Shown here: piece by piece, positions 1 to 62,184 of the stretch
Layout of the letters: the number at the start of each line of letters is the position of its first letter
Numbering within the stretch: the first letter of the stretch is position 1
DNA from: a virus
IMG/VR virus record: IMGVR_UViG_3300027734_000002
Location: 1-62,184 of that record
DNA: 62,184 bases
Direction: 5' to 3' (one strand)
Position numbers and translations under genes: made by a program
The notes under the pieces: model-generated
Database searches by the model: none
Told to the model about the DNA's origin: nothing
What the model saw: only the letters and a program-made list of their open reading frames with translations

Positions 1-127
1 CCGAATTTCTCTGCCATGCGCTTTGCCAGTTCATCGTTATCGAAGATGCCCAAGTTGATGTCTTCAACGATACGCATCCGTTGCGCTTGAAGAGCTTTAG
101 CGCCTTCTTTGCTGAGATTCTTCTTAG
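1..127. repeat. terminal direct repeat, left copy (contig closure overlap)
   Basis: These bases are identical to 62058-62184. The coding frame of the giant minus-strand gene runs through the join without a break. The simplest reading is an assembly overlap of a circular or circularly permuted genome, since 127 is a common maximum assembly k-mer. It is therefore probably not a biological terminal repeat. Confidence 0.95.
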
Positions 128-3100
128 CCTCTTCTGCGCGAATCATGCGCTCAAGCATTCCATCAAGAATGCGAGTGCGATTGGATTCCCATGCTTCAGC
201 GAACAGGTCTGCAAGACGTGCCTTTTGCTCTGGCGTTGCGTTCTTGAGTTCTTCGTTGGCAGAGATGGCGTCAAAGATACGCTGGCGGTATTCTTCAACT
301 GTCTTTGCGCTTTGGGATAGAAGCCGATTCCAAGGTATTTGTTTGGACAATGGCGCTTGCTCACCTGGACGTGCGCGATTGATCTCGCGAAGAATGTTAC
401 GCAGAGCATTTGGCCCTTCAAGCATGTCTTGAGCACGCTTCCACTGTGCGTTGTCTTTCTCACGAGCAGCCCTGTCGAAAAGCCTGTCGGCCAATTCTCC
501 ACTGACTTTCATTGCGTCCATGCGAGCCTTGAAATCCTGACGGCTCATTGGATCACTCACTTGCTGACGGAAAGCCTTAACGATGGTGTCTGCCTTGGTG
601 GCGGAATTAAAGAATGCGCTTTGAGCTAGATTATTCTCTGATACAAGAAGGACTCGAACAGCCATGTCGTAGGCAATTTGAACCTTCTTATTCGCAAGAA
701 CTTTAGCTTTGTCGAAAAGCTCTTTAACCTTGCTATCATTGAGTTTAAATTGAGACAGTGAGTTGCTGAAATCAGCTAGTGACACTGGATTTTTAGCCTG
801 CTCAGATACCACTTTGGCAATTTGCTTTGCCTTTTCCTTGGATGCCTTGCGCTCAATAACAAACTCATCAATCGACTTCTCAGCAAGTTTGCGCCCTTCT
901 TGCCAAACAGAAGGTGTTAAGCCAGCATCAACAGCGGCTTTATCCCACACTTTGAGGATTTCAGATTTAACTGACTGCGTGTTAGCCAAAAGATCATTGG
1001 CATCAAGACCTGCTTCACGCAATGCGCGTGTGATTGCCTTGCGAACTGCCGATGGATTGTATGCAATCGTTGGAGTTGCTGGCATGATGGCATTCAGTTC
1101 AACCTCAAGTTGAGCACCTTCAACACCCATCTCTGTAAGCATAGCGCGAACTTTTTTACGTCCATCATTCCAGCTTTCAGTAAACAACTTAGCTTCAGTT
1201 GCCGTGAGGTTGTCGAGATATGTCCTCGCCAGCAATTGACCCAATGGAGCTTGGTCAGCTTTCAAATCTTCACCTTTGATATTCTCCTTGAGTAAAGATT
1301 TAATACTTGCAACTAGGTCTGCCAATGCGGTCTTTTGAGAAGGCTTAACCCCACGTTTCTTTGCCGCTTGTAACAAAGCATTAGAAACATCGTCAATAAT
1401 CTCATCGCGTTGTGGATTCTCAGTAATAATTGGAACGTATTCAGTTGGCTCAATAGCTTCGCCAGCCTTCACTCGCTTATTCACCGTGTCGATGATGTCC
1501 TTGCGCTTCTTGCGCTTGACCTTTTCGGCAGGTGTATCTGTGGAAGATTCCTCTCCAAGGAGATCACCCATGAGTTTATCAAACTCCGCCAAGTCTTTCG
1601 CCTTGGCTTTTTCACGCTCCTCCTTTGGCATCGTGAGGATGGCATTTAGCTCATTACGTTCTGCATCAGTCATTGATGCCTTGGATGCAGATACTTTCTC
1701 AGCAGCTTCAGCCCTAGCATAGAATGCAAAACGTCTCGCTAACGCCTTAACTCTTTCCCATTTAGTTTTACGAGCGCCTTCAAATACCTGTTCACCTTCC
1801 TTGATCAATTCCCACTCATCATTGTTGACGACATCCTGAGCTATCTCATCCGCCGCCTGCTGATTGGCCTTATCAGAATTCTCATACGAGTTCTGCGTGA
1901 AGCTAGTCGCGTTATCACTTCCAAAGTTGGAAATAAGGATATTAGTTCTCGCCTCCTTCATCGCCTTCTCTGCGATTTCACGAATGAACATCCAGCTATA
2001 ACGAGCTTTGTTCACAAGATAGCGTCGTTGTCCAAGGTGTTGACCTTTCTTGCTACCTACTCCTTGCCAGAATGCAGATAGGCGCTCACTAAGTTTGGAT
2101 AGTTGCTTCTTTCTGTCTGGAGACTTAGCCTTGCGTGCAGCGTTGTCCACACGTTGACGGACTTCGATAGTCAGAGCGTCTTGGGCCATCAAGTCTTGCT
2201 CAATGCCAATGCTTTCAAGGAATGCTGGCGAGATGACTGAGTTGGCAATATCATCAAGCGAAACGCCTTCATTCTCAAGGTTGTTGACGTATTTGATGGC
2301 AGCGTCGCTGTATTCTTCAGCAGATTTTACCGCTCTGTCAATAGGCATGAAGTTTGTGAACTGAACACCTCCAAACGGAGCCTTAGCCTTTCCAGTGTTC
2401 GCGGCATCAACTTCCTTCCTGTAATCTTCCGTGGCCTGACTATCCACAATAGAAGCCATCGCCCTTGTCTGGAATCCAGACGGTGGCATAACGATGACAG
2501 AGCCAGCGCGTTCGCCTTCGGTGGTGAAGGTAGCAAATGGAGATTCGCCTTCAATCAACAGCGCCCCACTGTCCTCATACAGCCCTTGCAAGATGCGGCT
2601 AAACTCGGTTTCCGTCAGATCAGGCATCGACTGCTTCACGATGCTGAAAAGCTCGTCTAGCGGAACCGATGGACCATTTGTCTTCGGAGCAATATCGTAT
2701 GCTGCACGAATAGTAGAACGCACTTCCTTGTCGCGTTCGTCGTAGTCAGTGTTTCGAGCTACTTCAGCGCCACTGTTGAATGCAGCATCGTTGGGGGAGT
2801 CGTATTCGACCTTGGATGCAATGCCAATCCGCACGCCACCACCATTCACCAGCATGTCAGCATTAGCCTTCTCCGAGTTCTTCAGGCTATTGCGAATCAA
2901 GCGGAAAACGTCCTTGTAGTCCTTCAGCGTAGGCTCACTCGTTTTACCCGTGATCTTCTGCCAGATGCCACGCAGGAATTGCATGAACTCTGCCCAAATG
3001 CCATCACGCGGGATCTCAACCATTGAGTCGAAGTCGCGAGTCATCGCTTCTTCAAGGATGCTGAAGTAGCTCACCTGATTCGTGCGCCAGTCTGCATACT

Positions 3101-6100
3101 CGCTGTAGGACTCAGCAAGCGAATCAAGCTCATCTGGAGAGTACATCCGGCGCAAGAACGAGAAGATCTGCATCTTCTCCTTCATCGACAAGAAGAACAT
3201 GCCCTTATGGATGTTCTCGTGAAGAATGACGCGACGAACTGCCGCTACTTCTGGCGTAGTTCCTTGGAGATTGGCTAGTTTACGGTCAAGATCGGAAACG
3301 CCTACGTTGTCAGTGAAGACAATCGGCTGTCCATTTTCCGACATGCCTTCGATTTTTGAGTTGGCGCTTACTGCTGCCCAAGTCTCAGGATAACGAACGC
3401 GATTAGCAGGATCAGCAAGGAAGTCTTTAGAGGTGCCAATCCAGGTGAAGAGCACGTTTGGAATCTCGCCAGAACGATTGAGAATCGCGACAGCTTGATT
3501 GGCATCGGTTGGATTGACGGTGCCTTGAACGACGTTTGTGCGCGTTTTCTGAATGAGCGAGTTGAGCGTTTTGAGTCTTAACTCATCGCTCTTCCTTTGT
3601 GCTTCTTCTGCTTTGGCTTGCTCCTTCTCGTCACGCTCGATTTCCTTGGCGAGCTTAGCATCGGCTGCATCACGACGCGCTTGAGCTTCTGACGCATCCT
3701 TGTCAGCCTTGAGATAGGCTTGAACAATCGGACGAGAGCCAACGAGTTTGGGGAATGCAGCACGAAGCACATCCATGTCTTTGCCACCGCTAGCGAAGTA
3801 GGCTTTTGCGGCAGCGATCTTTTCTGGACTCCATTGCCTTTTGCTCTCGGTCAAATCCTCTTCCAAGAACGCCATTGCGGCATCTGCAATGTCCGCTTTT
3901 TCATTTGACTCTATGGCAGTTGTAGCAGATTCTTGCTCAACAGCAGGGATCGACCCCTCTGCTGGTTGTTGAACAACACTGGCTACCGCCGCTTCCTTAG
4001 CCAAGGGAGCGGCGGTTTCTGTTGGTGTGGCTACCGTTGTGGTTTGGGGGGATGGAGCAGGGACGGTCGCTTTCACGGCCTGTGCAGCAGAAGGCGCTAC
4101 CTGAACTGGTTCGCCAGTTGCCCCCGGTTGGAATACATAGAGGTCGCCTTGGCGGGTGTAGCCAGAGGGAATATAGGCATATCCTGATGCTTTATGGAGA
4201 TCTACCGAGAATGGCTTTCCTTCTTTTACCGCATTCTCAATTGCAAAACTAGGAGTTGGAGGAAATTCATCTCTCAAATTTTCTAGAGTAATTGCTTCTT
4301 GCTCTAGTTTGGCGTTTTTCTCCATTTGCCTAATTTGCGACGCAGGATTTTTAGAAAGCAATTTCGCTTTAGCAGCGTTTGCTTTTTCCCTCGCTTTTTG
4401 AGCATCAATGTTTAATTGATTCCAAGCGTTCAAGTGTTCCTCTGGCGTCATCTGCTCCGGCTTCGTCACGTCCCGCTCCATGGCGCTGCCTCCCGGCATG
4501 ACCGTGCCTTCGGTAGCGGTCGTCGGCGTCTCCTGGGTAGGAGTGATTGGTGGGGCTACTTCTGCTTGGATTTGACCTTCTGTGGCAACTTCTTGAGGCT
4601 GGGCGTTTCCTTGGCCCAGTCCTTGCAGTTCCATTTCGGGTCTTTCTTGGCGTAGCAAGCCTTCATCTGTGATTTGCTCTTGAATGGCATTTGGCGTTGT
4701 TTCTATGGGTTGATTTTGAATCGCTTCACCCACCCCTGCACCTGCTTCCGCAGTCGGGGGCGGCACTGGCATTTCAGTGCCCATTTGCACATTGGAGCCA
4801 GTGGGGGTTTGTGAGGACTTTTTAGGCATCTCCATTGCTGGAGAAGGTGTTTCTACAGTAGGAGCAACAATTGGAACTGGCAATCCAGCAGGCGCTTGTG
4901 GTTCTTGTGCAAGCGGTTGCTCTGGAGTGGTCGCTTCCAATTGCGCTTGGAGTTCTGCGGCAGCTTGAGCTTGGGCAGCTTGTTCCTGAGCCAGCATTTG
5001 AGCGGCTTTATCAGCAGCAGCGCCTTCAGCTTGAGTCTTGAGCAGATTTTCATTAAGCTCCACGAAAGCAGCAGTTGAGCTTGAGACATCAGGAGATGTT
5101 TCGTTGGCTTTTACGACTAGCTCTTTGGGGATGATTTGGCTTGGAGGCTCTAGTGCTGGTGGCGCTGGCGTTGGTTCCTCTGGAACAATTTCAGCTTCAA
5201 CAGCCTGCTGTTCAGCTTGTGGACGCAAAGCTCTATAACCTCGATTGATAGCTGTTGGTCCAAGTCCAGCCAATCCCATCAATCCAGTCATCGCGAGAGT
5301 TGTCGGAGCAACTTCAGTGATTCCTTTGGTGTAATCTTGCACCGTCCTGTCTGGCAAAACAACACTCTCAGGCGCTTCCCCACGAAGAACACTTTGTTCA
5401 AACTCCTTGTTGATACGATCCTGCTCAACTGCGGTAATCGCTTCTGTGCCAACTTCACCAGCAGCAGCGCCAATACCTGCTCCTACTGCTTTAGCTCCAG
5501 TGACCTTAGATAGAGCATTTGAGGCAAGGCTCATGATGCCATTCTTGCCACCCAGAGCCTTTCGGATGTATTTTCCAGCGCCACCGAGGGCCATATTACC
5601 AAGAGCTTCTGGACCAGCTTCGGCAGCGCCAAATTTGCGAGCTAAAGGAAGCAATTCCTCGTATGCCTCATTTTGCTCTTCTGGAGTCAGCGGACGTTGC
5701 AGCTTCTCTTGGAAGAAATTGTCGATTCTTTCGCGAGAATCATCAAGGAATTGAGCGCCAGCCATGCGGTAGGCCATCAAAAGCGATGTTCCTGCTGCTG
5801 CTGAACGTGCCGCCACTGGACTCTTGGTGGCAAGGGCGGTTACTGCACCTGCCGCAAGACTTGGAACCAGCGTTGATCCTGAAAATCCAAGGCTTGGAGT
5901 CGCTTCTCGAATTGAGGATGAAACCGATGATGCGTCACCACCTTCCATAGCGGCTGCTTCGGAAGCATTAAGCTCTTCCTGAAGAGCTTGCATATCTGCC
6001 CGACTTTGCGTGTAGCTCTCACTGCGCTGCCAAGGATTTTCCAAGCCTCCAAATGCCTGACGCATTGACGCAGGAACGCTCGTTCCAAGAGAGGTGAATG

Positions 6101-6296
6101 CTCTTCCAGTGGCGGAAAGAGTATCAGACAGATCAAAAAATGGTTTTTCTGGTGCTACTGTTGCCGCTACTGTTGGTGCTACTGCTGAAGTTTTAGACAA
6201 CTTGCGATATTCTTGAGCCAAAGCTGTAGCTGCCTCTGTATCTCCGGCTGCGTCTGCATTGAGCAATGCCTGAGAGATTTGATCCAGTGATGCCAT
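1..6296 (-). CDS. giant polyvalent virion-type protein with HExxH metallopeptidase motif, N-terminal 2,098 residues (continues at 62057)
   Basis: The frame starts at ATG 6296, is open to base 1, and continues in the same frame from 62057 to a stop at 59903: 8,451 nt, 2,816 aa. The N-terminus (MASLDQISQALLNADAAG) is followed by Ala/Gly-rich, partly hydrophobic segments near residues 140-330 and a long Pro/Gln/Ala-rich linker near 340-600. A Lys/Glu-rich coil precedes a zinc-metallopeptidase motif, HENIH, at residues 1026-1030 in the context RRVILHENIHKGMFFL. The rest is mostly charged helix. Giant multidomain proteins at the end of a podovirus-like structural operon are typically packaged and ejected with the DNA; peptidase activity and virion location are inferred. 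The start has an A/T leader and no Shine-Dalgarno site. Contig linearisation hides this gene, the largest in the genome. Confidence 0.9.
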   Translation of the reverse strand, partial: MASLDQISQALLNADAAGDTEAATALAQEYRKLSKTSAVAPTVAATVAPEKPFFDLSDTLSATGRAFTSLGTSVPASMRQAFGGLENPWQRSESYTQSRADMQALQEELNASEAAAMEGGDASSVSSSIREATPSLGFSGSTLVPSLAAGAVTALATKSPVAARSAAAGTSLLMAYRMAGAQFLDDSRERIDNFFQEKLQRPLTPEEQNEAYEELLPLARKFGAAEAGPEALGNMALGGAGKYIRKALGGKNGIMSLASNALSKVTGAKAVGAGIGAAAGEVGTEAITAVEQDRINKEFEQSVLRGEAPESVVLPDRTVQDYTKGITEVAPTTLAMTGLMGLAGLGPTAINRGYRALRPQAEQQAVEAEIVPEEPTPAPPALEPPSQIIPKELVVKANETSPDVSSSTAAFVELNENLLKTQAEGAAADKAAQMLAQEQAAQAQAAAELQAQLEATTPEQPLAQEPQAPAGLPVPIVAPTVETPSPAMEMPKKSSQTPTGSNVQMGTEMPVPPPTAEAGAGVGEAIQNQPIETTPNAIQEQITDEGLLRQERPEMELQGLGQGNAQPQEVATEGQIQAEVAPPITPTQETPTTATEGTVMPGGSAMERDVTKPEQMTPEEHLNAWNQLNIDAQKAREKANAAKAKLLSKNPASQIRQMEKNAKLEQEAITLENLRDEFPPTPSFAIENAVKEGKPFSVDLHKASGYAYIPSGYTRQGDLYVFQPGATGEPVQVAPSAAQAVKATVPAPSPQTTTVATPTETAAPLAKEAAVASVVQQPAEGSIPAVEQESATTAIESNEKADIADAAMAFLEEDLTESKRQWSPEKIAAAKAYFASGGKDMDVLRAAFPKLVGSRPIVQAYLKADKDASEAQARRDAADAKLAKEIERDEKEQAKAEEAQRKSDELRLKTLNSLIQKTRTNVVQGTVNPTDANQAVAILNRSGEIPNVLFTWIGTSKDFLADPANRVRYPETWAAVSANSKIEGMSENGQPIVFTDNVGVSDLDRKLANLQGTTPEVAAVRRVILHENIHKGMFFLSMKEKMQIFSFLRRMYSPDELDSLAESYSEYADWRTNQVSYFSILEEAMTRDFDSMVEIPRDGIWAEFMQFLRGIWQKITGKTSEPTLKDYKDVFRLIRNSLKNSEKANADMLVNGGGVRIGIASKVEYDSPNDAAFNSGAEVARNTDYDERDKEVRSTIRAAYDIAPKTNGPSVPLDELFSIVKQSMPDLTETEFSRILQGLYEDSGALLIEGESPFATFTTEGERAGSVIVMPPSGFQTRAMASIVDSQATEDYRKEVDAANTGKAKAPFGGVQFTNFMPIDRAVKSAEEYSDAAIKYVNNLENEGVSLDDIANSVISPAFLESIGIEQDLMAQDALTIEVRQRVDNAARKAKSPDRKKQLSKLSERLSAFWQGVGSKKGQHLGQRRYLVNKARYSWMFIREIAEKAMKEARTNILISNFGSDNATSFTQNSYENSDKANQQAADEIAQDVVNNDEWELIKEGEQVFEGARKTKWERVKALARRFAFYARAEAAEKVSASKASMTDAERNELNAILTMPKEEREKAKAKDLAEFDKLMGDLLGEESSTDTPAEKVKRKKRKDIIDTVNKRVKAGEAIEPTEYVPIITENPQRDEIIDDVSNALLQAAKKRGVKPSQKTALADLVASIKSLLKENIKGEDLKADQAPLGQLLARTYLDNLTATEAKLFTESWNDGRKKVRAMLTEMGVEGAQLEVELNAIMPATPTIAYNPSAVRKAITRALREAGLDANDLLANTQSVKSEILKVWDKAAVDAGLTPSVWQEGRKLAEKSIDEFVIERKASKEKAKQIAKVVSEQAKNPVSLADFSNSLSQFKLNDSKVKELFDKAKVLANKKVQIAYDMAVRVLLVSENNLAQSAFFNSATKADTIVKAFRQQVSDPMSRQDFKARMDAMKVSGELADRLFDRAAREKDNAQWKRAQDMLEGPNALRNILREINRARPGEQAPLSKQIPWNRLLSQSAKTVEEYRQRIFDAISANEELKNATPEQKARLADLFAEAWESNRTRILDGMLERMIRAEEAKKNLSKEGAKALQAQRMRIVEDINLGIFDNDELAKRMAEKF

Positions 6297-6301
6297 AATA
6301 G

Positions 6302-8038
6302 TTATTTAGGTGCGTATTTGTCCAGAGCGGCTTTTAATGCTGGATTTCCAGCCGCAGGATCAACACTAACCCGTGGCACATCGCTTGCAACTGGCTTCGT
6401 TTTTTCAGCTAAATAAACGTCCAACACATCAGTCCATGTTTTTGAGCCTCCAAGTCCCAGTGGTCCGCGCATGCCAATTTTGGCAGCAAAAGGACTTGCC
6501 CTGAATACTTCAAGCTCCTCAACTGTTTGGCTTAAACCGGGGCGATTCATGCCAAACGATCTCTTCTGACCCATTTTATCGGCAAAATAATCACTCAATA
6601 GGCGATACACAGATACGCCACCTTGGTCTGCATCTGAGGTTTCATATCCAGGAATGCCTTGAATCAGTTCGCCAGATTTTAGCGAGTTGATCACCTGATC
6701 TTTAGATGATGATATGGACTTAGCGAATTCATCCAAAGTGTTGTCCATTGTGGATTTAATCCCAGACCACGCTTTGTTGTATTGCTGCACCACTGGATAG
6801 GCATCAACTTCTTGCTTTGCTTGTTCAGCCAAGGTTTGAAGATTTGCTCTGCGACGAATTGCTTCACCAACCGTCAAATCGGATCGTGGTGGTGGTGATT
6901 TAGCCAATTGCTGTAATTTTGCCAAAGCCTGCTTCTTGACCTCTAGCGAAGTGTTTCCACTATCAATGGCTGCTTTATAAGTATTCTCATCCGCAGAAGG
7001 ATCATTAATACCTTGCAAAATCTCAGCCTCATTAACCTTGAGAATATCTTCAGCCTTGGGTGCCGCCAATCCCTTCATGGTATCTTTAAATGGCACTGGA
7101 GCAACAGCCTGTTCCTTGGGTCTTGCTGGAATTCCAGAATCTCCCAGTGTTCGACCTGATACGCCTCCGATTCCAGTCTGAGTGGCTGGTGCGGTTTCCG
7201 CTGGGCTGTATATGCCTTGGTATGATCCACGCAGCTTATTAAACAAGCGACTGCGCTCTTCAGACAGCTTTTGAAATTCAGGATTTGGCATTGCAACGTC
7301 ATTAGCGTCGTAAATCACATCTTCCCCCGCCTCCTTCAACCTTTTTACTTCAGAATCAATAAGCTCAAAATCCTTCTGCATCATTTGACCAGCAATGTCT
7401 TTAGCGCCACCGCGAGTTCCAATTTTATCCCTTGCAGCTTTTTTCATCTGCCCTTCAAGATATTTAGCCTCTTCGACTGATTTGATGTTCTTGGCTATTT
7501 CTGAATCTCCTCCATACTGGAGGTATCCACCAATAGCAGTTCGCAAGTCCTCATTAGCCTTTGCGGAAGCAGCGCGTTCAGCTTCCGCCCTCTGCTGCTT
7601 CGCCTGCTGATAGCCTTGATACTGACTCGCATACAACTGAGCAACATTGCTGAATCGAGCATCGCTAAATGCCAAGGGATTGCGAGTCGCCAGATCGCGA
7701 TATTTCACCGCAAAATCATCGCTCTCAGGGTTGAGATTGCCGCCAGCTAGTTCGCTCGCCGCACGTTCAACCTGTGCCTCAATCTCCTGCTTCTTTCGCA
7801 AGTCATTGGCTTTTTGCGCGATTTCGTCGTAAGCAAATTGAGCTTTTTGGGCTTCAAATACTGGAGCTTGGCGTTGCAGGCTGCGAAGCTGATCTATTGC
7901 TGCCGCACCCTTGTAGAAATCATCAATCTCACGATCAAGTGATGCCACGCCGGTAGATTTCCGAGTTTGGTTAAAAACTGGATTGGCGGGAGCCTGAGCA
8001 GGCATTCCAAGGTAGTCGGCAAGGTCAATGACTGGCAT
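6302..8038 (-). CDS. 578-aa putative internal virion protein
   Basis: I do not recognise a named family. The protein is largely charged and helical. It has long Gln/Ala/Lys/Glu stretches that look like coiled coil (about residues 50-110 and 140-260), a Pro-rich middle and a more globular C-terminus. It ends six bases before the giant-protein start and lies between tail-type genes and that gene, so an internal or ejection protein is the best guess. The ATG follows the A/T leader TTAATTT with no Shine-Dalgarno site. Confidence 0.75.
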   Translation of the reverse strand: MPVIDLADYLGMPAQAPANPVFNQTRKSTGVASLDREIDDFYKGAAAIDQLRSLQRQAPVFEAQKAQFAYDEIAQKANDLRKKQEIEAQVERAASELAGGNLNPESDDFAVKYRDLATRNPLAFSDARFSNVAQLYASQYQGYQQAKQQRAEAERAASAKANEDLRTAIGGYLQYGGDSEIAKNIKSVEEAKYLEGQMKKAARDKIGTRGGAKDIAGQMMQKDFELIDSEVKRLKEAGEDVIYDANDVAMPNPEFQKLSEERSRLFNKLRGSYQGIYSPAETAPATQTGIGGVSGRTLGDSGIPARPKEQAVAPVPFKDTMKGLAAPKAEDILKVNEAEILQGINDPSADENTYKAAIDSGNTSLEVKKQALAKLQQLAKSPPPRSDLTVGEAIRRRANLQTLAEQAKQEVDAYPVVQQYNKAWSGIKSTMDNTLDEFAKSISSSKDQVINSLKSGELIQGIPGYETSDADQGGVSVYRLLSDYFADKMGQKRSFGMNRPGLSQTVEELEVFRASPFAAKIGMRGPLGLGGSKTWTDVLDVYLAEKTKPVASDVPRVSVDPAAGNPALKAALDKYAPK

Positions 8039-8041
8039 AAA

Positions 8042-8746
8042 TTAAGCGGCTTTTTTCTTCTTTTCTTTTTCTACACCTTTTTTCATGGCTTCGTAAATGC
8101 GCTCAGAAGTTGCGGTATTACCTTTTGGAATGGCCTTACTGGTGAACTTTGGATTACCAAGTTCATCCACCTTGCCAGTCTTCTCGGCACGCGCATATTT
8201 GTTGTCAGCACCTTGGCGAGCAGCAGCTTGACCAAAGAATTGAGCTTTGGTTTTACCGTCGAAGGTTGCTGGTTTGCGATCTCCAGTTGGAATAACCGCA
8301 GTGCCAGTTCCGTAGCGGCTAGTCACAATACGTTCCTGTGGACTATAAGTAGCAATAACCCCTCCAGTTGGACGCTGTTGAAGTTGAGTTGGGTAAGGGT
8401 CAAGTTTATTTCCTTCTGGCATTGGGAGATTAGAGTCAAGAACCCTAGTCATCAATTCGGAATCTGCGGCATATTTATTTTCAGGCACATACGAACGCAT
8501 ACCTCGCTCTTCCTGCTCACGCATCCTCATTCGAGCGGCAGCACCAGCGTTCATCAACTTTTCACGAGCGGCTTGTAGAAGCTGATCGGCGGTTGAGATT
8601 TGCGGCCTCGTATTGACAAAAATGGACTGGAAATTAGGCGTGAGTCTGGATGCTCCGCCCATGGATTCGTACATGTTTCCACTGTATGGATTGTACGTTG
8701 CATTGAATGTCGGTGATTCCGTGTCACCAGCGATTGTGGTAGCCAT
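8042..8746 (-). CDS. 234-aa structural-region protein of unknown function
   Basis: Begins MATTIAGDTESPTFNATYNP and is rich in polar residues. The middle is Arg/Glu-rich (near residues 60-85). The C-terminus is strongly basic, ending in a run of lysines and two alanines. It lies three bases upstream of the 578-aa gene and reads as part of the same operon. No domain is recognised; position suggests a minor virion component. Confidence 0.72.
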   Translation of the reverse strand: MATTIAGDTESPTFNATYNPYSGNMYESMGGASRLTPNFQSIFVNTRPQISTADQLLQAAREKLMNAGAAARMRMREQEERGMRSYVPENKYAADSELMTRVLDSNLPMPEGNKLDPYPTQLQQRPTGGVIATYSPQERIVTSRYGTGTAVIPTGDRKPATFDGKTKAQFFGQAAARQGADNKYARAEKTGKVDELGNPKFTSKAIPKGNTATSERIYEAMKKGVEKEKKKKAA

Positions 8747-8751
8747 GTTTT

Positions 8752-9111
8752 TTAGCGGTAAATGGTAAATGCTTGTGGCTGCATCGCTCCAAAAACTGAA
8801 TTGCGGGCCATCTGTTGAGGCTGAGAAATTCCTTCAGACTGCATATTGGATTGAGCAAATGGAGAAAGAGCTTGGTCAAGCTGACGCGATTTTAGGCGAA
8901 GCTCTCGCTCAGCGATGCGGTCAGGAGAGTTACGAGAGCGTCCAACAGGAGTTGAGCCTTGTAGCGATGGAGGCAAAAACTCATTGTAATTTTTCTGCAT
9001 TTCTTCCAAAGCTCCAGGACCAGCTTGTCCTGTATTGAGACTGTATGCTGATGGAAGATTTTGCTTCATCCTAAAAGAATCAATGCCTGATCTGCGTGGT
9101 GTATATGCCAT
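8752..9111 (-). CDS. 119-aa structural-region protein of unknown function
   Basis: A polar protein with an Arg/Glu helix near residues 63-80 and a Gln/Met-rich C-terminal part. It lies tightly between the 319-aa connector candidate and the 234-aa protein, all on the minus strand, so a small virion or assembly role is likely. The leader is GATAATT-ATG. Confidence 0.7.
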   Translation of the reverse strand: MAYTPRRSGIDSFRMKQNLPSAYSLNTGQAGPGALEEMQKNYNEFLPPSLQGSTPVGRSRNSPDRIAERELRLKSRQLDQALSPFAQSNMQSEGISQPQQMARNSVFGAMQPQAFTIYR

Positions 9112-9113
9112 AA

Positions 9114-10073
9114 TTATCGAGTTTGTGGAGTTTGTCCGGCTGAGAAAGACCAGTCCATTGCCATTTTAGGACGGATAGCTCCTCGGTTTTGTTTCAACCC
9201 TTGGTTGAGAACTTCGTAGCACTTCTGCCAGAAAAGCTGTGACTGTTGAAGCTCTGTAGCTCCACTGTCTTCAAGCTGAATCGCCTTCATGGCGAATTTC
9301 AGCGCACCAATATTATCCGGCCAGATCAAATCAGTTTCTTGAATGAGTCGAACAAAACGACGCTTACAAAGGCATCGAAGCACTGGCTTATTGTCTGGAC
9401 TAGCTTCGATTGTGCCAACCTTGTAACGACGATAAATAGGATTCGTTTCACTAGGCTCATAGACGGAAAGCTCAGTCGGAGTGCCAGAAATAACGACTGA
9501 TAGCGTGACGTTGCCGGTAGTGAGAGGCTTAACCACCTGAGTGACGAACATCTGAACAGCAGTAGTTGCCGTTGGATTAGCGAGCGTTAGGTCAATACCC
9601 TCTACACCGTTAGCATCGAAAATGGTGTTGCCGTTTGCATCGTGACCATATAGTCGCACCACTTGCCCTTCGTCGTATGGATTGTCGATTGCAAGTTCGA
9701 TCAATCCAGCGTCAGCTTGATACTCTTGCGTGCAAACATCGCCTTGATCAAGAATGATACGAAGATCTCTCGTCGTCTCGTCAATGTAGCCAGGGCCAGA
9801 AGTCATGAACTCCTGCATGCGCGAGAATGGCATCGTGGGCCAGTTGACGCGAGTGACGCCAACAATGGACTCGTAGCGCCTCGGAAGTGTAATATAGCCA
9901 GTCGTGGACGGATAATCCACTTGGCCGTACATATTCTTCCACAAACCAGAGTTGATGATCCTCTCGACTCCCTGATTGAGAATCGGTAGGAAAAGCTCTG
10001 AATTAGGATTGCCAGGGAAGATGGCATTGCCAATCATTGACCTGACATCCGCAACTGTTAGGCCGGTGGACAT
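9114..10073 (-). CDS. putative head-tail connector / tail tubular-like protein (319 aa)
   Basis: The N-terminal 50 residues (VADVRSMIGNAIF, then FLPILNQGVERIINSGLW) resemble the helical start of podovirus connector or tail tubular proteins. A long beta-rich middle (about 60-230) and a helical C-terminus follow. This looks like a family trait, but I could not test it. It is the first gene of the internal-protein run toward the giant gene. I chose ATG 10073; an in-frame GTG at 10079 adds two residues. Upstream lies a 125-bp A/T-rich gap and the plus-strand HNH gene. Confidence 0.6.
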   Translation of the reverse strand: MSTGLTVADVRSMIGNAIFPGNPNSELFLPILNQGVERIINSGLWKNMYGQVDYPSTTGYITLPRRYESIVGVTRVNWPTMPFSRMQEFMTSGPGYIDETTRDLRIILDQGDVCTQEYQADAGLIELAIDNPYDEGQVVRLYGHDANGNTIFDANGVEGIDLTLANPTATTAVQMFVTQVVKPLTTGNVTLSVVISGTPTELSVYEPSETNPIYRRYKVGTIEASPDNKPVLRCLCKRRFVRLIQETDLIWPDNIGALKFAMKAIQLEDSGATELQQSQLFWQKCYEVLNQGLKQNRGAIRPKMAMDWSFSAGQTPQTR

Positions 10074-10185
10074 CTCCACCGATTCTAACCGTTATGACTG
10101 GATGGGCAAGGGGGATTTTGGCTGATTTGTGGGTAGTATAAAATTCGATTTATTACAAATGAAATAGTTGTGGACAGATTTGTAT

Positions 10186-10202
10186 GTTGTTGTAACAACA
10201 AC
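10186..10202. promoter_or_regulatory. 17-bp near-perfect palindrome, operator-like
   Basis: GTTGTTGT and ACAACAAC are separated by a single A, two bases before the ATG of the plus-strand HNH gene and 113 bp upstream of the minus-strand connector gene. The position suggests a repressor-binding site or a small RNA hairpin that hides the HNH start. No Shine-Dalgarno sequence is present. Confidence 0.4.
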
Positions 10203-10204
10203 CT

Positions 10205-10708
10205 ATGGAAATAACACACAACACGCTTCGTTTATTTTGGACTCGCAATCTTGTCGGACACAAGCCAGATCAATCAAAACCATATTATGCAGGGCTTGAT
10301 GCTTGTTGGCTTTGGTCTGGAAGTTTAGCTCCAGACGGATATGGAAAAACTAAAGTTGGCAATGAGTGTCTATCTGCACATAGGCTATCGTGGATAATTC
10401 ATAATGGCGACATACCAACTAGAAAAATGGTAATGCACCTATGTGACAATCGAGCATGTGTAAATCCTGCTCATCTCAAACTTGGAACCACTCAAGAGAA
10501 TACAGCCGACTCAGTGCAAAAAGGTCGCAGAAATCCGGCTATTGGTAAGCAACTGCCACAATCCAAGTTGAACGAGACAAGCGTTTTGGCAATTCGTGAT
10601 GCGGCTAGACGTGGAATACCACAGGCTCAAATAGCGCAAACTTTTGGCCTATGCCAGCAAGCTATTCACAAGGTTGTTGCTAGGAAAACTTGGAATCACG
10701 TTCTTTAA
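10205..10708 (+). CDS. HNH homing-type endonuclease with C-terminal helix-turn-helix (167 aa)
   Basis: The HNH core of the HNH_3 type is clear: CWLWSG near residue 36, AHRLSW near 60, then HLCDNRACVNPAHL near 78-91 with paired Cys and the metal-binding His. The last 45 residues (SVLAIRDAARRGIPQAQIAQ onward) look like a DNA-reading helix-turn-helix, as in phage free-standing homing endonucleases. It is convergent with a glycosyltransferase-like gene; the two TAA stops overlap by four bases. It is isolated on the plus strand within a minus-strand operon, as expected of an inserted selfish gene. Confidence 0.9.
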   Translation: MEITHNTLRLFWTRNLVGHKPDQSKPYYAGLDACWLWSGSLAPDGYGKTKVGNECLSAHRLSWIIHNGDIPTRKMVMHLCDNRACVNPAHLKLGTTQENTADSVQKGRRNPAIGKQLPQSKLNETSVLAIRDAARRGIPQAQIAQTFGLCQQAIHKVVARKTWNHVL

Positions 10709-11628
10709 ACTAGTTTTTCCAACCATCTATCAAACTCAGAACAAGAGGTTGTTTCTGTTCCTTTGTATGGAAGAAAGTGAGCGCCTAATACTGCCTCGCA
10801 GTAACGCCTTTGCGATGTTATGTCATTCACTGGATTGCTCAAGAATTGAAGCATTCGCGTAATATCTTCATGGCATTCAAAAACGGCACCACTTCCAGTG
10901 AATGCTCCAGTTCCAAGTACTGCCGTTGGAAGACCAAGCAGACAAGCCTCAGATGCAGTTGTCGAATTAACCGTTATTACGGCTGAGCAATTTGGAAGCA
11001 GGCTTCGCATATCGCCATCCATTGACCATGTAAACTTGTCTCTTGCTGGATGTTTTTCAAATAGACTGCGCTCTCTAGGATGAGGACGAATCAATAGATT
11101 TGTATTCGTCGGAATCATATTCATTATTGAGTTAAGAACCCATTCAACGCGATCTCCTCGTGGAGCCATTGGAAACTCAAAATTGATATTGCAGTCATTT
11201 CTGCACTGTAGAGCAAAAAGTATAGGGCCACTCTGATCACCGCCAGCAAATGCTTTGGCTCGTAAATGCTTTGATGCGAAATCTTCGCAATCCACATTGA
11301 ATGAGTGCGTCCAATGTTTCTCCTTACATAGAGAAGACTGCGAGAAAAAACCTCTACTATCCACAAAACTTCCAGCCCGTTGTGCTAGAAGAGAGTTCTC
11401 CACATGCAGAACATTATTTCCGAACGATGAGGTCCATGAATGTGGCATTCGACATTGCCAAGTGATGACGTTTGGAGAGGTCTTAAAAACCTCTTTATAG
11501 TTTTTAACTGATTCCGTTACGTTGTGCCAAATTACCTCTGCTCCTCGCTCTCTGCATTTGGAATCTACCCACGGTTTAATATCGGATTTCAGGACAATCT
11601 CAGTTACCAGAGCGGCCACTTGTTTCAT
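10705..11628 (-). CDS. capsule-synthesis-like glycosyltransferase (307 aa)
   Basis: The C-terminal half carries the pattern NLLIRPHPRER followed by AVITVNSTTASEACLLGLP, typical of the capsular polysaccharide synthesis (KpsC/KpsS-like, Pfam Capsule_synth) GT-B-like fold that uses CMP-Kdo or related donors. Donor and acceptor are unknown here. Start is ATG 11628, which overlaps the stop of the preceding GT9-like gene by four bases (ATGA); the frame is open further upstream but that extension lies inside the neighbour. It is the last gene of a coupled run starting with a Ser/Pro-repeat protein, so it may decorate that protein. Confidence 0.75.
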   Translation of the reverse strand: MKQVAALVTEIVLKSDIKPWVDSKCRERGAEVIWHNVTESVKNYKEVFKTSPNVITWQCRMPHSWTSSFGNNVLHVENSLLAQRAGSFVDSRGFFSQSSLCKEKHWTHSFNVDCEDFASKHLRAKAFAGGDQSGPILFALQCRNDCNINFEFPMAPRGDRVEWVLNSIMNMIPTNTNLLIRPHPRERSLFEKHPARDKFTWSMDGDMRSLLPNCSAVITVNSTTASEACLLGLPTAVLGTGAFTGSGAVFECHEDITRMLQFLSNPVNDITSQRRYCEAVLGAHFLPYKGTETTSCSEFDRWLEKLV

Positions 11629-12359
11629 TGCTGAATAATGCCAAGAACTTCCCGCAACGCAAGTTCGTGATTGTTCCATGCACCAATGATATGATATACT
11701 GGAGCGCGTTTCTGTGATTCCATGCGAGCGTGGCATCCTTGCTTATATGTCTGACCCGGTATAACACCAAGATCGTCACCCCAAAGCAGTATAAGAGGCA
11801 CCTTCAATAGAATTGCTAAATGTGCTAAACCACTATCTGTTGAGACAACAAAACGGGAGCTAAGCATGGCTGCTGCGATCTCATCTAAGTTTGTCACTAG
11901 TGTCAATCCGCAATCAGATGACATATCTTCTTTGCCAGCGGCGATAACACGCAAGCCAGCGTCAACAAGACCAGAAGTTAAGATGGGCCACCCTTCCCAG
12001 TTTCGATGTGGAGAACTTGTCGCCTTACCCCTTGGAGCAACCAATACATCGCAAGAACTTTTATTGGCTGATATTGGAGTAACGTCTATATCAGTTTTCG
12101 CTGGTATTGACCAGCTTACCTTCACAAAATCAGCTTCTGGGAAATGGGTTTTTAACTCTCTTACCACAAGCCTCTCACCCCATCCGTTTAGGTCTTCTGA
12201 TACATCCACAAAATCAGTCGCTGTTGGGTATAAAAATCTCCAAGCTACTGGGCAACAAACAGTCAATCTATCGCAGACAAGAGATGCGACTCGCCGAACC
12301 TTAAAGCTAATCGTATCACCCAGTCTATATCGTTCAGGGATAACAATAACGTGCTTCAT
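11625..12359 (-). CDS. glycosyltransferase family 9-like (heptosyltransferase-like) protein (244 aa)
   Basis: The second half fits GT-B heptosyltransferases: HRNWEGWPILTSGL, then AGKEDM, then SRFVVSTDSGLAHLAILLKVPLILLWG with the STDSGLAHL nucleotide-sugar loop. The N-terminal domain is short (full GT9 enzymes are about 330-350 aa), so this is a compact or partly reduced member. It is coupled on both sides by ATGA overlaps to a methyltransferase and a capsule-type glycosyltransferase. The sugar and acceptor are unknown. Confidence 0.75.
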   Translation of the reverse strand: MKHVIVIPERYRLGDTISFKVRRVASLVCDRLTVCCPVAWRFLYPTATDFVDVSEDLNGWGERLVVRELKTHFPEADFVKVSWSIPAKTDIDVTPISANKSSCDVLVAPRGKATSSPHRNWEGWPILTSGLVDAGLRVIAAGKEDMSSDCGLTLVTNLDEIAAAMLSSRFVVSTDSGLAHLAILLKVPLILLWGDDLGVIPGQTYKQGCHARMESQKRAPVYHIIGAWNNHELALREVLGIIQQ

Positions 12360-12952
12360 GTCAATTCAATCAAGACTTGTTTCTCCTTCGTATTCCTAGC
12401 TAAAACGGAAAAATCTGCACCAGTTTTGTTAATCCAATCCAAGAATGCTTTGAACTCGTGATCTTCGTATCCATTATAGTTGTAAAACTCATCAAAAAGC
12501 AGAAGCGGCTTTTCTGTCAAAATCAACTCACTCAAAGAGCACAAAATAGTTTGCGTTGAACTGCCTAAATCACAGTCAAAGTGAACAGCTTCTAGCCGTC
12601 TTGTAGTATCATGTGATACCGATAAGAAATTTGGCAGTGTTTCATTGAACAATCCCGGCACAATCTTGACGTTCTCTCGCCATTTTAGCTTACTAACGTC
12701 AGTTTTGAAATGTCCAACTGGATGCCCTGGAGTCCATTCTTCTGGAAGTCCATCAAATGAATCAAATCCAGTAAAAAGAGCATTCGGCCTAACTTCTGCC
12801 ATGTAATTAATAGACCTGCCATTCCATACGCCAAACTCAAATGCGTTACCATTGGTAATTCCAGTGAGGTATCTGTGCCATATTTCGCCACGCGTTTTGC
12901 ATTTCATAGGAGCCGCCATAACACGGGCGCGTAGTTCGTAAAATGTTATCAT
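12356..12952 (-). CDS. TylF/MycF-like SAM-dependent methyltransferase (198 aa)
   Basis: Contains a class I SAM-binding start ([16 protein letters not shown] near residue 38), then [12 protein letters not shown], a signature of the TylF macrocin O-methyltransferase group, and an acidic [12 protein letters not shown] segment. That group methylates sugar hydroxyls in antibiotics and glycans. Its ATG overlaps the end of the Ser/Pro-repeat gene by four bases and its stop overlaps the GT9-like start, so it should be made together with them. Methylation of a glycan on the phage particle is my inference. Confidence 0.8.
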
Positions 12953-13230
12953 GGAGACGGAGATGGACTCGGAGACGGACTTGGCGTAGGCGTAGGTGTC
13001 GGGCTAGGAGACAGAGTTGGGCATGGAGTTGGGCATGGAGTTGGACATGGAGACGGACAAGGTGATGGAGAAGGTGACGGAGAAGGTGACGGAGAAGGAC
13101 TTGGACTCGGAGACGGACTTGGACTTGGTGAAGGTGATGGACTTGGAGAGGGGGAAGGAGATGGTGTTGGGGATGGACTCGGCGTAGGCGTAGGCGTAGG
13201 CGACGGAGATGGTGTTGGTATCGGTGGCGG
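12949..13230 (-). repeat. low-complexity DNA encoding (Ser/Thr-Pro)n
   Basis: Imperfect 6-bp units (on the plus strand GGAGAC, GGACTT, GGTGAT and variants) encode the repeat stalk. The repeat number may vary between isolates by slippage, and assembly across it deserves caution. Confidence 0.85.
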
Positions 13231-13497
13231 AGTTCCTGGTCCAACAAAAAGAACACTACCAGTAAATACCCCTCCAACAAAAGTGCCAGCTAGTTGGATA
13301 TTTGATCCGGCATCAAATGGTGGACCTGAGTTATTGATACTCTCCATCTGCACATTCGACCTTGGCAGATTTGCAATCACCGTAGAGGTGCCATCTCGGC
13401 TAACATTCGAGCCAATTCCAGACATTCCCCATACCCAATTACGTTGAGCAAATGGGCCGTTCTCAGATGCAAATTCTCCGTTGCCAGTATTAATCAT
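12949..13497 (-). CDS. virion-type protein with long C-terminal Ser-Pro/Thr-Pro repeat stalk (182 aa)
   Basis: The first 90 or so residues are a small beta-like domain (starts [14 protein letters not shown]; ends [10 protein letters not shown]). The remainder is an almost pure alternation of Pro with Ser, Thr or occasional Cys, to the C-terminus. Such tracts form extended stalks and are classic O-glycosylation substrates. ATG 13497 overlaps the preceding stop as ATGA; the frame is open further upstream inside the neighbour. It is immediately followed by coupled methyltransferase and glycosyltransferase genes. A glycosylated tail or head decoration is proposed, not shown. Confidence 0.75.
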
Positions 13498-14339
13498 TGG
13501 ATCACATCGTCTGGGGGTGGTGGAGGATAGATTGTGATCCGCTCCCTCAACCAAAGACCGTTAGTGTTCTGTTGGCGGTCCTCAATTATGAACGGTGCCC
13601 AATCTAGGAAATTTGTCGCTGGAAAAATCTGCGTAAAAGAATTACGATTTGTGGGCGCTGGATATACGCCGACACCTAAAACTGGCGTTTCTGGCTGAAC
13701 CTTTGGAAACACGCAGGTTGGATGCAAGCAACGCTCAAATTTCATGCTCAAACCAATGTAATTACCATCAACATCTGTTGGAACAGGCTGGATGTGGGTT
13801 AATTCACCAGCAGAATAGGCTACATCTGACAAAAACTGCTCAACCAAGATAGTGCTATTATACGAGATTCCAGGACGGTAACGATACCTTGGCAGAAGCC
13901 TGTCAGCCGTCTCTGTATTTGCTCCATTGTTCACCACTTGCGGGAATCCAACTGCTCTAGCTGCGAACAAGTCTTCAAGCACAGAAGGCCAAGTGTATTG
14001 CCTTGTGTCGTAGTAGAAATTAAACGGAACCCTGCGCTGAGCCGGAGTTCTTGGTCTGCCAAAAAACAACGTAACGTGGTCTGCATCAGGCTTGTCAGAT
14101 TTGAGATAGACGTAATTGCCGTAAGCAGGGAACTTTGAAAGCATCTCACGTCCCACCGTCCATCCGCATTGATTGAATGAAGTTGGACGCGCACCAACAA
14201 GCGATGCGCTTTGAGCAGAGATCAGCGTGGAGCCATCTGGAAATACCAATTCAGGACCGATGTAATCCTGTGGCACTCGTACAGAGAACATAAACTCCTC
14301 TTCATGCGGAGTCGGTAATAGTTGGAAATTGCTAGCCAT
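13494..14339 (-). CDS. 281-aa tail/structural protein of unknown family
   Basis: Aromatic- and Pro-rich, beta-type composition with no recognised domain; ends in a run of prolines then DDVIQ. It is coupled to the 175-aa gene upstream (TAATG) and to the Ser/Pro-repeat gene downstream (ATGA). Position and composition suggest a tail or neck component. Confidence 0.65.
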
Positions 14340-14866
14340 TAGACCGTTTCAGGTGGTTCATTGGAGATTTGATCGCCATCTGCCCATGTGGCATACAAAT
14401 ATGTTGGTGTGGCGCTATTAGCCTGACGGAATCTCCAATGGGTTTTCTTGAGGACGGATTGGCGAAGATCTTCGTGCGACACTTCATCGCTAGTGGTTGA
14501 AGTAATTGTTGTTGGAATAACGCTTACGTTCGTGCCGAAATTCTGGAGGGAAGAAGATTGAGAATAAGTTCCACTTACAGTCTGTACTGTGAGCGGATCA
14601 ACCGGAATTAAACCAGCTTTAAATTCCAATTTTTCAGAATTAACTGTTGTTATTACTGTTGAACCTCCTGAGAACGGCGGAGGTACAGTAACCGTCAAAC
14701 TACCTGGCGCTGAATAAAGAGATGTTGAAGTATCAAACAGATCTCGATACTCGCTAGACCAGATATTCATGTCTGGTTCAGAATCACCAGTTAGAACAAT
14801 CTCATCAATTTTGGAGAATTTCTGCCAGCGGCGGTCTTTTCGGAAGAGATAAACGTCTGAAGCCAT
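14339..14866 (-). CDS. 175-aa tail/structural protein of unknown family
   Basis: Begins MASDVYLFRKDRRWQKFSKI, with a Thr/Val/Ser-rich middle and a C-terminus containing THWRFRQANS. I chose ATG 14866, preceded by AAAAAAT like other starts here. In-frame ATGs at 14878 and 14926 are alternatives; 14878 has an AGAGGA just upstream, but too close. It is the first gene of the coupled run leading to the glycan enzymes. Confidence 0.6.
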   Translation of the reverse strand: MASDVYLFRKDRRWQKFSKIDEIVLTGDSEPDMNIWSSEYRDLFDTSTSLYSAPGSLTVTVPPPFSGGSTVITTVNSEKLEFKAGLIPVDPLTVQTVSGTYSQSSSLQNFGTNVSVIPTTITSTTSDEVSHEDLRQSVLKKTHWRFRQANSATPTYLYATWADGDQISNEPPETV

Positions 14867-14926
14867 ATTTTTTACCATATCCTCTTGACGGAATGATGCA
14901 AGTGGGATTATGGTTGCGAACACCAA

Positions 14927-15322
14927 ATAGGTTTCCCTCGTGCAAGAGTGATCCGACCACCGGGGGATACCCGCTTAGGCCGAACTGTTGCACCAGTTCG
15001 GCCTTTTGCGTTTGCTGATCTAGTTCCGTAATACCTGCTTTGATGAAAGGGGATAGGGCGTTGCCCATCGGAAAAAGCCGTTAGAACGGAGGAGCGCATC
15101 GACTATCACAGAACCAATGCCTCCACTTTAAAAGACCCCGCAAGGGGAAACCACCCAACGGAGCATCGTTATTTGGAAACCGTGATGAAGAGTTAGGTGA
15201 AGGTAATCTTTGTGTCTGGACCCCTAACATGGCTCCGTACGCTGATGGAAAGCCAGTTTGCCCTGAAAAGGGGAAACTGTGCCCGTTTCCTGCCATTTTC
15301 CTTATCTGATAATTAACTCACA
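14927..15322. other. 396-bp divergent intergenic region
   Basis: It separates the minus-strand tail/glycan operon from a plus-strand HNH gene. It holds one strong hairpin (14977-15004) and a short CCCC-gcaa-GGGG hairpin near 15145. A plus-strand frame between about 15093 and 15309 is open and Cys-containing but has no usable start until ATG 15231. I see no convincing complete gene; promoters for both directions probably lie here. Confidence 0.5.
14977..15006 (+). terminator. hairpin with short T tract, terminator-like
   Basis: A perfect 11-bp stem (AGGCCGAACTG / CAGTTCGGCCT) with a 6-base loop is followed by TTTT on the plus strand. There is no plus-strand gene just upstream, so it could stop antisense transcription or act in a leader. 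Confidence 0.5.
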
Positions 15323-15880
15323 ATGCAAAATCAACCACTCTACAAACTTGAAATTGCTGAAAGCGGACTAACGCAAAAGCAGTGGTACTCGAAAATTTAT
15401 CTGAAGAGCGAACACTGGAAACTACTTCGACAGAGTAAATTTTCAGAATGCGGTAAACATTGCGAGATTTGCGGAAAGACGACAACAATCGAGGTTCATC
15501 ACCTGCGATACCGTGAAATTTACGACGTGTTGACAAGTGATTTGCAGGTCTTGTGCAATAAGCATCACAGCGAACAGCATAAACGTAAAAAGCCTCAAAA
15601 AAGAAAGAAAAAACGCTTACTAATATTAAGCGAAGAGGAGCGCAAAAAAAAGAAAGCGGCCAATAAGATTAGAAAGGCCATGAAGCGTGCTAAAAAACAA
15701 AAAAAGATTGATAGCCACAATGAAAGATTAGCAGCTTCTCAAGACATGAGATTTAACATGATTACATTTTCAGATGAATCTTTGATTTCAATATCTAAAG
15801 GAACAAATTTAAGATTGGTTGGAATTGCCAAATGCATTCTCAATGGGAGAAAATGCAACGTTCGCCCAATGTTGCATTAA
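15323..15880 (+). CDS. HNH endonuclease with basic C-terminal extension (185 aa)
   Basis: A classic zinc-type HNH core lies at residues 47-90: CEICG, then IEVHHLRYREIYD, then VLCNKHHSEQH, giving paired Cys and the His residues of the beta-beta-alpha-metal site. It is followed by about 40 residues dominated by Lys/Arg, probably for DNA binding. It lies alone at the start of a plus-strand patch within the late region. Homing activity is inferred. Confidence 0.82.
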   Translation: MQNQPLYKLEIAESGLTQKQWYSKIYLKSEHWKLLRQSKFSECGKHCEICGKTTTIEVHHLRYREIYDVLTSDLQVLCNKHHSEQHKRKKPQKRKKKRLLILSEEERKKKKAANKIRKAMKRAKKQKKIDSHNERLAASQDMRFNMITFSDESLISISKGTNLRLVGIAKCILNGRKCNVRPMLH

Positions 15881-15948
15881 ACTCTCCCAAAAGCCCAATG
15901 GAAAAAGCCATGTATCCCAACTGAATAAATGCAAACTTCACTGAAAAT

Positions 15949-16125
15949 ATGATGATCCGCTACTACCTCCTTACCAACGGTTCAATCTTTCGCTATCACG
16001 GCGTTATGATGCTCAAGAAGTCTGTATTCAAGGCAGTGACGCACTCATTCGCACTTGGGAAGAATAAGACCATCAGTGTCCTCATGCTTCCATTCGTTAA
16101 AGTTGAAGTCGTAAAAGCGAAATAA
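15949..16125 (+). CDS. 58-aa hypothetical protein
   Basis: Starts MMIRYYLLTNGSIFRYHG and ends VEVVKAK. Beta-rich and basic; I do not recognise it. The leader is GAAAAT-ATG, matching the local start style, and the reading frame is clean. It lies 40 bp before the XRE-type regulator, so a role in the same regulatory patch is possible. Confidence 0.55.
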   Translation: MMIRYYLLTNGSIFRYHGVMMLKKSVFKAVTHSFALGKNKTISVLMLPFVKVEVVKAK

Positions 16126-16134
16126 TTTGCATCG

Positions 16135-16146
16135 CGTTAAATAACG
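16135..16146. promoter_or_regulatory. 12-bp palindrome, possible operator
   Basis: CGTTA and TAACG flank AA, 20 bp before the ATG of an XRE-type DNA-binding protein. Autoregulation by that protein would be typical. Confidence 0.35.
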
Positions 16147-16165
16147 TGATAAGATTGGTGACCAT

Positions 16166-16423
16166 ATGAAACCAATACAAGTAAAAACCACGCAAGGTCA
16201 ACGCTATCGCATCCTCCGAGAGATCAACTGCTTGAGTCAGCAAGAAGTAAATGAGCACATGGGACGTGCCTCAAGTTGGTGCTCGCAGCTAGAAAAAGAC
16301 TGCTTTGAACTGACTATTGATGCAGCATTAAAGATGGCAAAGATGTACAAGGTAACTCTTAGTCAGCTTATTGGAGAAGAAGCGATAGAGGTTTTGCTGA
16401 TGCCAAAAGTGAACGGATTTTGA
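16166..16423 (+). CDS. XRE/Cro-type helix-turn-helix regulator (85 aa)
   Basis: Residues 12-60 fit a Cro/C1-type helix-turn-helix: RYRILREINCLSQQEVNEHM, then WCSQLEKDCF, then ALKMAKMYKVTLSQLIG. It is probably a transcription regulator. No integrase is present, so it need not be a lysogeny repressor. Its TGA overlaps a TTG start of the next small frame. Confidence 0.8.
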   Translation: MKPIQVKTTQGQRYRILREINCLSQQEVNEHMGRASSWCSQLEKDCFELTIDAALKMAKMYKVTLSQLIGEEAIEVLLMPKVNGF

Positions 16424-16605
16424 TTAACAAGATGCACATGAAACTAAAGAAATGGTTCTGTGAAAATGTCGCGTTTATCTCGTGGGGTAAACACTGGAAG
16501 GGCGTTTACCTCCACTGCGTTCACCCGCGCTACTGCGTTCGAGTATTTGTTTGGGGCGTGGACTGGCACTCGAAGCCCAATCATGTCCTGCGTCGCTCTG
16601 CCTAA
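16420..16605 (+). CDS. small Trp/Cys-rich hypothetical protein (61 aa from TTG)
   Basis: The frame opens with TTG overlapping the XRE stop (TTGA). ATGs at 16432 and 16438 are alternative starts giving 57 or 55 aa. The product is rich in Trp, His, Cys and Val (for example FISWGKHWKGVYLHC). Function unknown. Confidence 0.45.
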   Translation: MINKMHMKLKKWFCENVAFISWGKHWKGVYLHCVHPRYCVRVFVWGVDWHSKPNHVLRRSA

Positions 16606-16730
16606 CAAAAAGATCAGCGACGACTGAGCCTTGGCGAAAAAGTTTGCTGCATCGGACGTTCGGCTAAGCAGCCCACAAGCCAGCCAACTGCTTGAATCTC
16701 TTCTGCAATGGATTTGGTTTGTTGGGTGTG

Positions 16731-17267
16731 TTATACATGTTTCCAGACTTTTCTGTTGATGACCGTTTTAATAATAGTGATAGAAACGCCATAAGACCTT
16801 GCCATAGCAGCCTTGGATCGAAACTTTTTCTCAGCAAAGTCTTTTCGGATGCTTAATGCTATTGCTTCATTAATTACCGATCTACCATTATTCGATCCTC
16901 TGACTACTGTTGAGTCTTTTTGCAGGTAATGATTTCCATTGTAGTTGAAGTTGTACCTTCCACGCTCATGTCTTTGTCGCATATTATCCGCATGAGTTCC
17001 CATCGAAAGATGGGCTGGATTGACACATGATGGATTATCACAAGAATGAAGTATGTGCTTCTCCTTTAGGAAAGGTCCGTTTGTTAATTCAAACGCAAGC
17101 CTGTGCGATCTCCACTTGTGACCTTTGTAAAGGTGAAGACCGTAACCAGAATAATTTTTTAATCCAGTCCACCACAAGCAGTCGCTCCCTGGTATGCGTT
17201 TAGTTTTTGACCAAAACTTATTGATCTCTTCTTCTGGTAACGTAATGCTGATTTTAGCTTCTTGCAT
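16731..17267 (-). CDS. HNH homing-type endonuclease with C-terminal helix-turn-helix (178 aa)
   Basis: HNH_3-type core: CLWWTG near residue 30, SHRLAFEL near 54, then HILHSCDNPSCVNPAHLSMG near 71-90. The C-terminal 45 residues (AIALSIRKDFAEKKFRSKAA onward) look like a site-reading helix-turn-helix. It follows the large terminase gene after an 84-bp gap in the same direction, so terminase is the likely neighbour it spreads with. Confidence 0.9.
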   Translation of the reverse strand: MQEAKISITLPEEEINKFWSKTKRIPGSDCLWWTGLKNYSGYGLHLYKGHKWRSHRLAFELTNGPFLKEKHILHSCDNPSCVNPAHLSMGTHADNMRQRHERGRYNFNYNGNHYLQKDSTVVRGSNNGRSVINEAIALSIRKDFAEKKFRSKAAMARSYGVSITIIKTVINRKVWKHV

Positions 17268-17351
17268 GGTAATGACATGTTGGAGGTTAGACGGTTGCTT
17301 CTGTTATCAGCAGATGCAGCCGTTGTTTTTATAAGCCTTGATGATCTAAAG

Positions 17352-19160
17352 TCAATTAGAATAGATGGATGCCAAGCTCATAAATCTTTTCTTCAACGGT
17401 GAAGATTTTCTATCATCTACATTTCCAGGTTTATCTATACTTGATAAACCATGCCTCTCACGGCAGAGCGAAATTAAACAAGCCGCAGAGTCAAAATAAT
17501 CAGGACTTTTTCCGGTTCGACGTTTCATGTCCACTTTGGACTCGACTCTAATGCGCGAACCTCCATCCTGCGCTTTGTTATCCTTGTACCTTCTGACTGT
17601 CATTTCGTCTGCCATTTCTTTCGTGATATTTCTAAGCTGGTCACAACGAATAAGTTCTTTCCCAATCGACCAAAGTTCGCTAACCCTGTTAGCATACCTC
17701 ACGCTTGATTTCTCACGATCAGCAGCAGACACAGGACGATCTGAAGCCTTGCCGCCGAAGTCAACACGCAAGAAAGTGTTGCCCCACTTGCTCCACATGG
17801 CATCAGCAAAGGTCTTGCCACCACCAGCAGACGCATCAATTGCCACATCCTTGATGTCGATTCCATCCTTTTTGCAGATGTCTTTGATTTGGTCAATAAG
17901 CTGCGTAGTGCGGTCAACGTCGCGCTTACTGGCATCGTCATTGAGAAGGATATGGCGCTCAAACTTGAGTCGTTTCTTGCCATCTGTGCAAATGCCAATA
18001 GAGCCAATCGTCATCACCGTTTTGTCACCACCACTGGTATATGAAAGGTCGATGCCGCATACCTTTGTTGGAATCCCCTGCCACACGCAATCCTTGGGTG
18101 TCTTGATGATTTCAGCGGGAGAATAAATATTGTCATCGTCTCCATCAAGCAAGAATGCGCCAAGGACACCTCGCCAGTAAGCTCTTGTATGCTGGCCTAG
18201 TTTTTCTCGCTTCTCTTCCAACATCTCACGAGTCATCAAGAACGGGTAGATCACCTTACCCTCAATGATGTTTGGCGATGTCTCGTTATTGATGCGGATG
18301 ACGTGAGCGCCTTTCCCTTTCCATTCATCCCAATCTGGGTTGTAGCTGTCCCATCCTCCAGGAATAGGCTCACAAAGCTGCCCAAAGGTATCGAATGGCG
18401 AATTGGCGTTAGCTAGAGCGATAAGCTGGACGTTCGGATTCTGCGTCAAGTTTTCCTCGAACGTATTGATGATGGATGGCGAAAGTTCAGCGCACTCGTC
18501 CAGAACAACGATGAGTTTACCGCCAGGACCATGCTTCTGACCTCGAATGGCGCGTGAGGATTCAGCGGCTTTGCTTTGCTCACCTGGAAACAAACGGATG
18601 CCGTACTCATCCATTACAACGCCAGTGTTCAAGTCCATCGACTTGATGCAGTGAGAAGACTCAACCAGCTTTCCAGGAGGTGCTCCAGCCATGCCGTTGA
18701 AGTAACGAGTGATCTGGCCCCAAATACGCCCCATCGAGTCCTTAATAGTCGTAGTGTTGACGAGAACGACGTTCTTGTATGGATTTGCCAACCACCAAAC
18801 GAGGCAGTAAACGGCGAACAAGCCAGTCTTGCCACCAGAACCACCAGACGAGATCGCAAGACGCTTATTCTCAAATGCGGCTTTTGCCATCTTGATCGCC
18901 CAAGGATGCCACATGAACGGAGTTCTACTTCCTGGATAGTTCCAGATGAGGTTCACCGCGTTGACGAAATGAATCCACGCAGGCTTTCCTTGTGGGTTTT
19001 TATCGCCCTTCCAACCGAATAACGAACCAGTTGGACACTTGAGGAAGATCAACTCGACATCAAGTTGATTGCCAAATTGATGATCAAACTTGATGCCATA
19101 CGTCTCGATTGGTCCTCGCGTTAGTTGGACGACGCGAGATTTTTGGGGTTTCTGCTTCAT
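17352..19160 (-). CDS. terL: terminase large subunit (602 aa)
   Basis: This is the packaging motor ATPase/nuclease. The Walker A-like loop SSGGSGGKT is at residues 104-112. Walker B plus catalytic Glu is LIVVLDECAE near 220. The RNase-H-like nuclease start GIDLSYTSGGD is near 370, and a late acidic motif SPDYFDSAA is near 565. Length is usual for TerL. The leader CAACAGAT-ATG has no Shine-Dalgarno site. The small-subunit candidate is far away (46 kb). The order of the nearby lysis genes and TerL differs from classic phages. Confidence 0.93.
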   Translation of the reverse strand: MKQKPQKSRVVQLTRGPIETYGIKFDHQFGNQLDVELIFLKCPTGSLFGWKGDKNPQGKPAWIHFVNAVNLIWNYPGSRTPFMWHPWAIKMAKAAFENKRLAISSGGSGGKTGLFAVYCLVWWLANPYKNVVLVNTTTIKDSMGRIWGQITRYFNGMAGAPPGKLVESSHCIKSMDLNTGVVMDEYGIRLFPGEQSKAAESSRAIRGQKHGPGGKLIVVLDECAELSPSIINTFEENLTQNPNVQLIALANANSPFDTFGQLCEPIPGGWDSYNPDWDEWKGKGAHVIRINNETSPNIIEGKVIYPFLMTREMLEEKREKLGQHTRAYWRGVLGAFLLDGDDDNIYSPAEIIKTPKDCVWQGIPTKVCGIDLSYTSGGDKTVMTIGSIGICTDGKKRLKFERHILLNDDASKRDVDRTTQLIDQIKDICKKDGIDIKDVAIDASAGGGKTFADAMWSKWGNTFLRVDFGGKASDRPVSAADREKSSVRYANRVSELWSIGKELIRCDQLRNITKEMADEMTVRRYKDNKAQDGGSRIRVESKVDMKRRTGKSPDYFDSAACLISLCRERHGLSSIDKPGNVDDRKSSPLKKRFMSLASIYSN

Positions 19161-19211
19161 ATCTGTTGAATGGGTAGTTTAGAACTGGTAAGTTTCAAGA
19201 CTATATGATCT

Positions 19212-19421
19212 ATGAACATCTGCCAAACTTGTTATAAAAACGGGCGATCTCTGTGGCAAGGTTGTTGTCTATGCAGCAAAGACGTGATGACAACCAGCCA
19301 ATTCCACGCTTGGAACGCAACTCGCAGGGTTCATCACGATATACTTCAACCAAAGATTGAGGTAAAGCAGGTGGTCTTTAGAAAGCCAAGGCCGGTCTTT
19401 GGGCAGAGGTTGCAGAAGTGA
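19212..19421 (+). CDS. small Cys-rich putative zinc-binding protein (69 aa)
   Basis: The N-terminus contains CQTC and CCLC spaced like a small zinc ribbon; the C-terminus is basic. It is divergent from terL with only 51 bp between the starts. Its reality rests on the Cys pattern and a plausible start, so confidence is moderate. Confidence 0.4.
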   Translation: MNICQTCYKNGRSLWQGCCLCSKDVMTTSQFHAWNATRRVHHDILQPKIEVKQVVFRKPRPVFGQRLQK

Positions 19422-19458
19422 CTTGCGATAAGTCAATTTACGATGTCATATCTGAAAT

Positions 19459-19686
19459 ATGATAAACCATGAAGTTGAGACTATTGAGGATGCGCTGACG
19501 ATGTTGCAAGCGACTGTATTTGAGCCAGAGTTTGCCGCTCCTTTGATCAGGCGAAATATTGAACACGGGCTTTGTTCAAACTATGAGATTCAGTTCTTCA
19601 AGGGGCAGAATGGCGTCTGCATGACAGCGAAAATAACTCCCAGCTATAAACCCAAATATCTTGGGAAGCACGAAGGTCTGGAGTGA
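19459..19686 (+). CDS. 75-aa hypothetical protein
   Basis: Acidic N-terminal helix (MINHEVETIEDALTML) then a short beta segment (YEIQFFKGQNGVCMTAKI). The leader is GAAAT-ATG. It is convergent with, and almost abuts, the 64-aa minus-strand gene. No family recognised. Confidence 0.6.
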   Translation: MINHEVETIEDALTMLQATVFEPEFAAPLIRRNIEHGLCSNYEIQFFKGQNGVCMTAKITPSYKPKYLGKHEGLE

Positions 19687-19881
19687 TCAACCAAACTTCT
19701 CTACCCACTCGGCTAGAAAACGGCTAAGTGGAATGCCATCTCCATCTGCCGTCATGCACTTGCAGCCTTCTAGCTTGCATTCAATCCAAGTACAGCCGTC
19801 GTGATTGATCTTGGGCGAGTTGCCATGACGGCACTTAGCGCGTGACTCAAACTGGTTTTTGATGACTTCAAAGTCGGTCAT
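19687..19881 (-). CDS. 64-aa hypothetical protein with four Cys
   Basis: Begins MTDFEVIKNQFESRAKCRHG; Cys residues at about 17, 30, 35 and 41 (including CKLEGCKC) could bind metal. Its ATG overlaps by four bases (ATGA) the stop of the ancestral endolysin reading frame preserved at 19878-19916. That shows it once directly followed the endolysin gene. Confidence 0.6.
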   Translation of the reverse strand: MTDFEVIKNQFESRAKCRHGNSPKINHDGCTWIECKLEGCKCMTADGDGIPLSRFLAEWVEKFG

Positions 19882-19916
19882 ACCATGATGCGGATTCGAC
19901 TGCGAATCTTTGAGAT
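19878..19916 (-). pseudogene. stranded ancestral 3' end of the endolysin gene
   Basis: On the minus strand this reads I-S-K-I-R-S-R-I-R-I-M-V-stop, matching the last twelve residues of the working endolysin (V-S-K-I-R-S-R-I-R-L-Q-I) 441 bp away. Eight consecutive residues (SKIRSRIR) are identical, yet all eight codons differ (13 of 24 bases). It ends in an ATGA overlap with the next gene, as an original gene junction would. An HNH gene lies between the two copies. Confidence 0.8.
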
Positions 19917-19955
19917 TAGTTGACGAGGTAATACCGTCAGTATATACTCCATTCT

Positions 19956-20306
19956 ATGGGAACAAATAATCATAAAATCAAAACACCAGAACAACGATTT
20001 TGGAAAAAGGTTCAAAAAACAGATACATGCTGGATTTGGACTGGCGCAGTTACAACTACTGGATATGGCGTATTTCAACGGGGAAAACGAGGAGAAAAGT
20101 TGTATAAAGCACACCGATTTTCTTACAGTTTACATAAAGGAGACATACCGAAGAGAGGATTAATTTTACATTCGTGCGACAATAAAAAATGCGTAAATCC
20201 AGATCATCTCTCTATTGGTAATCATTCAAAGAATCTTAAAGAAGCATGGGATAGAGGAATGCGTATAGTGAATAAAAAATGCGTATCAATTCAGTCTCTA
20301 TTATGA
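19956..20306 (+). CDS. HNH endonuclease inserted at the endolysin 3' end (116 aa)
   Basis: HNH_3-type core: CWIWTG near residue 25, AHRFSYSL near 51, then LILHSCDNKKCVNPDHLSIG near 69-88. It is shorter than the other HNH_3 proteins here (167 and 178 aa) because it lacks the C-terminal helix-turn-helix. It runs antisense between the endolysin stop (12 bp away) and the stranded endolysin end. The arrangement implies arrival with a recoded endolysin terminus. Confidence 0.9.
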   Translation: MGTNNHKIKTPEQRFWKKVQKTDTCWIWTGAVTTTGYGVFQRGKRGEKLYKAHRFSYSLHKGDIPKRGLILHSCDNKKCVNPDHLSIGNHSKNLKEAWDRGMRIVNKKCVSIQSLL

Positions 20307-20318
20307 GGTGTATAAAAA

Positions 20319-20813
20319 CTAAATCTGGAGCCTAATCCTTGACCTTATTTTAGATACATTGCGAATGAGTTTGAAAACGCCACCACCCTCTCGGCTTCCA
20401 GATTTATTACTATTTCCTTCCACTGTTTTTACATTGCCATTTTTGTCAGGAGATGAGAGGGCAATTCCAATGTGGCTGAATGTAAAAATCAAAATATCAC
20501 CAGCCTGAATGTCGCCTTTATGCGGCTTCTTCGTGTGTGTTGATTCGTCTTGTTCACGACTCCAATTCTCGAAGTCCCATGCTCCTGCTGTCCTTGGACG
20601 CTTAAATGTCTTGGTTTCCTTAATTCCAGCTAGCGCCAGAGCCTCACGGAAGCACCAACAAACGTAAGCTGCACACCACGGCCAACCAACTTTTGGATTA
20701 AGCCAAGTGGACGCCTTGTACTCATCAACGCGAGGTCCGCAATTTGTGCCATTGACCTCTGTGACTCCGACTTCTTTGAGTGCTACTTGAACGAGTGCTT
20801 CTGATAGTTTCAT
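20319..20813 (-). CDS. CHAP-type endolysin (164 aa)
   Basis: Cysteine amidase/peptidase of the CHAP/NlpC-P60 superfamily, cleaving peptidoglycan. Catalytic Cys in GWPWCAAYVCW near residue 47, catalytic His in FSHIGIAL near 115, and a following TVEGNSN near 130 as in TIGR02594-type lysins. The last twelve residues replace an ancestral end now stranded beyond the HNH gene. It is coupled (ATGA) to a 33-aa membrane peptide upstream that may serve as holin. Confidence 0.85.
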   Translation of the reverse strand: MKLSEALVQVALKEVGVTEVNGTNCGPRVDEYKASTWLNPKVGWPWCAAYVCWCFREALALAGIKETKTFKRPRTAGAWDFENWSREQDESTHTKKPHKGDIQAGDILIFTFSHIGIALSSPDKNGNVKTVEGNSNKSGSREGGGVFKLIRNVSKIRSRIRLQI

Positions 20814-20911
20814 ACTTTTGGAGAGCTAACAATAATGATGCCCCAAACAAGCAGGCAGATGGCGGTTATCGCAAGAATAGAAACCTGCGCGATAGAGAAA
20901 TCTTGGATCAT
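20810..20911 (-). CDS. 33-aa single-span membrane peptide, holin candidate
   Basis: The frame encodes one hydrophobic helix (VSILAITAICLLVWGIIIV) between short polar ends. Its ATG overlaps the stop of the metallopeptidase-like gene and its TGA overlaps the endolysin ATG. Position directly before the endolysin, with translational coupling on both sides, favours a small holin or holin-like peptide. Confidence 0.6.
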   Translation of the reverse strand: MIQDFSIAQVSILAITAICLLVWGIIIVSSPKV

Positions 20912-21165
20912 GGATATTTGTCTTCCTCAATCATACGGGCGTTGTGCTTGTGAAGGAATTTAGCCAGATCGCTGCTAAGTGTATCAACAACTTCCTCTGG
21001 CAGAATCCATTCCCACTCATGGAGGAATTCATGGATGAGAATGCGGAGATGATGCTGCCCGCATAAACGCTCGTCAATCTCAATATTACCGTTGCCGTAA
21101 GCAAGACCTAAAGCCTTGTGACGGCCAAGTTTTCGTTTTTTAACGGTTATTGAAGTAACCTTCAC
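20908..21165 (-). CDS. small SprT-like zinc metallopeptidase-fold protein (85 aa)
   Basis: Contains a clear HExxH zinc motif in LRILIHEFLHEWEW (residues about 41-54), followed by a Glu-containing helix. Similar mini-zincins are common in phage genomes, with no settled function. Coupled by ATGA to the genes on both sides. Confidence 0.65.
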   Translation of the reverse strand: MKVTSITVKKRKLGRHKALGLAYGNGNIEIDERLCGQHHLRILIHEFLHEWEWILPEEVVDTLSSDLAKFLHKHNARMIEEDKYP

Positions 21166-21530
21166 TGTTTTTGGCGGATACTATCAACCATTGCTATGGT
21201 GGCCCCACGAATATTATTTTTGATTTGGTAGCTTGTTTTATTCGGGTTGCGAGCAAGGGAAGCCTTAATTCGATCTTCAAGTGAAGAATCAGCATTGGTT
21301 TCTTCTTTCTGTCGATAACAACGAACGCGAGTTGTCATGCGACGTTTAGCGTCCCAAACTGGGAAGTCTTGGGACTCAAATGCTCCAGATGAGATACCGC
21401 TTTTCAGCATGTCATGTACTCTTTCTGGAGAGCATTGAAGTTCATCGGCAATATGCTCCTTGGTATCCCAACCATGGGGAATGCAATACTTTTCAGCGTT
21501 GATCTTGTCGATAGCCTTTTGCCATTTCAT
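21162..21530 (-). CDS. helix-turn-helix-type hypothetical protein (122 aa)
   Basis: Residues 22-50 (TKEHIADELQCSPERVHDML) look like a DNA-binding helix-turn-helix, and a second helical segment (SYQIKNNIRGATIAMVDSIR) lies at the C-terminus. It may be a regulator or a small DNA-binding accessory. It is 20 bp downstream of the phosphoesterase gene and coupled to the zincin. Confidence 0.6.
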   Translation of the reverse strand: MKWQKAIDKINAEKYCIPHGWDTKEHIADELQCSPERVHDMLKSGISSGAFESQDFPVWDAKRRMTTRVRCYRQKEETNADSSLEDRIKASLARNPNKTSYQIKNNIRGATIAMVDSIRQKQ

Positions 21531-21550
21531 TTGGTTTTGTGGTATGGTTG

Positions 21551-22549
21551 TTAATCAACAAAGATTGGGAACGTGACCGTTCTTCCGTATCGCTTGTCAA
21601 AGATAAAGCCAGTCTGTGATGGTGGCTCGTAAGGTGCCTTGATGGCGATGGAGTAAGCATTGAAGCCAATCAAGCTCCCGTTGCATACCCACTTAGGATT
21701 TTGCTGGCTTTGATGCCAATGACCAAAGATGTCTAGGTCTGCTGGAACACCCTTGTTCCACGAGGAAATGGCCTTCTCAACTGGGATGGTCAATCCACCA
21801 ACGCCACCTTGGTATTGTAAGCCGTCTCCGTGATGAATGCGAAGCGTTTTGCCATAGAGGTCCAGAAGCAAATGGTAGCCGTCAGAAACGTGCCAAGAAG
21901 CCTTGTCGGCAAGATGCTTCGCCATTGTTTTGTAAAGCATCCACTCATAGCTGTTGGCAGCGCCTGTAGCATGACGAGGCTTGCGAGTGTTACGCCCATG
22001 ATTCCCATAGCAACATGGAATCACAATTTCTCCAAAGTGCTTGGACAGCAATTCAACCCCACTGGCGATCTGATCTTGAAGCCACAACACTGTCTGAGTT
22101 GGAGACAAAGCGTTATTCTCCAACAGTTCCTCATGGATGTAGCCGGTCATTAAATCGCCGCCCAAAATCAATACAAGGCGATCAATTTTGGCACCATGGC
22201 GTTGAATCTTCGCCATGCGAATAATCGAGTTCCAAAAGCGATTGATTCGCTGTTCAGCAATATCAAGATTGAACTCGTTGAGGTTGTTGATGGTTTTTCC
22301 TTCAACTGTCTCTTCGACATGCCAATCTGATGCGACAGCTACAAAAGTTGCTTCGGAGTCAAAATCACTGACCGCATTGATCTTGGATGCAACAGGCTTA
22401 ACGCCACCGATTCCAAGTGCGATATTAAGCTGATTGTCCTTTTCTGAAATGACGTTGAGCAGCTTTTTACGCTCACTCTCAAAGTCGGCCACAGTCTTCT
22501 TGTGGCGAATCTCTTGGGTTTCATGAACAGCGGTGGACCAGTTTTTCAT
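21551..22549 (-). CDS. calcineurin-like metallophosphoesterase (332 aa)
   Basis: The metal ligands of the metallophosphatase fold are all visible: SDWH near residue 74, GGDLMTG near 128, GNHGR near 183, IHHGD near 239 and FGHWHQ near 275. An N-terminal coil (residues 15-45) precedes the fold. Substrate unknown; phage members may act on nucleic-acid ends or on host cyclic nucleotides. It sits in the lysis/tail region in the late operon. Confidence 0.8.
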   Translation of the reverse strand: MKNWSTAVHETQEIRHKKTVADFESERKKLLNVISEKDNQLNIALGIGGVKPVASKINAVSDFDSEATFVAVASDWHVEETVEGKTINNLNEFNLDIAEQRINRFWNSIIRMAKIQRHGAKIDRLVLILGGDLMTGYIHEELLENNALSPTQTVLWLQDQIASGVELLSKHFGEIVIPCCYGNHGRNTRKPRHATGAANSYEWMLYKTMAKHLADKASWHVSDGYHLLLDLYGKTLRIHHGDGLQYQGGVGGLTIPVEKAISSWNKGVPADLDIFGHWHQSQQNPKWVCNGSLIGFNAYSIAIKAPYEPPSQTGFIFDKRYGRTVTFPIFVD

Positions 22550-22573
22550 ATCGCAAGGATAGGTGTTGATGGT

Positions 22574-22693
22574 TTACTTCTTCATTCCTTTGGGGATCTT
22601 CCCGTATGGGATTCCAAGGAAGGACAGTGTGTCTTTGCCCTGTGTTTTGACGGCTTTCTTGACTGTTTTGGATGGCTTTGTTGGTTTTTTCAT
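22574..22693 (-). CDS. 39-aa Lys-rich peptide
   Basis: Reads MKKPTKPSKTVKKAVKTQGK, then a short tail containing LSFLGIPYGKIPKG. Strongly basic, possibly nucleic-acid binding. It ends 24 bp before the phosphoesterase ATG. Small but cleanly framed in the operon. Confidence 0.5.
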   Translation of the reverse strand: MKKPTKPSKTVKKAVKTQGKDTLSFLGIPYGKIPKGMKK

Positions 22694-22703
22694 TTGGTAT
22701 ATT

Positions 22704-22799
22704 TTATGGTTTCACTGAAACTATTAGCGCCCAGACTGATATGGATACCACTGCAAAACTGAATCCTATAAACTCATTAGCGGTTAAATATAAACTCAT
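22704..22799 (-). CDS. 31-aa single-span membrane peptide
   Basis: One hydrophobic helix (FIGFSFAVVSISVWALIVSV) after a short polar start. Its ATG overlaps the stop of the lipoprotein gene (ATGA). A lysis accessory role is likely from context. Confidence 0.5.
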   Translation of the reverse strand: MSLYLTANEFIGFSFAVVSISVWALIVSVKP

Positions 22800-22990
22800 G
22801 GTTGAATATTGCGAGGAGATTTTGCGTTGGTTCTGCCAAACTCGGCAGCGGCAGCGGAAATAGCGCCAGCTTGACCTCCAGTAAGATAACCGACTCCGCC
22901 AGCCACAGCAATGCGTTTTACGTTGGATGAGTCTGCAATCGAGCAGGAAGACAGCGTTGAGACGACAAGGATAAGTGAGAGGTATTTCAT
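22796..22990 (-). CDS. small lipoprotein, possible outer-membrane spanin or tail lipoprotein (64 aa)
   Basis: Signal peptide plus lipobox: MKYLSLILVVSTLSSCS, with Cys near residue 16. A Gly/Ala-rich segment (AVAGGVGYLTGGQAGAIS) follows, glycine-zipper-like. ATG 22990 overlaps the preceding NlpC-type gene stop by four bases. A lipoprotein in a lysis cluster suggests an outer-membrane spanin component and a Gram-negative host; the glycine zipper is unusual for one. Confidence 0.6.
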   Translation of the reverse strand: MKYLSLILVVSTLSSCSIADSSNVKRIAVAGGVGYLTGGQAGAISAAAAEFGRTNAKSPRNIQP

Positions 22991-23466
22991 GGTGCGGCAA
23001 CTTGAACAAGTAGTGGTGAAATGCCCAAGTGGGCGGGAGAAACTTCTGCTGAAGGAATGCGAAGAAGGAGACGAGTTCCAGCATCCGCTAGCATCTTGTG
23101 AACTGCCTCGGAGCAGAACCATTTGCCATTCTCTCGTGCTGGTTTTTTGGTGACGAATCGAGCAACGCTCCAATAGTCGTATGGCATTCCAAGCTGCCCC
23201 AAGAACAAACTGATAGCATAGTCGTAATCCTCATCGCTCATGCTTGGGATGGCAAACCAATCGATCATTCGGTTATCTGATTCGTCCAGAGTGTGGAGCC
23301 GGACCCCCTTGAATTCTCGCGATTCAATAATGCGGTTTGTGGTGCCTGGAATAAGCATCGCCGCATGTGAATACTTTGAGCGCGTCTGCTTTTTGATAAG
23401 CCAAGACACCACTCCATCGCCATTGAATAGGGCAATGCGAGGCTTCATGTTTGGTTCCATATTCAT
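22987..23466 (-). CDS. permuted NlpC/P60 (YiiX/YebB-like) papain-fold hydrolase (159 aa)
   Basis: The pattern fits the permuted papain-like group: SKYSHAAMLI with the catalytic His near residue 35, GVRLHTLDE near 54, then WFCSEAVHKML with the catalytic Cys near 118. It may cleave a cell-wall peptide or an amide bond. Coupled by ATGA to the 150-aa protein upstream and the lipoprotein downstream. It gives this phage a second cell-wall-hydrolase candidate besides the CHAP endolysin. Confidence 0.72.
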   Translation of the reverse strand: MNMEPNMKPRIALFNGDGVVSWLIKKQTRSKYSHAAMLIPGTTNRIIESREFKGVRLHTLDESDNRMIDWFAIPSMSDEDYDYAISLFLGQLGMPYDYWSVARFVTKKPARENGKWFCSEAVHKMLADAGTRLLLRIPSAEVSPAHLGISPLLVQVAAP

Positions 23467-23915
23467 GTCAGTGCGTAATCAACGCCAGAGAGGTCAGGCA
23501 CATCTGCCCAGTCGTCGGCAGTTGGATCGAACAAAGTAAATTGCAGACCTTCTGGCAAATCAAGGATAGCCCAAACGAACACATGGAGATCGTGGCTTGA
23601 GCCTTCAGGAGCATTCGCACGCAGCGTTCCAACGGCCCAAGAGCATCCTTCTTTGGCAGCGAGTAGTTGCGCGTGATGAACTACTGCACGTGCTTGGTCC
23701 TCGCACTCCCACAGGTTTTCTTGCCAAGGTTTGTATGCTTGATCTGCGGCCTTACGCAGCATTGTTTTTGGCGGACAAGCCATAATTCCCTTTTGCATGA
23801 ATAGGCGGAAATTCGGCTGCGTTTTTCCTTTTAGCGCCAAGACAAGCATAGCTTGCACGGTATCCCCTCTAAGTTGGCGGCGAGGCAGCTTTTGCTTGGA
23901 GGTGAATAGCCACAT
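23463..23915 (-). CDS. putative transglutaminase/papain-like fold protein (150 aa)
   Basis: A Cys-His-Asp pattern is visible in the right order: WECEDQARAV near residue 70, SSHDLHVFVW near 110, and TLFDPTADDW near 128. This resembles bacterial transglutaminase-like cysteine peptidases, but the match is weak and from pattern only. Located directly between a TM protein and an NlpC-type gene. Confidence 0.55.
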   Translation of the reverse strand: MWLFTSKQKLPRRQLRGDTVQAMLVLALKGKTQPNFRLFMQKGIMACPPKTMLRKAADQAYKPWQENLWECEDQARAVVHHAQLLAAKEGCSWAVGTLRANAPEGSSHDLHVFVWAILDLPEGLQFTLFDPTADDWADVPDLSGVDYALT

Positions 23916-23918
23916 AAG

Positions 23919-24230
23919 TTAAGGTTTTTTCATGGATTCCTTAATCTCGGTTACTGCCTCACGGATGTATTGCAAGTCGCGTGACTGAACGGCTGAATCT
24001 TTTTGAATGGCGTTTATGATGGATGAATGCGCTCTCAGTTCGCCACGCATTTCAGAACGATCTGTGCTTGAGATTTTGTCCGCTTCAGCAAGACTTGAAA
24101 TTCGACCTTCTTGCGTTGCCACCCATCCTCCTACGCCAGCGGCACCACTCAAAAGTCCAATGACGCCTCCAATGAGCCATCGGATGGTTTTGCGAAGTTC
24201 ATCAATGGCGAGAGATTCGTCGTGGCTCAT
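23919..24230 (-). CDS. 103-aa protein with N-terminal TM helix and coiled coil
   Basis: Residues 16-38 (IRWLIGGVIGLLSGAAGVGG) form one membrane span; the remainder is a charged helical domain, probably coiled coil. That layout is typical of inner-membrane spanins and some phage holin-associated proteins. It is in the lysis-type cluster. Confidence 0.6.
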   Translation of the reverse strand: MSHDESLAIDELRKTIRWLIGGVIGLLSGAAGVGGWVATQEGRISSLAEADKISSTDRSEMRGELRAHSSIINAIQKDSAVQSRDLQYIREAVTEIKESMKKP

Positions 24231-24284
24231 GGTTTGTTAATTAGTTTTGTTCCGCAAGTAATCCGGGGTCACATTCATAAAAAT

Positions 24285-24902
24285 TTACCAAACTGTAATT
24301 GGTCCACCTCCTGATGGAAGAGTGACGTTAGTTCCAGCAGTCATGTTAGCGACATTGAAAACTGATGTAGCAGTGATTGATCCTGTGCCGCCACCGATGT
24401 TGCCGATAAGCCCAACTGTGCCGTTGTTGGTGGCGACTGTCCCGGAATTAGATGAGACTGTTGCACCGCTTTCGTTGGTGGTGACCGTTCCGTTGTTGGT
24501 GGTGACCAAGGAGTTGTTGGTGGTGACAGTGGCGTTGTTGGTGACCGTGGAGTTGTTGGTGGTGACTGTGGCGTTGTTGGTGGTGACCAAGGAGTTGTTG
24601 GTGGTGACTGTGGCGTTGTTGGTGGTGACCGTGGAGTTGTTGGTGTTGACCGTGCCGTTGTTGGTGGTGACCGTGCCGTTGTTGTCTGTGACCGTTCCGT
24701 TGTTGGTGGTGACCGTTCCATAATTGATGACAGTGTTATATCCGCTTGAAGGAATTTCATCAACCATGTTATTAGCATTGATTTCGCAATCATCGCTTCC
24801 AGTTGGAACAGCATTATTTGGAGTAGTTCCACCTTGGTCTTGAAACCAGTTAGCAGAATCGTTCCAAAGTCCAGAACCTTGATCTATGTAGTAAAGATTC
24901 AT
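24285..24902 (-). CDS. repeat-containing fibre-like protein (205 aa)
   Basis: An N-terminal segment (MNLYYIDQGSGLWNDSANWF) resembles G8-like or autotransporter-type starts. From about residue 57 to 165 it is a near-perfect tandem of a 6-residue unit TVTTNN with variants (LV, TVNTNN). Asn/Thr repeats with this period fit a beta-solenoid or trimeric fibre. Coupled (ATGA) to the 136-aa gene. Receptor contact is plausible. Confidence 0.65.
   Translation of the reverse strand: MNLYYIDQGSGLWNDSANWFQDQGGTTPNNAVPTGSDDCEINANNMVDEIPSSGYNTVINYGTVTTNNGTVTDNNGTVTTNNGTVNTNNSTVTTNNATVTTNNSLVTTNNATVTTNNSTVTNNATVTTNNSLVTTNNGTVTTNESGATVSSNSGTVATNNGTVGLIGNIGGGTGSITATSVFNVANMTAGTNVTLPSGGGPITVW
24415..24735 (-). 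repeat. tandem 18-bp repeat array coding for (TVTTNN)n
   Basis: Plus-strand units of GTTGTTGGTGGTGACCGT and close variants occur about seventeen times. The units differ mainly at the first Val/Ala/Ser position. Copy number may vary among relatives. Confidence 0.85.
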
Positions 24903-25309
24903 GCTGTAAATTCTTGGTTACGGACTACCCACCATTTTGAACCACTGTAAATCATCTGAAGGAGTCGAGTGCTACCAGATGCAACTGCGCCACTAAACGT
25001 GGTGTTAGTAGGTGTGACAATGTTAGTTCCTAGAGTGACGGTTCTGATAGCTCCAGAAGCAATCAAACGAATCTGCCAAGTGCTGCCGTTTGAACCGCCA
25101 GTAGGACCGTTAAGGGTCAAATTGCCCGTCATGGCAATTTGACGATTCTGACCATCAGTAAAAACTGGAGTTACTGCTACAGCGTAGGGAATGCTTGTTG
25201 GTGCTGTATCTGCACCGCCACCAGATGCAGCAGCAAGGCGAATAGCATTCAGCAGCGTTGGAATGCTAACTGGTGGAGGTACTGGTAAAGTTTGAGGCGT
25301 TCCAGGCAT
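24899..25309 (-). CDS. 136-aa structural protein with MPGTxQTLPVPPP N-terminus
   Basis: The N-terminal 30 residues (MPGTPQTLPVPPPVSIPTLL) nearly repeat those of the 68-aa neighbour. The C-terminal part is beta-rich (QIRLIASGAIRTVTLGTNIV, then TFSGAVASGSTRLLQMIY), resembling tail-fibre or surface modules. Likely a virion accessory made with the fibre genes. Confidence 0.6.
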   Translation of the reverse strand: MPGTPQTLPVPPPVSIPTLLNAIRLAAASGGGADTAPTSIPYAVAVTPVFTDGQNRQIAMTGNLTLNGPTGGSNGSTWQIRLIASGAIRTVTLGTNIVTPTNTTFSGAVASGSTRLLQMIYSGSKWWVVRNQEFTA

Positions 25310-25314
25310 AGTCT

Positions 25315-25521
25315 TTAAGATTGAAGTTGTCCCTGTGCGGCAAGAAGTGTCGCGTAGATCAAAGTTGGAATGCTAACAGGTGGCGCTGGAACAATAAGTG
25401 CATTTGTTGAAATGGCACCAGAATAATTGCGATTCACAAACGCAATGCGGATAGAGTTCCATAGCTGAGCTTCTGACACAGATGGAGGCGGCACTGGCAA
25501 CGTTTGGATGGTTCCTGGCAT
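25315..25521 (-). CDS. 68-aa paralogue sharing the MPGTxQTLPVPPP N-terminus
   Basis: Starts MPGTIQTLPVPPPSVSEAQL and contains APPVSIPTLIYATLLAA near the end, which matches the first part of the 136-aa neighbour. Tandem duplication with loss of the C-terminal module is the likely origin. Confidence 0.55.
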   Translation of the reverse strand: MPGTIQTLPVPPPSVSEAQLWNSIRIAFVNRNYSGAISTNALIVPAPPVSIPTLIYATLLAAQGQLQS

Positions 25522-25570
25522 TGTGGATAAATTGTAGTGTTTAGTTCACAAATCAATCAAAATTCAATTC

Positions 25571-25948
25571 TCACTGAGAAGCCAATGCCGATGCGAAAAT
25601 AACATCTAACTTCTCAGGTGTTTGACCAATAGCAAATCCAAGTGCAATCACAAATGGATGATTGCGATGAACAGTGGTGCTTTGCGCCGTGTTCCACCAG
25701 ATCTCGCCTTCTGGAGTTGCTAGGGCAGCAGCTTTAACCTGCGGATAAAGTCCAGCTTGCAATAGAGCGAATGCCAAGGCGCGAAAACTGACGATAACTG
25801 GTGCCACGGGGGCAATCCACTCGTCACCGTTTTTAATCCAACCACACTCCACCTCGTTAGGCGCTTCAATGGTTGTTGGTGATTCGATTGGATATGGAGC
25901 AGATCGCACTAAGGCAACTATGTTGCCGATTAATTCTACGTGTCTCAT
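25571..25948 (-). CDS. 125-aa hypothetical tail-region protein
   Basis: Begins MRHVELIGNIVALVRSAPYP; ATG 25948 overlaps the fibre stop (ATGA), so I chose it over an upstream in-frame ATG inside the fibre gene. Mixed alpha/beta, no domain recognised. Encoded right after the main fibre, so a fibre chaperone or tip protein is possible. Confidence 0.55.
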   Translation of the reverse strand: MRHVELIGNIVALVRSAPYPIESPTTIEAPNEVECGWIKNGDEWIAPVAPVIVSFRALAFALLQAGLYPQVKAAALATPEGEIWWNTAQSTTVHRNHPFVIALGFAIGQTPEKLDVIFASALASQ

Positions 25949-28587
25949 GGTAATATTTCGAGAATTGTTATTCTTGTATCCGGGCCAATGGTTGAATATA
26001 TATTGCCCCCTGACCAACTGTTGTAGTAAACAATACCGGCTGCTGAATTACCTATACGAAATTTATAGGTGCGAGCTAATGTTGATCCTGCTGAAATTGA
26101 TGTTACAACATTTAAGGTGCCGAAATATCCAGAACCACCAATAGTGTTTAGGTTTGCGGCAATTGCGTTAGCTGTTGCATCAACAAACAATGCTCCAGCC
26201 GCAGTTACTAATCCGCCGCCAGAAACTGTCACGCTCGCAGTAATTTGAAGCGTGCTGCTGGCATTTTTTGGCGTTATTGCTAGCGTTAATATTTCAATTC
26301 CTTCCGTATTTTGCGGAATAGTGTCGTCAAATGGTATGTTTGCTGTAGTTGATCCAGATGCGATAGATGATGCAATGACCACTTGGGCTAGTTTTCCACC
26401 GATAGGAAAGCCAGTGCAGTTAATTAGGTTGCCACTTGCGGGCGTTCCAAGCACTGGAGAAATAAGCGTTGGTCCTTGAGCAAACACAAGAGAACCTGTG
26501 CCAACTTCATCGGATATAATTCCGCGCAATTGATCACTTGTGGTTGATGCAAACTGGGAAAGTGGCTGCGATGTCAGCGCATTTCCAGTTCCAGCACTAC
26601 TCCATTCAAGGTTTATATCTGGCAAAGAGGCGTAACCAACGGAAAGAACCTGACCAGTCGTTCCGGCCACAGGTGGCAAAATTAAATCGTAGCTATCTTG
26701 GGTTGCTGTATTTGGCTTAATTTTAAGCTCGTAAGGAGTAGGTGGTTCGTCAAAGCCAAGCAAATTAAACTTTAATGCTGTTTCAGGCCATGTTGTGAGT
26801 GATGCTGATGACACTGGTCCTGCTGCGCTAACTACGGCATCCTCTCCACTACCAGACGTGCAATAAAGTCGTGTGGCGGCGATGGTTCCATTATCATCTG
26901 CGGTAACAATGCTATTTTGAATCAACTTTCCGGTTGTGCTATCAAATCGAACCAGTGCATTATCCGTTGAGCTAGCAGGACCAAAAACATCGCCATTCAC
27001 TGGCAAATCACCAACGTCAAACTTGCGAATGCCGCCTCCTGATTCCCAGCCTAGCAAGAAATCTCCTGCTGCCGGTGCCGTTTCTTCGGTTAGCGAAACT
27101 GGCGTAATATCTTCAGGAACGCCCGTTGATGCGGTAACACGACCTTTGATCGTGTTAGCAGCCATGTTGGCCAACCTTGCGTTAGTTATTGATCCATTTG
27201 CTATCCTAGCCTGAGAATTAACAACGATGATACCAGTGGAAGCATGAACGCGAGAAACAACAGCAATTGATTGAGCTTCTCCAGTTGTTGGTAGTGCTCC
27301 AAGCAGTCCGGTTGTTCCAACAAAAAGCTCTTGATTGATTGCGTAGCTGTTAGTTGCTAGTCCTGTGACTTCGCCAACTATGACAGCGTTACCCTCTGCG
27401 TTTGCGATTAATTGGGCATCAGTGATCCCGATAGCTGGCATCTTAGCTGAGTTGGTATAATCAGCCGCCGATACTTCAATTCTGCCACTAACTCCAACGC
27501 TGCCTGTCGCATAAACTGGCGTTCCTTTTGCTAAGGTAACTCCACTGGTATTCTTGATATGGACGTAAAGATTGCCAGCAATAGAACCATGGATATGAGC
27601 TAATGTCGAAAGTCCGCTAACCGTCAGATTTGTCGCTGAAAGCGTGTCTGTCGTTTTGTTGTAAGTAAGTCCTGAATCACCACCAAAGCTGCCGCCATCG
27701 TTAAACTGAACCTGAGTATCTAATCCGCCGGGTGTTCCTCCGCCAGATGCAGTGCTGTTAATAGTAATGCTATCTGTTGTAGCATTTGTTGTAATCGTAA
27801 TATTTGTCCCAGCTACCAATGTCAACGTGTCGCTCGTAGAATCTGCCACGACATTTGACTGTCCAGCTACAGCAAAAGTCCCGAAAAGATTCTGATCTCC
27901 TGTATTTGTTCCAGCCAGATTCAGCGTGGTCTTCATTGTGGCCGCATCAACTCCAAGCTGAATGCTTCCAGATGTCGTCACTGGCGATCCCGAATCAACC
28001 TGAATACCATCTGTGCCTGTAATGCCAACGCTGGTAACGGTTCCAGTTCCAGCGGAGCCATTGGCAGCAGATGTGATGCGCCCTTTGCTGTCCACCGTGA
28101 TGTTTGCCAGCGTGTATGCCCCTGGAGTTACAGCCGTTGATGCAAGTGTTGCAGCAGCAGAACCAGGGCCAGATGCAGTGACATCTCCAGTGAGTGCCGT
28201 GATGTAGTTGCCAGCAGGCTGCTTGCTGTTGAACGTGCTCCAGTCGGTAGAAGTCAATGCTCCCGTGGTTGATGCGGAAGCTGTTCCAAGGCTCAATGCC
28301 TGACCAGCAATGGACAAGCCGTTTGCTGTGCCAATCGTTACGTTGCCTGTATTCGTGCCAGAAAGCGTTCCGGTAGCTCCATCAGCAATCGTGATTCCAG
28401 AGTTCTGGATAATTTTGCCACTTGTCCCATCAAAACGGACAATCTGGTTATCTACCGAAGAGCTTGAGCTAGTCACATCTCCAGTTCCACTGACCGGATT
28501 TGCAACATTGATTACAATGCCTCCGTCACTTAGAACCTCAATCGTTGGACCAAGTGTTGAATTGACTGAAATGTTTGTCTGGCTCAT
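25945..28587 (-). CDS. tail fibre / receptor-binding protein (880 aa)
   Basis: Long, Thr/Ser/Gly/Val-rich protein with segments common in phage fibres: VDNQIVRFDGTSGKIIQNS, TGALTSTDWSTFNSKQ and ITVDSKGRITSAANGSAGTG. The NALVRFDSTTGKLIQNS motif recurs near residue 555, showing internal duplication. The C-terminal 150 residues look like a separate beta domain, likely the receptor-binding head. Its ATG overlaps the preceding gene (TGATG). Host-range determinant by analogy. Confidence 0.8.
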   Translation of the reverse strand: MSQTNISVNSTLGPTIEVLSDGGIVINVANPVSGTGDVTSSSSSVDNQIVRFDGTSGKIIQNSGITIADGATGTLSGTNTGNVTIGTANGLSIAGQALSLGTASASTTGALTSTDWSTFNSKQPAGNYITALTGDVTASGPGSAAATLASTAVTPGAYTLANITVDSKGRITSAANGSAGTGTVTSVGITGTDGIQVDSGSPVTTSGSIQLGVDAATMKTTLNLAGTNTGDQNLFGTFAVAGQSNVVADSTSDTLTLVAGTNITITTNATTDSITINSTASGGGTPGGLDTQVQFNDGGSFGGDSGLTYNKTTDTLSATNLTVSGLSTLAHIHGSIAGNLYVHIKNTSGVTLAKGTPVYATGSVGVSGRIEVSAADYTNSAKMPAIGITDAQLIANAEGNAVIVGEVTGLATNSYAINQELFVGTTGLLGALPTTGEAQSIAVVSRVHASTGIIVVNSQARIANGSITNARLANMAANTIKGRVTASTGVPEDITPVSLTEETAPAAGDFLLGWESGGGIRKFDVGDLPVNGDVFGPASSTDNALVRFDSTTGKLIQNSIVTADDNGTIAATRLYCTSGSGEDAVVSAAGPVSSASLTTWPETALKFNLLGFDEPPTPYELKIKPNTATQDSYDLILPPVAGTTGQVLSVGYASLPDINLEWSSAGTGNALTSQPLSQFASTTSDQLRGIISDEVGTGSLVFAQGPTLISPVLGTPASGNLINCTGFPIGGKLAQVVIASSIASGSTTANIPFDDTIPQNTEGIEILTLAITPKNASSTLQITASVTVSGGGLVTAAGALFVDATANAIAANLNTIGGSGYFGTLNVVTSISAGSTLARTYKFRIGNSAAGIVYYNSWSGGNIYSTIGPDTRITILEILP

Positions 28588-28958
28588 CAGGTTGTGGTCG
28601 TGTAGTTGGAGAGTACTTCTCCGATGCCTTCCATCAATGTTTCGACATAAGCTGATGGAGTGCTGTCGTCAGTCGTTTCAATCTGCCAGACATATTGCCC
28701 AATTGGCAATTCGTATCGACCTGGATTGATGGTAAATACCCAATTCACCGGATCACTAATGGTGATGTCTGTATTGCCGCTGGTGAGTTCCAGCGTTGGC
28801 ATTGTGCTCTTTGGGTTGAGCTTGAATGCCATCTTAACTGAGGCCAGATCTCCAGGCGCAATGCGATTTGACACGGTGATGGACGGAAATCCATTCCATG
28901 TGTCTCCGGCAACGAAGACAACCATTGCGTTTACTTCATCAGAAAATGCTGGCCTCAT
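28587..28958 (-). CDS. 123-aa fibre-associated beta-domain protein
   Basis: Contains VNWVFTINPGRYELPIGQYV and a Thr-rich tail; it looks like a small Ig/BppU-like beta domain found next to tail fibres. This is pattern recognition only. Lies directly before the fibre gene and overlaps its start. Confidence 0.55.
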   Translation of the reverse strand: MRPAFSDEVNAMVVFVAGDTWNGFPSITVSNRIAPGDLASVKMAFKLNPKSTMPTLELTSGNTDITISDPVNWVFTINPGRYELPIGQYVWQIETTDDSTPSAYVETLMEGIGEVLSNYTTTT

Positions 28959-28970
28959 AAGATGAGATGT

Positions 28971-29243
28971 TTATTTGAAGACGCCCATTTTCTTAGCGCG
29001 ATCCATCATGTCTTCTTCTTCAGACATTTCTTTTTCAGGCATCGTCACTTCGACTTCAACTCCTTCATCTTCCATCTCCATATCGTCGTCTTCCATCATT
29101 GGAATTTCAGTTCCATCAATGGCTGTAAGAGTGAGATTGCCGTCTTCATCGGCGAGGAATGTTCCAACAGCTTGAAAAGGCTGTCCAGGTGTTGCGTCTT
29201 CTGGCATTTGCCAGCCTTCAGGTGAGGTAAAAGAGAGTTTCAT
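28971..29243 (-). CDS. acidic 90-aa head-region protein
   Basis: Starts MKLSFTSPEGWQMPEDATPG. The C-terminal half is strongly acidic (MMEDDDMEMEDEGVEVEVTM). Start ATG 29243; a TTG six bases upstream would add two residues. Small acidic proteins beside the capsid gene can be head-decoration or assembly factors; the role here is unknown. Separated from the capsid gene by a strong terminator. Confidence 0.6.
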   Translation of the reverse strand: MKLSFTSPEGWQMPEDATPGQPFQAVGTFLADEDGNLTLTAIDGTEIPMMEDDDMEMEDEGVEVEVTMPEKEMSEEEDMMDRAKKMGVFK

Positions 29244-29279
29244 AAGCAATTAGCTATTAGCAGAGTTTGACTGTGTATG

Positions 29280-29318
29280 CAAGAAAGGCGGGGCTAGTTT
29301 TTTAGACTAACCCCGCCT
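29280..29318 (-). terminator. rho-independent terminator after the capsid gene
   Basis: On the minus strand a 13-bp G/C-rich stem (AGGCGGGGTTAGT paired with ACTAGCCCCGCCT, with a G-T pair) and an A-rich loop are followed by TTTCTT. It lies 18 bp after the capsid stop, so capsid transcripts can end here before the fibre genes. Confidence 0.8.
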
Positions 29319-29335
29319 CAAGTGGTTCTACTCGA

Positions 29336-30514
29336 TTAAGAGCAGGCGGTGTTCACAACCCAGTTGGTTGGGCAGCGACGGAAGCGGAGGATTGCGCCGT
29401 ATTCAGGAATCACTGGCTGAGCACCGTAGGCGAACTTGCCACGGAAGAAGCCAATGTTTTCGTCCACGTTGCAAGTGCGGTCATACTTGTTGATCCAGTT
29501 GAATCGGCCAAGGTAGTCCTGAGGAGCGAATTTCATTTCCCCAGCGGCAAGCTGAGAATCAGGAATCGCAAACTTCACAACCTGCTTGGTAGCGATGATC
29601 GCATCTTCGTATTGAGCCGTGAAGTAGGCTGGATTGACGTTCGCAGGATCACCCTTGTTGGTAGCAGGGAGCATGAAGGGAACGCGCACCCAAGCACCAC
29701 CGACAAGATTCCAGCGAGCAGCAGCGATGTCGATGGTCATCTTGAAGCCGTTGAGGCTGTCAAAGGAACCAGGGGCATTGTTGAGCGCACGGACCTTTTC
29801 GGAGTCCCAGCGGATGTTCTGGATGGTCACGCCATCGGTAGCAAGCGTCTGCTGAGCTTCATCGGAGAGGACGAGTGGCAGAAGAGGCTGACCCATCTTA
29901 TTGACGGAGAGGCCGTTCTGAATGTCTGCTCCATTGCGGATGAGGCTGTAGCGGATGTAATCAAGCATCTCGCGCTTCAGGGTGCCAATCGTTCCAGTGG
30001 CGAACGAGGCGGAGTTGACCGTAAGGCCAGCGTCAGCGACGTACTTGTTGGAGCAGATGGACGTGAACTGATCGCGGCGTTGATTTTCCCACAGGTAGCG
30101 GGAGTATCCACGAAGGTTACGGATGAAGGCAGCAGCCTGCTGAACGATGTTGTAGCTCATGCGAGCATCTTCGATACAGAAGGGAGGGCTTTCGACAGCC
30201 GCAATCTTGAGTTCCATCGAGCGGCGAGTCTGCGAAGGATAGATTGTGGACACAGGAGGCTGGCAAGAACCGCCTTCGTCACCGCTACCGCCGTCATTGA
30301 AGCCGTAGGTGGTGAACGAGACATCGGAGCCGTACGGCATCGCACGCTCAAATGTCAGGAAGTTCGGGGTATCGCCCATACCATTGGGCCAGCGGGAACG
30401 CGGAACGATAGAATCGTTCTGCCAAGGATTGCTGATGAATTGCTTCTCGGAAGGATCGTCGACGATCCGGTTTGATTCCGACTCTAGGAATTGATTGATA
30501 GATTCACAGGCCAT
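29336..30514 (-). CDS. major capsid protein candidate (392 aa)
   Basis: Called from position (after portal and scaffold, before a strong terminator), length and composition, not from a family motif. It has an N-terminal acidic segment, a long helix near residues 120-145 (IVQQAAAFIRNLRGYSRYLW) and beta-rich, Asn/Phe-rich C-terminal regions, as in HK97-fold capsids of podoviruses. Cys residues are frequent for a capsid (about seven), which could reflect disulfides. Leader CTACGACA-ATG. Confidence 0.7.
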   Translation of the reverse strand: MACESINQFLESESNRIVDDPSEKQFISNPWQNDSIVPRSRWPNGMGDTPNFLTFERAMPYGSDVSFTTYGFNDGGSGDEGGSCQPPVSTIYPSQTRRSMELKIAAVESPPFCIEDARMSYNIVQQAAAFIRNLRGYSRYLWENQRRDQFTSICSNKYVADAGLTVNSASFATGTIGTLKREMLDYIRYSLIRNGADIQNGLSVNKMGQPLLPLVLSDEAQQTLATDGVTIQNIRWDSEKVRALNNAPGSFDSLNGFKMTIDIAAARWNLVGGAWVRVPFMLPATNKGDPANVNPAYFTAQYEDAIIATKQVVKFAIPDSQLAAGEMKFAPQDYLGRFNWINKYDRTCNVDENIGFFRGKFAYGAQPVIPEYGAILRFRRCPTNWVVNTACS

Positions 30515-30704
30515 TGTCGTAGGTGTTTCGCTTATTAAGCGTCAGTTAGGATGAGTTGAAGAACTTGATTTCCAGACGTTCTCCGATTGGCAGAAATGCC
30601 AGCGGCGTCCAGATTGTCCCGCTCCGAGCCAGAGTGGATAGTTAGCTCATTCGCCCTTTCACCTGCGAGCCTCTAGGAACGCGGGCAGCGTTTTTTAGCT
30701 CACG

Positions 30705-30735
30705 GGCATACTTGCACCGTAAGCTGACATGTCAA
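30705..30735 (-). promoter_or_regulatory. weak sigma70-like promoter candidate before the capsid gene
   Basis: On the minus strand TTGACA (30735-30730) is followed after 19 bases by TATGCC (30710-30705), about 190 bp upstream of the capsid ATG. Spacing is poor and host promoter consensus is unknown, so this is only a candidate. A short stem with six Ts also lies nearby (30676-30696, plus strand). Confidence 0.25.
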
Positions 30736-30760
30736 TAGAATTTTTTGTTGGTTAGACTAC

Positions 30761-31678
30761 TTATAGAATCTTGTCGCGCTTCTCCCTATTTTCCCACCAC
30801 CACAATGGCCTCAGGTTATTATGGTTCGAAAGTCGCATCACATCTTCTTCGGTTTTGGCGGAAGAAATTGGAATAATATGGTCAATCTCTACCATAGAGG
30901 TTCCAATATGATTCTTCTGCTGAAATGATTCCCATGTCATTCCTCCGTAGAATTGAGATTCAATGTGCCGCTTGAGAGTTTCCCAGTCACAGCCAAGAAG
31001 TTCTTCAGTTTTGGTTTTTTTCTTGAAACCGAAACGGTTAAATGCGTGACGAATCAAAGTTCTGGCTTTCACAATTAAAGCGTATTGTGGATCTGCTGCA
31101 TATCGAGCCTTTACCCATCTCCTGAGATTCTTCCGGCTTCGATCTTTGTTCGTTTCATAATACGCTCTCAAGTGCTCCTTGTTCCTCTCCCTCCAATCAC
31201 GAGTCATCTGAAGGCGCTTCTCCCTATGTTTCTCCCTGCTGGCTCGATGAGACGCCTTAAATTTTTCAGGATTCTCCTCCTGCCATTTCTTCGTTCTCAA
31301 CCTCTCAGCCTCTACATTATCCTTGGCATACCTCTTCCTGGCCTGAGTCTGAATATCACATAGGCGCTGAAAATCATCGGCATTTACCCACACCTCTTCT
31401 CTCACATTGGAATACGAGAAAAAAATCATTCCGTCATCCCGCGTCTCCCCACGTTTCCGAGGATTCTCCGGTTTAACAGCTTTTGCCAACTTGCGTTTTC
31501 TGTAATCGTCATTGCGACGATCTGAATCTGCCTGCCGCTTCTTGGCGGTTTCCACTGGTAGCCATATTTCACGACCATCTCCTCTCATTCCCCAGAAGAC
31601 CTTACCATCTTCGCGGGTTTCCCAACGCTTCTTCTTGACCTTATCGGCCCCATCAGTGATAATAATTTCATTCCGCAT
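30761..31678 (-). CDS. HNH endonuclease with two N-terminal repeat motifs (305 aa)
   Basis: The catalytic core is at the C-terminus: MVEIDHIIPISSAKTEED, then RLSNHNNLRPLWWWENREK, a typical phage HNH with D-H and N-H residues. Two related N-terminal segments (ETREDGKVFWGMRGDGREIW and ETRDDGMIFFSYSNVREEVW) suggest a duplicated DNA-recognition domain. A long Arg/Lys helical linker (about 100-200) joins them. It lies between scaffold and capsid genes, a usual homing niche. Confidence 0.88.
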   Translation of the reverse strand: MRNEIIITDGADKVKKKRWETREDGKVFWGMRGDGREIWLPVETAKKRQADSDRRNDDYRKRKLAKAVKPENPRKRGETRDDGMIFFSYSNVREEVWVNADDFQRLCDIQTQARKRYAKDNVEAERLRTKKWQEENPEKFKASHRASREKHREKRLQMTRDWRERNKEHLRAYYETNKDRSRKNLRRWVKARYAADPQYALIVKARTLIRHAFNRFGFKKKTKTEELLGCDWETLKRHIESQFYGGMTWESFQQKNHIGTSMVEIDHIIPISSAKTEEDVMRLSNHNNLRPLWWWENREKRDKIL

Positions 31679-31705
31679 GACTAGTTCTTTTAGTTGTGTT
31701 GATAG

Positions 31706-31745
31706 ATGCCGCTCGGAACGCCAATTCCAGCGGCATTGCTTTTTT
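31706..31745 (+). terminator. rho-independent terminator-like hairpin
   Basis: ATGCCGCT-GGAA pairs with TTCC-AGCGGCAT (12 bp with one bulged C), followed by TGCTTTTTT on the plus strand. It is 150 bp upstream of a plus-strand gene with no plus gene before it, so it may be an attenuator or block antisense reads of the capsid/HNH region. Confidence 0.6.
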
Positions 31746-31849
31746 AACCCAGGATCGCTCTCTCTTCAAGAGGTTCTTGACGAATCCAAATCCATCTGCG
31801 ATGTTTTCTCACGCACAAGGTTTTGTTTTCATGTGTCCCTTAGTGCCAG

Positions 31850-31881
31850 ACGCCGTGGCGAGTTGGTTGCTCCCACGGCGT
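31850..31881. promoter_or_regulatory. strong hairpin upstream of the plus-strand gene pair
   Basis: ACGCCGTGG pairs with CCACGGCGT (9 bp) and extends with GAG/CTC past one bulged position; loop TTGGTTG. It ends 18 bases before ATG 31900 without a T tract, so a structured leader is more likely than a terminator. Confidence 0.5.
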
Positions 31882-31899
31882 TGCCCATTTCAATCCTAT

Positions 31900-32199
31900 A
31901 TGACAACCCCATCCATCTACATCCGTATCGACCAACTGCCAGTCGGCTCAAACTCCCGCTTCGAGGCACAACTCGTTATTGGCGACGACGAAACAGGCCA
32001 AGTGGCAGGCTTCAAATCTCCCGTATTTGAGTCAGAAGACGAGCATGAGCCATTCGTTGGCATGATGCAGCGAATCACGCAGGCGCTTCTTCAAGTGCGC
32101 GACTTCAAGAAAAGGGCAACTGTTGAAGACCTTCATATTCTCAACAAGCAAAGTCAGGAAGTTAAACCTGATGATGCACCGTTGATTATTATGCCATGA
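31900..32199 (+). CDS. 99-aa hypothetical protein
   Basis: Starts MTTPSIYIRIDQLPVGSNSR after the leader TCCTAT-ATG. The longer frame upstream covers two hairpins and reads as non-coding. The product is beta then helical, ending DDAPLIIMP. Function unknown. Its TGA overlaps the ATG of the next plus-strand gene. Confidence 0.65.
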   Translation: MTTPSIYIRIDQLPVGSNSRFEAQLVIGDDETGQVAGFKSPVFESEDEHEPFVGMMQRITQALLQVRDFKKRATVEDLHILNKQSQEVKPDDAPLIIMP

Positions 32200-32465
32200 G
32201 CACTGAATCAAAAACAATCAAAGAGCTTCTTGCCAAGTTAGATCCATATCAATCTGTTATCGGTATTGATAACAGTTTGGATGTTTACGAAGGTTATGAT
32301 TCTCAACTTTATCAGGCCCAATTAAACCCTGATCCAATTGATGATTGGAGGGGCACTCTCACTTCCAATGAAAAGCTACTTCTAGCAAAAGAAATGATCC
32401 GCAGATGGACTGATTACAGTGATGAAATCACCCTTGCCGCTGGTGCGCTTGGAATCGAGCCATAA
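32196..32465 (+). CDS. 89-aa acidic hypothetical protein
   Basis: Mostly helical and acidic (MSTESKTIKELLAKLDPYQS; ends LAAGALGIEP). Coupled to the 99-aa gene by ATGA. Its 3' end overlaps the scaffold gene's 3' end by 38 bp on the opposite strand, so the two transcripts are complementary there. Confidence 0.6.
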   Translation: MSTESKTIKELLAKLDPYQSVIGIDNSLDVYEGYDSQLYQAQLNPDPIDDWRGTLTSNEKLLLAKEMIRRWTDYSDEITLAAGALGIEP

Positions 32466-33600
32466 TCGAATCCATGTCGTAGCCAGTGGGCAGGTTATCA
32501 TTCGTGCTCACAGGCGTAGAAGTGCTAGATGGGCGCGGTGCCGCTGCAATGCGTGATTTAAGCGACGTTTCAAGCTCAGAAATCTTGGCATTCCGTTCGT
32601 CAAGTTGACGCAACAAATGTGGAAGAATCACGCTTGCACGCGCTGCTACAGCCATGCTAGCAGGGTCTTTTCTGATCTCAGCCCTTGAGACTGCTTCCAT
32701 GAGATCTTTGTTATCTTTGAGAAAAGGAATCTTCTCTTGGAGTAGCTTGTTTGCAGCTTCGGTGGCAGACGAGAATTGCTTGTCTTCATCTTCTTTGGCT
32801 CTGCGAGATTTCTCTTGCTCCATGAATGAAAGCTCCTGCTTAGCTCTGTCGGCATTCTCAAGCATGTCGGACGACTTCCTGAGAAGCGACTGAGTATTGC
32901 GGGCATGCTCCATGAGTTCAGCGGCATCTGTTGGGTGCCAACCCTCAGTCACTTCACGCAGTTTTTTACGCTGCTCGATAGGATCACTAATTTCTAAAAC
33001 GCCTTGAAGCGTCTTTGCATCAACGTCATTTGCGCCTGCCAAGACTTCAATTGCCTGACCAATGGCGGCAGCAGGTTCGAGGATGGACTCAGCGTAAGCC
33101 GTTGAGTTTTGAACATCGTGGATGGAACGGAACTGCTCATGCTCGCCAAGTTTCGACTCCATCTCGGAAATGCGCCTCTCGTATGCGGAAATATCCTTGC
33201 CTTCAAACTCGGCAATCTTCTTCCGCATCTCTTCGATTTCGATCATCTTCTCCTGAACAGTCTTGTCCTTTTCAGGAAGCGTGTTCTTCAAGCTGTCGCG
33301 TTCTTCACGAAGCTGCTTTAGCTGTGATCTCAAATCTTTCCATGCCGCTCCAGCTTCTTTTTTGCCTTTTGGTGGTTCGTCTTGATCATCAGCTTGGTTG
33401 CCTGCTACCTCTTCAGTCTTCTCAATGGAGGTATCCTGCTTCACCTCTTCCTTGGATGGTTCTGGATCAGTAGGTGCAACTTTCTCCTCAACCTTGGCGC
33501 TTTCTTCCTCTTTTGGAAGGAACGATTGGGCGCGATCCCACATGGCTTGAGCTTCTGCTGTTGCGTCGTATTCTGGTGGCTGTGTGTTTTCGGTGTCCAT
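32428..33600 (-). CDS. capsid scaffolding-like protein (390 aa)
   Basis: Highly charged and helical throughout: Glu/Lys-rich N-terminus (residues 30-90), long coiled coil (LKQLREERDSLKNTLPEKDK and onward, 90-160), more helices, and a C-terminal coil (LRQLDERNAKISELETSLKS) before a Ser/Thr/Pro tail. Position between portal and capsid plus this composition is typical of scaffolding proteins. Leader AAAATAT-ATG. Confidence 0.75.
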   Translation of the reverse strand: MDTENTQPPEYDATAEAQAMWDRAQSFLPKEEESAKVEEKVAPTDPEPSKEEVKQDTSIEKTEEVAGNQADDQDEPPKGKKEAGAAWKDLRSQLKQLREERDSLKNTLPEKDKTVQEKMIEIEEMRKKIAEFEGKDISAYERRISEMESKLGEHEQFRSIHDVQNSTAYAESILEPAAAIGQAIEVLAGANDVDAKTLQGVLEISDPIEQRKKLREVTEGWHPTDAAELMEHARNTQSLLRKSSDMLENADRAKQELSFMEQEKSRRAKEDEDKQFSSATEAANKLLQEKIPFLKDNKDLMEAVSRAEIRKDPASMAVAARASVILPHLLRQLDERNAKISELETSLKSRIAAAPRPSSTSTPVSTNDNLPTGYDMDSIMARFQAHQRQG

Positions 33601-33605
33601 ATATT

Positions 33606-33959
33606 TTACTGATGAGTCTGTTCGAGATATTTTTCGTCAATGTGGCTGTACGCTTCAAGAGTGAATGCGTCCATGTGTTGGTTGTCAGCTTGAGGTCTAA
33701 ATGCCAACGCTTTCAACAATCGCAACGTGCGACGAATGCCAGCCTGTCCGGCGTGGATCATAGAGATAACCATAGGAGCTTCTGCTTTGTAGTCGCGCAC
33801 AAGGCCAGTCAGAATCGAGTCGTTAGGCTCGGTCTTTTCTTCAATAATCGCTAGAGCTTCAATCATCACTGGGTCTTTGAGCAGTGCAGAAAGACGCCCA
33901 GGACCATCTCCATCTCTGAATTTTTCGAGTCTCGTTTTTTGTGTATTTGCTGGTATCAT
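33606..33959 (-). CDS. 117-aa head-region protein
   Basis: Helical protein (MIPANTQKTRLEKFRDGDGP; LLKDPVMIEALAIIEEK). Its ATG overlaps the portal stop (ATGA) and it ends six bases before the scaffold gene. Size and place suggest a small head-assembly or portal-associated factor. No family recognised. Confidence 0.6.
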   Translation of the reverse strand: MIPANTQKTRLEKFRDGDGPGRLSALLKDPVMIEALAIIEEKTEPNDSILTGLVRDYKAEAPMVISMIHAGQAGIRRTLRLLKALAFRPQADNQHMDAFTLEAYSHIDEKYLEQTHQ

Positions 33960-36232
33960 AGAGAACTTCTAATGGATGCCTGTTGCGCTTGATATGAAGC
34001 GCCCTTCAAGGCAATAGCGGCAGCGGCAGCGGTATCTTTTAGAGCGCGAGCTTGAGCAGCATCAGCTTGGCGTTGTTCCATCTTCACACGAAACTCCTCG
34101 GAGCGTTGATCCATTTTTGCACGCCACTCCGCCATCTTCATTTCAATCTCAGACGGTCCTTGATCTTCTTGAGGTTGACCAGATGCCTCCGCCTCCATCG
34201 CCTGCTGTTTCTGTAGGTGTCGCGAGCCATTGACAATGATCTCATTGAACTGTTGGAGTTGCTGGCGGTATTGAGGAGCTTCTGGACCAGTGAACTGCTC
34301 AAGCGTCTGAGCAGCATGATCAAAGATGTTTGACATTGGCGGAACAATCTGAGCATACATCTCAGGATTCTGACCTGCTTGGTCAAACTGCTGGTAGAAC
34401 TCAGTCAGCTTGGCAATGTGAGTCTGCAAATGCACGCTCTTGTTCTCGTTTGGCATAATTGCCTGAGTGGCACCCTGAGCAAGAATTGCATTCTGAGCAT
34501 CTGCAATTGCCGCATCAATCGGTGGGCGCTGATTGGCTCCAGCAGGAGTCGTAAGCTCATCGGCCATCTGCCAGCCAGCAATAGCACCAGTGAAGTTACG
34601 GATGAGAGTCTGCTTGCCGTATTCATCGTAATACGGATACATCGGCATCAGGTTCTCGTATGCCAAGCGACGTGCGGAAGGGCTACCAAAGCCAATGGAA
34701 CGACTGGCTCGCGTATAGCGCAAGTCCATGTTCTTCAATGCCTCTTCTGGAATGCCATCCTCAAGGCACATTTGACGGAACTGCCAAACTTCCTCACCTC
34801 CAGGTTCACCACGTTGGTATCCAGGACGGAAGAAGCGGCGACCAACTTCATTCATCAGGCGGTCAAACGGCTGCATGAACAGGTTGATGGAAGTTACAGA
34901 AAGCTGTGATGCCATTTCCATGCGGCTCATCGCCTCAAACTTGGAAAGCTCCCTGCCGGTATCGAGCGTTTTGCTGCTCGTGTATTGAGCAATATTGTTG
35001 TAGAAAGTCTGACGCAGACTTTGAACGGCTGGCTCAATGTTCTGGATGATATTCGGCTGCTGAACCTGGACGAAGTTTGCTCCAGGAGTCACAAGATAGC
35101 CAGCGCCATACGGAACGATGCGGAAGTTTTCGACTGCCTCTTCGCTTTCAACCTGCCAGTGTGGACCGGCGGTTTGTGCGACATCCACCTTCTTATTTTC
35201 CAAGCGCATCAACTGCTGGAAAGCATTGAACATATCGGAGCCAAGACCACGAATGCCGTGATAATTACCATTGGTGCCGATGCCGCGAGTGAAGAAAGTA
35301 AACGCCTCGCTAGCATTGCGATAAAGGTGACGACGCTTGAAGAGGAAATTCTCAGGAACGCCATCGGTAATCGGATAGCCATTCTCGGCAAAAGCGTACA
35401 TGGAGTAGCTTCCATCAAGCTCCTGCACCCACATGTAAATCACAGAGATAGACGGACTCGTCTCGCCATAGGTGATGTCATTGTCTTTCCAGCGAGCTTC
35501 CCATTCCATCCAGTTGAGCATGTCTGGAATCTGCTCAGAGGCGTTCATAATCGCCTTCTTGAGTTGATCACGATCCCAGCCTTGCTCATCAGCAATATCG
35601 CCCATGTTGATGTACTTCATCAAGTCGGCAGGATTCTCCAACTTCTTGAGGCAAGCGTATTGGATTTCAGCTTCGTTGGCGCGTGTCTGACGGGGAATCT
35701 TGAAGTAGGCGAGATTCGTTACGTCCCACTCCCAATTGAGAGGGTCTTGGAAGTAAGCAATGCCAACACCGTGGAGCACCATGTAGTGCGGAATGTAGCT
35801 GTACTTGAAGTTGAACTGAGGCCAGCGACGAATAACGCGGCTCATATTCAAGCTCATCTTCTGCGACCATTCTTGACGTTCCTGTTCAGAACCAAACTTG
35901 GTGCGAAGATCAATCAGGCTCTCTGTGCCAGAGATGAGGTCATAGAATGCCGCAAGAGAAGTATCCAGAACGGCTTTAGCATCGCCTGGATTGAAGTTGG
36001 ACATGTATGCCAGACCCTGCTTGGCAAGCTGCATTTGGTCTAATGGAGGAGCGCCATCAACCATTGCCTGAACCTTTGCCATCTGCTGATTCGACTTCAA
36101 ATCAGCTTGTTGAAGGCGGAACCAAAGACTTCGAGCAGCGCCAACATCCTTGATTCGCTCGTCAAGGAATTTGCCCCGGTCATCTACGACGGGAGGATTA
36201 TAGGACTCAAGGGTATTTGTGGCGTCTGACAT
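33956..36232 (-). CDS. portal protein, podovirus type (758 aa)
   Basis: Large head-tail portal. The N-terminal half has Trp/Tyr-rich segments (RRWPQFNFKYSYIPHYMVLH). The middle contains the long-helix region (VQSLRQTFYNNIAQY, then ELSKFEAMSRMEMASQLSVT, then LFMQPFDRLMNEVGRRFF) typical of podovirus portal/connector proteins. The C-terminal 120 residues are a Gln/Glu/Ala coiled coil. It precedes a small protein, scaffold and capsid. Leader GTTTAATT-ATG. Confidence 0.85.
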   Translation of the reverse strand: MSDATNTLESYNPPVVDDRGKFLDERIKDVGAARSLWFRLQQADLKSNQQMAKVQAMVDGAPPLDQMQLAKQGLAYMSNFNPGDAKAVLDTSLAAFYDLISGTESLIDLRTKFGSEQERQEWSQKMSLNMSRVIRRWPQFNFKYSYIPHYMVLHGVGIAYFQDPLNWEWDVTNLAYFKIPRQTRANEAEIQYACLKKLENPADLMKYINMGDIADEQGWDRDQLKKAIMNASEQIPDMLNWMEWEARWKDNDITYGETSPSISVIYMWVQELDGSYSMYAFAENGYPITDGVPENFLFKRRHLYRNASEAFTFFTRGIGTNGNYHGIRGLGSDMFNAFQQLMRLENKKVDVAQTAGPHWQVESEEAVENFRIVPYGAGYLVTPGANFVQVQQPNIIQNIEPAVQSLRQTFYNNIAQYTSSKTLDTGRELSKFEAMSRMEMASQLSVTSINLFMQPFDRLMNEVGRRFFRPGYQRGEPGGEEVWQFRQMCLEDGIPEEALKNMDLRYTRASRSIGFGSPSARRLAYENLMPMYPYYDEYGKQTLIRNFTGAIAGWQMADELTTPAGANQRPPIDAAIADAQNAILAQGATQAIMPNENKSVHLQTHIAKLTEFYQQFDQAGQNPEMYAQIVPPMSNIFDHAAQTLEQFTGPEAPQYRQQLQQFNEIIVNGSRHLQKQQAMEAEASGQPQEDQGPSEIEMKMAEWRAKMDQRSEEFRVKMEQRQADAAQARALKDTAAAAAIALKGASYQAQQASIRSSL

Positions 36233-36234
36233 AA

Positions 36235-37281
36235 TTAAACGAGGCTAACCCATTTAGGCGGTCCCGCAACCTTCAATCCACTTCCAGTTTCGGAACATGC
36301 TGAAACGATCTCTTCAATCTTAACGCCAAGCTGCTCTGCAATCTTCTTGGCTGTCAGACGATCCTTAGTAGCCTCCACAACTCCTTTGATGCGGAAGGCG
36401 AGGAATCCAACAGATGGAAGCTGGCCCTCTTGTCCAGTAAGGCTTTTGGGTTCTTCAACCACCGTTTTTGGTTCAACCTTATTAGTGTCGGAAGCCTTAG
36501 TTGTGATCTTGTCAGCCAAAACCAGTTTCGCGAGGCTTCCATCTTTGCAACCGTGAACAACTACTGCGTGACCGTCATAAGGCTTGGCATGGCTAAGGTT
36601 CACATCGCCAGAAAGATCATCACAGACAATTTGTCCATTTTCTACGCGGTAGTTGCCCGTATTCCAGTTATGCTGGATGAGAATCGTATTGTGAGCGTGT
36701 GGGACAATCTCATAACGAAGTCGGATGTCAAAAGGCTCAAGCGGACCAGCCCAAGGCATAGAACGGTCAAGTTGACCAATGTTTGGCGAAAGAGCGCCCA
36801 TCGCATGATGGTAGATGCCAGTGCCAACCATATGAGGATCGCCAAATGACGGCTTGAGTGATCCGTCCTGCATGATGGAAAATCCACGGGTTGGAACGAT
36901 TGCACCCATGTGAGCTTTACCAGATTCGTGATGCTCACGTTGGAGCTTACTCAGCCAGCCAATTTGAATTGGCGTATTGTCCAACTCATAGAAATACCAA
37001 GGTCCAGCGGTGTATTTCTCACTTACCGTCTGAGCAACAGCGCGGAAATGCTTAGCAGCAGCTTCCGTGGCTCCATTGGAGTGGAAGTCAAGAATGTGAA
37101 TATCCACGTTGGAGAATAAAGGCTTAATCTGCTCGGCAAATACGCGAGCTTCATTCTCAATTTCTAGGCGGGCAAAGATTGCACACTGGAAACCAGCGTA
37201 AGGACCGAACTTCTTGAAGATTTCCGCCGTATGAGGCAGGTTTTGGGCGTCACTTGCACTAACAGGAATAGCTAAGAGCAT
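36235..37281 (-). CDS. GT-A-like glycosyltransferase with C-terminal winged-helix-like tail (348 aa)
   Basis: Residues 1-240 resemble a GT-A fold: N-terminal MLLAIPVSASDAQNLPHTAE and a metal-site-like FYELDNTPIQIGWLSKL near 104, aligned in position with the ECDSIPIKKGWLKAI motif of the next upstream gene. After a Lys/Thr/Glu linker, the last 55 residues (LTAKKIAEQLGVKIEEIVSA onward) look like a small winged helix. It abuts the portal gene. Substrate unknown; virion or host-surface glycan work is inferred. Confidence 0.6.
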   Translation of the reverse strand: MLLAIPVSASDAQNLPHTAEIFKKFGPYAGFQCAIFARLEIENEARVFAEQIKPLFSNVDIHILDFHSNGATEAAAKHFRAVAQTVSEKYTAGPWYFYELDNTPIQIGWLSKLQREHHESGKAHMGAIVPTRGFSIMQDGSLKPSFGDPHMVGTGIYHHAMGALSPNIGQLDRSMPWAGPLEPFDIRLRYEIVPHAHNTILIQHNWNTGNYRVENGQIVCDDLSGDVNLSHAKPYDGHAVVVHGCKDGSLAKLVLADKITTKASDTNKVEPKTVVEEPKSLTGQEGQLPSVGFLAFRIKGVVEATKDRLTAKKIAEQLGVKIEEIVSACSETGSGLKVAGPPKWVSLV

Positions 37282-37329
37282 AAGATTTCTTGGTTATAAG
37301 GGTTTGATTGAAAGTGGTCAAATAGAATT

Positions 37330-39009
37330 TCAGAGCAAATCTCCAATATTTCCACTCGTGAGAGTAAAGATTGGATGATCTGTATAGCCATTCTCACGAA
37401 GAGCATCCATTGCAGCCGCCATGTTTGACATGCGCAGATTGCCACTAAAAGAGTTTGGCGCAGCTTTAACGGTGGCTTTAACAACCTCTGCTTCGGCCTG
37501 CTCATGGCTGATTCCAAGTAACTTGGATACCTTGGATGCCATTTTTCTCACGGTGCCTTCTTGAATCCGAATGCCGCCATAGTCATAGATCCAACCGTAT
37601 CCACGTCCAACTTTTGGCACAATCGTTGTGTCGAAGTTTGACCAATGAATAGCGTTAGACTTGAGGCTTTTTGCTGAAACATGAGCGACGGATGGAAGAG
37701 TAACCGTTCCATCAAAGACATACTGAGCGTTATGCGCTTTTGGATAAATGCAGTCTGGAATGATGAGTGATCCCTCAAGAATTCGAGGGTGTTTCAATCC
37801 TTCGGCAATTGTCATGCACGAGCTTTGGTTGCCTATAAACAACTCACTTCCGGCAATCGCCTGAGCAACTTCCAACATATCGTGCGTGACGATGTAGCGA
37901 ACCTTGCCAAAATGATACTCAAAATCAGCGTGCTCCTGCGGCAATCCAATGAAGCACAAAAGATTTCCATAGTGTTCAACTACCTCTCTCCATGGAAAAT
38001 GTGGATTATTGTAGCGAGGACTGCGATTGATGACTATGAGGCCGTTGAACTTCTTGTTTTGCTCAACCGTCAGCCACGGCTTGCTCATGTCTGGTAGCGT
38101 GTCGATGAAGTGCGTGTCAAGAGCATGCTGAGCATGGCAGGTAGCAAGATTACGTCTTCTGTCATGCCAACTTGGCCTGAAGCCTTCTGATGCCCAAGCA
38201 ATAGGCTCTCGCTTCCAGATTTTTACAGCGTTGATGTATGGCTGTGATTCGATCAGTGGCCTGATTAGCGGCAGTCTTGCAACAAAGCCCTTGGTTGATC
38301 CATTGTCGCGGGCGTAATAATCGAACATGCCGCCGTGGTGTTTGAGTGTTGCTAAGCTCACCACCGCATCACCCAAATCACCAACTCCAGAGACTCCAAT
38401 AATCTCATCACGCTTCATAGATGGCATGATGTAGTCGATTAAACCCTGAGCGTTATCCTTGTGGAAGATTACAGAATCATCTTGCAAGATATGCAAATCA
38501 CGCGGGAATTCGTGAAGTGTGGCATCACCCATAGAATCATAAAATCCATACGAGTGTTGGATCAAATCAGTGAGTCCAATTTGATCTGGAAAATTAGTAG
38601 AAATCCACTCATCAAATCCGCCCGTGGTATATCCAACTGGAGCCTGCTCGTATGCGTCCGGTCCTTGTACGCCAATGCCTGTAAAGTTATCAAACGGTGG
38701 ATTGCGAGTCTTTGGATAAAGATACGGCTTGCCCTGCTTCACATACTCATCAGTGATCGCTTTGAGCCATCCCTTCTTGATTGGAATAGAGTCACACTCA
38801 ATCCACATAAAAGCCTTACCACGCATAGCTTTAGCGCACTGCTTGAACGCTAAATTTGCCACCTCTGGATAACGCATGCCAGTAGGGTCTTGAAACGACA
38901 TCGTAATTACCTCGGTGCCATCTAGTTCCTTCAAATATTGCACCAAGCGTTCAGCCTGACGTTTTTCGTGAGGCGCTATGTTGAGGACTACCGGGAGTAG
39001 TAATGTCAT
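37330..39009 (-). CDS. bifunctional glycosyltransferase-like protein: GT-A-like plus GT-B-like halves (559 aa)
   Basis: N-terminal half: LLLPVVLNIAPHEKRQAERL and FMWIECDSIPIKKGWLKAI near residue 95, a GT-A-like motif. C-terminal half: VSGVGDLGDAVVSLATLKHH near 215, KKFNGLIVINRSPRYNN near 325 and SELFIGNQSSCMTIAEGLKH near 400, which fits the GT9/GT-B nucleotide-sugar loop. I start at ATG 39009, overlapping the methyltransferase stop by four bases; the frame is open 21 bp further. It probably builds or remodels a glycan with its neighbours. Confidence 0.65.
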   Translation of the reverse strand: MTLLLPVVLNIAPHEKRQAERLVQYLKELDGTEVITMSFQDPTGMRYPEVANLAFKQCAKAMRGKAFMWIECDSIPIKKGWLKAITDEYVKQGKPYLYPKTRNPPFDNFTGIGVQGPDAYEQAPVGYTTGGFDEWISTNFPDQIGLTDLIQHSYGFYDSMGDATLHEFPRDLHILQDDSVIFHKDNAQGLIDYIMPSMKRDEIIGVSGVGDLGDAVVSLATLKHHGGMFDYYARDNGSTKGFVARLPLIRPLIESQPYINAVKIWKREPIAWASEGFRPSWHDRRRNLATCHAQHALDTHFIDTLPDMSKPWLTVEQNKKFNGLIVINRSPRYNNPHFPWREVVEHYGNLLCFIGLPQEHADFEYHFGKVRYIVTHDMLEVAQAIAGSELFIGNQSSCMTIAEGLKHPRILEGSLIIPDCIYPKAHNAQYVFDGTVTLPSVAHVSAKSLKSNAIHWSNFDTTIVPKVGRGYGWIYDYGGIRIQEGTVRKMASKVSKLLGISHEQAEAEVVKATVKAAPNSFSGNLRMSNMAAAMDALRENGYTDHPIFTLTSGNIGDLL

Positions 39010-39599
39010 ATTTTCTGGTAAATAATGCAAAGTTGAGCTAGCCCATTGTGCATAGTCGAGTCAAAATCAGGATCGTTCCACTTGTCCCAATGGAAGCCGT
39101 CTAGTTCCATACGCAGATCAACAAGGTGCAATCCAGCATCTTTTCCCATTTGCACGATGCGCTTGTAGTCGTAGTGATCGTGGTTCATCGGCTTGTCCAC
39201 GCTGACAATATCCCACGATGTTTTGTGATCTGGATTAAAGCATGCTTGATGAGAACTGCCAAAACGGAAGTCGCGGAACTTCTCATAAGCACTATAGAGC
39301 GGAACTAGAATGTACACATATCCGCCCTCCTTGAGAACTCGGCTCCAGTTTTGAAGAGCTACTTCTGGATCGTTCATGTGTTCCAGGCAATGGGCGCTCA
39401 CTACACAATCAAACGACTTGTCATTAACGCCGGTCAGATATTGCGCATCTCCATCAGGCAAGTCCCAACCTCGAACGGTTGATGGTGGATCAAGTTTAAT
39501 GGCGTCTGGACCACAGCCAATATCAAGGACTGATCCTTTAATAAACTGATAGTCTCCATGCCTGACTCGGCACTTGTGGGATTTTGTCATTTCGTCCAT
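39006..39599 (-). CDS. class I SAM-dependent methyltransferase (197 aa)
   Basis: SAM-binding motif I is SVLDIGCGPDAI near residue 24, with GWDLPDGDAQ (acidic) and SFDCVVSAHCLEHM near 62-76 as motifs II-IV, a Methyltransf_11 pattern. The active-site region is small-molecule type rather than DNA type (no NPPY/DPPY). Coupled to a two-domain glycosyltransferase, so sugar or lipid-like methylation is likely. Confidence 0.82.
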   Translation of the reverse strand: MDEMTKSHKCRVRHGDYQFIKGSVLDIGCGPDAIKLDPPSTVRGWDLPDGDAQYLTGVNDKSFDCVVSAHCLEHMNDPEVALQNWSRVLKEGGYVYILVPLYSAYEKFRDFRFGSSHQACFNPDHKTSWDIVSVDKPMNHDHYDYKRIVQMGKDAGLHLVDLRMELDGFHWDKWNDPDFDSTMHNGLAQLCIIYQKI

Positions 39600-39614
39600 A
39601 TTGATATATTGAAA

Positions 39615-39785
39615 TTAGCTGCCCGCCGCCGCAAGAGTCTCGATCCGAGGCTGAGCCTCTTCACATAAGTTGTGTGCTCTCTTGCGCTTTTCGACCACTA
39701 CTTTCTCGTCGGTAATTACCAATCCGATTTGGCGAGGTACTTCGGCTAGCACAGGCACAGCGGGCAAATTGTTACTTAGCTGCAC
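39615..39785 (-). CDS. small hypothetical protein (56 aa from GTG)
   Basis: A GTG at 39785 overlaps the end of the 112-aa gene; the frame encodes QLSNNLPAVPVLAEVPRQIG, a charged middle and ends ETLAAAGS. An ATG at 39809 would give 64 aa. Composition is protein-like, but there is no family match. Confidence 0.45.
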   Translation of the reverse strand: MQLSNNLPAVPVLAEVPRQIGLVITDEKVVVEKRKRAHNLCEEAQPRIETLAAAGS

Positions 39786-40110
39786 TAACTTTAGCACCCA
39801 TGCCAACACGGGCTTTCTCGCGCATCTTGGTCTGAACCTTATTGCGCCCTAATTCGCTAGCCGTTTTAGGGGTGTCGGATGAAACTCGCTTCGTTGGGCG
39901 GCAATACTCGTTATCGCCACCTGATCCGCAAGGCTTGCCAGTGCGCTGGTCTTTCCAGTTCTCCTTCTCCCATCGCTTGAGATTGGAGCCAGCTTCAGTC
40001 TTGCGAACATCGCCACTTTCCTTGCGGCATTTAGCAATAGCTTGAGAAGCGCGAGCCGATGGAAACACGTCGTAGCTTGCTTTGACCTTTTTGTAGCAGG
40101 AGTCCTTCAT
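39772..40110 (-). CDS. 112-aa basic Cys-containing phage protein
   Basis: MKDSCYKKVKASYDVFPSAR followed by AIAKCRKESG is a conserved N-terminus in many phage proteins of the DUF5872-like type (recalled, not searched). Strongly basic, two or more Cys near the start and another pair near residues 60-69. A DNA-binding or structural role is possible. Coupled to a 39-aa membrane peptide upstream (ATGA). Confidence 0.6.
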   Translation of the reverse strand: MKDSCYKKVKASYDVFPSARASQAIAKCRKESGDVRKTEAGSNLKRWEKENWKDQRTGKPCGSGGDNEYCRPTKRVSSDTPKTASELGRNKVQTKMREKARVGMGAKVSAAK

Positions 40111-40226
40111 GGTAGATTGAGATTATGTTTTCCGATTTCAGTCAGGCATTTGACCAATAGAATGCAAAGATTAATGACTGACATCAAAAGAATAATGACC
40201 GACATCCAGACTGTTTCAGTATTCAT
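40107..40226 (-). CDS. 39-aa single-span membrane peptide
   Basis: Short polar start (MNTETVW), hydrophobic helix (MSVIILLMSVINLCILLV), basic tail. Its TGA overlaps the next ATG. It begins just inside the first copy of a 29-bp direct repeat. Function unknown. Confidence 0.55.
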   Translation of the reverse strand: MNTETVWMSVIILLMSVINLCILLVKCLTEIGKHNLNLP

Positions 40227-40252
40227 GGTGTTACTTCTTCTTTACGCTTTTA
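40224..40252. repeat. 29-bp direct repeat, copy 1
   Basis: Identical to 40622-40650, 398 bp away. On the minus strand it spells the last codons of the 77-aa gene (K-S-V-K-K-K-stop) and a leader ending in the ATG. The two copies bracket the 123-aa gene exactly. Confidence 0.9.
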
Positions 40253-40624
40253 TTAACTTTTTGTTTCAATTTCATCAAAAACGGCATTAATGGTTACGAT
40301 TCCAATGCTTTTATTTGGATTGGTTGCCTTATTGTAAATATTATTCCATTTTGCCTGAGTCGATATGATGCGTGATAATCCGTTCTTTTTTGCCTCAAGT
40401 GCAATAGCTCGACACATATCAATAACCAAATTCTCAAGGTTTTTTAAAATATGATCTCCGCAACATGTATCTTTTATGCAAAAAAAAGAAGAGATACTTG
40501 ATGTAATTCCATCTGAATTATGAAGTGATGTGCCAACTGGAATACCAATACATTCAGTCAAATTGTATTGACCAAGGAGTTCTATAATTTGCTTCTCTAC
40601 TTCAGTTAAATTTTCGGATTCCAT
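40253..40624 (-). CDS. 123-aa hypothetical protein inserted between 29-bp repeats
   Basis: Mixed alpha/beta protein (MESENLTEVEKQIIELLGQY; SFFCIKDTCCGDHILKNLEN). I do not recognise it. A/T-richer than its neighbours. It occupies the interval between two exact direct repeats, so it looks like a recent insertion or recombination product. Confidence 0.6.
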   Translation of the reverse strand: MESENLTEVEKQIIELLGQYNLTECIGIPVGTSLHNSDGITSSISSFFCIKDTCCGDHILKNLENLVIDMCRAIALEAKKNGLSRIISTQAKWNNIYNKATNPNKSIGIVTINAVFDEIETKS

Positions 40625-40650
40625 GGTGTTACTTCTTCTTTACGCTTTTA
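40622..40650. repeat. 29-bp direct repeat, copy 2
   Basis: Identical to 40224-40252. This copy overlaps the true 3' end of the 77-aa gene and the ATG of the 123-aa gene. Confidence 0.9.
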
Positions 40651-40862
40651 GCACCTGAGCATCCCCATTTTTTACGCGACAAGGAATTGGGCGAATTTGG
40701 ATCGGAGCGCCAGTCGCCTGCAATGTTGTTGCTGCGAGCACAATACGCATCAGCACGCTTGCTGCCAATAGGGCCAATCTTGCTGCCTTTTTGGCCGTAT
40801 TTCACCGTCTTTTCACGGCCAGTATCAGGATTCTTGACTGTTTTGGAGAACTTCTTTTCCAT
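40629..40862 (-). CDS. 77-aa basic protein, phage small-protein type
   Basis: MEKKFSKTVKNPDTGREKTV, KADAYCARS-like middle (SKRADAYCARSNNI) and C-terminal KKWGCSGAKSVKKK. Similar Lys-rich proteins with a RADAYCARS motif are frequent in marine and freshwater phages; function unknown. Its composition resembles the 112-aa neighbour. Confidence 0.6.
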   Translation of the reverse strand: MEKKFSKTVKNPDTGREKTVKYGQKGSKIGPIGSKRADAYCARSNNIAGDWRSDPNSPNSLSRKKWGCSGAKSVKKK

Positions 40863-40874
40863 ATAATTAATAGT

Positions 40875-41117
40875 TTATGGCTTTTTGCGATAGGTTGCAA
40901 GAGTGATTTTCACTCGTTCTTGTGGTGTTGTGTGTATTCTGGCAAATTTACCTCGCATTATATCCATCCAGTTTCGCCACTCAACTCTGTCGAGTTTCCA
41001 CTCTTCCTCGGAAATCTCGTTGATGATCTTTTGGCGCTTCTCATCGTCTGTTATTCCGGCTAAGCGTCTAGCCGCCATTGCTCGCGCCGGTGGTCTGAAT
41101 GTGATTGGAATATTCAT
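40875..41117 (-). CDS. 80-aa hypothetical protein
   Basis: Basic N-terminus (MNIPITFRPPARAMAARRLA) then acidic helices. Its ATG overlaps the stop of the 223-aa gene (ATGA), so the two are coupled. No domain recognised. Confidence 0.6.
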   Translation of the reverse strand: MNIPITFRPPARAMAARRLAGITDDEKRQKIINEISEEEWKLDRVEWRNWMDIMRGKFARIHTTPQERVKITLATYRKKP

Positions 41118-41785
41118 CGGTAGAGCGAGTTAAAGCGCGGTGAGCGATATCCGCTGATTGCTGTATTACGCAGTTTAGCTGCCACTTCGGCTGCCGTTAG
41201 AGTTATGAGTGCTACACGGGTTTCGTCAAAAAGGGCTTTTGCCATGGAGGCAGAGAAACGAACTCGATCCTGCTTACGCTTTGGTGCTGTCGCTAGCTCA
41301 TAGCGCATATTGAGAAAGTCGATTATTGCAGCCTCGACTGAGGCATCAAACTCACCAGGTATTGGAAGCGTCATAGCGTCGTCAGCCTCCATCTTGTAAA
41401 CCTCCTCCCACGAAAGGTTGTCCTTTTTCTGCTTGCGATACTTTTTCATGTAATCGCGCATGTAGGCGTTTTTTTGTTCTGGAGTCCTTATATCTCGATA
41501 CTGGAAATAGTTTAGGATTCGGAATCCTCCGCTGACTCGCTCAATGCGCCTGCCCTCATTGTCTGGTGTGCGAGACTTTGGATCTGGTGATGTAAAAGCT
41601 AGAATGGCGTCATCCGCTTCCTCCTTGGTGATATTCGCTACTCGGTAGAGAGACGCCTCGGTGATTGGGCTGATGCCGTTAGTTTTACAAGTTACCATCA
41701 GGGCCATCCACGCAATCCTCTGGTGATACGGACCTTCCCATACTGAAGAAGTGACTAATTCGCAGTGCGCCTTGATGAACGACAT
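41114..41785 (-). CDS. 223-aa replication-organiser-like protein
   Basis: N-terminal 90 residues resemble the winged-helix start of phage replisome-organiser proteins (MSFIKAHCELVTSSVWEGPY; ITEASLYRVANITKEEADDA; GGFRILNYFQYRDI). A basic stretch (YMRDYMKKYRKQKK) and a helical C-terminus follow. That similarity is from memory. Odd for a replication-type gene, it is in the minus-strand block. Confidence 0.5.
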   Translation of the reverse strand: MSFIKAHCELVTSSVWEGPYHQRIAWMALMVTCKTNGISPITEASLYRVANITKEEADDAILAFTSPDPKSRTPDNEGRRIERVSGGFRILNYFQYRDIRTPEQKNAYMRDYMKKYRKQKKDNLSWEEVYKMEADDAMTLPIPGEFDASVEAAIIDFLNMRYELATAPKRKQDRVRFSASMAKALFDETRVALITLTAAEVAAKLRNTAISGYRSPRFNSLYR

Positions 41786-41960
41786 GAGCCATGATGCGTT
41801 AGTTATAGTTAAGAGTCAACATGAACTATCTCGAATTATGTTAACCACTTGTCTATTCTATTATGTTAGCTTTACGCGCTTTTCTCATTGATCGTCAATG
41901 GTTTATAGCCTGTTTTCAGCCTGTGCTCGACTTTTACACTTTTTCACTTAATTTCCTCAG
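41786..41960. other. 175-bp A/T-rich intergenic region
   Basis: Between the 95-aa gene's stop and the 223-aa gene's start, both on the minus strand. It contains a TTGACT element on the minus strand (near 41813) and no open frame of note; a promoter for the downstream minus genes is plausible but unproven. Confidence 0.3.
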
Positions 41961-42248
41961 CTAACCAGCCTCTAGTACTGATCCACCAAAATCCCGCAAA
42001 AGCTCTTGCTTCAATTCTTCCAGCGCATCTTGATTGGTATTCTTCCTGAGTATTCCCATCCTCTGATTTTTATCCGCTTCCTTTGCTGCCTCTGTAGAAA
42101 GTGCTTCCATGATCTCAGGATCAATCGGTAGCCCCGTGGTAATTGACTCAACCAAAGCCTCTCCAAATTCCATCGAAGCGATTTCCAATGGAGTAAAACG
42201 CCTCTCTTTTGGTCCGCTAAACCAGTTCAATTCAGGTCCGCTGTCCAT
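41961..42248 (-). CDS. 95-aa acidic hypothetical protein
   Basis: Starts MDSGPELNWFSGPKERRFTP (ATG 42248, two bases after the neighbour's stop) and is helical and acidic (EIMEALSTEAAKEADKNQRM). A longer frame upstream overlaps the zinc-ribbon gene and is not needed. Function unknown. Confidence 0.6.
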   Translation of the reverse strand: MDSGPELNWFSGPKERRFTPLEIASMEFGEALVESITTGLPIDPEIMEALSTEAAKEADKNQRMGILRKNTNQDALEELKQELLRDFGGSVLEAG

Positions 42249-42249
42249 A

Positions 42250-42513
42250 TTATTTAGCTTTGTTAAGTTTATTTGGTTTATGCTTGTAGCAGGTCCAACG
42301 ATATTTATGATCCTCGCACGGCGATCCACAGTCTGCCTCTTGATAGCATCCAGGCTCATCACAGAGCACTATGAAGCAGTCGATAGACTTACAATCTGGA
42401 CATCCGTAGCATTTCGCCGTACGCTCAAATGGATGATCTGCTTCAAGCCTCTCATTTCTGAGAAACTTGTGGTAGCACTCTTTGCATTGCAGTTTTTCGG
42501 TTTCCAGAATCAT
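42250..42513 (-). CDS. 87-aa multi-Cys zinc-ribbon protein
   Basis: Contains CKECYHKFL, CYGCPDCKS, and then CDEPGCYQ and a C-terminal His/Cys segment (CEDHKYRWTCYKH): at least two zinc sites. ATG 42513 overlaps the previous stop (ATGA). Possibly nucleic-acid binding. Confidence 0.7.
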   Translation of the reverse strand: MILETEKLQCKECYHKFLRNERLEADHPFERTAKCYGCPDCKSIDCFIVLCDEPGCYQEADCGSPCEDHKYRWTCYKHKPNKLNKAK

Positions 42514-42956
42514 TTCTTCAACCTCCCGGCGCACTCGGCATATCCAATGATGTCAACTAGGGTGTCTCGCTTTTTGCTCGTCTTGGCTCGGCTGACCTTC
42601 AGAAGAATCATCATCTGTGCCACATCCCAAGGTTCAATGGTAGAACCTGTGTAGGCACTCCACAGATTTGCGATGCGGGAGAAAGATTCGTTCACATCGC
42701 CGTAGTCGGCTTCGCGATCTCCAGCAACAATTGCTGCGGCCTCCTCGGAGATGGATTGCTCTGGAGTCGCATACCATGAAGAAAGATCTCCATAGTCCAT
42801 TATTTCACCTGAACTTGCGTAAATAGATCCACCCCATATGTCTTCATCGGTAAACACAAGCAATCTGGCATCAAATGGAGCTTTTAATTCAGCCCCCTTA
42901 ACGAGTTTGAATCCTGGAGGAGGCGTTGGTTTGTCGTGTTCTGTATTCATAATCAT
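42510..42956 (-). CDS. DUF6378-like phage protein (148 aa)
   Basis: The C-terminal 75 residues match a widespread phage domain: DREADYGDVNESFSRIANLW, then WDVAQMMILLKVSRAKTS, then DTLVDIIGYAE. The helical pattern is MazG-like in look, so nucleotide metabolism is possible. The N-terminal 70 residues are a separate beta-like module. Start ATG 42956 overlaps the preceding TAA by one base. Confidence 0.7.
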   Translation of the reverse strand: MIMNTEHDKPTPPPGFKLVKGAELKAPFDARLLVFTDEDIWGGSIYASSGEIMDYGDLSSWYATPEQSISEEAAAIVAGDREADYGDVNESFSRIANLWSAYTGSTIEPWDVAQMMILLKVSRAKTSKKRDTLVDIIGYAECAGRLKK

Positions 42957-43177
42957 TACTTGGATTGTTTCTTGGAGCCAATCTTCCTTCCCTTGGGTAA
43001 ACAGCCACAGGACTGCACACTGCCAGAGGTGAGATTTTGATAATATACCTCGGTCTTGTTTCCGCACTCGCACTGGCATAACCAGCGGCTATTGCCATGG
43101 GTATTGCGAGATACAAGTTCTACAACAATCAAGCTGCCGAAGGTTTCGTTGATGAGTGATTTTGGTGAGCGCCCCAT
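42956..43177 (-). CDS. stand-alone CxCG zinc domain of the HNH/AP2-type family (73 aa)
   Basis: ETFGSLIVVELVSRNTHGNS, WLCQCECGNKTEV and VQSCGCLPKG match the N-terminal domain of the three larger CxCG-HNH proteins here, but the nuclease part is absent. It is either a remnant of a degraded homing gene or a free DNA-binding domain. I used ATG 43177; an upstream ATG at 43252 lies inside the neighbour. Confidence 0.6.
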   Translation of the reverse strand: MGRSPKSLINETFGSLIVVELVSRNTHGNSRWLCQCECGNKTEVYYQNLTSGSVQSCGCLPKGRKIGSKKQSK

Positions 43178-43184
43178 TGGGATG

Positions 43185-43433
43185 TTAACTGGAAAGTTGG
43201 TTGGGATGATTGCTGTCTGGCTCAATGAGGAACTCACACTCGAAAGCGACAATCGCAGGCGGATGGATGAACGATATTAGCATCATGTCTCCACGTGGAG
43301 CAGTGCGGCGTAAACACGTCTCACAGCCTTCGCGCCAGTCCCAACTGCCGTTTTCATCGAAGCCTACGCCATCGCAACGGGCCACGTCATTCGGAAGCCG
43401 AATCAAGTCGCTGTTGGTCTTCATAGGTTTCAT
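43185..43433 (-). CDS. 82-aa phage hypothetical protein
   Basis: Begins MKPMKTNSDLIRLPNDVARC; contains WDWREGCETCLRRTAPRGDM and ends LIEPDSNHPNQLSS. The Cys pair CETC and surrounding motif recur in phage small proteins. Function unknown. Start chosen for its A/T-rich leader (CACGGAA-ATG). Confidence 0.55.
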   Translation of the reverse strand: MKPMKTNSDLIRLPNDVARCDGVGFDENGSWDWREGCETCLRRTAPRGDMMLISFIHPPAIVAFECEFLIEPDSNHPNQLSS

Positions 43434-43469
43434 TTCCGTGTTTAATTCCCGCGTCAATGTGGATTTTGG

Positions 43470-43709
43470 TTATGTTTTCAATGGTCCAGCGCTTGCCTTC
43501 GCTTGATGTGGGTCGTTCTCCGGCAGAAATACCAGAATCGCCCGCGCTCCAAGCCTGTGTCCAGGCTTTTTGCCGCTTGGCATCTCATCGACTTGGATGG
43601 TGAGCATTCTTTCACGGCAGTCGAATGCGACGATTTCGCCTATGTGAGCATCATCCAACAACATTGGATGCAGTTGATTTGGCTCGATTGGAGTGTGTAG
43701 ATCTTTCAT
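43470..43709 (-). CDS. 79-aa hypothetical protein
   Basis: Starts MKDLHTPIEPNQLHPMLLDD; beta-rich (IGEIVAFDCRERMLTIQVDE). ATGs at 43745 and 43826 are alternatives. No family recognised. Confidence 0.5.
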   Translation of the reverse strand: MKDLHTPIEPNQLHPMLLDDAHIGEIVAFDCRERMLTIQVDEMPSGKKPGHRLGARAILVFLPENDPHQAKASAGPLKT

Positions 43710-43800
43710 AAGTATGGGGACAAGCGACGGAGAGGAATAGCTCATAGCGTGTTTGTTGTTGTTGGCAGTTCTTTCATTGTTTTCGTGTCTTCCGTTGATG

Positions 43801-44433
43801 TCAATAAGCCCATTTAGCGTCACCAAGGATTTCGTCTGAATCAGACCACCATTCGTCCCATTGGCTATTGGTCGCCACGTTCCAAGGTGGTATTGTTGCG
43901 GCTGCGTCTCTGCCAGTCAATGAAACTGGCATCCACTTGATTCGGTTATTTGGATAGATTGCAATCTGCCCGTTGCTGAGCTTAATGACGTTGCCCTCCT
44001 TGTGCTCTTCAAGCAACTCTGAGTCGCCCACGTCTAGGAGGCCAGATGATTGTCCTTCTGGCAGGTGGTCAATCGTGAACCAGTAGTGGCCTCCTATCGG
44101 TGGATTGCCCTTGCCAAGGTTAACCAAAACAGGCACGTCGGAGAGTTGGTCTTTGCGCCAGAGCTCAATGGAACCGGACAAGCATTCCCACATTTGCACC
44201 TTATGCAGAGGCAGCGCCTTGTGATCATCTTCCGGCTCATACCAATAAATGCACTGAGGCGGAATTTTGTCGAAGCATGCAGCGTATTTCTCGACCCATG
44301 CCTGGAAGCAGAATGGACGGTTACGCATCGCTCGAACAGATACAAGCCACGCTGGTTCAAATTCGTTTTCTGGGCCACCGAAGGCGTCACAGCGGATGTA
44401 TATTTTTGTTTTGGGCAGGTTGATGTTTCTCAT
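43801..44433 (-). CDS. 210-aa hypothetical protein
   Basis: Trp-rich (fourteen or so), acidic protein with segments such as RPFCFQAWVEKYAACFDKI and GHYWFTIDHLPEGQSS. No domain recognised. Length and composition are plausible; it sits in the accessory part of the late block. Confidence 0.6.
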   Translation of the reverse strand: MRNINLPKTKIYIRCDAFGGPENEFEPAWLVSVRAMRNRPFCFQAWVEKYAACFDKIPPQCIYWYEPEDDHKALPLHKVQMWECLSGSIELWRKDQLSDVPVLVNLGKGNPPIGGHYWFTIDHLPEGQSSGLLDVGDSELLEEHKEGNVIKLSNGQIAIYPNNRIKWMPVSLTGRDAAATIPPWNVATNSQWDEWWSDSDEILGDAKWAY

Positions 44434-44521
44434 ATAGTTAGTTTGGTTGTTGGTCTATTGCTCATATCGTCACCAACCATCGCACACCGATTCTGTCGAT
44501 GCAACAAATACAATAAGATAT

Positions 44522-45517
44522 TTATCCTCTCAGCCAAATCGCAAGCTCATCCTTCATCGCTAGCTTGACGTAGAAATCCGTTGGCTTCTGGCCCTTGTAG
44601 GTGAGTCCTTTGACTCGGCAACGAGTGATACAGCGCCAGAGACGTTGATCGTTAAGGATGAGTTTTTTAGCCTCTGATACGTCGTTTGCCTTCCATTCCT
44701 TGGCGGAAGGATATGCCGCAAGCAGCCCCTCCAAATCATTGAGTTGGGCCAATGTTGGGTCTTTTGGAATGCTCGTCTTGCCGCTTTCCCAATTCGCTTT
44801 ACGCTCAATTTGTTTTGGTTGCCTATGAACCAGCAAACCACGTTTTTCCTTGGATCTCTCAATAAACTTGCAGCCGATCTTTTTACAGCGATCCACCGCC
44901 TGAGTGACGCAGCCAATACGTTTGTATGCAGAGAGTAATGTGTGGTAGGCAATATCCTCTGCTCTAGCAACATTCATCAGTGGCATTATTTCTCCATTCC
45001 AATCAACCTGGATAGTGGTTCGGCGATTGGCAGATTGCTCACAGCGGCTAGCCCATCGGCAGTTCTCAGGGGAATATGGTCCATTTCCATCAATGCGATC
45101 CAAGGATGCCCCAGGTGGCCTTTCCTCACCCATATCGTCAACAAACGCATCAAAGCTGTCCAGCCAGCGTTGGCAAACAGTGATGCCACGAGCGCCGTAA
45201 TTGGCAAAAGTAGGGTGCTTCTGATTGTAGCAGCGGGTCTTTATTCCGCTGTATGTCAGCCATAGCGGATTGCGTTGATGCCTGATTCTAGCTAGCGGCT
45301 TGTCAGAATAAGAAAGCTCAGCACGCAGGCATCCACAGGACTTGGAATGGCCTTTGGTTAAGGCCGTGTATAGCACGGCCTCTTTAACACGCCCACAGTC
45401 GCATTGGCACCTCCATTTGGAAACTCCAGGCTTTGACGTTGGAGCATGGGCCAACACCAGCCAGCGGCCAAAGCGTTTACCTGTTAAGTCGATGAATGTT
45501 TTTCGGTGAGTGTTCAC
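44522..45517 (-). CDS. CxCG-type HNH/AP2-like homing endonuclease (331 aa)
   Basis: Zinc domain: GKRFGRWLVLAHAPTS, WRCQCDCGRV and SKSCGCLRAE (residues 12-68). HNH region: TRCYNQKHPTFANYGARGI near 95, SLDRIDGNGPYSPENCRWAS near 140-160. A long C-terminal recognition part with possible helix-turn-helix units follows. Longest member of this subfamily here. Likely a selfish free-standing nuclease. Confidence 0.85.
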   Translation of the reverse strand: MNTHRKTFIDLTGKRFGRWLVLAHAPTSKPGVSKWRCQCDCGRVKEAVLYTALTKGHSKSCGCLRAELSYSDKPLARIRHQRNPLWLTYSGIKTRCYNQKHPTFANYGARGITVCQRWLDSFDAFVDDMGEERPPGASLDRIDGNGPYSPENCRWASRCEQSANRRTTIQVDWNGEIMPLMNVARAEDIAYHTLLSAYKRIGCVTQAVDRCKKIGCKFIERSKEKRGLLVHRQPKQIERKANWESGKTSIPKDPTLAQLNDLEGLLAAYPSAKEWKANDVSEAKKLILNDQRLWRCITRCRVKGLTYKGQKPTDFYVKLAMKDELAIWLRG

Positions 45518-45925
45518 TCATAAAAATACACCGAGTATAAAGTAAGGCAAACGGGAAGAAAAATATTTGAAGCTGTTTTGTTTTTGAAGGGGGCGGTGGT
45601 GGGTCTTTGAAATGAAAAGACCCCGTGGTGTATATACATAAGATACTCTGTGGGGAAACTTTTGCGTGGAGAGTGAATATATACGCTACGCATGGGCCGA
45701 CCGCCCGGTGCCTACTGCCACTCGACCCGTGCCCACCGCTCTGCGCTGCTGGCTACCGCTACCGCTCTGCGCTGCTGCCACTGGCTACCGCTGCCAGCTA
45801 GCGCGGTACTAGCCTTCATGCATCGCCATGATAAGGCGGGAAATTAACCGGGAAAAATATCCCGTAATACATAAGTCTGAACAATCGGCAAATCACCAAA
45901 TTGGATGTCATTGGTTATCAATGCT
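45518..45925. other. 408-bp non-coding region with hairpin and G/C-rich repeats
   Basis: It contains an 8-bp hairpin (GGGTCTTT / AAAGACCC at 45601-45623), an A/T-rich stretch with TATATACAT, and a sharply G/C-rich tract (about 45690-45810) with short direct repeats. No credible gene. It is the longest gap in the genome, near the switch between late and early blocks, so a replication origin or packaging signal is a reasonable guess. Confidence 0.5.
45735..45777. repeat. 26-bp-period tandem repeat
   Basis: A 17-bp unit (ACCGCTCTGCGCTGCTG) occurs at 45735 and 45761, separated by GCTACCGCT; a third GGCTACCGCT follows at about 45783. Such iterons in a long gap recall origins or pac regions. Confidence 0.7.
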
Positions 45926-46468
45926 TTACACATCAACCGCCTTGTCAGTCTCAATAAGCGGGTCAAAATGCGGGGAAAAATCCATCGGCTGCGATGATAG
46001 CACGTTAACTTGCACGGCTTGGGCCTGCGTATCGCCACCCCACGCAATTTTTGCAATGTCTGCCAGCGTTTTCAGGTCCTGCAAATTGGCTGGCTTTATC
46101 TCGCCGGAGTCCATCAACTCCAGTGCTGTTTCTATGCCCTTTCCTGCGGCTCTGGCTAGTCCTAATTTGTTGGCAGTATGTAGAGCAAGGAGGCGCTTTT
46201 CTATGCTGCCAGAAGAAGAAAGAGCGTCTTTTGGGACAATTTGGGACTTTTCATTTTTTTCTGAAAGTTTGCCTTCTGCCTCCTTCCTTTCTGCTAGCAT
46301 TTTTTCCAGCCTGTTAGCGGTGAGCCAGCCTTCGCGATAGGCTCGCTTTCTGACGGTCTCAAAATCAACGTGCCAATCTTCTGCCACTTCTTGCAACGTG
46401 AGGCCGATCTCTGCGGCTCTGCGTGCCTCTTGCCATTGTTCGTCTGTTAAAACTGGAGTGTTCGCCAT
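45926..46468 (-). CDS. terminase small subunit candidate (180 aa)
   Basis: N-terminal helix-turn-helix (LTDEQWQEARRAAEIGLTLQ, then WHVDFETVRKRAYREGWL) followed by long charged helices and an Ala/Leu-rich helical part (LLALHTANKLGLARAAGKGI). This layout is that of small terminases that bind pac sites. It lies beside the longest repeat-rich gap and begins the minus-strand block, 27 kb from the large subunit. It could instead be another HTH regulator. Confidence 0.5.
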   Translation of the reverse strand: MANTPVLTDEQWQEARRAAEIGLTLQEVAEDWHVDFETVRKRAYREGWLTANRLEKMLAERKEAEGKLSEKNEKSQIVPKDALSSSGSIEKRLLALHTANKLGLARAAGKGIETALELMDSGEIKPANLQDLKTLADIAKIAWGGDTQAQAVQVNVLSSQPMDFSPHFDPLIETDKAVDV

Positions 46469-46717
46469 GGTCTTATTTCTTCACTTTGTTACACAAAGCA
46501 TTCCGTCATTCCCCAGGCTTTAGCAAATATATTTTCAAACTGTCCTTTTTTACTTGCTAATGTGTCCGCTTTTGCTATCTTTAAACCAGTTAGATAATCC
46601 GCGTTTATGGGGCCAGTCGCGTTCCCTCCATTAGCTCAAAGGATAGGAGAGCTTATCACACATTGAATTCATGCCTTGCCATGAGTCCGGTTAACATCCC
46701 CGGACTCTATTCAACGC
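46469..46717. other. 249-bp divergent promoter region between late and early blocks
   Basis: A/T-rich region between the divergent minus-strand 180-aa gene and the plus-strand early genes. The right end carries a hairpin. Promoters for both blocks should be here, but I could not identify a convincing consensus. A D-arm-like stretch near 46630 does not fold into a full tRNA. Confidence 0.4.
46683..46707 (+). promoter_or_regulatory. leader hairpin before the first early gene
   Basis: GAGTCCGG pairs perfectly with CCGGACTC across a 9-base loop, ending 10 bases before ATG 46718. No T tract, so a leader or processing structure is more likely than a terminator. Confidence 0.45.
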
Positions 46718-46885
46718 ATGCAAACTCTACAAGACTTATTCGACCGCGCAGACTACTTCGCTGGAAAACCTATCCTAACCCAAATGGGCCGCTCGTGGGC
46801 CTGCCATGGCCGCTCCATCATCCACGGCAACAAGCGAGCGGTAAAACGTCGCTTGCGACAATCCCTAAATGATCGCGGCAAATAA
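46718..46885 (+). CDS. 55-aa basic early protein
   Basis: Reads MQTLQDLFDRADYFAGKPIL, then GRSWACHGRSIIHGNKRAVK and a basic tail. The frame is clean and starts the early block. Lies in a different frame from a longer but unnatural open frame. Function unknown. Confidence 0.55.
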   Translation: MQTLQDLFDRADYFAGKPILTQMGRSWACHGRSIIHGNKRAVKRRLRQSLNDRGK

Positions 46886-46959
46886 ACCAGTTAGGAAATC
46901 CTAACCAAAACAAAAGGGGTCGCGCATCTTACACGCGGATTAACAAACAAAGCACGATC

Positions 46960-47154
46960 ATGAAACGCTACAAAATCACCTACAAGGAATCAAGAGACTC
47001 CGAAACCCAATCCTGCCTTATGTTCGGATTCAATGCCGAACACGCAGAATCTCGCTTTTTCGACTCCATGGAAGAGGAAGGAGGAACGCAGGGATTGCAG
47101 ATCCTTTCAGTCTCTCAAATCACAATCAGCAACGGCATTACCAAACTAGTTTAA
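46960..47154 (+). CDS. 64-aa early protein
   Basis: MKRYKITYKESRDSETQSCL with an acidic middle (ESRFFDSMEEEGG) and beta C-terminus. Similar small beta/alpha proteins are common in phage early regions; no name given. The leader ACGATC-ATG follows a short GTTAGGA/TCCTAAC hairpin near 46890-46905. Confidence 0.6.
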   Translation: MKRYKITYKESRDSETQSCLMFGFNAEHAESRFFDSMEEEGGTQGLQILSVSQITISNGITKLV

Positions 47155-47158
47155 TTAT

Positions 47159-47260
47159 ATGACACCCCACGACACCCCCGCCGAAATGTTCGCCATGCTC
47201 CTATCTTGGATTCTTGGAACCATCGCCCTGATCTCAATCGCCATCATCCTTTGGCATTAG
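47159..47260 (+). CDS. 33-aa single-span membrane peptide
   Basis: Short polar start (MTPHDTPAEMF) then a hydrophobic helix (MLLSWILGTIALISIAIILW). It starts four bases after the 64-aa stop with leader AATTAT-ATG. Function unknown. Confidence 0.5.
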   Translation: MTPHDTPAEMFAMLLSWILGTIALISIAIILWH

Positions 47261-47337
47261 CCTACGCCAGCGGCCTCACCGCAAAGGCGAGGCCGTAAGC
47301 GTGAGCTACAAGGCCCACGAACAAACCACAAATACAC

Positions 47338-47499
47338 ATGAAAACCGAACCGAACAAGAAGGCCACAGCCAAAGAAAAAAAATCATTCTGCCGCCGCTTC
47401 TCTTTTGAGCGCTGGGTCGAACTTTGTGACAATGACGAATTCTCCGCCGCATTCGAGGCTGGAGACCTAGAACTTGCCGCCATCATTGCCAGCAGATAA
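47338..47499 (+). CDS. 53-aa early protein
   Basis: Lys-rich N-terminus (MKTEPNKKATAKEKKSFCRR), then an acidic helix (WVELCDNDEFSAAFEAGDLE). Leader AATACAC-ATG. No family recognised. Confidence 0.5.
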   Translation: MKTEPNKKATAKEKKSFCRRFSFERWVELCDNDEFSAAFEAGDLELAAIIASR

Positions 47500-47533
47500 T
47501 CACAAGCGAACCAGATCAGAAAAACAAATACAC

Positions 47534-47686
47534 ATGAACACCACAGAACCAAATAACCTCCGACTCCATTATCTCTCCGCATCGCGCCATCGCCAGCGGC
47601 AGCAATTTCACCGCCAGTGTCTTATCTGGCTCTGGCTCTTTGCCGTCGCTGGAATCCTGGCAGGATGCGCCGCGTCTGCGCTTTAA
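47534..47686 (+). CDS. 50-aa membrane peptide with C-terminal span
   Basis: Basic, His/Arg-rich first half (LHYLSASRHRQRQQFHRQCL), then one hydrophobic span ending LAGCAASAL. Leader AATACAC-ATG matches the previous gene. A possible inner-membrane early peptide. Confidence 0.5.
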   Translation: MNTTEPNNLRLHYLSASRHRQRQQFHRQCLIWLWLFAVAGILAGCAASAL

Positions 47687-47719
47687 CAAAACTAAAACCA
47701 AAACCGAAAGACAAAACAT

Positions 47720-48004
47720 ATGAGAACATCAAAAAAGACACTCGAAACGCTTTGCCGCTGGATTAACGAACGCACGGGTTCACCTTTGGAGCCGTACACT
47801 CGTGACGCAGATGGAAAGCTCCGCGCAAATATTGGAAACTACCATTTATCGGGCGCTTACGGCGGAGTCTGTCTCCATCGCATGCACAACGAAAGCGGCG
47901 GGATCACAGCGCCGCTAGTTGGTGGACACGTTCCAAAGCGCGAGTTGGAACTGGCAATGCGCTCCTTTTTAGCTGGCATAGATACGGCGCAAGAGTCGAA
48001 GTGA
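47720..48004 (+). CDS. 94-aa phage early protein
   Basis: MRTSKKTLETLCRWINERTG, then PLEPYTRDADGKLRANIGNY and HLSGAYGGVCLHRM: a pattern I recall from many phage early proteins of unknown function. Leader AAAACAT-ATG. Frame and composition are convincing. Confidence 0.65.
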   Translation: MRTSKKTLETLCRWINERTGSPLEPYTRDADGKLRANIGNYHLSGAYGGVCLHRMHNESGGITAPLVGGHVPKRELELAMRSFLAGIDTAQESK

Positions 48005-48092
48005 ATAGTCGAAACCGCTGCGGCGGTCTTTTCGGGTTAGCCTCCCGAAAACTGAAGAGACAGGCTAAACATAACCAAAAACTAAAACAAAT

Positions 48093-48428
48093 ATGATCCT
48101 AAACCACAATCCCGCAGAATTCTGCGCTGTTAACAAAATAGTAGGCCTCGCAATAGACCGCTTGCCATCTGGAAAAATCATGGCATGCGAGGTCCGAAAA
48201 GATGAAGCCGGAGAGCTTCGCGTGCCAATCGCTCAAATGAGCCTAGACGATCTCTACGCCCTCGCCGCTCGCCTGCACTTGGAAATCTTGCCATCCAAGT
48301 TCGCAACAAGGCAGGAGATGGATTCGCACCGCGCCCACGTTCGCAGACTTGCGGAGCGTTCAAACGAAGCGCGAGAAATGCGAGGCGCTCGCGAGACGCC
48401 AGCATGGGCCGTACCTGATAAAGCCTGA
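48093..48428 (+). CDS. 111-aa early protein
   Basis: N-terminal beta part (VGLAIDRLPSGKIMACEVRK), C-terminal Arg/Glu helices (AHVRRLAERSNEAREMRGAR). Leader ACAAAT-ATG; preceded by overlapping short hairpins near 48016-48070. Function unknown. Confidence 0.6.
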   Translation: MILNHNPAEFCAVNKIVGLAIDRLPSGKIMACEVRKDEAGELRVPIAQMSLDDLYALAARLHLEILPSKFATRQEMDSHRAHVRRLAERSNEAREMRGARETPAWAVPDKA

Positions 48429-48513
48429 ATCCCGCCCGCTTGCTATCTCTGTGGCATCGCCAGCCGCCAAGATGGCAATGGGGCGCGATTATGCGCCGAT
48501 AAAACAAAAATAT

Positions 48514-48759
48514 ATGATGTCAGACACTACCTCAAAACTCATCTCCCTAGCCTTGCAAACACGCCGCTTTGGGCATTGCTATGTGCCAGTATCTATTCGT
48601 CAAAAGATGCACGGATGGCAGGGGGAAACGCACGAAAATATCAAGCTGACCTTTTGCGGATGGGGGCGCTCGCTCAACACGGGAGGCCACAAATACAAGG
48701 TTCATGCTCGCTACCTGGACGATAAGTCGGTTCCAACAAAGGTACTTAAAACGTTATGA
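48514..48759 (+). CDS. 81-aa early protein
   Basis: MMSDTTSKLISLALQTRRFG, then beta-rich HCYVPVSIRQKMHGWQGETH. Starts after AAAAATAT-ATG; an in-frame upstream extension runs into the previous gene and is not needed. Coupled to the 50-aa gene by ATGA. Confidence 0.6.
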   Translation: MMSDTTSKLISLALQTRRFGHCYVPVSIRQKMHGWQGETHENIKLTFCGWGRSLNTGGHKYKVHARYLDDKSVPTKVLKTL

Positions 48760-48908
48760 GAGCCGATCAGCAACCCGACAAACTCGCTGCTTTCTTCGCT
48801 CTCCTGGCACAACGCCAGCGGGAGCAGGAAGCGCGGCAAGCGCAGGAAAGACGCGAGGCCGAGGATCGCAAGCTCGCACGTCTCAAACCCTGGTGGTGGG
48901 AGCCGTGA
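48756..48908 (+). CDS. 50-aa charged helical peptide
   Basis: Gln/Glu/Arg-rich helix (LLAQRQREQEARQAQERREA) ending in three tryptophans (KPWWWEP). ATG overlaps the previous stop. A GTG frame overlaps its own stop at 48905, but that product looks less natural. Confidence 0.5.
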   Translation: MRADQQPDKLAAFFALLAQRQREQEARQAQERREAEDRKLARLKPWWWEP

Positions 48909-48977
48909 AAATCATTTCCAAGGGCCGAAAAACCATTTGCACAAAACGGACGATTGAACCAAAGTTACTATCTCTAT

Positions 48978-49184
48978 ATGACAGCCTCTTACAATACCAA
49001 CGAAAACGTGAAGCTCGTAAACAACACCATCTTCGACACCCGCACTATCGCAGGCGCTGAAGCAGCCTTTGTTAACATGATCGACAACGGCACATCGCTC
49101 CCCAAAGAGTTCGAGGACGTATTCAACTTGGAAGTGTTCACCCGCCCATCTGGCTCCAAATATGGCATCCTTCGCTTTGCATAA
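48978..49184 (+). CDS. 68-aa early protein
   Basis: MTASYNTNENVKLVNNTIFD, with helix and C-terminal VFTRPSGSKYGILRFA. Leader CTCTAT-ATG. No family recognised. Confidence 0.55.
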   Translation: MTASYNTNENVKLVNNTIFDTRTIAGAEAAFVNMIDNGTSLPKEFEDVFNLEVFTRPSGSKYGILRFA

Positions 49185-49185
49185 T

Positions 49186-49434
49186 ATGACACAAGAAACA
49201 TGGCGCTGCGCCGAAACTGACCCTCCACCAGAAGCTGAGGCCGTCCTTGTGACCGATGGTAATGTCTATGCTGTCGCTGATCTTCTTGGGGAAGAATGGG
49301 AAGAATCAAACACAGAAAATCATCTGTGGCACTGGACATCGAATGGGAAAGAAAAATGGACACCGACACACTGGATGAATCTTCCTAACTCGCCATGTCA
49401 GTCAACGAATACAAAGCCACACGGGAACGGCTAG
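49186..49434 (+). CDS. DUF551-like protein (82 aa)
   Basis: WRCAETDPPPEAEAVLVTDG at the N-terminus and PTHWMNLPNSP at the C-terminal end match the DUF551 pattern (a Trp start, a VL strand and THWMPLP), common in phages. Function unknown. One base after the previous stop (TAATATG). Confidence 0.7.
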   Translation: MTQETWRCAETDPPPEAEAVLVTDGNVYAVADLLGEEWEESNTENHLWHWTSNGKEKWTPTHWMNLPNSPCQSTNTKPHGNG

Positions 49435-49454
49435 GTATGAACCAAGCCATATGA
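49395..49454 (+). CDS. 19-aa peptide, truncated helix-turn-helix start
   Basis: Reads MSVNEYKATRERLGMNQAI and then a stop overlapping the next ATG. It resembles the first helix of an XRE-type domain cut short. It may be a coupling leader or decayed gene; coding status is uncertain. Confidence 0.25.
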   Translation: MSVNEYKATRERLGMNQAI

Positions 49455-49672
49455 CAACCGAAGCCAAGCCAGAAATGGTAAAAACATTCACCGAACGATA
49501 TGAAAGAGCCGAGCAACTGCTCGAAACCATTCTTGAAAGTGCCGCAAAACAATACAAGGACGGCGCTTCTCGAAGAGTCGCCAAAATCGGCACCATGAAA
49601 GCAATTATAATGCGTTGGGCTGCTCGTGAGCCTGAGTGCATGGAATCCCTCGAATACCTTTCAGTCCACTAA
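49451..49672 (+). CDS. 73-aa helical early protein
   Basis: MTTEAKPEMVKTFTERYERA and RVAKIGTMKAIIMRWAARE; nearly all helix. Leader AGCCAT-ATG. Function unknown. It ends one base before the next ATG. Confidence 0.6.
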   Translation: MTTEAKPEMVKTFTERYERAEQLLETILESAAKQYKDGASRRVAKIGTMKAIIMRWAAREPECMESLEYLSVH

Positions 49673-49673
49673 T

Positions 49674-49892
49674 ATGAACCTCGCAGCATTACTCAAAAAA
49701 CACCTCGATGAAGGTCCGCACGGATCAGCAACTAAAATGGCTCGACTAATCGGCACTGATCGCCAGCGTCTCTACGAATGGGCTAGCGGCAAAGTAAAGC
49801 CGCGCAAAGAAACGGTGCCAACGATTGTGGAATACTTGCAATCGTTAAAAGCGCCGAAAAAGCAACTGGACAAAGCGGACAAATCAGACTAA
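49674..49892 (+). CDS. helix-turn-helix regulator (72 aa)
   Basis: KKHLDEGPHGSATKMARLIG, then TDRQRLYEWASGKVKPRKET form an XRE-type helix-turn-helix; a Lys-rich tail follows. Start ATG 49674 follows TAAT (TAATATG). It is the second XRE-type regulator in the genome. Confidence 0.75.
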   Translation: MNLAALLKKHLDEGPHGSATKMARLIGTDRQRLYEWASGKVKPRKETVPTIVEYLQSLKAPKKQLDKADKSD

Positions 49893-49916
49893 CATTACAA
49901 CTCAACCCGATAAAAT

Positions 49917-50267
49917 ATGAATACAAGAGAAGCACTAAATGAACTGGCCGATGCAGCCTATAAAAACGCATCAGACAAAGGATTCCACGACGCGGATTAT
50001 GAATACTCGTCTGTCGAACTCTACTCCAAATGGACAGCAAATCTGCATGGAGAAGTGAGCGAACTTTGGGAGGCAGCACGCAAGGGCCACCTTGAAAGCC
50101 AGTGCGATAAAGACTGCCCGCTTACCTGCGAAGAAGAGGAGTTTGCAGACATCATCATTCGCGTTCTTGACTCGTCTAAAGCGCGTAGCATCGACATTGG
50201 CAGAGCCGTCGAAGTGAAGATGGCCTACAACGCAGGTCGCGAATATATGCACGGTAAACTGGCATGA
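49917..50267 (+). CDS. MazG-like nucleotide pyrophosphohydrolase (116 aa)
   Basis: The paired acidic helix motifs are present: LHGEVSELWEAARKG (ExxE) near residue 44 and EEEFADIIIRVLDSSK (ExxD) near 73. This fits all-alpha NTP pyrophosphohydrolases that remove noncanonical nucleotides or alter ppGpp in phage infection. It is followed by a coupled 53-aa gene. Confidence 0.75.
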   Translation: MNTREALNELADAAYKNASDKGFHDADYEYSSVELYSKWTANLHGEVSELWEAARKGHLESQCDKDCPLTCEEEEFADIIIRVLDSSKARSIDIGRAVEVKMAYNAGREYMHGKLA

Positions 50268-50425
50268 AAATCGACCGCACTCCTGGCGTTATCGCCGCAC
50301 TCGATTACCTTGGCATTGATGTTGGCACTATGCCAGTCATTGGACGCACTAACCATCCATTTCCAAAACGCAAACCGGATAACTGGAAAAGCATTATCGC
50401 AGCATTCAAACTTAGGTTCAGTTAA
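50264..50425 (+). CDS. 53-aa early protein
   Basis: Starts MKIDRTPGVIAALDYLGIDV, then basic (NHPFPKRKPDNWKSIIAAFK). ATGA overlap with the MazG-like stop. Function unknown. Its TAA lies within the first copy of a 15-bp repeat. Confidence 0.55.
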   Translation: MKIDRTPGVIAALDYLGIDVGTMPVIGRTNHPFPKRKPDNWKSIIAAFKLRFS

Positions 50426-50436
50426 TTTCTCACCCA
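50422..50436. repeat. 15-bp direct repeat, copy 1
   Basis: TTAATTTCTCACCCA, identical to 50577-50591. The 155-bp interval contains a small hairpin (CTCCG..CGGTGGAG near 50508) and no gene. Confidence 0.6.
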
Positions 50437-50576
50437 ATGAAAAAACTTTAGCAGTTCATCACAATAAAATGCAGCGAGAAAGCGATGCTGGGAAGACTAC
50501 CTCCGTTTTACGGTGGAGATTGCAAGGCTAGTAAGTATCTAATAGATCGTCGGTGGATAAGAAGCTGCACTGCTAA

Positions 50577-50591
50577 TTAATTTCTCACCCA
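50577..50591. repeat. 15-bp direct repeat, copy 2 (recT leader)
   Basis: Second copy of TTAATTTCTCACCCA, ending 10 bp before the recT start. The pair may mark an insertion or a duplicated leader. Confidence 0.6.
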
Positions 50592-50601
50592 CACAAAACA
50601 C

Positions 50602-51336
50602 ATGAGCGACAACACAGAAACAAAACCAACGATTAAGCAACCGACTCTCAAAGAGATGATCGGCGGAGAAAAGTTCCGCGAGCAAGTAGCATTGGCGCTG
50701 CCAAAGCACATGACTCCTGAGCGGTTCTCACGCATTGCTCTCACAGCATTGCAGCGCACACCAAAGTTGCAAGATTGCACGCAAACGAGCCTTTTTAAGT
50801 GCTTGCTTGATTTATCTTCGATGGGGCTTGAGCCAGATGGCCGCAATGCTCACCTAATTCCATACGGCAGCGAATGCACTTTAGTGATTGATTATAAAGG
50901 CTTGATCAAGCTGGTGCGAAACTCTGGCGATGTTGTCAGTATTCGAGCCGAGAACGTCTGTGAAAGCGATGAGTTTTCTTGGGAGAACGGTATTATCATC
51001 CATAAGGTTGACTGGCTTAAACCGCGTGGCGCTTTTTTGGCTGTGTATGCTGAGGCAAAACTCAAGTCTGGCGAAGTTCAGACAGCAGTGTTAACCAACG
51101 AAGAAGTTGATAGCATTCGTAAACGCTCACGCTCTGGCAATAACGGCCCATGGGTTACGGATACTGGGGAAATGCGGAAAAAAAGTGCCCTGCGTCGTTT
51201 GTGCAAACTACTGCCACTTTCCGCAGAAGCAGAGGAGCACATTGATCGCGATGTGGATATTGTTACCGAGCGCGACATAACTCCAAAACCAACCGCAAGC
51301 CTTGCGCTGCCATCAATGCAGGAGGTTGCAGCATGA
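50602..51336 (+). CDS. recT: RecT single-strand annealing protein (244 aa)
   Basis: Typical RecT: FSRIALTALQRTPKLQDCTQ, then LFKCLLDLSSMGLEPDGRNA, then LIPYGSECTLVIDYKGLIKL. It anneals complementary single strands in recombination-dependent replication. It is coupled (ATGA) to the exonuclease and followed by an SSB-like gene, forming the usual recombination set. Leader AAAACAC-ATG has no Shine-Dalgarno site. Confidence 0.93.
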   Translation: MSDNTETKPTIKQPTLKEMIGGEKFREQVALALPKHMTPERFSRIALTALQRTPKLQDCTQTSLFKCLLDLSSMGLEPDGRNAHLIPYGSECTLVIDYKGLIKLVRNSGDVVSIRAENVCESDEFSWENGIIIHKVDWLKPRGAFLAVYAEAKLKSGEVQTAVLTNEEVDSIRKRSRSGNNGPWVTDTGEMRKKSALRRLCKLLPLSAEAEEHIDRDVDIVTERDITPKPTASLALPSMQEVAA

Positions 51337-52127
51337 TTATCCTAGACGAACAAACATACCGCTCTCATCCGGCTGCTAATTTCAGCAGCCTAAAGACCAT
51401 CCTCAAGTCCCCAAAGCATTATCAGTCATCGCTCAAAAAGACGTTTGAGCCAACGATTGAGATGACTATTGGAACCATCGTCCACGAAACTGTGCTCGAA
51501 GGTAAGCCATACGGACACATCGTTAGGCCAGCCGACATCGACCTGCGGACTAAAGAAGGTAAATCGTGGCGCGACAAACACGCTGGCATGACGATTCTCT
51601 CACAAGCTGAGCACTCTACAGTTGTCCGCACCGTTGAGGCTGTTCGCAATAGCCCCGACGCTCAATACATGCTCAACCTGTGCAAGCAGCGCGAAGTAGG
51701 CATTGTGAGCAATTACAAAGGCGTTGAGATCAAGGGGCGTCTGGACGCATACGGCCAGGATGAAAGTGGTAAGCCTATCATCGTTGACTTCAAAACAACG
51801 AGTGAAGCTGATCCTGAGTTGTGGGGCCGTAAGGCTTTCGGTCTGCGCTATATGATGCAGATGCAGTATTACAAGGCTTTGCTCTCGCTTGAGCTTGGCC
51901 TTGATGTGGAACCCGCCTATTTTTGGCTGGTTGCTGAGACAAATGAAGCCGCAGACGTGTGCATTTATCAGCCACCACCAGAGGCAATTGCCATTGGTCA
52001 AGCGCAGATGGACTACGCTGTCGAAACTTATAAGAAGTGCCTTGAAACCGGACAGTGGCAAGGATACGGTAAAGGAATCATCTCACTGGATGTCCCAATC
52101 TGGGAGCAAAAACGCTGGATAAAATAA
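51333..52127 (+). CDS. RecE/exonuclease VIII-like PD-(D/E)XK nuclease (264 aa)
   Basis: PD-(D/E)XK core: MTIGTIVHETVLEG (His and Glu) near residue 45, EIKGRLDAYGQD with the catalytic Asp near 135, IIVDFKTTSEAD (D...K) near 150, and the QMQYYKALLSLE helix near 175. It resects DNA 5' ends for RecT. Coupled to recT by ATGA. Confidence 0.9.
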   Translation: MIILDEQTYRSHPAANFSSLKTILKSPKHYQSSLKKTFEPTIEMTIGTIVHETVLEGKPYGHIVRPADIDLRTKEGKSWRDKHAGMTILSQAEHSTVVRTVEAVRNSPDAQYMLNLCKQREVGIVSNYKGVEIKGRLDAYGQDESGKPIIVDFKTTSEADPELWGRKAFGLRYMMQMQYYKALLSLELGLDVEPAYFWLVAETNEAADVCIYQPPPEAIAIGQAQMDYAVETYKKCLETGQWQGYGKGIISLDVPIWEQKRWIK

Positions 52128-52136
52128 CACAACAAT

Positions 52137-52514
52137 ATGGCAAATAGCACAATCAATATCAGTTTTGATCTTCTCGCTCTTCAGGGCGCAAAGAAAATCA
52201 CCGGAAAAGACGGCAAAGAGTATGTCGCAATCTGCATTCCAGAGAGCCGCATCAACGCACATGCAAATGGCAAGTGCTACCTATCAATGGACGTGAAAAG
52301 CAACCGTGATGGTGAAGACAAGTTTGGCAAAACTCACAGTGTATCTGAGAGCACCACCAAGGAAGAACGCCAAGCCAAAAAATACACTCCATTTATTGGC
52401 AACGGAAAGGAGTTCATCTTCGATGGTGGATCTCGTTCTGCTCCAAAAACAGCAACACCAGCGAGAGAGCATCCACTGATGAAGGACGAAGATACCACTG
52501 ATATTCCCTGGTAA
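52137..52514 (+). CDS. single-strand DNA-binding-like protein (125 aa)
   Basis: A small beta-rich body (INISFDLLALQGAKKITGKD) with Lys/Glu, and an acidic C-terminal tail ending DEDTTDIPW, which mimics the SSB tip (DDIPF) that docks partner proteins. It follows recT and the exonuclease. The fold is not verified. Leader AACAAT-ATG. Confidence 0.7.
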   Translation: MANSTINISFDLLALQGAKKITGKDGKEYVAICIPESRINAHANGKCYLSMDVKSNRDGEDKFGKTHSVSESTTKEERQAKKYTPFIGNGKEFIFDGGSRSAPKTATPAREHPLMKDEDTTDIPW

Positions 52515-52563
52515 TCTAAATCAACAAGCCCGTTGGCCGAGGGTTATATCGGCCATTTTTTAT

Positions 52564-52758
52564 ATGAAACTTACTATTGAGCCTACAATCAATCCTCCGC
52601 GAGAAGGCATACCATCACCAACGATCTCGATTGAGATCCCAGATGATGATATGACATGCCGAGCCACCATTATGGACCTCGTTTTTCCGCTTCTCAGTGC
52701 TGCATACCCAAGTAGCAACGTGCGTAATTATTTCAATACAGACGAAATCGACGTATGA
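52564..52758 (+). CDS. 64-aa early protein
   Basis: MKLTIEPTINPPREGIPSPT then ISIEIPDDDMTCRATIMDLV; a beta/alpha small protein. Leader TTTTAT-ATG. Coupled by ATGA to the 46-aa gene. Function unknown. Confidence 0.55.
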   Translation: MKLTIEPTINPPREGIPSPTISIEIPDDDMTCRATIMDLVFPLLSAAYPSSNVRNYFNTDEIDV

Positions 52759-52895
52759 ATCCAAACAAAGAAAAGATCGCATTGTTTGACGATGCAATCG
52801 TCTATCACTCCTGCAAAGAAGAAATCAGCAAGACTGAATCCGAATGGATTGAGTGGGCTAGGATTCGCGTGATTGAATTAGAAATGGAGGGATAA
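52755..52895 (+). CDS. 46-aa acidic early peptide
   Basis: Reads MNPNKEKIALFDDAIVYHSC then Glu/Trp-rich helix (KTESEWIEWARIRVIE). ATGA overlap with the previous gene. Too short for the usual cut-off but well framed. Function unknown. Confidence 0.5.
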   Translation: MNPNKEKIALFDDAIVYHSCKEEISKTESEWIEWARIRVIELEMEG

Positions 52896-52912
52896 TGTGA
52901 CTCTAAATTACC

Positions 52913-53244
52913 ATGGAATCTTGCGACATTTCCCAAATGCCAGTCCCGATCTGCTCGCTTACAATTCCAAGCAAGTTACCATCATGGAACGAGATTCTAG
53001 GGATGCACCATTGGGCAAGAAAAAAGTTCAAGGATCAACTAGCCAAAGAATTCTTGTCCGTGTTACGAGCGTCCGCAAGCGACTCATTGACGAAGACAAT
53101 TTGTGCGAAAAATACCATGTCGATTTATGCAGATACGCTGGAATCATATCTGGCGACGAAGCAAGCAAAACAAAAATTGAGACAATCCAACGCAAGGCAG
53201 AAAAAGGCGAAGAAGAGCAAGTGATTATTGATATTTTCTCTTGA
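52913..53244 (+). CDS. RusA-like Holliday junction resolvase, split between two frames
   Basis: The N-terminal part (ATG 52913) has the RusA-like start LPSWNEILGMHHWARKKFKD. The C-terminal part, VRVTSVRKRLIDEDNLCEKY and HVDLCRYAGIISGD, carries the DxDN catalytic region but lies in the -1 frame, ending at 53244. A canonical slippery heptamer A_AAA_AAG is at 53020-53026 in the correct phase, so programmed -1 frameshifting is possible; a natural or assembly indel further on is the alternative. RusA cuts four-way junctions and would fit beside RecT. Confidence 0.65.
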
Positions 53245-53272
53245 AAAGCTAAACGCTTAGGTTATTATCATT

Positions 53273-53413
53273 ATGAATGAAAACAAAAATCCAAACGCAG
53301 TTGAACTTGGAAGAAAAGGCGGCAGCGCAAAAAGTATGGCTAAGTCACAATCGTCTAAACTTAATGGCAAAAAGGGCGGAAGACCGAAAAAAAATGGTGG
53401 GAAATCAATTTGA
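53273..53413 (+). CDS. 46-aa KGGRP-motif peptide, copy 1
   Basis: Reads MNENKNPNAVELGRKGGSAK, then LNGKKGGRPKKNGGKSI. The pattern ALGxxGGxAxS...NGKKGGRPxK is a conserved bacterial and phage small protein of unknown function. Its 3' end overlaps the start of a CxCG-HNH gene in the +1 frame. The same arrangement recurs at 58491. Confidence 0.65.
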   Translation: MNENKNPNAVELGRKGGSAKSMAKSQSSKLNGKKGGRPKKNGGKSI

Positions 53414-54038
53414 TAACCTTTTGGTTCTTGATCATCAATTTCAATATCTAAAAAACAAATGGCACTGCTTTTGTGCATGTAGTTGTGGAAACAAAAAATG
53501 GATAGGCATTGATGGGAAAAAGCTGAAGCAGAAAAGTTGCGGTTGCCTAAAAGGTAAAAATTCACCTGTAAAACACGGGCAATACAGAGGTGATATTGAA
53601 TCAAAAACTCACATGGCTTGGAGATCTATGCTTAACAGATGTTATGGATCAAAACCTCAACATGTGAATTATCGCAAACGTGGTATTCAAGTGTGTAACC
53701 GTTGGAGATTTGGTGAAAATGGAGAAAGTCCGTTTGATCTGTTTTTTAAAGATGTTGGTCATCCTCCAGATTCATCTTACTCATTAGACAGAATCAATAA
53801 TAATGGAAATTATGAGCCGTGCAACGTGAGATGGGCAACGGCAAAGCAACAAGCTGAGAATCGTTGTGACTCTAAATTTTTAACTTTAAATGGAGAGTCT
53901 AAACTGCTTACTCAATGGTGCCGTGAATTGAACTGGCCTCATTCTGTAATATGGAACAGAATCCAAAATGGATGGAGCGATGAAGAAATTTTAACAACAC
54001 CAAAAGGTGTAAGAAGATGCCGGAGAACAATCAAATAA
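53394..54038 (+). CDS. CxCG-type HNH homing endonuclease (214 aa)
   Basis: Zinc domain: FDNLLVLDHQFQYLKN, WHCFCACSCGNKKW, QKSCGCLKGK. HNH region: RCYGSKPQHVNYRKRGIQVC, SYSLDRINNNGNYEPCNVRW. C-terminal helix-turn-helix-like LLTQWCRELNWPHSVIWNR. I start at ATG 53394 within the KGGRP peptide's end; the frame is open back to 53277. Probably selfish. Its TAA overlaps the next ATG (TAATG). Confidence 0.85.
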   Translation: MVGNQFDNLLVLDHQFQYLKNKWHCFCACSCGNKKWIGIDGKKLKQKSCGCLKGKNSPVKHGQYRGDIESKTHMAWRSMLNRCYGSKPQHVNYRKRGIQVCNRWRFGENGESPFDLFFKDVGHPPDSSYSLDRINNNGNYEPCNVRWATAKQQAENRCDSKFLTLNGESKLLTQWCRELNWPHSVIWNRIQNGWSDEEILTTPKGVRRCRRTIK

Positions 54039-54280
54039 TGCCAAACTCAAAACAACCATCCGCAGAATGCCGCCTTCACAATCAACTGGCTCGCACACTT
54101 AATGGAACGAAGGCATCCAAGGACGAGACTACTCAAGTTCTCATCCATCTGCTAGCCATTCAGATTGCCAGCTACGACCCATTGATGCGCGATGCAGTCT
54201 GGGAATGTGCTGTCGATACACTGGACGACATGGTTGAAGACATCGCAGCAGAGATCGACGCACACTTTATCAATAACTGA
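54038..54280 (+). CDS. 80-aa acidic early protein
   Basis: MPNSKQPSAECRLHNQLART, then a strongly acidic helical C-terminus (WECAVDTLDDMVEDIAAEID). Start ATG 54038 overlaps the HNH stop. Function unknown. Confidence 0.55.
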   Translation: MPNSKQPSAECRLHNQLARTLNGTKASKDETTQVLIHLLAIQIASYDPLMRDAVWECAVDTLDDMVEDIAAEIDAHFINN

Positions 54281-54282
54281 AT

Positions 54283-54657
54283 ATGAATACACCAGAGACA
54301 GATGCGGCTGAGAAAATGGCTTTCTCTCAAGAGTACATGGTTCCTACAGACTTTGCCCGCAAAATTGTACTAGAACGGAACAGTATCATCAAGAAATCTG
54401 CCGAATTGGAGATTAAATGCCTCAAAATAGGTGAGGTGATCACCGAGTTAAACCAACGCCTTCAAGATCGTCAGGAGAGCTTCCAGGCTCAAATAATCCG
54501 CATCGAGGAGATATGGCGTGGGAAGCTGGTTGAATCGCGCAAGGATGCAGACAGGCTTTACAATTGCCTGCTCGAAGCTCAATTTGGCGAAGCCTTGGAC
54601 ATTGCCTATGTGCAGAATGTGCTGGCACAACACGAAGAACTGGCCGCGATTGGGTAG
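54283..54657 (+). CDS. 124-aa coiled-coil early protein
   Basis: Begins MNTPETDAAEKMAFSQEYMV; residues 35-105 form a long coiled coil (LNQRLQDRQESFQAQIIRIE). Similar MNTPETDA... proteins occur widely in phages, with unknown function. Leader ACTGAAT-ATG. Confidence 0.65.
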   Translation: MNTPETDAAEKMAFSQEYMVPTDFARKIVLERNSIIKKSAELEIKCLKIGEVITELNQRLQDRQESFQAQIIRIEEIWRGKLVESRKDADRLYNCLLEAQFGEALDIAYVQNVLAQHEELAAIG

Positions 54658-54732
54658 TTTTTGTTGACGCTAATAACGACTTGTGTAAATTTATATGCCG
54701 CGTGGAAACGGCTAAAAACAAAGACAGTGTAC

Positions 54733-54816
54733 TCTAAAACTAAATCCTCCCCACCTCTCAGGGCCGCCGTGTCTTTCGGTTTCCACCCCTGTTTGCGTGG
54801 GGAGGGCCGTTTTAGA
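54733..54816 (+). promoter_or_regulatory. nested long-range hairpin in the leader of the 115-aa gene
   Basis: TCTAAAAC (54733-54740) pairs with GTTTTAGA (54809-54816), and inside it CCTCCCCAC (54746-54754) pairs with GTGGGGAGG (54797-54805). The enclosed 42-base loop has its own short stems. The structure ends two bases before ATG 54819, so it could control that start or stabilise the transcript. Confidence 0.55.
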
Positions 54817-54818
54817 TT

Positions 54819-55166
54819 ATGAATAAATTAAACGAACCGCAAAGAACATCGAATGGATTTCAGTATGTCGCATTTGATGACTTGTCTGAAAATAAGTGCA
54901 TACTTGAACAAAGCTCAATCTGGCTTGGGGATGATAACGGAAAGGTTGGAGGTTCTGCTATTTGGTTAGGCGTTAACAACCCTAATCCAAAAATCTTGGC
55001 AAGGAATGCTGCCAAATTTGGAATCAAAACAGATGAAACTTGTGGATGGGTAAGTTATCCAATTCCAGAAGAGGTTAGCATAAGTACAAGAATTCACATT
55101 GATAGAGATCAGGTGAAGTGTTTAATTAGTCATCTTCAGAACTGGTTAAAAAATAGTGAATTTTGA
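54819..55166 (+). CDS. 115-aa phage early protein
   Basis: FQYVAFDDLSENKCILEQSS, then SIWLGDDNGK and C-terminal IHIDRDQVKCLISHLQNW: a combination conserved in many phage proteins, function unknown. It lies just before the replication genes and after a structured leader. Confidence 0.65.
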   Translation: MNKLNEPQRTSNGFQYVAFDDLSENKCILEQSSIWLGDDNGKVGGSAIWLGVNNPNPKILARNAAKFGIKTDETCGWVSYPIPEEVSISTRIHIDRDQVKCLISHLQNWLKNSEF

Positions 55167-55169
55167 TCT

Positions 55170-55982
55170 ATGAATTTTTCACTGTTAGATCAACTGATGG
55201 AAAAAACAGTGGCGTTTAAGCCGCTGTTAGCTCGAATGACAAATTCAGTAACGGCAGGGCTAATGTTAAGTCAGGCTTATTATTGGAGCAGTCGAACAAA
55301 AGACCCTAATGGGTGGTTTTATAAAACCCAAGAAGAGTGGGAGGTGGAAACCTGCTTGACTAGATATGAGCAGGAGGGCGCTCGCAAGATTTTGCGCGAG
55401 AAGTCATTTTGGGAGGAAAAGAGATGCGGAATACCCGCTCAACTCTACTACCGCATTAATCTTTCTGCTTTTTGGGCTTCGGCTACCGCTAGCGCCAATG
55501 AATATCAATTAACGTCCAGTATGCGGAAAAACCACATACTGGATTGTGGAGAACCAGCAATCCAGATTCCTGTTTTTCCCCAAACTACTATATGTACAGA
55601 GAGTACATCAGAGAATACACCATTACCGGCAATAAATGCCGGAGAGGTTTTGAGGCTTAATTCTTCAATGCCAATACCCAAAAGGCGCGGCAGACCTCCA
55701 CTTCCAGCAGACCCCAGATTCCATCCATTCATCACCGCCTATTCAGATGGCTACATCAAGACATTTGGTGAAAAGTACTATTTCCAGCCAAAGGATGCCA
55801 AGCAGCTTCAAGGATTCCTCCGCATCTGCGATAAAGACATCCAAGAACTGATCCACATTGTTTCTTGGTGCTGGGAGCGATCAAAAGACAAGTTTTGCCC
55901 AGCTTTTGTTAGGGCATCTACAATTTTCGACTTTTGCCAAAATTGGCCGAAGATTATCGTGGAGGCTCAGAAACAACAATGA
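55170..55982 (+). CDS. replication initiator/organiser-like protein (270 aa)
   Basis: N-terminal winged-helix-like region (TAGLMLSQAYYWSSRTKDPN; KTQEEWEVETCLTRYEQEGA) as in phage replication O/DnaD-like proteins, a Pro/Arg linker (PIPKRRGRPPLP) and a helical C-terminal domain. It sits directly before, and overlaps by four bases, the DnaB-type helicase, its expected partner. Probably binds the origin or loads the helicase. Confidence 0.65.
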   Translation: MNFSLLDQLMEKTVAFKPLLARMTNSVTAGLMLSQAYYWSSRTKDPNGWFYKTQEEWEVETCLTRYEQEGARKILREKSFWEEKRCGIPAQLYYRINLSAFWASATASANEYQLTSSMRKNHILDCGEPAIQIPVFPQTTICTESTSENTPLPAINAGEVLRLNSSMPIPKRRGRPPLPADPRFHPFITAYSDGYIKTFGEKYYFQPKDAKQLQGFLRICDKDIQELIHIVSWCWERSKDKFCPAFVRASTIFDFCQNWPKIIVEAQKQQ

Positions 55983-57346
55983 CACAACCACCCACAACCG
56001 AGGATCTTCTAGCCTCTCTCAACAAGCAGCTTCCGTATGACGATGATACGGAGCAAGCGATCCTCTCATGCTTGCTTCAACGACCATCGCTGTGTGATGA
56101 AGCGCCCCATGCCGAGATCATGTATCATGAGGCAAATCGTATCATCCTCACAACAATTATCGGTCTATTCGCAGCAGGTAAGCCGATTGATCAAATCTCA
56201 CTCACTCATGCTCTCAGAAATGCGAATAAGCTGACTATCGTTGGTGGACCTGCGTTCATCAGTGAGCTTTTCACACTGATTCCGTCTGCTTCTAATTATC
56301 AGTATTACCTAACCATCTTGCGGGACAAATTTGCGTTCCGCCAGATGATCGGTGCCATGGCTGCTGGTATTGCCCATTTGCAGGCGTTTCAAGAGGCCGA
56401 TGGCGTTTCCGCTACTGATGCCATCCAGCACGTCACCAAGCTCGTCTGTGAGGCTGTAAACGATGATTCCAGCGCAGATTTGCCATGTCGTCAAATTGGA
56501 GAGCTTTTAACAGACGTTTTGAATGGAATCGAGGAGCGTTGCGCCAATCCAGGCAAGATTCCAGGCATCTCCACCGGCTTTGCTGGTTTCGATAAATACC
56601 TTGGTGGGTTAGAGGATGGACGACTAACTGTTATCGCCGGTGAATCCAGTGACGGTAAAAGCTGCCTTGCTCGTCAATTTGTGGAATCAGCATGCCTTCA
56701 GGATCATGTTGGCGTGATCTACACCTACGAGATGCGAGACACGGAAGAGGCTGGAAGATTGATTTGCTCACAAGCCGGTATTGATTCTAGTAATTTGAAA
56801 CATGGGATGCTGACTCGTGTTGAGCATCAAAGCATTGGCGTCAAAACGATGCGTCTATCCAAGTGGCCGATTTCCATCGTGGATGTAGCTGGCAAGACCA
56901 TTGAACAAATCTGCCGAGACATCGCTAGGCGCTCGAAGCGATTGAAGCAGGGGCAGAAATTGGTGGCTTCCATTGATTACATTCAACTCTGCCTGACATC
57001 CAAAACCAATGGTGGAAACCGTGAACGAGAAGTTGCACACATCACGGCCACAGCAAAGCAGTGTGCTAAAATGACTGGTGCTCACATTATCATGCCATCA
57101 CAGCTTAATGAGGATGGAAAGGTTCGTGAGTCGCGAGCTATCGAGCAAGATTCAGATAATTTGATAATCATCCAAAAGCCCTTTGAAAAGCAGGCTAAGG
57201 CATGGGAGAAAAAGAAGGAGGATGAGCCGAATTACGAGAGGAACCTGTTTATCAAGAAAAACAGAAATGGAGAGAGGCTGAAAATCGTTAAGGCAACCCT
57301 TAATGGAAGGTTCTTCCGTTTTGATCCAGCAAGAGAAAATGAGTAA
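55979..57346 (+). CDS. DnaB-like replicative helicase (455 aa)
   Basis: N-terminal DnaB domain (YDDDTEQAILSCLLQRPSLC) then the RecA-like motor: ISTGFAGFDKYLGGLEDGRL, Walker A GESSDGKSCLARQ near residue 222, EMRDTEE near 256, DYIQL near 328, and a C-terminal QLNEDGKVRESRAIEQDSDN segment. Length is normal. It unwinds duplex DNA at the fork. I see no phage DNA polymerase or primase, so the host's are probably used. ATG 55979 overlaps the initiator stop (ATGA). Confidence 0.92.
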   Translation: MTQPPTTEDLLASLNKQLPYDDDTEQAILSCLLQRPSLCDEAPHAEIMYHEANRIILTTIIGLFAAGKPIDQISLTHALRNANKLTIVGGPAFISELFTLIPSASNYQYYLTILRDKFAFRQMIGAMAAGIAHLQAFQEADGVSATDAIQHVTKLVCEAVNDDSSADLPCRQIGELLTDVLNGIEERCANPGKIPGISTGFAGFDKYLGGLEDGRLTVIAGESSDGKSCLARQFVESACLQDHVGVIYTYEMRDTEEAGRLICSQAGIDSSNLKHGMLTRVEHQSIGVKTMRLSKWPISIVDVAGKTIEQICRDIARRSKRLKQGQKLVASIDYIQLCLTSKTNGGNREREVAHITATAKQCAKMTGAHIIMPSQLNEDGKVRESRAIEQDSDNLIIIQKPFEKQAKAWEKKKEDEPNYERNLFIKKNRNGERLKIVKATLNGRFFRFDPARENE

Positions 57347-57347
57347 T

Positions 57348-57920
57348 ATGAAAAAACCATTCTATACACCAAACAGAAATGAGGAATTAGCTGCAAATAT
57401 GGGATTCCGTATCACACCTGATGGAAAAACTATCACAAAACCAGACGGTTCGATTGTTGGTCAATCACTAAGTAATATTGGTTATCGAGTGTTTTCATTC
57501 GGCCCAAAAACAAAGCGTTGTAAGTGCCTTGTTCACCGCTTCAACGCTTGGTTTAAATTTGGCGATGAAATCTACCAGCCTAATATCGTATGCCGCCACC
57601 TAGATGGAAACTCATTGAATAATCACATTGATAATATTATGCCAGGAACATCATCACAAAACATGATGGATCGACCTGCTGAAGCTAGGCACGCTCACGC
57701 ATTTGCCACTTCCAGGCATGCCATGAAGCATGATCATGTGAAGATTATTGAGTACTATAAAGAGAATGGATTCAACAAAACCATGGTTGAGTTTGGTTTA
57801 AGCAGTAGAGGGACGCTTTCATTTATCATCAACAAGACACAAACAGCACTTCCTGTTCCTGTGAGTGAAAGACCAAAAAGAAAAATCCCACTTGCATCTC
57901 AACCAAAAACGGACGTATAG
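57348..57920 (+). CDS. HNH_3-type endonuclease (190 aa)
   Basis: CLVHRFNAWFKFG near residue 60, then VCRHLDGNSLNNHIDNIMPG near 82-101 give the HNH_3 core with HLDGN. A DNA-reading helical tail (IIEYYKENGFNKTMVEFGLS) follows. It starts one base after the helicase stop (TAATATG), so the helicase gene is the probable associated target. Confidence 0.82.
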   Translation: MKKPFYTPNRNEELAANMGFRITPDGKTITKPDGSIVGQSLSNIGYRVFSFGPKTKRCKCLVHRFNAWFKFGDEIYQPNIVCRHLDGNSLNNHIDNIMPGTSSQNMMDRPAEARHAHAFATSRHAMKHDHVKIIEYYKENGFNKTMVEFGLSSRGTLSFIINKTQTALPVPVSERPKRKIPLASQPKTDV

Positions 57921-57933
57921 TTAGATACCGAAT

Positions 57934-58155
57934 ATGAAAACCATTGATGAAATGCAAAAAATGCTACTCGAACTCTCATGGGTTCTAGTTGATGATCGCC
58001 TGCCAACCAAAGAAGATGCCAACAAATACGGCGACGTAGATTGGTCCGATGGCGATGACATCTGGGAAGGTGCGTATGACCGTGGATATGATCACGCAAC
58101 GCATTGGAGGAAGATTGTGCTGCCGAACGCTAAAGTAGAGGCTCACCGCGAATGA
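57934..58155 (+). CDS. 73-aa early protein, DUF551-like end
   Basis: Acidic, Asp/Trp-rich (WSDGDDIWEGAYDRGYDHAT) with THWRKIVLP near the C-terminus, recalling the DUF551 ending. Coupled by ATGA to the 95-aa gene. Confidence 0.55.
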   Translation: MKTIDEMQKMLLELSWVLVDDRLPTKEDANKYGDVDWSDGDDIWEGAYDRGYDHATHWRKIVLPNAKVEAHRE

Positions 58156-58439
58156 ATACCAAATCCAAGAACGATGTTGTCAGTGTTTCATCAGAAACCT
58201 TGTTGGGCCGGATGCTTTTTGTCTATTCGCTTAACGGAGTGATTAAATGCTTTTCCACTGACGAAATCCGCCAGTTTGAATCTGCGATATTGGACATTGG
58301 ATGGAAGCACACAGCAACCATTGACCCTGCACGCTGGATTGAAGCGATGGCAAACGGGAAGTCCGAACCTTCTGATATGCTGGATGAACTACAATTTTAT
58401 CCGCCTGACAATCCAGCGGAAGCTACAGCGGAAGTTTAA
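58152..58439 (+). CDS. 95-aa early protein
   Basis: MNTKSKNDVVSVSSETLLGR, mixed alpha/beta; no family recognised. Convergent in history with the 215-aa minus-strand gene: the stop is followed by a stretch that preserves an ancestral end of that gene. Confidence 0.55.
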   Translation: MNTKSKNDVVSVSSETLLGRMLFVYSLNGVIKCFSTDEIRQFESAILDIGWKHTATIDPARWIEAMANGKSEPSDMLDELQFYPPDNPAEATAEV

Positions 58440-58445
58440 CTACTT

Positions 58446-58459
58446 CATCCAACAAGGAT
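58446..58459. repeat. 14-bp near-direct repeat flanking an HNH cassette, left copy
   Basis: CATCCAACAAGGAT here and CATCCAGCAAGGAT at 59262-59275 (13 of 14 match). On the minus strand both encode P-C-W-M near a stop: the left reads N-P-C-W-M-K-stop, the right is the working 215-aa gene's H-P-C-W-M-R-stop. Confidence 0.6.
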
Positions 58460-58490
58460 TTAATTGACAAACCCGAACCGATACAGGATA

Positions 58491-58643
58491 ATGAAAAATG
58501 AACTCAAAAATCAACACGCCGTTCTCCTTGGAAGTCTTGGAGGCAAAGCAAGCTCAAAGGTTAGAAGCAAAAGAAAAACTGCGGCCTCACGCGAAAACGG
58601 TAAAAAGGGTGGGAGGCCAAGGAAAAATATTTTGCCAGAATGA
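58491..58643 (+). CDS. 50-aa KGGRP-motif peptide, copy 2
   Basis: Reads MKNELKNQHAVLLGSLGGKA, then ASRENGKKGGRPRKNILPE. Paralogue of the peptide at 53273. It is overlapped almost entirely by the open frame of the following CxCG-HNH gene in the +1 frame. Confidence 0.65.
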   Translation: MKNELKNQHAVLLGSLGGKASSKVRSKRKTAASRENGKKGGRPRKNILPE

Positions 58644-59277
58644 TTTTGAAGGCAAGCAATTTGGATTTTTAACTCCACTTGGAAGGTCTGAATCAAAATC
58701 AAAGTACGGAGTTGTGTGGAGATTCAAATGCAAATGTGGCAATGAGGTTGAGAAGATAGCTCACAGAGTTTTTTCTGGAGGGGTGAGAAGCTGTGGCTGT
58801 TACGCAGCACCTATTAGGGGAGGCTTAAAGCACGGCCTTCATGGTCACTATCTATATAACCAATGGTGCGGTATTATAGGAAGATGCACCAATCCAAATA
58901 ATTCAAGATGGGAGTCTTATGGAGGAAGAGGTATTTGCATCTCTCCAGAGTGGAGAAATGATCCTCAAAAGTTTTTAGACTACATGGGTCCAAGACCTTC
59001 CGTAAATCATTCTATCGACAGAATAGACAATGATAAGGGTTACGAACCTGGGAATTTGAGATGGGCTGATAGAAAGACTCAGCAAAGAAATCGAAGATCC
59101 AATGTTGTTATTGAATACAATGGTCAAAAAATGTGCGTAACTGAATGGGCTGAAAAAATAGGATTAGAATATAGCTGCTTGAGTGCAAGGCTCAAAAGAG
59201 GATGGAAACTTGAAAGGGCCATGTCATCAAAAAGTTATAAATTTGAACAATGCAATCACCGCATCCAGCAAGGATGA
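58498..59277 (+). CDS. CxCG-type HNH homing endonuclease (open for 259 aa)
   Basis: Zinc domain: FEGKQFGFLTPLGRSESKSK, WRFKCKCGNEV, VRSCGCYAA. HNH region: RCTNPNNSRWESYGGRGICI, HSIDRIDNDKGYEPGNLRWA. No ATG lies between the end of the KGGRP peptide and the zinc domain, so it must start at ATG 58498, at GTG 58609, or by frameshift from the peptide. Its 3' end overlaps the 215-aa gene's 3' end by 22 bp. Confidence 0.82.
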   Translation: MNSKINTPFSLEVLEAKQAQRLEAKEKLRPHAKTVKRVGGQGKIFCQNDFEGKQFGFLTPLGRSESKSKYGVVWRFKCKCGNEVEKIAHRVFSGGVRSCGCYAAPIRGGLKHGLHGHYLYNQWCGIIGRCTNPNNSRWESYGGRGICISPEWRNDPQKFLDYMGPRPSVNHSIDRIDNDKGYEPGNLRWADRKTQQRNRRSNVVIEYNGQKMCVTEWAEKIGLEYSCLSARLKRGWKLERAMSSKSYKFEQCNHRIQQG

Positions 59278-59903
59278 TCAGTTGGCCAAAGTGGCCTAAG
59301 CTCAGGCTCGTCCATATCCTCTTTTCTTATCCATATTTTCATTGGCAGTAGGCAATGGCACACGGCGCAGTTCTTCAACAGCGGATCGCTAGGCGTATGC
59401 CGACTCGTCAAGAACTGATTGATATGCCCAACAAGGCTACGAGTTGAGCAACTAACGCAGAACTCCACAATCTTATCCGTGTTCTTCGGGCATGTCGCAC
59501 AAATAGCCGCCCTTCGATTTGCCTCTTCTTGATCAACAAGCTCGCCAGCCAAGTAAGGCTTCACGGCGGAGTTGTAAAAACGCTTCATCATCTGAAACGC
59601 TCCAATCTTTGCCTCGCTATCAGGATCACGATCAACGCACAAATCAGGACGATGCTGGCAAAATGCTTCCTGCATGATAAGTCCAAGATTCACTGGAATC
59701 TCGATGCCATTTCCCGTCAGGTGTTCTTGAACTGACTTCGCCAGATCACGCCAGCCGTATCTGACGAATACCGTGTTTGTGGCTTCAACGTGATAGAAGA
59801 AGCCGTATGTATCGCCAGTGATAACAGCCGTTGGAAATAGCTCACGCAGCTTCGCGTGGTTAAATTCCTTTGGGATGGTGTTTTTGCGGATGAGTTCTTG
59901 CAT
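59256..59903 (-). CDS. 215-aa Cys-rich phage protein
   Basis: N-terminal part alpha/beta (ELFPTAVITGDTYGFFYHVE; VFVRYGWRDLAKSVQEHLTG). C-terminal Cys cluster: AAICATCPKN, FCVSCSTRSL, LKNCAVCHCLLP, suggesting a zinc or iron-sulphur site. Coupled to the giant protein (TGATG) as the last late gene. Its final codons appear replaced by the adjacent HNH cassette. Confidence 0.7.
   Translation of the reverse strand: MQELIRKNTIPKEFNHAKLRELFPTAVITGDTYGFFYHVEATNTVFVRYGWRDLAKSVQEHLTGNGIEIPVNLGLIMQEAFCQHRPDLCVDRDPDSEAKIGAFQMMKRFYNSAVKPYLAGELVDQEEANRRAAICATCPKNTDKIVEFCVSCSTRSLVGHINQFLTSRHTPSDPLLKNCAVCHCLLPMKIWIRKEDMDEPELRPLWPTDHPCWMR
59262..59275. repeat. 14-bp near-direct repeat flanking an HNH cassette, right copy
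   Basis: CATCCAGCAAGGAT, matching 58446-58459 in 13 of 14 bases. It lies in the overlap of the HNH 3' end and the 215-aa gene's 3' end. Confidence 0.6.
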
Positions 59904-62057
59904 CACGTTGCAGGTTGATAGCCCCTATAGACCTTCTTGAGCGCCCTATCGCGCACTTCGTCAGCTTTGTCCAACAAGAATGCTCTAGCGCGTTCTGTGG
60001 GCATCTGGAGCGCACGCTGACCATATCGCAGAAGCATTTGCTTGTAGCCCTTACCAGTTTCAAGGCTGTAGTTGTCGGCTTCTTCCTGCGTGAGTGAGCG
60101 ACGACGAGCGCCCTTGCCAACCATGCGGTGTTCGGCATTGGCAGGAGTCAGCCAGATTCCACGAGAAATGAGAGAACCGAGAACCTTGTAAGCTGGATCA
60201 GTTGGCTTCACCATGAACTCGCGGCTTCCAGGATACACATTGCGTTGGATTTGTTGGCCCAAGATGTCGTAGTGCTCCTTGCCTTCGTAGCGACGATAAA
60301 CAGGGATGTGCGAGGCTGTTTTCTCCCATAGCGTTTCGTATTTACGCAGATTTGGATCTTGCGCGTAGTCGATGTCCTTCAAGAATCGAGGAACGAAACC
60401 ACCAGCGTAGCTTGACATCACCTTGGCAAAACGCTCCATGCGCTTCTCGTTGGGGTCTTTGCTGGACAAGCTGTTGCCGAATAGCTCTTGGAACTGGGAA
60501 AGAGCAGGAATGTCAGCAGCAGCAGCAGCGCCAGACATTGCGGCACTTGCCATAATTTGAACCACGTTTTTGTCGTTCCATTGGTCTGGTGAGAAGCGGA
60601 TCAGATCAGCCAAGCTGCCAATAGCTGCTAAAGCGGACGAAATAGGCCAGTTAGCATAACTAAATACTGTGTTATTGTATCCAATGGTGTACTCCTTCTC
60701 TCCAGCGGCTAGCTTCTGCTGCTTCTTCTCAGGTGTTAGGTTGTTCCATCCTCCGTTGATGAACAAGCCGCCTCGCTTCTCATCATCTGGTTCTTCTGCA
60801 ATAGCTTTAAGTAGGTAGTAACCGCCAACGGATAGCATTACTCCAATAAGCTGATTGCGTTGAATTGAGTCAATAAATGCTTCTTTGCCAATAATGCGAT
60901 CAGAGTCAAATTCAGCCTCAAATGCGCGGGCGAAACCAATACCTGGAATGAAGCTCAGACCTTGGTTGAATTTGTTGCCAGCGAAACGTGCGAAGCGAAC
61001 ACCGCCAAAGTTAGCTGCATTGTAGGCAGAGAACTGCATGAGGTAGGCGAATGCCAACTCAAGTCCAGAAAGAATCCTGTCGCCATTCTGTGCTGAGTCA
61101 TTCCAGCCGCGTTGAGCTTGCTTTAGGAATCTATCAGAACCAGCCTCAGCATTGGTCAAAAGCGATCTGATCGCACGATAACCGACACCTCCAAGTCCAG
61201 ATGGTTCAAGTGTCATAGCACCTTGCATTGCCATTTGGTTAGCGTTCTCAGACACTTTTCCAAACTTGTCCAATTCCTTCATCATGTCAGCCAGAGCATA
61301 GGAATCCAAAATAGCCTTGTCGCGTGCAGACTTTGGAGGAGTTCCGCCGAAGTCTTTCTGAATAATTGCGTCCTTGTAAGGCTTCAAATCAGACTTCTTC
61401 TCAAGTGCTGCGATTTTTTCAGGATCAAGTCCAATCTGGCGGAATACGATGGAAAGCGAACTTTCCTTGGTGAGTCCACCATTGAACACGTCAAGAGCTT
61501 TCAGCAATCGACTAACAGTCCGCATAAACAAGCCTGCGCTCTTAACGAGAATCTTATCAGACTTCGCCATTTGCTCTGCCAATTGATTACTCTTACCGAT
61601 ATTGCCCCACTGCATATTCTCGGTCACATCGTTCATAGATGGATCAAGAAACACTGGATCACCAGTCACAAGGTATTGCCACGCGATACGGGCTTGGCGA
61701 CCATAAGCACTCAGCAATCGAGCGAGTGTTTTGTATGCACCAGCAAGCTCAGATGGAAGCTGCTTTGGATTGGTGAATCCAGCGATGAACACGCGAGACA
61801 ATGCCGTGGAAAGCTCGAATGCGCCGCTGGCAACAGCTAAGCCGATTGAGACGATGGTATTTGGACCAGAGAGCACACTGGAAACCCAGAAGTCAGCGAG
61901 CATCTTTACCACTGGAATCTTGAGTTCGCCTTGCAGCACCTCAAGCAGCTTGTAGGCAGCAACTTGGCGTTTCACAGCGTTCAATTCTTCGTCTTGAAGA
62001 ACTTCAATAAGCGAATTGATTTTCTCGCGCTCAGTCTCGGTGAACTCGGATTTGATG
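59903..62057 (-). CDS. giant polyvalent virion-type protein, C-terminal 718 residues (continuation of the gene starting at 6296)
   Basis: This is the C-terminal part of the 2,816-aa protein, reading on from base 1 of the window. Near residues 2155-2170 it has the segment WVSSVLSGPNT, followed by amphipathic and hydrophobic helices. Another hydrophobic helix lies near residue 2500. I associate this pattern with the large-polyvalent-protein-associated domain LPD38 found at the C-termini of phage giant proteins, from memory rather than a search. The TGA stop overlaps the ATG of the next gene (TGATG), so the two are probably translationally coupled. Confidence 0.88.
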
Positions 62058-62184
62058 CCGAATTTCTCTGCCATGCGCTTTGCCAGTTCATCGTTATCGA
62101 AGATGCCCAAGTTGATGTCTTCAACGATACGCATCCGTTGCGCTTGAAGAGCTTTAGCGCCTTCTTTGCTGAGATTCTTCTTAG
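62058..62184. repeat. terminal direct repeat, right copy (contig closure overlap)
   Basis: Exact copy of bases 1-127. Removing one copy gives a 62,057-bp circle. Genes touching either end must be read across this join. Confidence 0.95.

Follow-up and report, generated by a model that had tools for sequence, protein, structure and literature searches.

At the yeast gene FBA1, the mobile unit of WHO elements consists of a nuclease gene and a 3' end that confers resistance, and the old end of the gene is left behind as a fragment (PMC7282813). As appears to be the case in the phage loci described here, the endonuclease gene homes jointly with a divergent 3' end for the host gene, making the host gene a chimera (PMC7282813). 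The mORFs of fungal mitochondria (Allomyces atp6; Glomus atp6, atp9, cox2, and nad3) have a similar layout, with a foreign C-terminus, an endonuclease ORF, and a duplicate of the native C-terminus; this native copy is the one closest to relatives (PMC3630166). The free-standing homing endonucleases of phage T4 (Seg and Mob) also adjoin their target genes and home with co-conversion and marker exclusion (PMC2988022). Finally, some integrative elements supply a replacement end of the gene they target.

We analyzed a 62,184-nucleotide stretch of viral DNA (IMG/VR record IMGVR_UViG_3300027734_000002; hereafter the window), in which an endolysin gene and a neighboring HNH gene are arranged as follows:

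20319..20813, minus strand: endolysin gene with a CHAP domain (Pfam CHAP 6e-8; PHROG endolysin 3e-12), its own body joined to a foreign tail
20319..20435, minus strand: new endolysin 3' end, from codon 127 through the stop, of divergent donor origin
19956..20306, plus strand: HNH1, free-standing homing endonuclease gene of the HNH_3 type, lying antisense to the endolysin (Pfam HNH_3 8e-8)
19920..19948, plus strand: promoter-like site TTGACG-17-TATACT between the remnant and the HNH1 start (consensus match only)
19878..19916, minus strand: displaced ancestral endolysin 3' end (SKIRSRIRIMV-stop), now a remnant
19687..19881, minus strand: next gene, 64 aa, of unknown function; its start overlaps the remnant's stop as ATGA

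A search of viral contigs provided 31 relatives of the endolysin. HNH1 is present at this one site in the window, L001, and L002 and absent from L003–L016, which we refer to as HEG-less (lacking the homing endonuclease gene). In all 14 HEG-less relatives the endolysin ends ISKIRSRIRIMV-stop, with DNA identical to the orphan stretch at 19878–19916, and the same ATGA overlap with the 64-aa gene follows their intact endolysin. The window endolysin itself ends SKIRSRIRLQI-stop. Its codons 1–126 are 96–98% identical in nucleotide sequence to the HEG-less relatives, and over its last 38 codons identity falls abruptly to 58–59% (58% in amino acids). Because the HEG-less relatives end like the orphan and identity drops at codon 127 (~20435), the working endolysin is a chimera in which about 38 codons plus the stop were replaced, and the orphan behind HNH1 is its former end. 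The match of the orphan to the endolysin end is not due to chance, since the orphan belongs to a block, running from 19916 (where the blastn block starts) down to 17421, that is collinear with the HEG-less relatives. An assembly artefact was considered and judged unlikely because L001 and L002, contigs from different samples, carry the same arrangement; L001 is identical to the window across the 10,492 bases compared, and the new tail and HNH1 were common only to L001 and L002 among the relatives compared. Compared with L002, the window differs at 2 of 519 sites within the element and at 32 of 1217 in the flanks (p = 6e-4), a pattern that may reflect recent spread but does not prove it, as local differences in rate could also explain it. 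Promoter-like consensus sites such as that at 19920..19948 were not more numerous than in shuffled sequences.

The same window contains a second HNH gene, adjoining a terminase-like gene:

17352..19160, minus strand: terminase-large-subunit-like gene, chimeric; conserved in relatives, with Walker A/B and nuclease motifs only
17352..17550, minus strand: replacement 3' end of the terminase-like gene; nucleotide identity to L002 is 92–98% upstream and 47–77% here
16731..17267, minus strand: HNH2, homing endonuclease gene immediately following the terminase-like gene (Pfam HNH_3 2e-10)
16664..16734, minus strand: ancestral 3' end of the terminase-like gene, now displaced

HNH2 is found in the window and L001 and not in L002. 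All relatives covering its place, including the HNH1-bearing L002, run straight from window position 17421 to 16734. The terminase-like protein ends GNVDDRKSSPLKKRFMSLASIYSN-stop in the window and GNHTPGKPNPLQKRFKQLAGLWAA-stop in the relatives, with divergence beginning near 17550. Right behind the HNH2 stop stands NTPNKPNPLQKRFKQLAGLWAA-stop, the counterpart of the HTPGKPNPLQKRFKQLAGLWAA-stop with which the relatives end. The new tail is partly like that of a more distant phage (L118), with YFDSAA, GNV, and SPLKK in common. Both HNH1 and HNH2 score over the Pfam HNH_3 cut-off and keep the invariant catalytic and zinc residues in alignment. HNH2 marks a second, independent instance of the architecture at the endolysin. 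That the gene at 17352..19160 encodes a terminase large subunit is tentative: the identification rests on motifs read in the sequence, because no HMM matched (Pfam and PHROG among the searches) and the AlphaFold model was uninformative (pLDDT 32).

The sequences closest to the new endolysin tail are more distant endolysins (L024–L026), at only 60–61% identity in DNA; no donor phage with the same tail and without a remnant was found in the phages, viral contigs, or genomes searched. GC3 is 0.42 in the endolysin body, compared with 0.32 in its tail and 0.24 in HNH1, and 0.33 in the terminase-like tail vs. 0.54 in its body, which probably points to a foreign origin of the tails and HNH1. The share of synonymously different codons between the window tail and the relatives is 0.64, and pairs of natural lineages range from 0.44 to 0.83. 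Special recoding need not be invoked, since such divergence is usual for distant natural relatives and a divergent donor gene explains the tail.

A first-pass annotation of the endolysin locus had reported the two related peptides with their coordinates, their 441-bp offset, the ATGA overlap, and 13 differences among the 24 bases encoding SKIRSRIR, all of which held. It had seen a replaced tail of 12 codons, which was only partly right given the switch at codon 127, and had described the tail as synonymously recoded, which holds for the eight-residue core and not over the 38 codons. Its suggestion that the tail was specially recoded failed and was rejected, the codon differences being the ordinary divergence of a donor gene. 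The proposal that a free-standing homing gene brought its own tail of the host gene is supported by the 14 HEG-less relatives and the identity step, and passed a refutation check set beforehand: 14 of 14 relatives end like 19878–19916 and none like 20319–20357. Its claim that the insertion destroyed the cleavage site and blocked recombinational loss remains inference, and it had missed both the second case and the generality of the arrangement.

To assess how general the architecture is, we took 352 distinct phage HNH ORFs and looked for cases in which the terminal peptide of a flanking gene occurs again on the far side of the HNH gene, using GC-matched mismatched pairs (n = 1487) as a control. 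Scores of at least 60 were reached in 11 of 550 flank tests and in 0 of 1487 mismatched pairs; at a score of at least 55, 13 were observed and 0.4 expected. Nine loci at the higher threshold were convincing by eye. High-scoring Arg/Pro-rich matches (e.g., L228 and L131) were dropped as composition noise, and a short match in L041 was set aside because it involved no gene end. About ten further phage loci have the same architecture, including mirror-image replacements of 5' ends:

L081, 3' end: primase-like gene
L070, 3' end: class II ribonucleotide reductase
L180, 3' end: class II ribonucleotide reductase; exact 38-bp duplicate
L401, 3' end: PD-(D/E)XK exonuclease
L379, 3' end: virion morphogenesis protein
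L181, 3' end: unknown gene
L265, 3' end: weaker case
L385, 5' end: P22-type gene 10 homologue
L178, 5' end: methyltransferase-like gene (by motifs read in the sequence, no HMM match)
L376 and L450, 5' ends: helicases

The ribonucleotide reductase gene of L180 (328–2950) carries an intein as well as an HNH gene at its 3' end, and the 38-bp duplicate is fused in frame to the HNH C-terminus.

Three screen cases (the primase, the ribonucleotide reductase, and the gene 10 homologue of UPF_BP1) were confirmed against HEG-less relatives. The primase of L322, which lacks the nuclease gene, ends like the L081 remnant, and NrdJ of phage DSL-LC01 ends like the L070 remnant, with 89% identity in DNA there vs. 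72% elsewhere. Salmonella phage UPF_BP1 and L385 retain, upstream of the HNH gene, the old start of their Sf6 gene 8/P22 gene 10 homologue; that of L385 is 97–100% identical to Sf6 over 90 nt. The new start of both shows 47–73% identity over 40 codons, past which identity jumps to 83–100% (UPF_BP1) or 87–100% (L385). The UPF_BP1 locus mirrors, in an isolated phage, the arrangement seen in the window. In its record (L456; KX776161) the tail accessory protein is annotated to start at 1609, and the replacement N-terminus starts at 1501, inside the HNH gene; the annotated start, which ignores 1501–1609, is probably an error. Altogether, the remnant is the real gene end of HEG-less relatives in five cases (endolysin, terminase-like gene, L081 primase, L070 NrdJ, and the UPF_BP1/L385 gene 10 homologue), and a sharp identity step marks the junction in the endolysin, the terminase-like gene, and the gene 10 homologue.

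Further HNH genes in the window and its relatives gave no additional case. For the gene at 10205–10708, the neighboring gene is absent from relatives, and for that at 57303–57920 the whole helicase gene differs in relatives and there is no tail remnant. At this latter place (55934–57920) the window has a DnaB-type helicase plus the HNH gene, several relatives have a different gene of 529–581 aa, and the shared right junction falls immediately past the stop, at 57883; a whole-gene version of end swapping is conceivable here. A third HNH gene (L015 5418–6056, also in L012 and L014) lies between two convergent genes; the last 7–8 codons of its neighbor differ sharply, and no remnant is present. 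Separately, L002, L003, and L016 (e.g., L016 2836–3825) have an intein-like, in-frame insertion of ~990 bp in a metallophosphoesterase/exonuclease-like gene, the site of which is empty in the window (21988–21992), and a 259-aa ORF at window 58498–59277 has a homing-endonuclease-like motif, seen by eye only.

The most plausible rival explanation is ordinary phage mosaicism, in which the gene end was exchanged with another phage by homologous recombination, leaving the HNH gene as a mere passenger at the recombination boundary. Nuclease genes are known at boundaries of exchange between phages (PMC10448857), and switching a gene end does not in itself require a nuclease. Plain exchange, however, leaves no second copy, and the old end stays beyond the HNH gene in every case; nor does it readily account for recurrence at a dozen unrelated genes beside HNH ORFs, far above mismatched controls. 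We therefore regard mosaicism alone as unlikely. It is less likely still that, following insertion, selection changed the codons of the existing tail and so allowed it to escape a resident nuclease. All eight SKIRSRIR codons, which adjoin the inferred cut, differ compared with 6 of 14 other shared codons (Fisher p = 0.018, post hoc), but the divergence sets in ~75 nt farther upstream and extends to 42% of the amino acids, the synonymous difference equals that of natural pairs, the composition is foreign, and recoding in place makes no duplicate.

An intron or split gene, with the HNH gene inside a removed intervening sequence and the remnant as a true exon, can be all but excluded. Co-directional cases give it some support; at the terminase-like gene, for example, joining 17421 to 16734 restores the ancestral frame. 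Against it, the gene is already complete with a homologous tail and a stop codon, and HNH1 is antisense to the endolysin. No intron family, group I intron RNA included, reached the Rfam gathering score around the HNH genes of the window or in 11 other cases, and window 16400–20900 gave only a sub-threshold nuoG match.

We thus favor a model in which free-standing phage homing genes travel as a unit with an end of the target gene that is divergent and probably resistant to cleavage. The chimeric gene end, the linked nuclease gene, the retained old end, and the repeated origin are shown; the movement as a unit is likely, with cleavage and immunity inferred in the absence of cleavage data. HNH1 would have entered the endolysin end, bringing along a divergent version of this end derived from a different phage lineage. 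The nuclease would cut the old gene end, near where the remnant now begins, and the break would be repaired from the donor by homologous copying on the gene-body side and, on the opposite side, by joining or by repair guided by the remnant. The order observed is the recipient body joined in frame to the foreign tail, then the HNH gene, then the old tail as a cut-off remnant. The donor end is presumed resistant from its divergence only, so that the mobile unit would comprise the nuclease gene plus a resistant gene end. The architecture itself arose independently at the terminase-like gene and at about ten further phage genes, at either the 3' or the 5' end. The argument is weakest on whether the replaced end is resistant and on where exactly the nuclease cuts, both of which are inferred; the cut can be placed only approximately because the body/tail switch points in the window lie ~75–130 nt farther upstream than the beginning of the remnant. 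That HNH1 or HNH2 cuts the HEG-less allele and that the HNH gene is preferentially inherited are likewise inferred from sequence alone, and the 5' cases require use of the new start, which has not been shown.

Among known systems, the fungal mitochondrial elements had been named in the first-pass annotation, and this parallel held (PMC3630166); the yeast WHO elements are even closer (PMC7282813). The phage cases have the WHO architecture, with a chimeric host gene, a divergent end beside the nuclease gene, and the old end beyond it, the resistance of the new end being inferred from its divergence. WHO elements differ in that they encode an intein-like zinc-finger protein and home repeatedly at one nuclear yeast gene, whereas the phage elements encode HNH_3 proteins and occupy many different genes of phage genomes, including 5' ends. 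HNH1 and HNH2 do not belong to the WHO protein family, which combines an intein-like domain with a zinc finger: they match only HNH_3 and, below cut-off, zf-His_Me_endon, so the resemblance is one of working and not of descent. The fungal mORFs differ in being organellar, in encoding LAGLIDADG proteins in Glomus atp6, and in that a mORF may share the reading frame of the gene; the sections of PMC3630166 bearing on mORFs contain no phage case. Given their HNH_3 proteins, the phage elements belong to neither group by descent. T4 Seg and Mob genes differ in that they are described as intergenic or gene-splitting insertions whose cut site is often hundreds of bases away, and no displaced gene-end remnant is mentioned for them in the bearing sections of PMC2988022. 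Integrative elements that rebuild gene ends use integrases and att sites, and no integrase was seen in the phage inserts examined here. We found no phage example of gene-end-swapping homing in the open-access literature searched (including PMC2988022, PMC10448857, PMC12724721, and PMC3984707), which is not proof of absence.

The phage elements offer a specific explanation for the abrupt chimeric ends of essential phage genes and for orphan gene-end fragments beside HNH genes, and they correct annotation, e.g., where the gene 10 homologue of UPF_BP1 begins. Since the remnant shows roughly where the inferred cut falls, it should be possible to predict the sites targeted by uncharacterised nucleases. 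In a bolder reading, toward which we lean with reservations, phages carry widespread homing elements made of an HNH nuclease gene and a resistant 5' or 3' gene end; because each homing event would swap the end of an essential gene, they would be a specific, recognisable engine of mosaic gene ends, convergent with the yeast WHO and fungal mitochondrial elements. The gene-end-swapping homing of yeast nuclei and fungal mitochondria probably occurs in phages as well, with unrelated nucleases, at both gene ends, and in many types of gene.
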